Positions 1-20,384 of a stretch of 20,384 nt of DNA are shown one piece after another. The notes under the pieces were generated by a model that did not search any database, was not told the origin of the DNA, and saw only the letters and a list, made by a program, of their open reading frames with translations. The position numbers were made by a program, and so were the translations under genes. Numbering within the stretch: the stretch's first letter is position 1; each line of letters opens with the position of its first letter. The stretch is from a virus. Location of the stretch: the IMG/VR virus record IMGVR_UViG_3300037961_002640, positions 1-20,384 of that record, one strand, 5' to 3'.

Positions 1-1621
1 CGAAGGCGACGAGTATTACGTCAAATTTGTAGTGGACGGCTCCGCCACCTCTGGTGTGGGTGCTTGGGAAGAGACCGTTGACTCGGGGATCATCACCACG
101 ATCGACCCCGACACGATGCCTCACGCGATCATTCGTGAGACAAACGGGACCTTTACGTTCCGGTCTCTGAACGAGGCAGACAAGGCAGGAGACGACCTTT
201 ATTGGGTCGAACGTCGAGTAGGTGACGACACCACCAACCCGATGCCTACCTTTGTCGGTCAGAAGATCACAGGCATGAGCTTCTTCCGCAATCGCCTGGT
301 GATGCTGGCTGGCACCAACGTCATCTGCTCTCAACCTGGCAACTTCTTCAATATGTTCCGGGTCTCTGCTCTGACCACCTCAGACGCAGACGTTGTGGAT
401 CTGGCCTCTGGCTCCCTGAGACCTGTGTCTATGCGATACGCCCTTGGCGATCAGCTAGGTCTGCTGATCTTCTCTGAGAATGCCCAGTTCATGCTCAGCT
501 CTGAAGGTGATGCGTTCGGTCCCTCAACGGCACAGATCAAAGCCTTCAGTCAGCTTCCTAACAACCCCAACATCGCACCTGTAGAGACAGGTACCTCAAT
601 CGTCTATGTGGACGAAAACCAGGACTTCTCTGCTGTTACCGAGATGGTTGTCACGTCTGTGGACAACCGCCCTACTCGGGCCGATCTCTCTCGAACCTCT
701 CCCAACTACGTCCCCGGAAACCTCAGGTCTCTGGTGGCTAACAGCTCTGCCTCGATGGTCACCTTCCTTGGTGAGGATGATCCTGACGAGCTGTACGTCT
801 TCAAATACTTCAATAGCGGCAATGACCGCGTTATGGCTGCCTGGCTGAAATGGGACCTCCCTGGGGACTGTCTGCTGCAGGCTGCTAACCACGATCAATA
901 CTTCTTTGTCACATCTCAAGCCAATGGGGTGTGTCTATCTACTTGTACGGTTCTTTCTGATGTCGAGGGCACAGCTGTTAATGACAACGGTATTGCTTAT
1001 GAGTACCGGTTGGATTTGTTCACAAGTAGTCTCACTGTTGCTTATGACTCAGCTAACGACAAAACTAGAGTCTTATTCCCAACAGACACCTATGACAGCA
1101 CCCTTACCCCGGTAGTTGTTGTAGATGACTCGACCACTACCAAAGGCACTCTGTATATCAATCCCACCCACGGCAACAACGGTGTGGATGACTATGTAGA
1201 GATCCCTGAAGATAGAACTGGTGCCTCTCGCATCACTCTTGGTTATCAATACACCACTACTCTTGGGCTTCCCAAGTTTTACCGTAAAAGCGCCCAGGCC
1301 AGCGGTACTGTCCAGGCCGATGTTGTCAACATCCCACGAGTCACAAGGCTGGTTATCCAAAGCTCAGACTCGGGACCTTTCGATGCCACTGTTGCTTTGA
1401 AAGGAAGGACAGACAAGACCTACAGCTTCCCGCAAACGGTCGCTAATGAATACAAGGCAAACTCTGCACCATTGCCCGAAATCATTGATAACACCATCCC
1501 TATTTACGGAAAGGGTACTGATGCCGATGTCACCATCACTTCGAGCACTCCCTTCCCCGTATCGTTTGTCGCTGCAACATGGTATGGAAACTACACCACC
1601 AAAGGAATCAATCAAATCTGA
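1..1621 (+). CDS. Tail tubular protein B / tail nozzle, T7 gp12-like (5' end outside window)
   Basis: The reading frame is open from the left edge (539 codons here), so the GTG at 32 is not the true start. The first visible residues, GDEYYVKFV followed by W and E a little later, fit the repeated YYVKF-type motif of T7 gp12. The clearest match is NPMPTFVGQKITGMSFFRNR, then a segment with LAGTNVICSQPGNFFNMF, a DADVVDLASGS stretch, and LLIFSENAQFML; T7 gp12 has the same order (PLPTFVG, FHRGRLGFLAG, FFNF, ELLIWSDEAQFVL). The C-terminus ends in a VTITSSTPFPVSFVAATWYG stretch typical of this family. In T7 gp12 forms the hexameric nozzle at the tail tip, below the gp11 gatekeeper ring and joined to the fibres. 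It is followed by the internal virion protein genes, as in T7. Family identity is secure; only the N-terminal part is missing. Confidence 0.93.
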   Translation, partial: EGDEYYVKFVVDGSATSGVGAWEETVDSGIITTIDPDTMPHAIIRETNGTFTFRSLNEADKAGDDLYWVERRVGDDTTNPMPTFVGQKITGMSFFRNRLVMLAGTNVICSQPGNFFNMFRVSALTTSDADVVDLASGSLRPVSMRYALGDQLGLLIFSENAQFMLSSEGDAFGPSTAQIKAFSQLPNNPNIAPVETGTSIVYVDENQDFSAVTEMVVTSVDNRPTRADLSRTSPNYVPGNLRSLVANSSASMVTFLGEDDPDELYVFKYFNSGNDRVMAAWLKWDLPGDCLLQAANHDQYFFVTSQANGVCLSTCTVLSDVEGTAVNDNGIAYEYRLDLFTSSLTVAYDSANDKTRVLFPTDTYDSTLTPVVVVDDSTTTKGTLYINPTHGNNGVDDYVEIPEDRTGASRITLGYQYTTTLGLPKFYRKSAQASGTVQADVVNIPRVTRLVIQSSDSGPFDATVALKGRTDKTYSFPQTVANEYKANSAPLPEIIDNTIPIYGKGTDADVTITSSTPFPVSFVAATWYGNYTTKGINQI

Positions 1622-2069
1622 ATACATACTTCCCGCCACAGTAGAACTAGCCTGGCAGAGTTCCGGGCTTCTCAGGTGGGAAGACAGACGGGAATTGGAG
1701 GGTCTTGGACACCCTCCTTTTTACGCCCTTCCAATGAGCGTTGCATTGTCTAAAGACCCCATTTGTTTCTACAACCCTGACGGGGAGCTTTCGGGCTTCG
1801 CTGGTGTGGTCGAAGAAGACAATGGTATAGGACGTGTATGGATGCTCACCACACCTGCTGTGGAGACAATGCCCATCCTTTTCTTCAAAGAAGCAAAGAA
1901 GTGGATAGAAGGTCAAAAATACACAATGCTCCATAACATTATGGATCCCAGAAACAAGATGCACGGCAAGCTCCTGCACATGTTGGGTTTCAAGCGTTTG
2001 TGTTACGTGCCCGTAGGTCCAAAACGTCTTACTTACGTTGAATTTGCCAAACTATGTGCGATCCCGTAA
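1584..2069 (+). CDS. Internal virion protein A, T7 gp13-like
   Basis: A 161-residue protein starting METTPPKESIK. The ATG at 1584 lies inside the end of the nozzle gene (38-bp overlap); the open frame continues upstream to 1446, but that extension overlaps the nozzle gene by 176 bases and reads as noise. The body has a strand-turn-strand stretch (ICFYNPDGELSGFAGVV, then GRVWMLTTPA), a helix FFKEAKKWIEGQ, and HNIMDPRNKMHGKLLHMLGF. The W, N and H positions and the final FLK-x-(I/L)G-type helix follow the same pattern as T7 gp13 (138 residues), which resembles a degenerate acetyltransferase fold. In T7 gp13 is needed for internal core assembly. The next gene starts inside this one, with a 16-base overlap. 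No strong ribosome binding site is seen. Position between the gp12- and gp14-like genes supports the call; the sequence match alone is moderate. Confidence 0.78.
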   Translation: METTPPKESIKSEYILPATVELAWQSSGLLRWEDRRELEGLGHPPFYALPMSVALSKDPICFYNPDGELSGFAGVVEEDNGIGRVWMLTTPAVETMPILFFKEAKKWIEGQKYTMLHNIMDPRNKMHGKLLHMLGFKRLCYVPVGPKRLTYVEFAKLCAIP

Positions 2070-3031
2070 CTATAGGTATTGCAACGTTTGCGGTCGGCAC
2101 AATCTCGACAGTTGCTAATTATCAACAGCAACAACAGGCTGCTAATTTTGCAGACACGCAAGCCTTTAATCAAATGTCAGCGGCTAATAGAGCTGCTGAA
2201 CAACAGGCATCATTTGCCCAGTCGCAGGCGCTGTTCAACATGGAACAGCAGAATGCACAGATCAACCTCGCTAATCAGCGTACTCTTAACGACTGGGTTC
2301 TAAATACCCAGCAAACAAACGCAGCCAATGCTCGCATTCAACGCGAGTACCTTATGGCTCAACAACAGCAAAACTTCACGAACTTGCAGAACCAACTGCA
2401 GTTCCAAAGTCAGCTCAACCAAGCAATCCTGTCTGAAGACAGAGCAGAAAGTCAAAAGCGTCTAAACCAGCTAAACCTCAACTCACAGCTTGAGGCAGCC
2501 CAAGAGAAACGTAATGCGGCTAAGGCACAGAGAGCCTTTGAAGCAGAACGTCTAATGGTCTCCAGTATTGAGGCACAGGGCTCAATCCTTGCTCAAGGCC
2601 GTAGTGGCCAGAGTGTCGGTCTGGGTGTCCTTAACGAGGGTGCCAAGTATGGCCGTGATATGCGGATGGCAGAGCGTAATTATTCGATGGCTTTGGGTGA
2701 CTTTTACTCAGAGAAGACAAACGCATTCCTGCAGCAAGCTCAGTCTGATGCAGAGGCTATGGCTTCGATCATGCCTCGACCTACTGATCCGATCAGCCTG
2801 CCTGATGTTGCCCCGCCTGTGTTCTCTGAGTACGCACCTGATCCTGTCTTCGCAGAATTTATGAACGATCCCGGTCCTATCCAAGGGCCTAGCTATGCAG
2901 CAATGCCTACAGCGTCTCCTCGTCCTGGAGCACTGGGTCTTATCGCTGGTATCGGTGGTGCAGCGGTTAGTGGCGTCACTGCTGGATACCAAATGGATGC
3001 ACTGATCAATAAACCCCCCGGTAAAGGATAA
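2054..3031 (+). CDS. Internal virion protein B, T7 gp14-like
   Basis: A 325-residue protein starting MCDPVTIGIATFAVG; T7 gp14 (196 residues) also begins MC followed by a hydrophobic segment. Residues 6-22 are hydrophobic. Residues 23-235 are very rich in Gln, Ala and Asn (for example QQQQQAANFADTQAFNQ) and look like long helices or coiled coil. Residues 240-295 are proline-rich (PRPTDPISLPDVAPPVF), and residues 294-316 form a glycine/alanine-rich hydrophobic helix (GLIAGIGGAAVSGVTAGY). In T7 gp14 is ejected first and forms a pore in the outer membrane; the two hydrophobic ends fit such a role. It ends directly against the next start (stop 3029-3031, ATG 3032). It is clearly longer than the T7 protein, mainly from the Gln-rich and Pro-rich parts. 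Confidence 0.85.
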   Translation: MCDPVTIGIATFAVGTISTVANYQQQQQAANFADTQAFNQMSAANRAAEQQASFAQSQALFNMEQQNAQINLANQRTLNDWVLNTQQTNAANARIQREYLMAQQQQNFTNLQNQLQFQSQLNQAILSEDRAESQKRLNQLNLNSQLEAAQEKRNAAKAQRAFEAERLMVSSIEAQGSILAQGRSGQSVGLGVLNEGAKYGRDMRMAERNYSMALGDFYSEKTNAFLQQAQSDAEAMASIMPRPTDPISLPDVAPPVFSEYAPDPVFAEFMNDPGPIQGPSYAAMPTASPRPGALGLIAGIGGAAVSGVTAGYQMDALINKPPGKG

Positions 3032-5731
3032 ATGGCACAAAAACAACCATTCCGCTCGATTGAGATGCGGGGGCGGCAGTCGTCTGTGCGATCTGATCTC
3101 CGTGCCCCGGACAGAACACAACAAATGGCGGAGTTCTCCCGCCGAGAAATGCAAAAGCTGCAGGACTCTCATGAGGCCCGAAACGCAGCTCAACGCTTTC
3201 AGAACTTCAACGATCAGGTTCTGGAAGAGACAGCTATTCAGCAACAACGCCTAGAAGCTGCCAACCTCAGCACAAACGCAACGCTTTCAGCTCAGGCAAA
3301 CGAGATTCTTGGTCGGCAGGCCCTAGAGGGTCAGCGGATGGAAATGCAACAACAGCAGCAAATCCGCAACATGCGGAATGCTCAAAGCATCATTCGTAAT
3401 CAGCTACAGCAACAGATCAGCGCCCAGGAAGCCAAATCTCTTTCTAACTTTGGCAACCAGCTTCTGAACTTCTCACAGACTCTCTATAAGAGAAAAGCTG
3501 AGGAGATCAACCTAGCCAATCAACGTCTACAGGCTCAGGGTCAGCTAGACGGAATGCTTGACAGCTACGGGCTGGGTAACGAGGATCTAAACAACGCTCA
3601 GTCTGCCCGTGTAGCAACTGGTATGGGGCTGGATAATGCAGCCCGTGAATTAGATGCAGAGGGTAGACCTAATGATGCCACCAACATCAGGTCTCACAAC
3701 GGCTTCTACACCTATGGTGTGCAGGAAGGTATTGCCATTAAAAATGGCCTTGAACTGAAGGGCTATCTGCAGCAAGCCAAAGAGGATGCGATTGCCCAAG
3801 GTGTCATCAATTTTGGTGATCCGAATGCTGACCAAAAACTTCAGGTCTACCTGCAAGACAAGACCATCGACTTCATGATCGAGCGTGGTCTGACCAGTCT
3901 TCCTGCTGAGATCCAGAACAAGTATTTGGCGAAAACTCTGATTACTGCACAGTCTGCAGTGATGACTGAGTTCAATGACGCAAACCAGAAGTTCACGATC
4001 GAGTCCTCTATTGGTCTTGTTCGTAACCAGATCCGTACTGGTTCCAGGGCTCCTACGTTTGCGGAAGACCTGCCAAACATGCTGAATCAGCTTTACACCA
4101 AAGACCCAGAGAACTTCTCTGAAAACCTTGGTAAGGTCTTCAAAGATCTCAAAGCTGACACGTATGAATCTGGGGACATGACTGCCCTAGACACATTGGT
4201 CACAATCATCAAATCTGACGAGCGTCTTCTGGCTGCTGGGCAGGACGTAATTAGCGACTATCTCAAGTACCAGGACACCTTTGACAAAGCCCAAGCAAAG
4301 GCGGCTGATGAGGCAGCAAGTGAGTTGAGTGAACGCCTTAAAGGAACTGCACAAGAGGAGCTAGCAACTATTACTGATGTCTCGGTCCTCACCGAACGCC
4401 GTCAGTATTACTGGGACCAGGCAGAAAACCTGCCCCTCAAGCAACGCGGTGCCTTCAGGGAGTGGCTGTCTAAATACAACGCATCTGACCTGCAAGCGTC
4501 GAAGAACTCTAATGATGAGTTCCTGTCCACCCCAGGTGTGACACCAGAACTTATTCGGCAGCGGATTGCATTGAATCCTGGTATGCCTCAATCTGAGAAA
4601 GACCGCCTTGCCAATGCAGCTAAATCCTTTGAGAATTTGGCGACCATCAATCCTCTGTATAAAACCACTCTTGCGACTCAGAAGCTAAAAATTCAGTCTC
4701 TGAGGCCGTCTATTCCTGAGGCTCAACTAAACCAAAAACCTGAGCTGAAAGAACAGGTAAATGCTGTTATTAAAAACAGACAAGAGCAGTTAGAGATTCG
4801 TTTCCAAGCTTGGGTCACTGATGGTCAGGGTGAAAAGAACGCCGACGATATGAAGGATTGGCTTTCAAGGCAATCTGACTTACTCGAAGATCCAATCGTA
4901 TATGACGACAAGACAGACTCTATTCCTGAGCTACGTCAATCCAGCGACGAGTTTGAGTTTGGTGCGGAGAATGCAATCAACTTCAAACCCCAACCAATAC
5001 CGAATCAAAATAGAAATGCAGTATTCTTTACTGGCGAAAAGGCTCGTGCTTCTGCTCGCTCTGGGCGGCTTGGGCGTCTCGATTCAGAGACTGGTGTCTT
5101 TTTAGCGCCGCCTGAGATCAAGGCTTATGTAGAGCTATATGAGAAGACCGGACAAATTGATCCTCTTGTCCGTGACCTTGCTACTCAGGCAGATGTAACC
5201 CCGCGAGAGTTTCTTGGAAACCAAGCAAAATTATGGGGAATGCCCGGTCAAATTAACGACCCAGAACCCACAGTTGTGGTGTCTCCTGTCACCAAACGTG
5301 TGTCACAGCAAGACGCTATGGACTTTGCCATCAATCAAGGTCTTTCACGGCGTGGTGCTGTTTGGTTCTCCCATGTGATGATTGCTGAGTCAGGTGGTAA
5401 TCCAAAAGCAGAGCATGACCGTGATGAAAACGGTGAGCCCACGGGATATGGCTTATTTGCACATCGTTTGAGCCGCAGAGACGCGCTCTTTGCTTTTGCA
5501 CAAGATCAAGGTAAAGACAAGAGCGATCCAACTGTGCAAATGCAGTTTGCTATGTCCGAACTTCGCGCATACAAAGATCATCCTCAATTCGGCCATGTTT
5601 GGGCCGCTATTACTGCCGCTAATCCAAGCGATAAACAGCTTGTAGCTGCACAAAAAAGCTGGATGCGTTATCACAGCTCGCTTCATGAAAAGCGAAAACA
5701 AGCACTTATTGATGACCTAAATCGTTACTAA
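3032..5731 (+). CDS. Internal virion protein C, T7 gp15-like, with C-terminal lysozyme-like domain
   Basis: An 899-residue protein in the gp15 position. T7 gp15 is 747 residues. Residues 1-180 are Gln/Arg/Asn-rich helices (for example QQQQQIRNMRNAQSIIRNQL), similar in style to the preceding protein. The middle (about 180-740) is helical and acidic with no recognisable domain. Residues about 756-899 look like a phage tail lysozyme domain: a helix, then MIAESGGNPKA with a candidate catalytic Glu at 786, then GYGLFAHRLSRRDALFAFAQ (from 805), then PTVQMQFAMSEL. This is the usual order E-SGGNP, GYGLFQW-type, R-R-x-x-L-x-x-FA, Q-x-x-F-x-x-x-EL. In T7 gp15 joins gp16 in the channel across periplasm and inner membrane. 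The added domain would open peptidoglycan during DNA entry (inference). The next ATG follows the stop by two bases. Confidence 0.86.
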   Translation: MAQKQPFRSIEMRGRQSSVRSDLRAPDRTQQMAEFSRREMQKLQDSHEARNAAQRFQNFNDQVLEETAIQQQRLEAANLSTNATLSAQANEILGRQALEGQRMEMQQQQQIRNMRNAQSIIRNQLQQQISAQEAKSLSNFGNQLLNFSQTLYKRKAEEINLANQRLQAQGQLDGMLDSYGLGNEDLNNAQSARVATGMGLDNAARELDAEGRPNDATNIRSHNGFYTYGVQEGIAIKNGLELKGYLQQAKEDAIAQGVINFGDPNADQKLQVYLQDKTIDFMIERGLTSLPAEIQNKYLAKTLITAQSAVMTEFNDANQKFTIESSIGLVRNQIRTGSRAPTFAEDLPNMLNQLYTKDPENFSENLGKVFKDLKADTYESGDMTALDTLVTIIKSDERLLAAGQDVISDYLKYQDTFDKAQAKAADEAASELSERLKGTAQEELATITDVSVLTERRQYYWDQAENLPLKQRGAFREWLSKYNASDLQASKNSNDEFLSTPGVTPELIRQRIALNPGMPQSEKDRLANAAKSFENLATINPLYKTTLATQKLKIQSLRPSIPEAQLNQKPELKEQVNAVIKNRQEQLEIRFQAWVTDGQGEKNADDMKDWLSRQSDLLEDPIVYDDKTDSIPELRQSSDEFEFGAENAINFKPQPIPNQNRNAVFFTGEKARASARSGRLGRLDSETGVFLAPPEIKAYVELYEKTGQIDPLVRDLATQADVTPREFLGNQAKLWGMPGQINDPEPTVVVSPVTKRVSQQDAMDFAINQGLSRRGAVWFSHVMIAESGGNPKAEHDRDENGEPTGYGLFAHRLSRRDALFAFAQDQGKDKSDPTVQMQFAMSELRAYKDHPQFGHVWAAITAANPSDKQLVAAQKSWMRYHSSLHEKRKQALIDDLNRY

Positions 5732-5733
5732 TT

Positions 5734-8700
5734 ATGCCTTTTGAACTGCCTGCTGGCTATGAAGAAGTGGAGCCGATTCCACTAGCTGAACAACAAGAAA
5801 ACGCGCAACAACCGAAAGCTAGCCTAGAAACGTCTTCTGAAGAGCCTGAAGAGGAGCAGGAATCTGAGCAGTTGGGACCATTTGCCCCTGTTGAGATTGA
5901 TAATCCAATCGGGCAGTTCATGGAAGATGCGTCAGTTGCAATCCTTGACGCTTTTAGTGACCAAGATGCCGACGAGATTCGCGAGGAACGTGCTACAAAA
6001 CGCGCTGTTGCTGGTGAAAAAGGCAAAGCTCTTGAAGAGCAAATGTCCCAGGACACCAGCGTAGGTGGAGAACTTATCCGTGCTGGTCTTGGCTCTGTAG
6101 AAGACTTTGCTGAGGGTGTTGTAAATCTCCCTGGTGATCTTCTCAGTGTCCTTCCTCAAGTTGACGACGACTTCCTCAACGTTGACTTTAACTTTATTCG
6201 CGAAAACAACACTGAATGGGGCAAAGCGGTCCGTACTCTTGGACGCTATGTAATCTCCTCCCGACAACTTGGGCGTATTGGTCCCTTTGCAAAGCTTGGT
6301 ACGGGCAAAACAGCCCTTGGTCTTGCAGGTGGAAGAGCTGCTACCGGCTTTGTAGAAGACTTTATTGGCTCTGACGGTACGGGTGAAGACAGCACCCTCG
6401 TCGGTAGTACCCCCTGGACAGCAATGTTCCAGACCTCTGATGATAACAACCCCATCCACAACCGCACATTGAATGGTTTGGAGGGCGCATTGTTTGAAGT
6501 CGTTGGTGGTAAAGCTATTGATGCTGTCCGTGATCTGAAACTGTGGTCTAAGTTTCGGTCTTCACCAGTTGGTCGCAAGTATTTTCCTGGTGTCAAACAA
6601 GACCCCAAGGCAGCACAGAAGGCTCTTGAGGCTCGTGGCCGTCTAAATAACCTGTTGGCTAAGACCTATGCAGAGGATCAGTTTGGTAAGACTCTTAATT
6701 ACACACTAAAGGTCCAGCAAGACTTTGCTCTTCGTGCTCTAGAAGATGCTCGGCAACCCCTCAACAATCTGATCGAACAGGCAGCTCAGGGTGACAACGG
6801 TATTGTCCAATACCTACAAGCCCGTACACGTGCCCTTGGTGCCGCAAACCTGATCGACAAGACCTATAACACTGTCAAATTTGGCGGTGATCCTGACGAA
6901 CAGGTAATTGATGGTCTGTCTTGGCCTGGTATTCAGCGCCAGATGGAACAGATCGACCGAAACATTGCTGATGCACAGCAAATGTCTTCTGATCTTGACC
7001 TCCGGGTTGAGGAACTGTCTGAAAATCTGACTCAACAATCAGCTCTCAGCGGTCGGCGGGCTGCTGACATCGAAGACTTACAAGTTCGTTCGCTCGACGC
7101 TCCTCGTCAGGCAGATCTTGAGGCGTCTCAAACTATGGCGCTAAACCTGTCTGCCTATCAGGTCAAGTATCTCAAAGACAATAAACTTCTCCCTCGTGGC
7201 ATCACCATCACAGCTGGTCGCCGCGTCAAGGGACTAACCAGTGGAAACATTGATGAGCTTATTCAAGCTATTCAGGAAGGCCCTGACACAACGGTCAAGC
7301 AAAACCTCCTCAAGCGTTTACCAAACATCGAGCGACCCGCTCCTATTGATGAGTCTATCGACACTGTTGAGGGTCTAAACAAGCAGGTAGAGGGTCTAAA
7401 AGCCGAGGCAAAAGCTGCTGATGAGGCTGCTGCTCTCCAACGTCAAGAACTAGAGCCCCTGTTCCAGGAACAGACCCTGGCTCGCCAGATGCTCAAACAG
7501 TTGGAGCTGGAGCGTGAGGCAATGTATGCCCGATTCAACGGGCAAGACGTTGAGTTCAAAGCCAAGGCTGAAGAGATCAAAGCCAAGAACGACCCAGACA
7601 TCCCCCCTGAAAAAGTTGATGAGATCGTTCAAAAGGCAGAGGTTATCCAACCCACCACCCGCAAACAAGCGATGGAGGCTGGTAAGGAATCTGATCAACT
7701 GATTCCCACCAAGGCACGGGCTCCCCTGGGCAGCAACCCTCCCCGCACCGAGTCCAACGTCGGTACTGCTAGACCCACACCCTCTTCCCTGACTGAAGCG
7801 AACATCCGTTCAATGGCTAGGGATGACAAAGAGTTCATCACTCTGAAGAACATTGCTGGGATGGCAGAAAAGATCCCTGGACGTACTGAGTCTGAGGTGA
7901 TCGAGGCTATGCAAAGTCAGGTCACTGATGATCTTGTCGGTGAAATCAAACGTCTCACTGGTGACGACTTGGATCAGGCTCTTCGCACTAACCCTCAGTT
8001 CGGCACAATGCTGAATGATGGGCGTTTCTTCATCACCTCTATCGAGGGACGTGAAGCAATGAACCGCGTTGTGCGGGAGATGCAGGTTGAAATTAAAGAA
8101 CTTAGCCAAACCATCAGTAGTCAAGTCAAAGAGGGCGCTCCTGAAGCTGTGATGAACATGGAACGCCTTAACGAGCGTTTCCTTACACTGTTCAACTTCA
8201 TCAAAAGTGATGATGCTGCTAAAGGCTCAATGCTAAACGAGCTAAAGTACATCGCTGAAAACACTGGTTCTAAGGTTAAAGGCCAGAATAGTGAGCTGCT
8301 GGATGAGCTTATTGCGCGTAACAACGACATCCTTGCCCGCCAAGAGCTGACCTACAAACGTCTGCTGGCTATTGGCGACATGATTCGCACCGATCCCAAG
8401 GCTGCTGGCAAAGCATTGAGTAGGGCAATCGATACTCTCGCCTACTCCCACAACATCTCCGTCAATCAGCTGGATGTAATCAAGGCACTGACCTCATCCA
8501 ATATCAAAAATGCTGACGGTTTCTACATCAACTCGATCCTTTCTGGCCCTGCTACTCAAGCTAGAAACTTCTGGGGTAACTTCTACCAGTCAACCGGTCA
8601 TCCCCTCCTAGCTCTTCTTGGCACTCACTTCTCCGGTAAGAGTAAAGAACTGGTCCGCAGGCAGGCTGTAGCGGCTTTGGGAGCCACTTACGAAACATAT

Positions 8701-10452
8701 ATGGAGATGACTGATCTCCTACCTCGCATTTGGAACAACAACGTCAAAGGTCTCGACTTTGATTCCCCTAACTATCAGGTCTGGGATGAGGAGCTGACCA
8801 AGAAAATGGCCAAGATCGAGGAGATGCGTGACTCTGGCCAGCTCAACTGGATGGAAGAGACAATGCTCTCGACCGCTATCAACATGCGGAAGATCCTTCT
8901 CAGTCCTTTCTTTAGCCCAATGATGCGGGCTATGGGTACTGTGGACAGCTTCTTTAAGGTTATTGCTGGGCGTCAGATGATCAGCCGCCGTGCTGTTGAA
9001 GATGCAATGGCAACCTTGGGTGATCGCCCTCTGACTGCCAAATCTTCTGAAGAGTTTGCTGAGTTGGTTCAACAATACAAGGCAAAACATGAGCTTGACG
9101 TGTTTGCTGAAGACAAACTGACCTTGATCGACCCTGAGGCTGAAGAGCTGTCCCGTGTCTTTACCTTCCAGCAGAGTATTCAGGATTCTGACATTCTCAC
9201 CAAATCCCTGAACACGCTGGCGTCCGTTCCTGGTGGCCGCCTGCTAGGCCTGACGTTCGTGAAGACGCCCTCCATGATTCTCAAGGGCGCTCTGGGCCTC
9301 ACACCCGGTCTCTCTACGATCATGAAAAAGCGTAGTCAGGCTTACAAAAACGGCTCTGCTTACTACCGTGCAATGCGTGACGGTCAAGAGGCTATGTCCT
9401 ATGTGATTGGTGCTTCTGCAACCACGATGGGCGCTGCTGGCGTGTTGACTGGTGCAGGACCACTTAATGCAGAAGACAATAAAAAATGGCGTCTAGCTGG
9501 TAACAAGCCCTTCACCTTGAAACTGCCTTTTGGTGGAGAGGTCAACTACCAAGGATTGGAACCCGCAACCACAATCATCGGTCTGTTTGCTGACATTGGA
9601 GCCCTTGGAGTTGAGGGTGAGTTAGGTCTTGAAACTGCGGCAGCAGCTGTTGGCTCAAACATCATCAACAAAAGCTTTTTGGCTCAGGTGGCTAGTGCAG
9701 CTGAAATTCTTACAACCCAAGGCGGCGGCCTTAAGGATGTAGGTGCCAATGTTGCCCGTGGCATCGTTCCGTTCTCTGGCCTTCGTAGTCAGGTGGGGCA
9801 ACTTATTGACCCTTACATTCGTGAGCACCGTTCTGCCATCGAACCGACTTGGTCCTGGTTCCTTAAAAAGAATGGTGGTTTCGGCTTGTCTGCCACACTG
9901 CCTTCTCGACCCGATCCTCTTACGGGCGAGGCACTGACTCGTGATGGCTATGGAGTTGGTGGCGGCAACCTGCTGGCTCTATTCAATATGGCCTCTCCTC
10001 TTGGTCTCCGGTTCTCCCAAAATCGCACCGATCCTGTCCACAAAAAACTGTTCGATGCGGGGGTGAACATTGATGAGGAGATGAGGACTATGGACGATGT
10101 AGACCTCACCAACAAAGAAATGGTTGAGTACGAACTGATTAAGGCTGGTAACGGCAATCTTCGGAAAGATCTCCTCGATTACTTTAATAGTGATCAATAC
10201 AAGCTTGTCGATAAGCCTAACTCCGATCAACGTATCGAGTCTGGACAAGAGGAATCAGATACTCCTGTCTATAAGGCTCTGATGAACATCATCGGTGCCT
10301 ATGGCAAAGCTGCTAAGAACGTTATGCGACTTGGACAAACAACTACGTCACGAGCCTTCCAACAGCGGCTAGACGAAGCTCTCCAAGGAAAAATCAAGCT
10401 TGACAAAGACTTTGTTCGCCGTCAAGACGCACTAAGATTTCCTACTGAATAA
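5734..10452 (+). CDS. Internal virion protein D, T7 gp16-like (no N-terminal transglycosylase)
   Basis: A 1572-residue protein in the gp16 position, longer than T7 gp16 (1318). T7 gp16 carries a lytic transglycosylase at its N-terminus; here residues 1-110 are acidic and Glu-rich (EEPEEEQESEQL) with no lysozyme motif. Residues about 540-640 are strongly charged and probably coiled coil. Residues 930-949 read FYINSILSGPATQARNFWGN; from memory, related SGP-x-TQ-x-x-N patterns occur in other large phage ejected proteins. Residues about 1220-1243 (MSYVIGASATTMGAAGVLTG) and 1278-1320 are hydrophobic and Gly/Ala-rich, so they may enter the inner membrane. The gene starts two bases after the gp15-like stop. 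The expected role is the DNA-translocating channel with the gp15-like protein. The assignment rests on gene order, size and these segments rather than on strong similarity along the whole length. Confidence 0.85.
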   Translation: MPFELPAGYEEVEPIPLAEQQENAQQPKASLETSSEEPEEEQESEQLGPFAPVEIDNPIGQFMEDASVAILDAFSDQDADEIREERATKRAVAGEKGKALEEQMSQDTSVGGELIRAGLGSVEDFAEGVVNLPGDLLSVLPQVDDDFLNVDFNFIRENNTEWGKAVRTLGRYVISSRQLGRIGPFAKLGTGKTALGLAGGRAATGFVEDFIGSDGTGEDSTLVGSTPWTAMFQTSDDNNPIHNRTLNGLEGALFEVVGGKAIDAVRDLKLWSKFRSSPVGRKYFPGVKQDPKAAQKALEARGRLNNLLAKTYAEDQFGKTLNYTLKVQQDFALRALEDARQPLNNLIEQAAQGDNGIVQYLQARTRALGAANLIDKTYNTVKFGGDPDEQVIDGLSWPGIQRQMEQIDRNIADAQQMSSDLDLRVEELSENLTQQSALSGRRAADIEDLQVRSLDAPRQADLEASQTMALNLSAYQVKYLKDNKLLPRGITITAGRRVKGLTSGNIDELIQAIQEGPDTTVKQNLLKRLPNIERPAPIDESIDTVEGLNKQVEGLKAEAKAADEAAALQRQELEPLFQEQTLARQMLKQLELEREAMYARFNGQDVEFKAKAEEIKAKNDPDIPPEKVDEIVQKAEVIQPTTRKQAMEAGKESDQLIPTKARAPLGSNPPRTESNVGTARPTPSSLTEANIRSMARDDKEFITLKNIAGMAEKIPGRTESEVIEAMQSQVTDDLVGEIKRLTGDDLDQALRTNPQFGTMLNDGRFFITSIEGREAMNRVVREMQVEIKELSQTISSQVKEGAPEAVMNMERLNERFLTLFNFIKSDDAAKGSMLNELKYIAENTGSKVKGQNSELLDELIARNNDILARQELTYKRLLAIGDMIRTDPKAAGKALSRAIDTLAYSHNISVNQLDVIKALTSSNIKNADGFYINSILSGPATQARNFWGNFYQSTGHPLLALLGTHFSGKSKELVRRQAVAALGATYETYMEMTDLLPRIWNNNVKGLDFDSPNYQVWDEELTKKMAKIEEMRDSGQLNWMEETMLSTAINMRKILLSPFFSPMMRAMGTVDSFFKVIAGRQMISRRAVEDAMATLGDRPLTAKSSEEFAELVQQYKAKHELDVFAEDKLTLIDPEAEELSRVFTFQQSIQDSDILTKSLNTLASVPGGRLLGLTFVKTPSMILKGALGLTPGLSTIMKKRSQAYKNGSAYYRAMRDGQEAMSYVIGASATTMGAAGVLTGAGPLNAEDNKKWRLAGNKPFTLKLPFGGEVNYQGLEPATTIIGLFADIGALGVEGELGLETAAAAVGSNIINKSFLAQVASAAEILTTQGGGLKDVGANVARGIVPFSGLRSQVGQLIDPYIREHRSAIEPTWSWFLKKNGGFGLSATLPSRPDPLTGEALTRDGYGVGGGNLLALFNMASPLGLRFSQNRTDPVHKKLFDAGVNIDEEMRTMDDVDLTNKEMVEYELIKAGNGNLRKDLLDYFNSDQYKLVDKPNSDQRIESGQEESDTPVYKALMNIIGAYGKAAKNVMRLGQTTTSRAFQQRLDEALQGKIKLDKDFVRRQDALRFPTE

Positions 10453-10457
10453 CGGCA

Positions 10458-13400
10458 ATGGCTGTTACCCAAAATATCTCTGTGGGGGACGGGACTACTC
10501 GTCTCTTCCCCTTTACATTTGAATACATTAAGCAAGCAGACGTTAAAGTAAACATTAACGGTGTCTTGCAACCTACAACTGCATATTCATTCGCCACAGC
10601 CACCTCGATTGAGTTCACAACTGCTCCCAGCAACGGTGACTCTGTGCGAATTTATCGCGTCACCGACATTGATGACATCAGAGCTACCTTCTTTGCTGGC
10701 TCTGCAATTCGGGCTCAGGATCTAAACAACAACGATGAACAGCTTCTGTTTGCTCTACAAGAGCGTGCAGACCAGTTCGTCACTGAAGAAAACGCTGAGT
10801 TTCTCAACGATGTAGACCTCAACAACAACAAACTGACTGAGGTCAAAGATCCCACTAATGCTCAGGACGCAGCCACCAAAAACTATGTAGACACTCAAAC
10901 GTGGTCAGACACTGATGAGACTATTCATAGTAATGAGGCTTGGCAAAGCGTCGATACTCAAATTGCCACTACTCAGGCTATTGATGGACGGATCGATAAC
11001 AAGATTGATCTTGCCCTGACCAATGACGTTGCCGGTTCCGATGGCATCACCATCACAGACGACCAGCCTGGCAACGGACAGATCACGATTGGTATTGGTG
11101 CTAATTCTGTTGACTTTGACCGAATCAAAGACGCAGACATCATTACCGATTCTGAACAAGACTCTGGCACTACCCCTACCAACAGCAACATCTTCAGTGC
11201 TATTGGAGCTGCCAGGCGTTTCGATACCTTGGTTCAAACTGCCATCCCCACCGGTACTGACTGGGAAGACGGCAAAACTTGGTATCAAAACGACAACGAT
11301 AAGTCCGTCTACATTTGGGACGGCAACCAATGGGTGATTGTTACCTCTGGTGGTGATTTCACCAAGCTAAACAAAGTCATCTACGTTGACTCGATCAACG
11401 GTGACGACAGCAATGAAGGTCACCGGATCAGTAATCCGAAGCGGACCATTAAAGCTGCTGTCAATGACATCAACAACGATGCCACCTATGGTGATGGCAG
11501 TGTCATTTTAGTTGCCCCTGGTATCTACCAAGAAGCAGCACCGATTGACATCCAAAAACGTGATGTTTCAATTATTGGCGCTGCTGTTCGTAACTGCATC
11601 GTCCATCCCACCCCGGCTACCGAAACCAGCAGCCTGTTCCGTGTAAACAGCGGTACTTACCTAAAGGATCTGACCTTCACTGGTATGAAGGCGAGCGGCA
11701 CCCGTGGTGATACTGGTTCCTTGTGGACCGACGCTACTTATGGTCTCCCGCCAACCCAGGGCTGGAACGTCTCGTTCTTCCCGGACGCGATGATCTACAA
11801 GTCTCCGTACATCCAGAACTGTACTAACTTCTCGGACTCGGAGATTGATAACAGTAACCTGGCTTTCTATGCCGGTACTGAAGACAAGGGACGCGCTGGT
11901 GACCTGGACTCTGCACCTACTGGTGGTGGTTTGCTGGTGGATGGCACTACGCCTCACACAGACTCTCCGCTGCGGTCGATTGTTTGCGACAGCTATACCC
12001 ACACTGGTCTAGACGCTCCTGGCATCTTTGTAACCAACAACGGTTATGCACAATGCACCAGCAGTTATGCGTTCTTTAACCACTTCCACATTGCTTGCCA
12101 TAATGGTGGCCAAGCAAACCTGGCAGCATCTACTTCTGACTTTGGTCGTTACTCACTAATTGCGTCTGGTCGGTCAAGCGCTGCGATCTTCACCGCTACC
12201 ACTACTGCAGAATCTACCAGCGGTTCAACAACCTTCACCATTAACGCTCCTACTGCAGCAGCAAGCTGGCACGGAGCTGTAAACCGTCCCCAAGACAACA
12301 TGCTTGTGGACATTGGTGGTAACACCTATCCCATCATTTCAGCTGTTCCTGCAGGTACTGGCTGGACAGTTACCGTCAATAATCCCGACCCCAACGATCG
12401 TACCGCCAACCTTGGCCTTGCCAACACTGTTGCAAACGGTTCTAGCGTCGAGTTCTTCCTTCGCTCAATGATCGCTTCCAGCGGTCACACAATGGAGTAT
12501 GTGGGTAGTGGTACTGATTACAACGCCCTTCCCGAAAACGGTGGTATCCCTGTAGATGCAAACCAAGTCGTTGAACTTCAAAACGGCAAGGTTTGGGCAG
12601 CTATTACTGACCACCAGGGCACGTTTAAGGTTGGTAACACCTTTATTGTTGATCAACAGACAGGCTTTGTTGACATCCCGCCTGGTGCTTTGTCTGTGCG
12701 GACCTTGCTGGGTGATCTAAACGTCAACAACAAAGAAATCCAAGGCGCAACGCCTAATGGTGATGTTTCACTAAACCCTCCTGGGACTGGTGTTGTCAAC
12801 GTTAATACCAGCCGTATTACTAACGTTGTTGATCCTGTCAACGCTCAGGATGCTGCCACTAAGCAGTTTGTTGATGATCTCACCACATCTACAACTGCCG
12901 AGCTAAACATCCTTGACGGGGCAACATTAAACACCAGCGAGCTGAATGTCCTCGATGGTCTCACCGCTTCCACTACTGAGATCAACCAGCTAGACGGTAA
13001 GACTGTTACTAGCACCTTGACTCCAGGCAACGCTAACGATCTGCCTACCAGCTCTGCTGTCAGCACTTACGTGTCTGGCCTGCTGAATGCTCTTGGTGGT
13101 TTTGTCGCTATCGCTGATGAAAACAGCTTCCCTAACGACAACCCTGACCCCTCAGATAATGCGGGTACGGTAGTCTCTATCGCCAATGCCGGTGGCCTAG
13201 CGGTCAACGCAAGCGGCGAGGCTAGTGGTCAAACCGTTGGTGGTTCTACTGTCACAATCACTGGTTTCCCTGCAAGCTTTAATAGTTCCACACTTCCTGC
13301 TCAACAGGGCTTGCAAGTTGTCACAACTACTACCCTCAACAGCTACACCTATCACAAAGCCATTGCCCGTGACGACGATATTATTCGTCTGAACGATGAT

Positions 13401-14375
13401 GTCAACGACTTCTTTGCTCGTTATCGGGTATCTGGAACAGCACCTACCACTGATCTAGATGCAGGTGACCTGTGGTTTGACACCGTTGGTAACGACATGA
13501 AGGTGTATGACGGGACAAACTGGAAAATTGTTCAGTCAGTTGGTGAGTTCCTGGTAAACACTTTGTCTTCCTCCAGTAATACTGGTGGTGGTGCTTCAGC
13601 GTTTAACGGTACTGCCTACAGGTTCGTTCTTAGTGATGCCGGCACTTCAGCTTTCCAAATGCTGGTCAGCATTAACGGTGTTATTCAAAAGCCTAATGCT
13701 GGTACTGCACAACCGTCTGAAGGTTTCGCACTAGACAATAACGAGATCATCTTCTCTAGTGCTCCCGCAACTAATGCGCCCTTCTTTATCGTAACCATCG
13801 GCTCGTCGGTCAACATTGGCACTCCCAGTGACAACACTGTTACTGCAGCTAAGATTGTTGACGGAGAAATTACTAACGCTAAGATCAGTTCGTCTGCGGC
13901 TATTGCGTCATCAAAAATCGACTTTAACAACATCAATGTAACTGGTGAAGTTGAGTGCGACTCTCTAGATGTTGACGGCAACGTCAATCTTGGTGCTAGC
14001 AAAATTATGTTTGACGATGGCGGTAATACCTTAGATTTTGCTGACAACGTAGCTGCTCGATTTGGCACCGGAGATGATCTGCGGATTTATCACGATGGAA
14101 ATAATTCACTTATAAAGCATCATGGTGACGGTGACTTATACATACAAGCTCAAAATGGAGAGACAATTTATTTACGGCCAAGAAACAATGAAGATGGCGT
14201 TAAAATTGTAAATGATGGAGCAGTTGAGCTTTACCACGACAACGTTAAAAAGCTTGAAACTACATCAAGCGGCATCGACGTTACTGGCGAGGTCCAATGC
14301 GACAGCTTGTCAGTCAACGGCGCAGCCCCTGTCACTACTGGCAAAGCTATTGCTATGGCAATGATTTTCGGTTAA
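10458..14375 (+). CDS. Tail fibre, T7 gp17-like N-terminus with beta-helix and mosaic cyanophage modules
   Basis: 1305 residues; T7 gp17 has 553. Residues 1-110 match the T7 tail-fibre anchor domain: GDGTTRLFPFTFEYI, a YSFATATSIEFTTAP stretch, VRIYRVTDID and AIRAQDLNNNDEQ correspond to the IPFEYLARKF, YRFATRTTISL, ELRRVTSTTD and LRAYDLN parts of gp17. This part should bind the fibre to the tail. Residues 307-560 (IYVDSINGDDSNEGHRISNP, VILVAPGIYQE, VSIIGAAVRNCIVHP) look like a right-handed beta-helix. Later modules are NAQDAATK (134 and 795), three ELN-x-LDG units (813-847), AGDLWFDTVGNDMKVYDGTN (1002-1021), an INGVIQKPN / GTPSDNTVTAAKI segment (1072-1133), DDLRIYHDGNNS (1206-1217), and the ending GKAIAMAMIFG. 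No self-cleaving intramolecular chaperone is visible. The fibre should recognise the host surface. Receptor unknown. Confidence 0.93.
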   Translation: MAVTQNISVGDGTTRLFPFTFEYIKQADVKVNINGVLQPTTAYSFATATSIEFTTAPSNGDSVRIYRVTDIDDIRATFFAGSAIRAQDLNNNDEQLLFALQERADQFVTEENAEFLNDVDLNNNKLTEVKDPTNAQDAATKNYVDTQTWSDTDETIHSNEAWQSVDTQIATTQAIDGRIDNKIDLALTNDVAGSDGITITDDQPGNGQITIGIGANSVDFDRIKDADIITDSEQDSGTTPTNSNIFSAIGAARRFDTLVQTAIPTGTDWEDGKTWYQNDNDKSVYIWDGNQWVIVTSGGDFTKLNKVIYVDSINGDDSNEGHRISNPKRTIKAAVNDINNDATYGDGSVILVAPGIYQEAAPIDIQKRDVSIIGAAVRNCIVHPTPATETSSLFRVNSGTYLKDLTFTGMKASGTRGDTGSLWTDATYGLPPTQGWNVSFFPDAMIYKSPYIQNCTNFSDSEIDNSNLAFYAGTEDKGRAGDLDSAPTGGGLLVDGTTPHTDSPLRSIVCDSYTHTGLDAPGIFVTNNGYAQCTSSYAFFNHFHIACHNGGQANLAASTSDFGRYSLIASGRSSAAIFTATTTAESTSGSTTFTINAPTAAASWHGAVNRPQDNMLVDIGGNTYPIISAVPAGTGWTVTVNNPDPNDRTANLGLANTVANGSSVEFFLRSMIASSGHTMEYVGSGTDYNALPENGGIPVDANQVVELQNGKVWAAITDHQGTFKVGNTFIVDQQTGFVDIPPGALSVRTLLGDLNVNNKEIQGATPNGDVSLNPPGTGVVNVNTSRITNVVDPVNAQDAATKQFVDDLTTSTTAELNILDGATLNTSELNVLDGLTASTTEINQLDGKTVTSTLTPGNANDLPTSSAVSTYVSGLLNALGGFVAIADENSFPNDNPDPSDNAGTVVSIANAGGLAVNASGEASGQTVGGSTVTITGFPASFNSSTLPAQQGLQVVTTTTLNSYTYHKAIARDDDIIRLNDDVNDFFARYRVSGTAPTTDLDAGDLWFDTVGNDMKVYDGTNWKIVQSVGEFLVNTLSSSSNTGGGASAFNGTAYRFVLSDAGTSAFQMLVSINGVIQKPNAGTAQPSEGFALDNNEIIFSSAPATNAPFFIVTIGSSVNIGTPSDNTVTAAKIVDGEITNAKISSSAAIASSKIDFNNINVTGEVECDSLDVDGNVNLGASKIMFDDGGNTLDFADNVAARFGTGDDLRIYHDGNNSLIKHHGDGDLYIQAQNGETIYLRPRNNEDGVKIVNDGAVELYHDNVKKLETTSSGIDVTGEVQCDSLSVNGAAPVTTGKAIAMAMIFG
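10857..10892 (+). repeat. NAQDAATK fibre motif, copy 1
   Basis: Encodes NAQDAATKNYVD in the tail fibre. A second copy with NAQDAATKQFVD lies at 12840-12875. The two protein copies agree strongly but codon choice differs, so the duplication is old or the modules came from different sources. Confidence 0.8.
12840..12875 (+). repeat. NAQDAATK fibre motif, copy 2
   Basis: Encodes NAQDAATKQFVD, about 660 residues after copy 1. The motif is common in phage tail fibres and often marks module borders. Here copy 1 ends the anchor region and copy 2 ends the beta-helix region. Confidence 0.8.
12894..12998 (+). repeat. Three ELN-x-LDG repeat units in the tail fibre
   Basis: Residues 813-847 contain AELNILDGATL, SELNVLDGLTA and EINQLDGKTV in tandem, with a period of about 12 residues. 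Similar LDG repeats are familiar from phage fibre shafts. They probably form a short regular shaft segment. Confidence 0.8.
13938..13979 (+). repeat. Direct repeat, left copy (VTGEVECDSLDVDG)
   Basis: Codes for VTGEVECDSLDVDG, fibre residues 1161-1174. The right copy, VTGEVQCDSLSVNG, is at 14280-14321. The two copies flank an AT-rich fibre module. They differ at several third codon positions and at four residues. Confidence 0.75.
14101..14220 (+). other. AT-rich fibre module, likely recently acquired
   Basis: Hand counting gives 41 G or C in these 120 bases (34%), against 60% in 11701-11760 of the same gene. It encodes the YHDGNNS, GDLYIQAQNGETIYL and NEDGVKIVNDGA part of the fibre. It lies between two copies of a VTGEV-type repeat. 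This is consistent with a transferred or exchanged module. Confidence 0.6.
14280..14321 (+). repeat. Direct repeat, right copy (VTGEVQCDSLSVNG)
   Basis: Fibre residues 1275-1288. Pairs with 13938-13979. It is followed directly by the common cyanophage fibre ending with GKAIAMAMIFG. Confidence 0.75.
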
Positions 14376-14382
14376 TTAAATT

Positions 14383-14757
14383 ATGGCAAACCCAAACATT
14401 GTAAATGTAGCAAGCATTTACGCAAATACTAAAGGAATGACGGTTACTAGCAGTGTTCAAGATCTGATCGCTGCCACCGAAACCTCAACAGGCAAAGTAG
14501 TTAAACTAAATAGTATCATCATCTCTAACGTTGATGGTTCTAATAACGACAGCATCACTGTAAATTGGTATGATGCTAGTGCAGTGGTTACTTACCCTAT
14601 TGTTAAAGAAGTAGTTGTTATTGCCAAATCAACTTTGGTTGTTCTTGGTAAAGATGCTCCTATTTACCTTAATGAAGGTGACAAGATCACAGTGCAAGGT
14701 GTTGCAGCAAGCGGTGATTTGGTGGCAATCGCTTCATACGAAACACTAAGTGAATAA
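14383..14757 (+). CDS. Conserved cyanophage virion-associated protein, function unknown (MANPNIVNV family)
   Basis: 124 residues starting MANPNIVNVASIYANTKG. I recognise this family from cyanophages, including T4-like ones, where it sits near fibre genes. The sequence has alternating beta strands (KVVKLNSIIISNVDG, SITVNWYDA, VVVIAKSTLVVLGKDAPIYL, DKITVQGVA) and ends SYETLSE, suggesting one compact beta-sandwich. There is no signal peptide or membrane helix. It starts 7 bases after the tail fibre stop, without a clear ribosome binding site. A fibre-associated or decoration role is an inference from position and fold impression. Confidence 0.8.
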   Translation: MANPNIVNVASIYANTKGMTVTSSVQDLIAATETSTGKVVKLNSIIISNVDGSNNDSITVNWYDASAVVTYPIVKEVVVIAKSTLVVLGKDAPIYLNEGDKITVQGVAASGDLVAIASYETLSE

Positions 14758-14763
14758 GGGGGG
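14756..14763 (+). promoter_or_regulatory. Ribosome binding site AAGGGGGG
   Basis: A purine-rich AAGGGGGG overlaps the stop of the previous gene (TAA 14755-14757) and precedes the ATG at 14767 by a few bases. It stands out because the other three genes of the fibre cassette have no such sequence, so this adhesin may be translated independently and strongly. Confidence 0.6.
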
Positions 14764-14766
14764 TTT

Positions 14767-15798
14767 ATGTCTAGATTTTTAGGCAATAGAATTGGCCCCG
14801 CTGTTGATAATGGCGCTGCTGCTGTTAGTGGCGTTTATTATCTTGAAGATCAAATTGGTTTTAACGAAAATTACGTTTGGGGTAGCCAAGCCGATCCTCC
14901 ATTTGACGGCTGGAAACTTCTACTTAATCAACCTGGCTCTGGATCAGACAAAACTGGCACTATCACCACATTGGGCAGTACACAACTGCTTGTCTTTGGT
15001 GTTGGTGCTGGTGGAGGCGGCGGTGCCTCAGGTGATGATGACGGTGGAGGCGGCGGCGGCGGAGGCGCTGGTCAATTCACTGGTTATCTTCTCAATATCA
15101 ACCCACAGACTACCACTTACATTTATGCAGTAGGCGAAGGCGGTGCTGGCGGCAGCGGCCAAGGCGGTGACGGAGCTAACGGCGGTGTGACACGCATTCA
15201 AAGCGTTCTTGGTGGAACTATTTCTACCATTTTTGAGCTTGACTACGGTGACGGGGCGGTATCAAACAACAGTAACCAGGACGGTAACTACTTTGGTGCC
15301 GGCGGTGCTAACAACGCTTTTGCTTCACATCCTGGCGGTACTGGTCACCTGATTAGGGGACGAAGTGCAGACAACAGAGCCGGTAGAGGTGTAGATGGCA
15401 ACTACGGTGGAGCCGGCGGTGGCGGCGGTGGTGCTTGGTTAGGACAAGATGGTTATGACGGAACTAGAGGCCGTAATAACAATCTCAGCAATGGAAGTAA
15501 ATCTTCTCACCTAGGCGAGTCCTTTGACACCACGCTTACTTACAGCGCCAACAATGGTGGCTCTGGCGGTCAATCACCTCAAAACGGACAGAATGGTAGG
15601 AACGGTGATAACAATCTTCCTGCTTATGGCGGTACTGGTAGTCAGTATTGCGGTGCTGGCGGTGCCGGTGGCGGTATGAGATTCTTTAACACAGGTCTGT
15701 ACGGTTATGGTGCCGGCGGTGGCGGTGCCGGTGGTCAAGGCGGCTCTGGTGGTAAAGGTGGCGATGGTTATCTCATCATTTACGGAAGACAAAACTAA
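14767..15798 (+). CDS. Glycine-rich adhesin-like virion protein 1
   Basis: 343 residues. Residues 1-55 (MSRFLGNRIGP, VSGVYYLEDQIGFNEN) resemble a short N-terminal segment seen in cyanophage accessory fibre proteins. From about residue 80 the protein is dominated by glycine tracts (GVGAGGGGGASGDDDGGGGG, then GEGGAGGSGQGGDGANGG, and near the end GAGGGGAGGQGGSGGKGG), interrupted by short non-glycine strands, and it ends GDGYLIIYGRQN. Such glycine-rich domains are known in phage tip adhesins, where packed polyglycine helices carry variable recognition loops. It lies between two conserved cyanophage proteins and just upstream of a second glycine-rich protein. Host-range function is an inference. 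The AAGGGGGG site supports the ATG at 14767. Confidence 0.82.
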   Translation: MSRFLGNRIGPAVDNGAAAVSGVYYLEDQIGFNENYVWGSQADPPFDGWKLLLNQPGSGSDKTGTITTLGSTQLLVFGVGAGGGGGASGDDDGGGGGGGGAGQFTGYLLNINPQTTTYIYAVGEGGAGGSGQGGDGANGGVTRIQSVLGGTISTIFELDYGDGAVSNNSNQDGNYFGAGGANNAFASHPGGTGHLIRGRSADNRAGRGVDGNYGGAGGGGGGAWLGQDGYDGTRGRNNNLSNGSKSSHLGESFDTTLTYSANNGGSGGQSPQNGQNGRNGDNNLPAYGGTGSQYCGAGGAGGGMRFFNTGLYGYGAGGGGAGGQGGSGGKGGDGYLIIYGRQN

Positions 15799-15806
15799 TT
15801 TAAGTT

Positions 15807-17342
15807 ATGGCACTTACACAAATTAATAGTGACGGACTAGAAAACACAGGTGTATCCGCCGGTACTTATGGCAGCTCGTCTGCCATCCCGGCGATCACCG
15901 TTGATGCAAAGGGGCGGATTACTTCCGCCTCTACCAGCTCTATCAACATTGACAGCACTGCCATCACTAACGGCACGTCGAACGTCACAGTTACAGCAAA
16001 CGCAAATATTAACGTTGTTCGCAGTGGAACTACCCGTCTTTCTGTTAATGAGGCTGGTATTAACGTAACCGGCGACCTTGAGGTCAGTGGTACTGGCTAC
16101 GTTAGCCTTCCTGCTGGAACTACTGCAGAACGTCCGTCGAGCCCTTCAGCTGGCTATTTTCGGTACAACACAACACTAGGCTCGACTGAGTTTTACAACG
16201 GAACCAGTTGGACTGCTACAAATCTGATCCCAAGCGTTGATTCGGTTTCAGGTAATATCAATCAAGGGTCCGCCACAACCTTGTCAATTACGGCGACCAA
16301 CGCAACTGCTAGCATCACCGTTGTTTTCAAAGAGGGATCAACTGAGTTAGCAACTGTAAACAACGTTAGCGTCAGTAGCGGTTCTTATTCCGTAACCGTT
16401 CCTTCAGCTGTCTATAACCAGTCTGCTAACGATACAATCAGCATATCAATAAAGAACTCAGACGGAACTCCTTCTAGCAACAGTGTCTCTAAGACTGTTA
16501 CTGCGGTTCCATCAGGTGGCGACATTACAACCTCTGGTAACTACCGCATCCACACATTTCTTTCATCGTCGTCGTTTGTTGTGCCTAGCGGCCTGACTCT
16601 TACTAACGTCGAGTACCTCGTCATCGCTGGTGGCGGTGGTGGCGGAAGAAGTTCTTCAAACAGTGCAGGCGGTGGTGGAGCTGGAGGTTATCGATCCTCT
16701 GTCACAAGCGAATCGTCTGGCGGAGGCGCGTCTGCCGAATCTAAGTTGTCTTTAACAGCCGGCACTTACACCGTAACAGTTGGCGCTGGAGGTTCTGCTC
16801 GAAGTTCGGACAATGAAGGTGGTACGGGAAGTAATTCAGTTTTCGGAACAATTACTTCTAATGGTGGTGGTGGTGGAGCATATCAAGGCGGCAGCGGCGA
16901 CGGCCTCAGTGGTGGATCTGGTGGAGGGGCGTGTTATGGCAATAACAACGACGCCAATCCTGGTGGCTCGGGAACTAATGGTCAGGGATCCGATGGCGGC
17001 GATAAACCCGTCAGTGGTTTTGCCTCAGGGGCTGGCGGCGGTGGCGCTGGAGCTGCTGCTGGCAACGCCTCGAATAGCAACGTCGCTACAGCTGGCGGTG
17101 TAGGCGTTGATTCGTCCATCACTGGTTCTGCAGTGACCCGTGCAGGGGGCGGCGGTGGTGCTGTCTGCTGCGGTGGCGGCGGAGCATCTGGAGGTAGTGG
17201 CGGTGGCGGTGGCGGCAGTCACGGAGGGACTGCAACCTCTGGTACGGCCAACTCTGGAGGTGGCGGTGGCGGTGCATCCAACACCAGTGGTTCCAGTGGC
17301 GCTGGTGGTTCCGGCATCGTTATTGTCCGTTACCAACTCTGA
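15807..17342 (+). CDS. Accessory tail fibre with Ig-like segment and glycine-rich C-terminus (adhesin 2)
   Basis: 511 residues. The N-terminus (GVSAGTYGSSSAIPAITVDA followed by KGRITSAS) is the common phage fibre motif GTYG-x-x-x-x-IP-x-x-TVDA-x-GRIT. A second segment, GTTAERPSSPSAGYFRYNTT with STEFYNGTSW, is another familiar fibre unit. Residues about 143-235 look like an Ig-like beta domain (SGNINQGSATTLSITATN, VFKEGSTELATV, SGSYSVTVPSA). From residue about 240 comes a glycine-rich domain beginning FVVPSGLTLTNVEYLVIAGG and ending GAGGSGIVIVRYQL; this start and end are typical of a glycine-rich domain in marine phage fibres. It starts 8 bases after adhesin 1. No ribosome binding site is obvious. 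It is probably a host-recognition protein. Confidence 0.85.
   Translation: MALTQINSDGLENTGVSAGTYGSSSAIPAITVDAKGRITSASTSSINIDSTAITNGTSNVTVTANANINVVRSGTTRLSVNEAGINVTGDLEVSGTGYVSLPAGTTAERPSSPSAGYFRYNTTLGSTEFYNGTSWTATNLIPSVDSVSGNINQGSATTLSITATNATASITVVFKEGSTELATVNNVSVSSGSYSVTVPSAVYNQSANDTISISIKNSDGTPSSNSVSKTVTAVPSGGDITTSGNYRIHTFLSSSSFVVPSGLTLTNVEYLVIAGGGGGGRSSSNSAGGGGAGGYRSSVTSESSGGGASAESKLSLTAGTYTVTVGAGGSARSSDNEGGTGSNSVFGTITSNGGGGGAYQGGSGDGLSGGSGGGACYGNNNDANPGGSGTNGQGSDGGDKPVSGFASGAGGGGAGAAAGNASNSNVATAGGVGVDSSITGSAVTRAGGGGGAVCCGGGGASGGSGGGGGGSHGGTATSGTANSGGGGGGASNTSGSSGAGGSGIVIVRYQL
16624..17318 (+). repeat. GGN-rich low-complexity tract coding polyglycine
   Basis: Dense GGTGGC, GGCGGT and GGAGGT runs code for the glycine-rich domain of adhesin 2. 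Similar runs occur at 15004-15066 and 15410-15432 in adhesin 1. These repeats could recombine with each other or slip during replication. They also create long spurious open frames on both strands. Confidence 0.75.
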
Positions 17343-17350
17343 TACTAAAA

Positions 17351-17725
17351 ATGGCACATTTTGCAAAAGTAGTCAGCGGAGTCGTCGATCAAGTGATTGT
17401 CGCTGAGCCAGAATTTTTTAACACCTTTGTGGATTCATCTCCAGGTAAATGGATTCAAACCTCTTACAACACGAGAGGCGGAGTTCATTATGACCCTGAG
17501 ACTGGGGAGCCTTCCGCAGACCAGTCCAAAGCGTTGCGTAAAAACTACGCAGGAATTGGATTCAAATATGACGTACAACGCGATGCGTTTATTGAGCCTA
17601 AACCGTTTGAGTCTTGGACTTTGAACGAAACATCCTGTTTGTGGGAACCTCCAGTGGCTATGCCTAGCGAGGGCGAAGGTTATCAATGGAATGAAACCGA
17701 ACAAAGGTGGGAACAAACTGCATAA
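17351..17725 (+). CDS. Conserved cyanophage protein, probably virion-associated (MAHFAKV family)
   Basis: 124 residues: MAHFAKVVSGVVDQVIVAEP, then WIQTSYNTRGGVHYDPETGE, LRKNYAGIGFKYD, DAFIEPKPFESWTL and CLWEPPVAMPSEGEGYQWNE. I recognise this as a family found widely in marine phages next to fibre genes. It is rich in Trp, Tyr and acidic residues toward the C-terminus, with no signal peptide and no membrane helix. It starts 8 bases after adhesin 2. The function is not known to me. Its constant place after fibre genes suggests a tail or fibre part, or an assembly helper. Confidence 0.82.
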   Translation: MAHFAKVVSGVVDQVIVAEPEFFNTFVDSSPGKWIQTSYNTRGGVHYDPETGEPSADQSKALRKNYAGIGFKYDVQRDAFIEPKPFESWTLNETSCLWEPPVAMPSEGEGYQWNETEQRWEQTA

Positions 17726-17745
17726 ATAACGACACTTAAAAAACA

Positions 17746-17910
17746 ATGATCGCACTTATTCGTCCAATCCTTTTCTCTTTTATCAACTCTGATAAGGTCA
17801 AGCGCCTGATCGTAGACCTTCTTAAGAAACTGGCTGAGTCCACCGAAAATAGCCTCGACGATGAAGCAGCGGCTTTTATCGAACGCGGTCTCTTTGGTGA
17901 GGTTGAGTGA
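17746..17910 (+). CDS. Small conserved cyanophage protein, 54 residues, function unknown
   Basis: ATG at 17746, stop TGA 17908-17910. The protein reads MIALIRPILFSFINSDKVKR, then LIVDLLKKLAESTENSLDDE, then AAAFIERGLFGEVE. It has an N-terminal hydrophobic stretch (IALIRPILFSFI) and two short amphipathic helices. Peptides of this size beginning with a hydrophobic helix and a lysine-rich LLKKL segment are common in cyanophages after the fibre genes. Its stop overlaps the GTG of the next gene by 4 bases (GTGA), so the two are probably translated together. The hydrophobic N-terminus could touch the membrane, but it is short for a full transmembrane segment. Part of the likely lysis or envelope cassette by position only. 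Confidence 0.75.
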   Translation: MIALIRPILFSFINSDKVKRLIVDLLKKLAESTENSLDDEAAAFIERGLFGEVE

Positions 17911-18323
17911 GCTGGCCGGAGCCCCCAAAGCTTCCCTCTTTTGAGATCCCAGAGCACTACCCCTTACCCGGTCCAACTATCGAGGTGCCCGAAGCACAGC
18001 TTCCTAAGCATCCACCGCTGGTGGTGCCTCCAAGCGACCTTAGACCTCCTCCCGGCATAGAAGGTGAGGAGAAAGACGAGGCCCCAAAAGAAGAAAAGAC
18101 TGTTCCAAAGGAAACGCAGCTGATCGAGGTGCCCTTCACTGATGTGGAGGTGCCAATGCCTACCACCGAGATCATGACGGCTGCAGCCACCACCGCAGTG
18201 ATTAGCGTGGCAGCCACCCTTACTGCCACGTCCGTGTTTAAGTGGCTCGTCACCTTAATGAAGCCTGTGTTTAAACAGACATGGAACAAGCTAACGAAAA
18301 AGAAGCCCCCAAAAGCTTCTTAA
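17907..18323 (+). CDS. Proline-rich protein with one C-terminal membrane segment, function unknown
   Basis: 138 residues with a GTG start overlapping the previous stop (GTGA). Residues 1-50 hold 17 prolines (MSWPEPPKLPSFEIPEHYPL, PKHPPLVVPPSDLRPPPG), then comes a charged linker with EEKDEAPKEEK. Residues about 87-115 form one likely membrane segment (TAAATTAVISVAATLTATSV), followed by a cationic tail KLTKKKPPKAS. By the positive-inside rule the tail would be cytoplasmic and the extended proline-rich arm would be periplasmic. A rigid proline-rich arm crossing the periplasm recalls spanin-like or channel-scaffold proteins, but no family match is claimed. The next gene begins 43 bases before this stop. 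The frame choice is supported by the coupled starts on both sides. Confidence 0.7.
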   Translation: MSWPEPPKLPSFEIPEHYPLPGPTIEVPEAQLPKHPPLVVPPSDLRPPPGIEGEEKDEAPKEEKTVPKETQLIEVPFTDVEVPMPTTEIMTAAATTAVISVAATLTATSVFKWLVTLMKPVFKQTWNKLTKKKPPKAS

Positions 18324-18571
18324 AAAAGGTCAAGGAAAGCACTGACCACGAACTCCATATTCTTGGAACATTTGTTCGTCTTGGTGTTGTTGTGTGGAGT
18401 GGTTTTATCATCACTCTAAACTACGTTGATCTGCCCATGATAAAAAAAGGGCAAAGCGGTGGGGACATAACCTTCGTGGCCAGCGTCTTTACTGGGGCGC
18501 TTGCTACGTTCGGTTTGAATACATCAAATAGCAAACCAAGCTCTAGATCTCCTAAGAAGGAAGAACCATGA
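18281..18571 (+). CDS. Two-helix membrane protein, holin candidate (T7 gp17.5 position)
   Basis: 96 residues starting MEQANEKEAPKSFLKKVKES. A charged N-terminus is followed by membrane segment 1 (about 28-48, LGTFVRLGVVVWSGFIITLN) and segment 2 (about 62-80, DITFVASVFTGALATFGLNT), then a basic/acidic tail SKPSSRSPKKEEP. Small size, two helices and charged ends fit a class II-type holin, and the gene lies between the fibre and the small-terminase candidate, where T7 has its holin gp17.5 (67 residues). It overlaps the previous gene by 43 bases and the next by 4 (ATGA). No endolysin gene is recognisable nearby. Other small phage membrane proteins would look the same, so the function is an inference. 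Confidence 0.6.
   Translation: MEQANEKEAPKSFLKKVKESTDHELHILGTFVRLGVVVWSGFIITLNYVDLPMIKKGQSGGDITFVASVFTGALATFGLNTSNSKPSSRSPKKEEP
18557..18563 (+). promoter_or_regulatory. Ribosome binding site AAGGAAG
   Basis: AAGGAAG lies four bases before the ATG at 18568, inside the end of the holin-candidate gene. It supports the choice of that ATG for the exported protein. Confidence 0.5.
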
Positions 18572-18924
18572 AAAGTATTTTCTTTTTTCTCGCTTTGCTT
18601 ACAGCAGCTCCTGCTGCATTTAGTCAAGTTACTGCAGACTTTACTCAAGGAAGTATGCAGAGCACCACGACTACAACCGTGGATATTGACAGAACAATCT
18701 CTATCGAAACTGTAGGAGGAGAATACAAAAGTTGGAGCGGAACAAATGTAACCCCCAGTGGGGACATCTTGGACGCTGCTACAACCTACTCCGTGACCAA
18801 TGCTGGCGAGCAATTCCAGCTGGAGACCGTAGACAGAGCAGCCGGAGTCATCGAGACTCAGCTGATCGACGAGGTTATTACACAAAACTCTGTAACTACT
18901 TCGCTCTCGGTCTTCTCTCAGTAA
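18568..18924 (+). CDS. Exported protein, conserved in cyanophages, function unknown
   Basis: 118 residues. MKSIFFFLALLTAAPAAFSQ is a signal peptide with a likely type I cut after AAFS; there is no lipobox cysteine. The mature part is Thr/Ser/Val-rich beta sequence (TQGSMQSTTTTTVDIDRTIS, TNVTPSGDILDAATTYSVTN, FQLETVDRAAGVIETQLIDE) ending TTSLSVFSQ. I recognise this ending from cyanophage proteins located before the terminase genes. The ATG overlaps the preceding stop (ATGA), and AAGGAAG lies just upstream. The protein should act in the periplasm or outer envelope of the host, perhaps during lysis or exclusion (inference). Its 3' end overlaps another exported-protein frame. Confidence 0.75.
   Translation: MKSIFFFLALLTAAPAAFSQVTADFTQGSMQSTTTTTVDIDRTISIETVGGEYKSWSGTNVTPSGDILDAATTYSVTNAGEQFQLETVDRAAGVIETQLIDEVITQNSVTTSLSVFSQ
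18714..18722 (+). promoter_or_regulatory. Strong internal Shine-Dalgarno-like AGGAGGAGA
   Basis: AGGAGGAGA lies inside the preceding exported-protein gene, 10-12 bases before a TTG at 18732 that opens the frame of the next exported protein. It may start that frame, act as a pause site, or be chance, since it codes for VGGE in the first gene. See the finding on the missing start. Confidence 0.4.
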
Positions 18925-19382
18925 GCGGATTTCCGGCTCTAGCAGAAGATCCAAAGGTACAAAATACATCATCTCCGGTAGCAGCAGCTACGGGAAATGT
19001 TACTAATCAAGCGGTGCAATTTCAGAACAATGGAGCACCGTCTAGGCAATACTTTGCCCCTTCTAATAGCTGCAACGGGGCGACAATGCAGTTCTCCCCT
19101 TATTACATAGGCAGCGATACTATTCCATTCGAGACTGAAGGTTATGTTCGCTCCAACAATTTTGGAGCACAGATAAATTTCAGTGTGCCGTTGGATGGAT
19201 CTATGGTCGAGTTGTGTAAGTCTATTGCTCGTAGAAATGAGCAAAAGATGAGACTTGATTATGAGTTAGTAAGGGCGCTTCGATGTTCAGAATTACAAGC
19301 TAAGGGTTTCACTTTCCGTCCCGGAACAAGGATGGAAATCCTATGTAACGACATCGTACCTATCGTATCCGTAAATGATTGA
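18732..19382 (+). CDS. Second exported protein, conserved in cyanophages; start unresolved
   Basis: The believable protein begins near 18888 with a signal-peptide-like stretch LCNYFALGLLSVSGFPALA, followed by EDPKVQN, GNVTNQAVQFQNNGAPSRQ, SCNGATMQFSPYYIGS, INFSVPLDGSMVELCKSIAR, LDYELVRALRCSEL and ILCNDIVPIV. I recognise the NQAVQFQ, SCNGATM, FSVPLDG, LDYELVR and C-x-D-(V/I)(I/V)PIV-type pattern from cyanophage proteins. No ATG, GTG or TTG lies near this signal peptide. The only upstream in-frame start is the TTG at 18732, whose first 50 residues are Arg/Cys/Trp-rich and unlike a protein; the next in-frame start is GTG 19014, after the signal. Coordinates given are therefore the maximal frame. 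Its stop shares one base with the next ATG. Function unknown; envelope action is inferred. Confidence 0.65.
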   Translation: MERNKCNPQWGHLGRCYNLLRDQCWRAIPAGDRRQSSRSHRDSADRRGYYTKLCNYFALGLLSVSGFPALAEDPKVQNTSSPVAAATGNVTNQAVQFQNNGAPSRQYFAPSNSCNGATMQFSPYYIGSDTIPFETEGYVRSNNFGAQINFSVPLDGSMVELCKSIARRNEQKMRLDYELVRALRCSELQAKGFTFRPGTRMEILCNDIVPIVSVND

Positions 19383-19633
19383 TGGCTAACTCAAAAAAGA
19401 AAACCCACATGGGTACTGAAGAGCAGTTCGAGCTGCTCCACGGTCTTGTCACTTCCGAGTTCATTGCTCGGGTAAAAGGTGGTGAGGCTTCGACAGCTGA
19501 TCTTCGAGCTGCTGTTGAGTGGCTGAAAATCAACAACATCACGGGAGTTCCTGTTGAGGACAGTCCGCTGGCAGACCTGATGGGTCTGATCCCAGAACTC
19601 TCGTTCGACGACGTTCAACGTGAAGTCAAATGA
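19382..19633 (+). CDS. Probable terminase small subunit (T7 gp18-like)
   Basis: 83 residues starting MANSKKKTHMGTEEQFELLH. The ATG at 19382 shares its A with the preceding stop (TGATG); a TTG one codon upstream is less likely. The pattern is a basic start, a helix EQFELLHGLVTSEFIARVKG, then GEASTADLRAAVEWLKINNI, then PVEDSPLADLMGLIPELSFD and DVQREVK. Small terminases of T7-like phages have the same plan: a helix, a GEAS/A-x-DL turn, a second helix ending LK-x-NxI, and an acidic tail with SPL. T7 gp18 (89 residues) is nearly the same length. In the cell it would recognise phage DNA and regulate the large subunit during packaging. The order after the holin candidate and before an HNH gene supports the call. 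Confidence 0.75.
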   Translation: MANSKKKTHMGTEEQFELLHGLVTSEFIARVKGGEASTADLRAAVEWLKINNITGVPVEDSPLADLMGLIPELSFDDVQREVK

Positions 19634-19761
19634 GTCTCTACCGCAACATCAATAAGCGTAAGAAAGCAGGTACGTCCCGTTCTAAAAAGAACTCGACTAT
19701 CTCTCCTAAGGCTTACTCCAACATGAAGAAAGGGTTCCCTAAAAAGAAAGGTAAGAAGTAA
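19630..19761 (+). CDS. Small very basic protein, 43 residues, conserved in cyanophages
   Basis: ATG at 19630 overlaps the preceding stop (ATGA); its TAA shares an A with the next ATG (TAATG). The protein is MSLYRNINKRKKAGTSRSKK, then NSTISPKAYSNMKKGFPKKK, then GKK. Sixteen of 43 residues are Lys or Arg. I recognise this peptide family from cyanophages, where it precedes the next basic protein. It has no recognisable fold. The charge suggests binding to DNA, RNA or an acidic protein, and the setting among packaging genes makes DNA the first guess. The very tight coupling to both neighbours supports that it is really translated. Confidence 0.8.
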   Translation: MSLYRNINKRKKAGTSRSKKNSTISPKAYSNMKKGFPKKKGKK

Positions 19762-20045
19762 TGGCTCCACGTCGCTCCTCCAACCCTGGAAAAAGCGCAC
19801 GCTATTACGCAAAGAACCCTAAGGCTCGCGCAAAGAAAAACGCTGCACAGCGTAAGCGTAATAAGACTGACGCAAATAGGGCGTACAGATCCGAGCTAAA
19901 CGCTGAAAGACGGCGCAGGGGTGTGTACGGAAAAGGTGGTCCTGATATGTCTCACACCAAGTCAGGACGCATCGTTAAGGAATCACCAAAGAAAAACCGC
20001 GCCAGAAATGGACATGGCCGGAACGGACGTCTCAAAAAAGGCTGA
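19761..20045 (+). CDS. Basic protein, 94 residues, conserved in cyanophages, function unknown
   Basis: MAPRRSSNPGKSARYYAKNP, followed by KARAKKNAAQRKRNKT, AYRSELNAERRRRGVYGKGG, MSHTKSGRIV and NRARNGHGRNGRLKKG. Thirty-one of 94 residues are Lys or Arg. The pattern (YY-x-KN, a K/R helix, a YR-x-x-LN helix, G-x-YG, DxSH-x-KSG-x-IV, NRARNGHG) recurs in cyanophages, including T4-like ones, so it is conserved beyond T7-like phages. No cysteine, signal peptide or membrane segment is present. Aromatic and basic residues suggest nucleic-acid binding. It lies between the small-terminase candidate and an HNH gene, 3 bases before the latter. A role at packaging or at the capsid interior is an inference. 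Confidence 0.8.
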   Translation: MAPRRSSNPGKSARYYAKNPKARAKKNAAQRKRNKTDANRAYRSELNAERRRRGVYGKGGPDMSHTKSGRIVKESPKKNRARNGHGRNGRLKKG

Positions 20046-20048
20046 TTT

Positions 20049-20330
20049 ATGGACACGCCAAAGTCTCTCATGCACGAACTTCTCACCTTCCGTAGCGGTG
20101 ACGCTAAACGGATGTGGAGAGACCTGATCAAACAACGGGACGGTTACCGCTGCTCATACTGCGGTTCCACAGAAAACCTAACAATCGATCATGTGGTTCC
20201 CCAATGTAAGGGGGGACCGACAAATGCTGAGAACTGCAGAACGGCGTGTCTTGCCTGCAATCAAGCCAAGGGAAGCCTTTCCCTTGATGAATTCTTGACC
20301 ACTAATTTCTCGCAGCAGATTGCTGCTTAA
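20049..20330 (+). CDS. HNH endonuclease, packaging-associated
   Basis: 93 residues. The HNH core is visible: [20 protein letters not shown] with a zinc pair Cys35 and Cys38, catalytic-pair region Asp47-His48, [20 protein letters not shown] with Asn62, then a second zinc pair Cys67 and Cys70, followed by N-x-x-K (CNQAKGSLS). These are the expected elements of a beta-beta-alpha-metal nuclease. In many tailed phages an HNH protein next to the terminase genes is needed for, or stimulates, cutting of concatemers; in others it is a mobile homing nuclease. The gene starts 3 bases after its neighbour, is not flanked by repeats or an intron, and its base use looks like its surroundings, so the packaging role is preferred. 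Confidence 0.88.
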
Positions 20331-20333
20331 ACA

Positions 20334-20384
20334 ATGCCTATCTCTAACGAGCGTAACTATCTGCTCAAGCCTGACCTGGCTCAC
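20334..20384 (+). CDS. Start of next gene (3' end outside window), possibly terminase large subunit
   Basis: An ATG at 20334, 3 bases after the HNH stop, opens a frame to the window edge: MPISNERNYLLKPDLAH, 17 codons. The T7 order (gp18, then gp19) and the HNH neighbour make the large terminase the first guess. Nothing in 17 residues can prove this. Confidence 0.4.
   Translation, partial: MPISNERNYLLKPDLAH

Follow-up and report, generated by a model that had tools for sequence, protein, structure and literature searches.

The window analysed here, i.e. the whole virus record of 20,384 bases, is a fragment of a T7-like cyanophage, and its closest named relatives are T7-like cyanophages including S-TIP37, S-RIP1, S-RIP2 and P-SSP7. 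Between the tail-fibre-region genes and the small terminase gene it carries two overlapping genes, here called A (18568-18924) and B. Frame B is open from 18690 to 19382 (Table 1). It lies in the -1 register to A, as a preliminary description of this DNA had stated. From this position alone one might guess that A and B are envelope-associated proteins made late in infection. Upstream of gene A (17746-18571), three small ORFs were observed, the last of which matches Pfam DUF6450 (104 bits); one small ORF of this region is proline-rich with a hydrophobic C-terminal stretch, and the group is possibly a cluster of membrane-protein genes close to that for the terminase small subunit. Two further small, very basic ORFs (19630-19761 and 19761-20045) separate the terminase small subunit gene from an HNH endonuclease gene.

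Table 1. Features of the A/B locus (positions in the window).
Feature	Position	Strand	Basis
Gene A; encodes 118 aa, predicted to be secreted, with signal peptide MKSIFFFLALLTAAPAAFSQ and a conserved C-terminal TTSLSVFSQ*	18568..18924	+	Homologues, profiles
AGGAGGAG, Shine-Dalgarno-like site for B, within A codons GTA GGA GGA GAA	18714..18721	+	Strongest such site in A
Start codon of B, TTG; counterpart of the ATG that most relatives have at -190	18732..18734	+	Alignment, census
Out-of-phase A/B overlap, 193 nt	18732..18924	+	Free of B-frame stops
Gene B, 216-aa predicted exported protein, start TTG 18732; phrog_1755/phrog_848	18732..19382	+	Homologues, start census
Hydrophobic signal core of B and A-x-A site (YFALGLLSVSGFPALA), over the last codons of A	18897..18944	+	Alignment, synonymous constraint
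Predicted mature B domain, 145 aa, four invariant Cys	18945..19379	+	Alignment, structure prediction

The preliminary description had read both frames as real proteins, the first ending in TTSLSVFSQ, and homologues bear this out. Gene A homologues were found by tblastn in 34 phage records and A matches phrog_650 (E 1e-27), while the score against Pfam DUF6322 (29.8 bits) is just below the gathering cut-off of 30.6. A fold search with A gave no PDB match at E ≤ 0.001, and the best matches have only long beta-hairpins in common. Gene B has homologues in 447 records and matches phrog_1755 (E 2.1e-44); it is a member of the cyanophage hypothetical proteins annotated as gp165, T4-GC 235 or phrog_1755 and phrog_848. 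The fold search with B (model pLDDT 62) also gave no PDB match at E ≤ 0.001, and the structure prediction suggests, at moderate confidence, a long helix in the mature domain. The leader of B preceding the hydrophobic stretch comprises about 50 residues and is basic or charged. Its Lys+Arg content is 12.3 vs 9.7 expected, a small effect calculated with the relatedness of the sequences ignored, and selection on leader composition was rejected as an explanation on these grounds.

B had been described as an exported-protein gene without a usable start codon. A scan of the + strand confirmed that ATG, GTG and TTG are absent from 18803-18960, that TTG 18732 is the sole in-frame upstream start and that the next one is GTG 19014; we add ATA 18723 and ATT 18813 as near-cognate codons. 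TTG 18732 lies 190 nt upstream of the A stop (position -190). TTG is a standard bacterial start codon. The strongest Shine-Dalgarno-like site of the window's gene A, AGGAGGAG, serves positions 18727-18733, and its strength is not above what the conserved Gly-Gly codons of A yield after shuffling. Spacing to the TTG is 12 nt from AGGAGG and 10 nt from the second GGAG; the 12-nt spacing exceeds what is usually optimal in E. coli.

When relatives were aligned by distance to the A stop, 77 of the 97 loci collected first had ATG at -190, formed by the A-frame codons TCA TGG (Ser-Trp), and the window has TTG at the same base. An ordinary ATG in homologues is what the preliminary description had named as speaking against its reading, and since TTG 18732 occupies the position of this conserved ATG, the lack of a usable start is not supported. 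A pattern census of IMG/VR counted ATG at -190 in at least 120 stretches, TTG in 46, CTG in 32 and GTG in one, fractions that do not correspond to a random sample because the pattern by which many loci were gathered fixes the Trp codon at this position. Every counted stretch was confirmed by HMM as a true A gene, unlike one additional CTG match. Among 202 non-redundant podovirus loci, at least 119 carry ATG at -190, and an in-frame ATG, GTG or TTG precedes the B signal in 199. Three loci depart from this: P-SCSP2, whose B has an ATG but is in the other frame; L293, in which the contig end truncates A; and L097, which is a true exception. In L097 the B frame is intact and has no ATG, GTG or TTG ahead of the signal, the GGAGGTGAT motif is kept, and the nearest codons, at -193 and -190, are ATA and CTA. 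TTG at -190 is the only start in about 16 of the 202 loci, among them the window and the near-identical L241, and the close relative L300 has GTG there. On a rough tree the start class changed at least 19 times and TTG arose only about three times, the loci being related and not independent sequences. We also considered that TTG is offset by a stronger Shine-Dalgarno site, as GGAGG occurs in 13/17 loci of the TTG/GTG class vs 8/116. This idea was rejected: the enrichment is only suggestive and the association is not established, because it reflects one to three independent changes on the tree.

In other lineages B starts at -346, -109 or -64, and in cyanomyoviruses at -163, -61 or -289. Several loci (L010-L013, L016 and IMG/VR loci such as L243, L280, L297 and L305) have the B ATG about 7-11 nt after the A ATG; their A proteins begin M-K-K-W or M-K-L-W, nearly all of A is overlapped, and both starts may share one ribosome-binding site. 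In P-SCSP2 (L106, 1135-1969), the two genes overlap in the other register: B starts with an ATG of its own and encodes a compact signal peptide, and A still ends in TSLSVFSQ; the A and B proteins are therefore separable. The -1 overlap of the window recurs in sixteen annotated podovirus regions and one P-SSP7 duplicate record, where A ends in TTSLSVFSQ or a near variant and B runs YYFALCLLAVTPAYA-E or similar. Cyanomyovirus relatives carry the same A/B pair (protein searches of cyanomyovirus and podovirus relatives covered up to 80 loci each). The deposited B starts downstream of the signal in S-RIP1, S-TIP37 and P-SSP7 and far upstream in NATL1A-7 and S-SM2, and the gene is missing from the records of S-RSM4 and S-H9-2.

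Selection within the overlap was assessed from stop codons and synonymous sites. In the -190 class, which is partly defined by frame B being open at this site, the A codons from -190 to -30 contain 0.00 B-frame stops per sequence vs 3.35 expected from synonymous codon shuffling. Upstream of -193 the B-frame stops of this class are not depleted (3.83 observed vs 2.27 expected), and the stops of the third frame are not depleted either. The first-loci set, unfiltered for openness, has 0.27 B-frame stops vs 3.4 expected, and 88% of its sequences are open vs 2%. The edge of stop depletion was tested for the -346, -109 and -163 classes (the -64 and -61 classes have too few members), and the stop-free stretch shifts with the B start in every one of them. 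Depletion begins only after -109 in the -109 class and only after -163 in cyanomyoviruses with ATG at -163; in lineages with CTG at -190, frame B is open back to an ATG near -346, 8-11 nt past A's own ATG. Synonymous constraint ratios in A are low in the start region (0.36, 0.18 and 0.11 at codons -207, -195 and -192), near 1 across most of -170 to -70, and low again at -27 and -12 (0.05 and 0.11), the latter being the mark of the B signal core. Taken from these codon patterns, frame B is under purifying selection to stay open from its start codon.

One of the options raised earlier, a programmed -1 frameshift that fuses A and B late in A, would be in line with the -1 register kept in nearly all relatives and with the conserved junction DNA, in which ACT (-27) and GTC (-12) are almost invariant. 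However, this junction constraint fits the B signal core, and no slippery heptamer or homopolymer is found at the junction; the absence of a classical X-XXY-YYZ heptamer, seen before, holds in frame from 18732 to 18924. B-frame stops are avoided for 130-160 nt upstream of the junction, which is needless for a late slip, and the avoidance begins at the start codon in each class tested. The P-SCSP2 genes lie in another register. With no slippery site and an open frame that reaches upstream to the start codon, a frameshift is contradicted or at least needless, and we regard it as highly improbable. Slippage at -190 itself was also considered and discarded, as it leaves the NTG start codon and the other starts (-346, -109, -64, -163, -61) unexplained.

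That B initiates around 18880 with a non-standard codon, or else at ATT 18813, is suggested by the lack of ordinary starts in 18803-18960 and by the few homologues that begin at -64 or -61 (P-SSP3, S-H38, DSL-LC02/03). But the start of these homologues is an ATG, immediately before which frame B is closed, whereas the window has no such codon and the openness of its frame B back to -190 would not be required by a late start; such a start is thus very unlikely. That a mutation or sequencing error took the ATG of B, leaving a damaged gene or an artefact, could be proposed from the ATG found at -190 in most relatives where the window has TTG. Yet TTG, itself a standard bacterial start, is the only start in at least 15 other non-redundant loci, and B is intact and conserved. 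Since TTG recurs in other contigs, including the near-identical L241, it is not a sequencing error, and a lost ATG is barely credible as the explanation.

What remains of the earlier options is translation from TTG 18732 with a leader of about 50 residues, which is supported by the homologous ATG and by frame B being open from exactly that codon. We conclude that A and B are very probably two separate exported-protein genes with a 193-nt overlap, B being expressed by ordinary internal initiation at TTG 18732. Ribosomes would initiate internally at this codon, helped by AGGAGGAG inside the A coding sequence. The B product would consist of the basic leader and the hydrophobic signal core with an A-x-A site, at which cleavage is predicted to release the B domain of about 145 residues outside the inner membrane. 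As judged by comparison of the homologous loci, the start position is conserved, frame B is selected to be open, and the open stretch moves with the start; from this we infer that B is translated, its signal cleaved and the protein exported. Points against this reading are the long AGGAGG spacing, a Shine-Dalgarno strength no higher than after shuffling, the exception L097, the small number of TTG origins among related sequences, and the charged leader, whose 50 residues are many for a signal peptide. It is tempting to speculate that the overlap-encoded leader (about 20-110 residues) acts in its own right, e.g. as a long basic signal-peptide region governing export or timing, and that relocation of the start adaptively tunes it, although we consider this unlikely. 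A start 190 bases inside A is kept across ocean cyanophages, and therefore no frameshift or mutation is needed. The apparent recoding case is in this way settled as an ordinary internal start, and a positional rule for the B start is provided for T7-like and T4-like cyanophages, in which B is annotated with inconsistent starts or not at all.

Two exported proteins encoded in overlapping frames beside T7-like terminase genes are known from the Rz/Rz1 spanins (T7 18.5/18.7, lambda Rz/Rz1). A/B resembles these in its overlapping frames, exported proteins and terminase neighbourhood, and the comparison was made by layout and lipobox. The lipobox regex matched 0/202 in A and 1/202 in the B signal region, and assignment of A/B as a spanin pair was rejected for absence of the lipobox; unlike the spanins, both A and B look like cleaved secreted proteins. 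In the portions available of the literature on the A/B overlap, recoding, cyanophage translation data and virion proteomics, no description of the overlap was recognised. As expected for an overlapping pair, conserved proteins are found in both frames, the second start is conserved inside the upstream gene, and the second frame is under selection. On this comparative evidence A/B is a conserved, badly annotated overlapping pair and neither a recoding event nor a lesion. One start codon is here seen to relocate within an overlap in a clear natural series (-346, -190, -109, -64), with the stop-free stretch tracking it in the testable classes. According to the accessible parts of published accounts, in same-strand out-of-phase pairs of phages and bacteria the downstream gene starts within the upstream gene in another frame and the overlap constrains both genes (PMC3887535, PMC7017920). 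As far as these parts allow comparison, A/B differs from such pairs in the length of its overlap, which is 193 nt in the window and at most almost the whole of A, and in a B start that occupies several alternative positions depending on the lineage.
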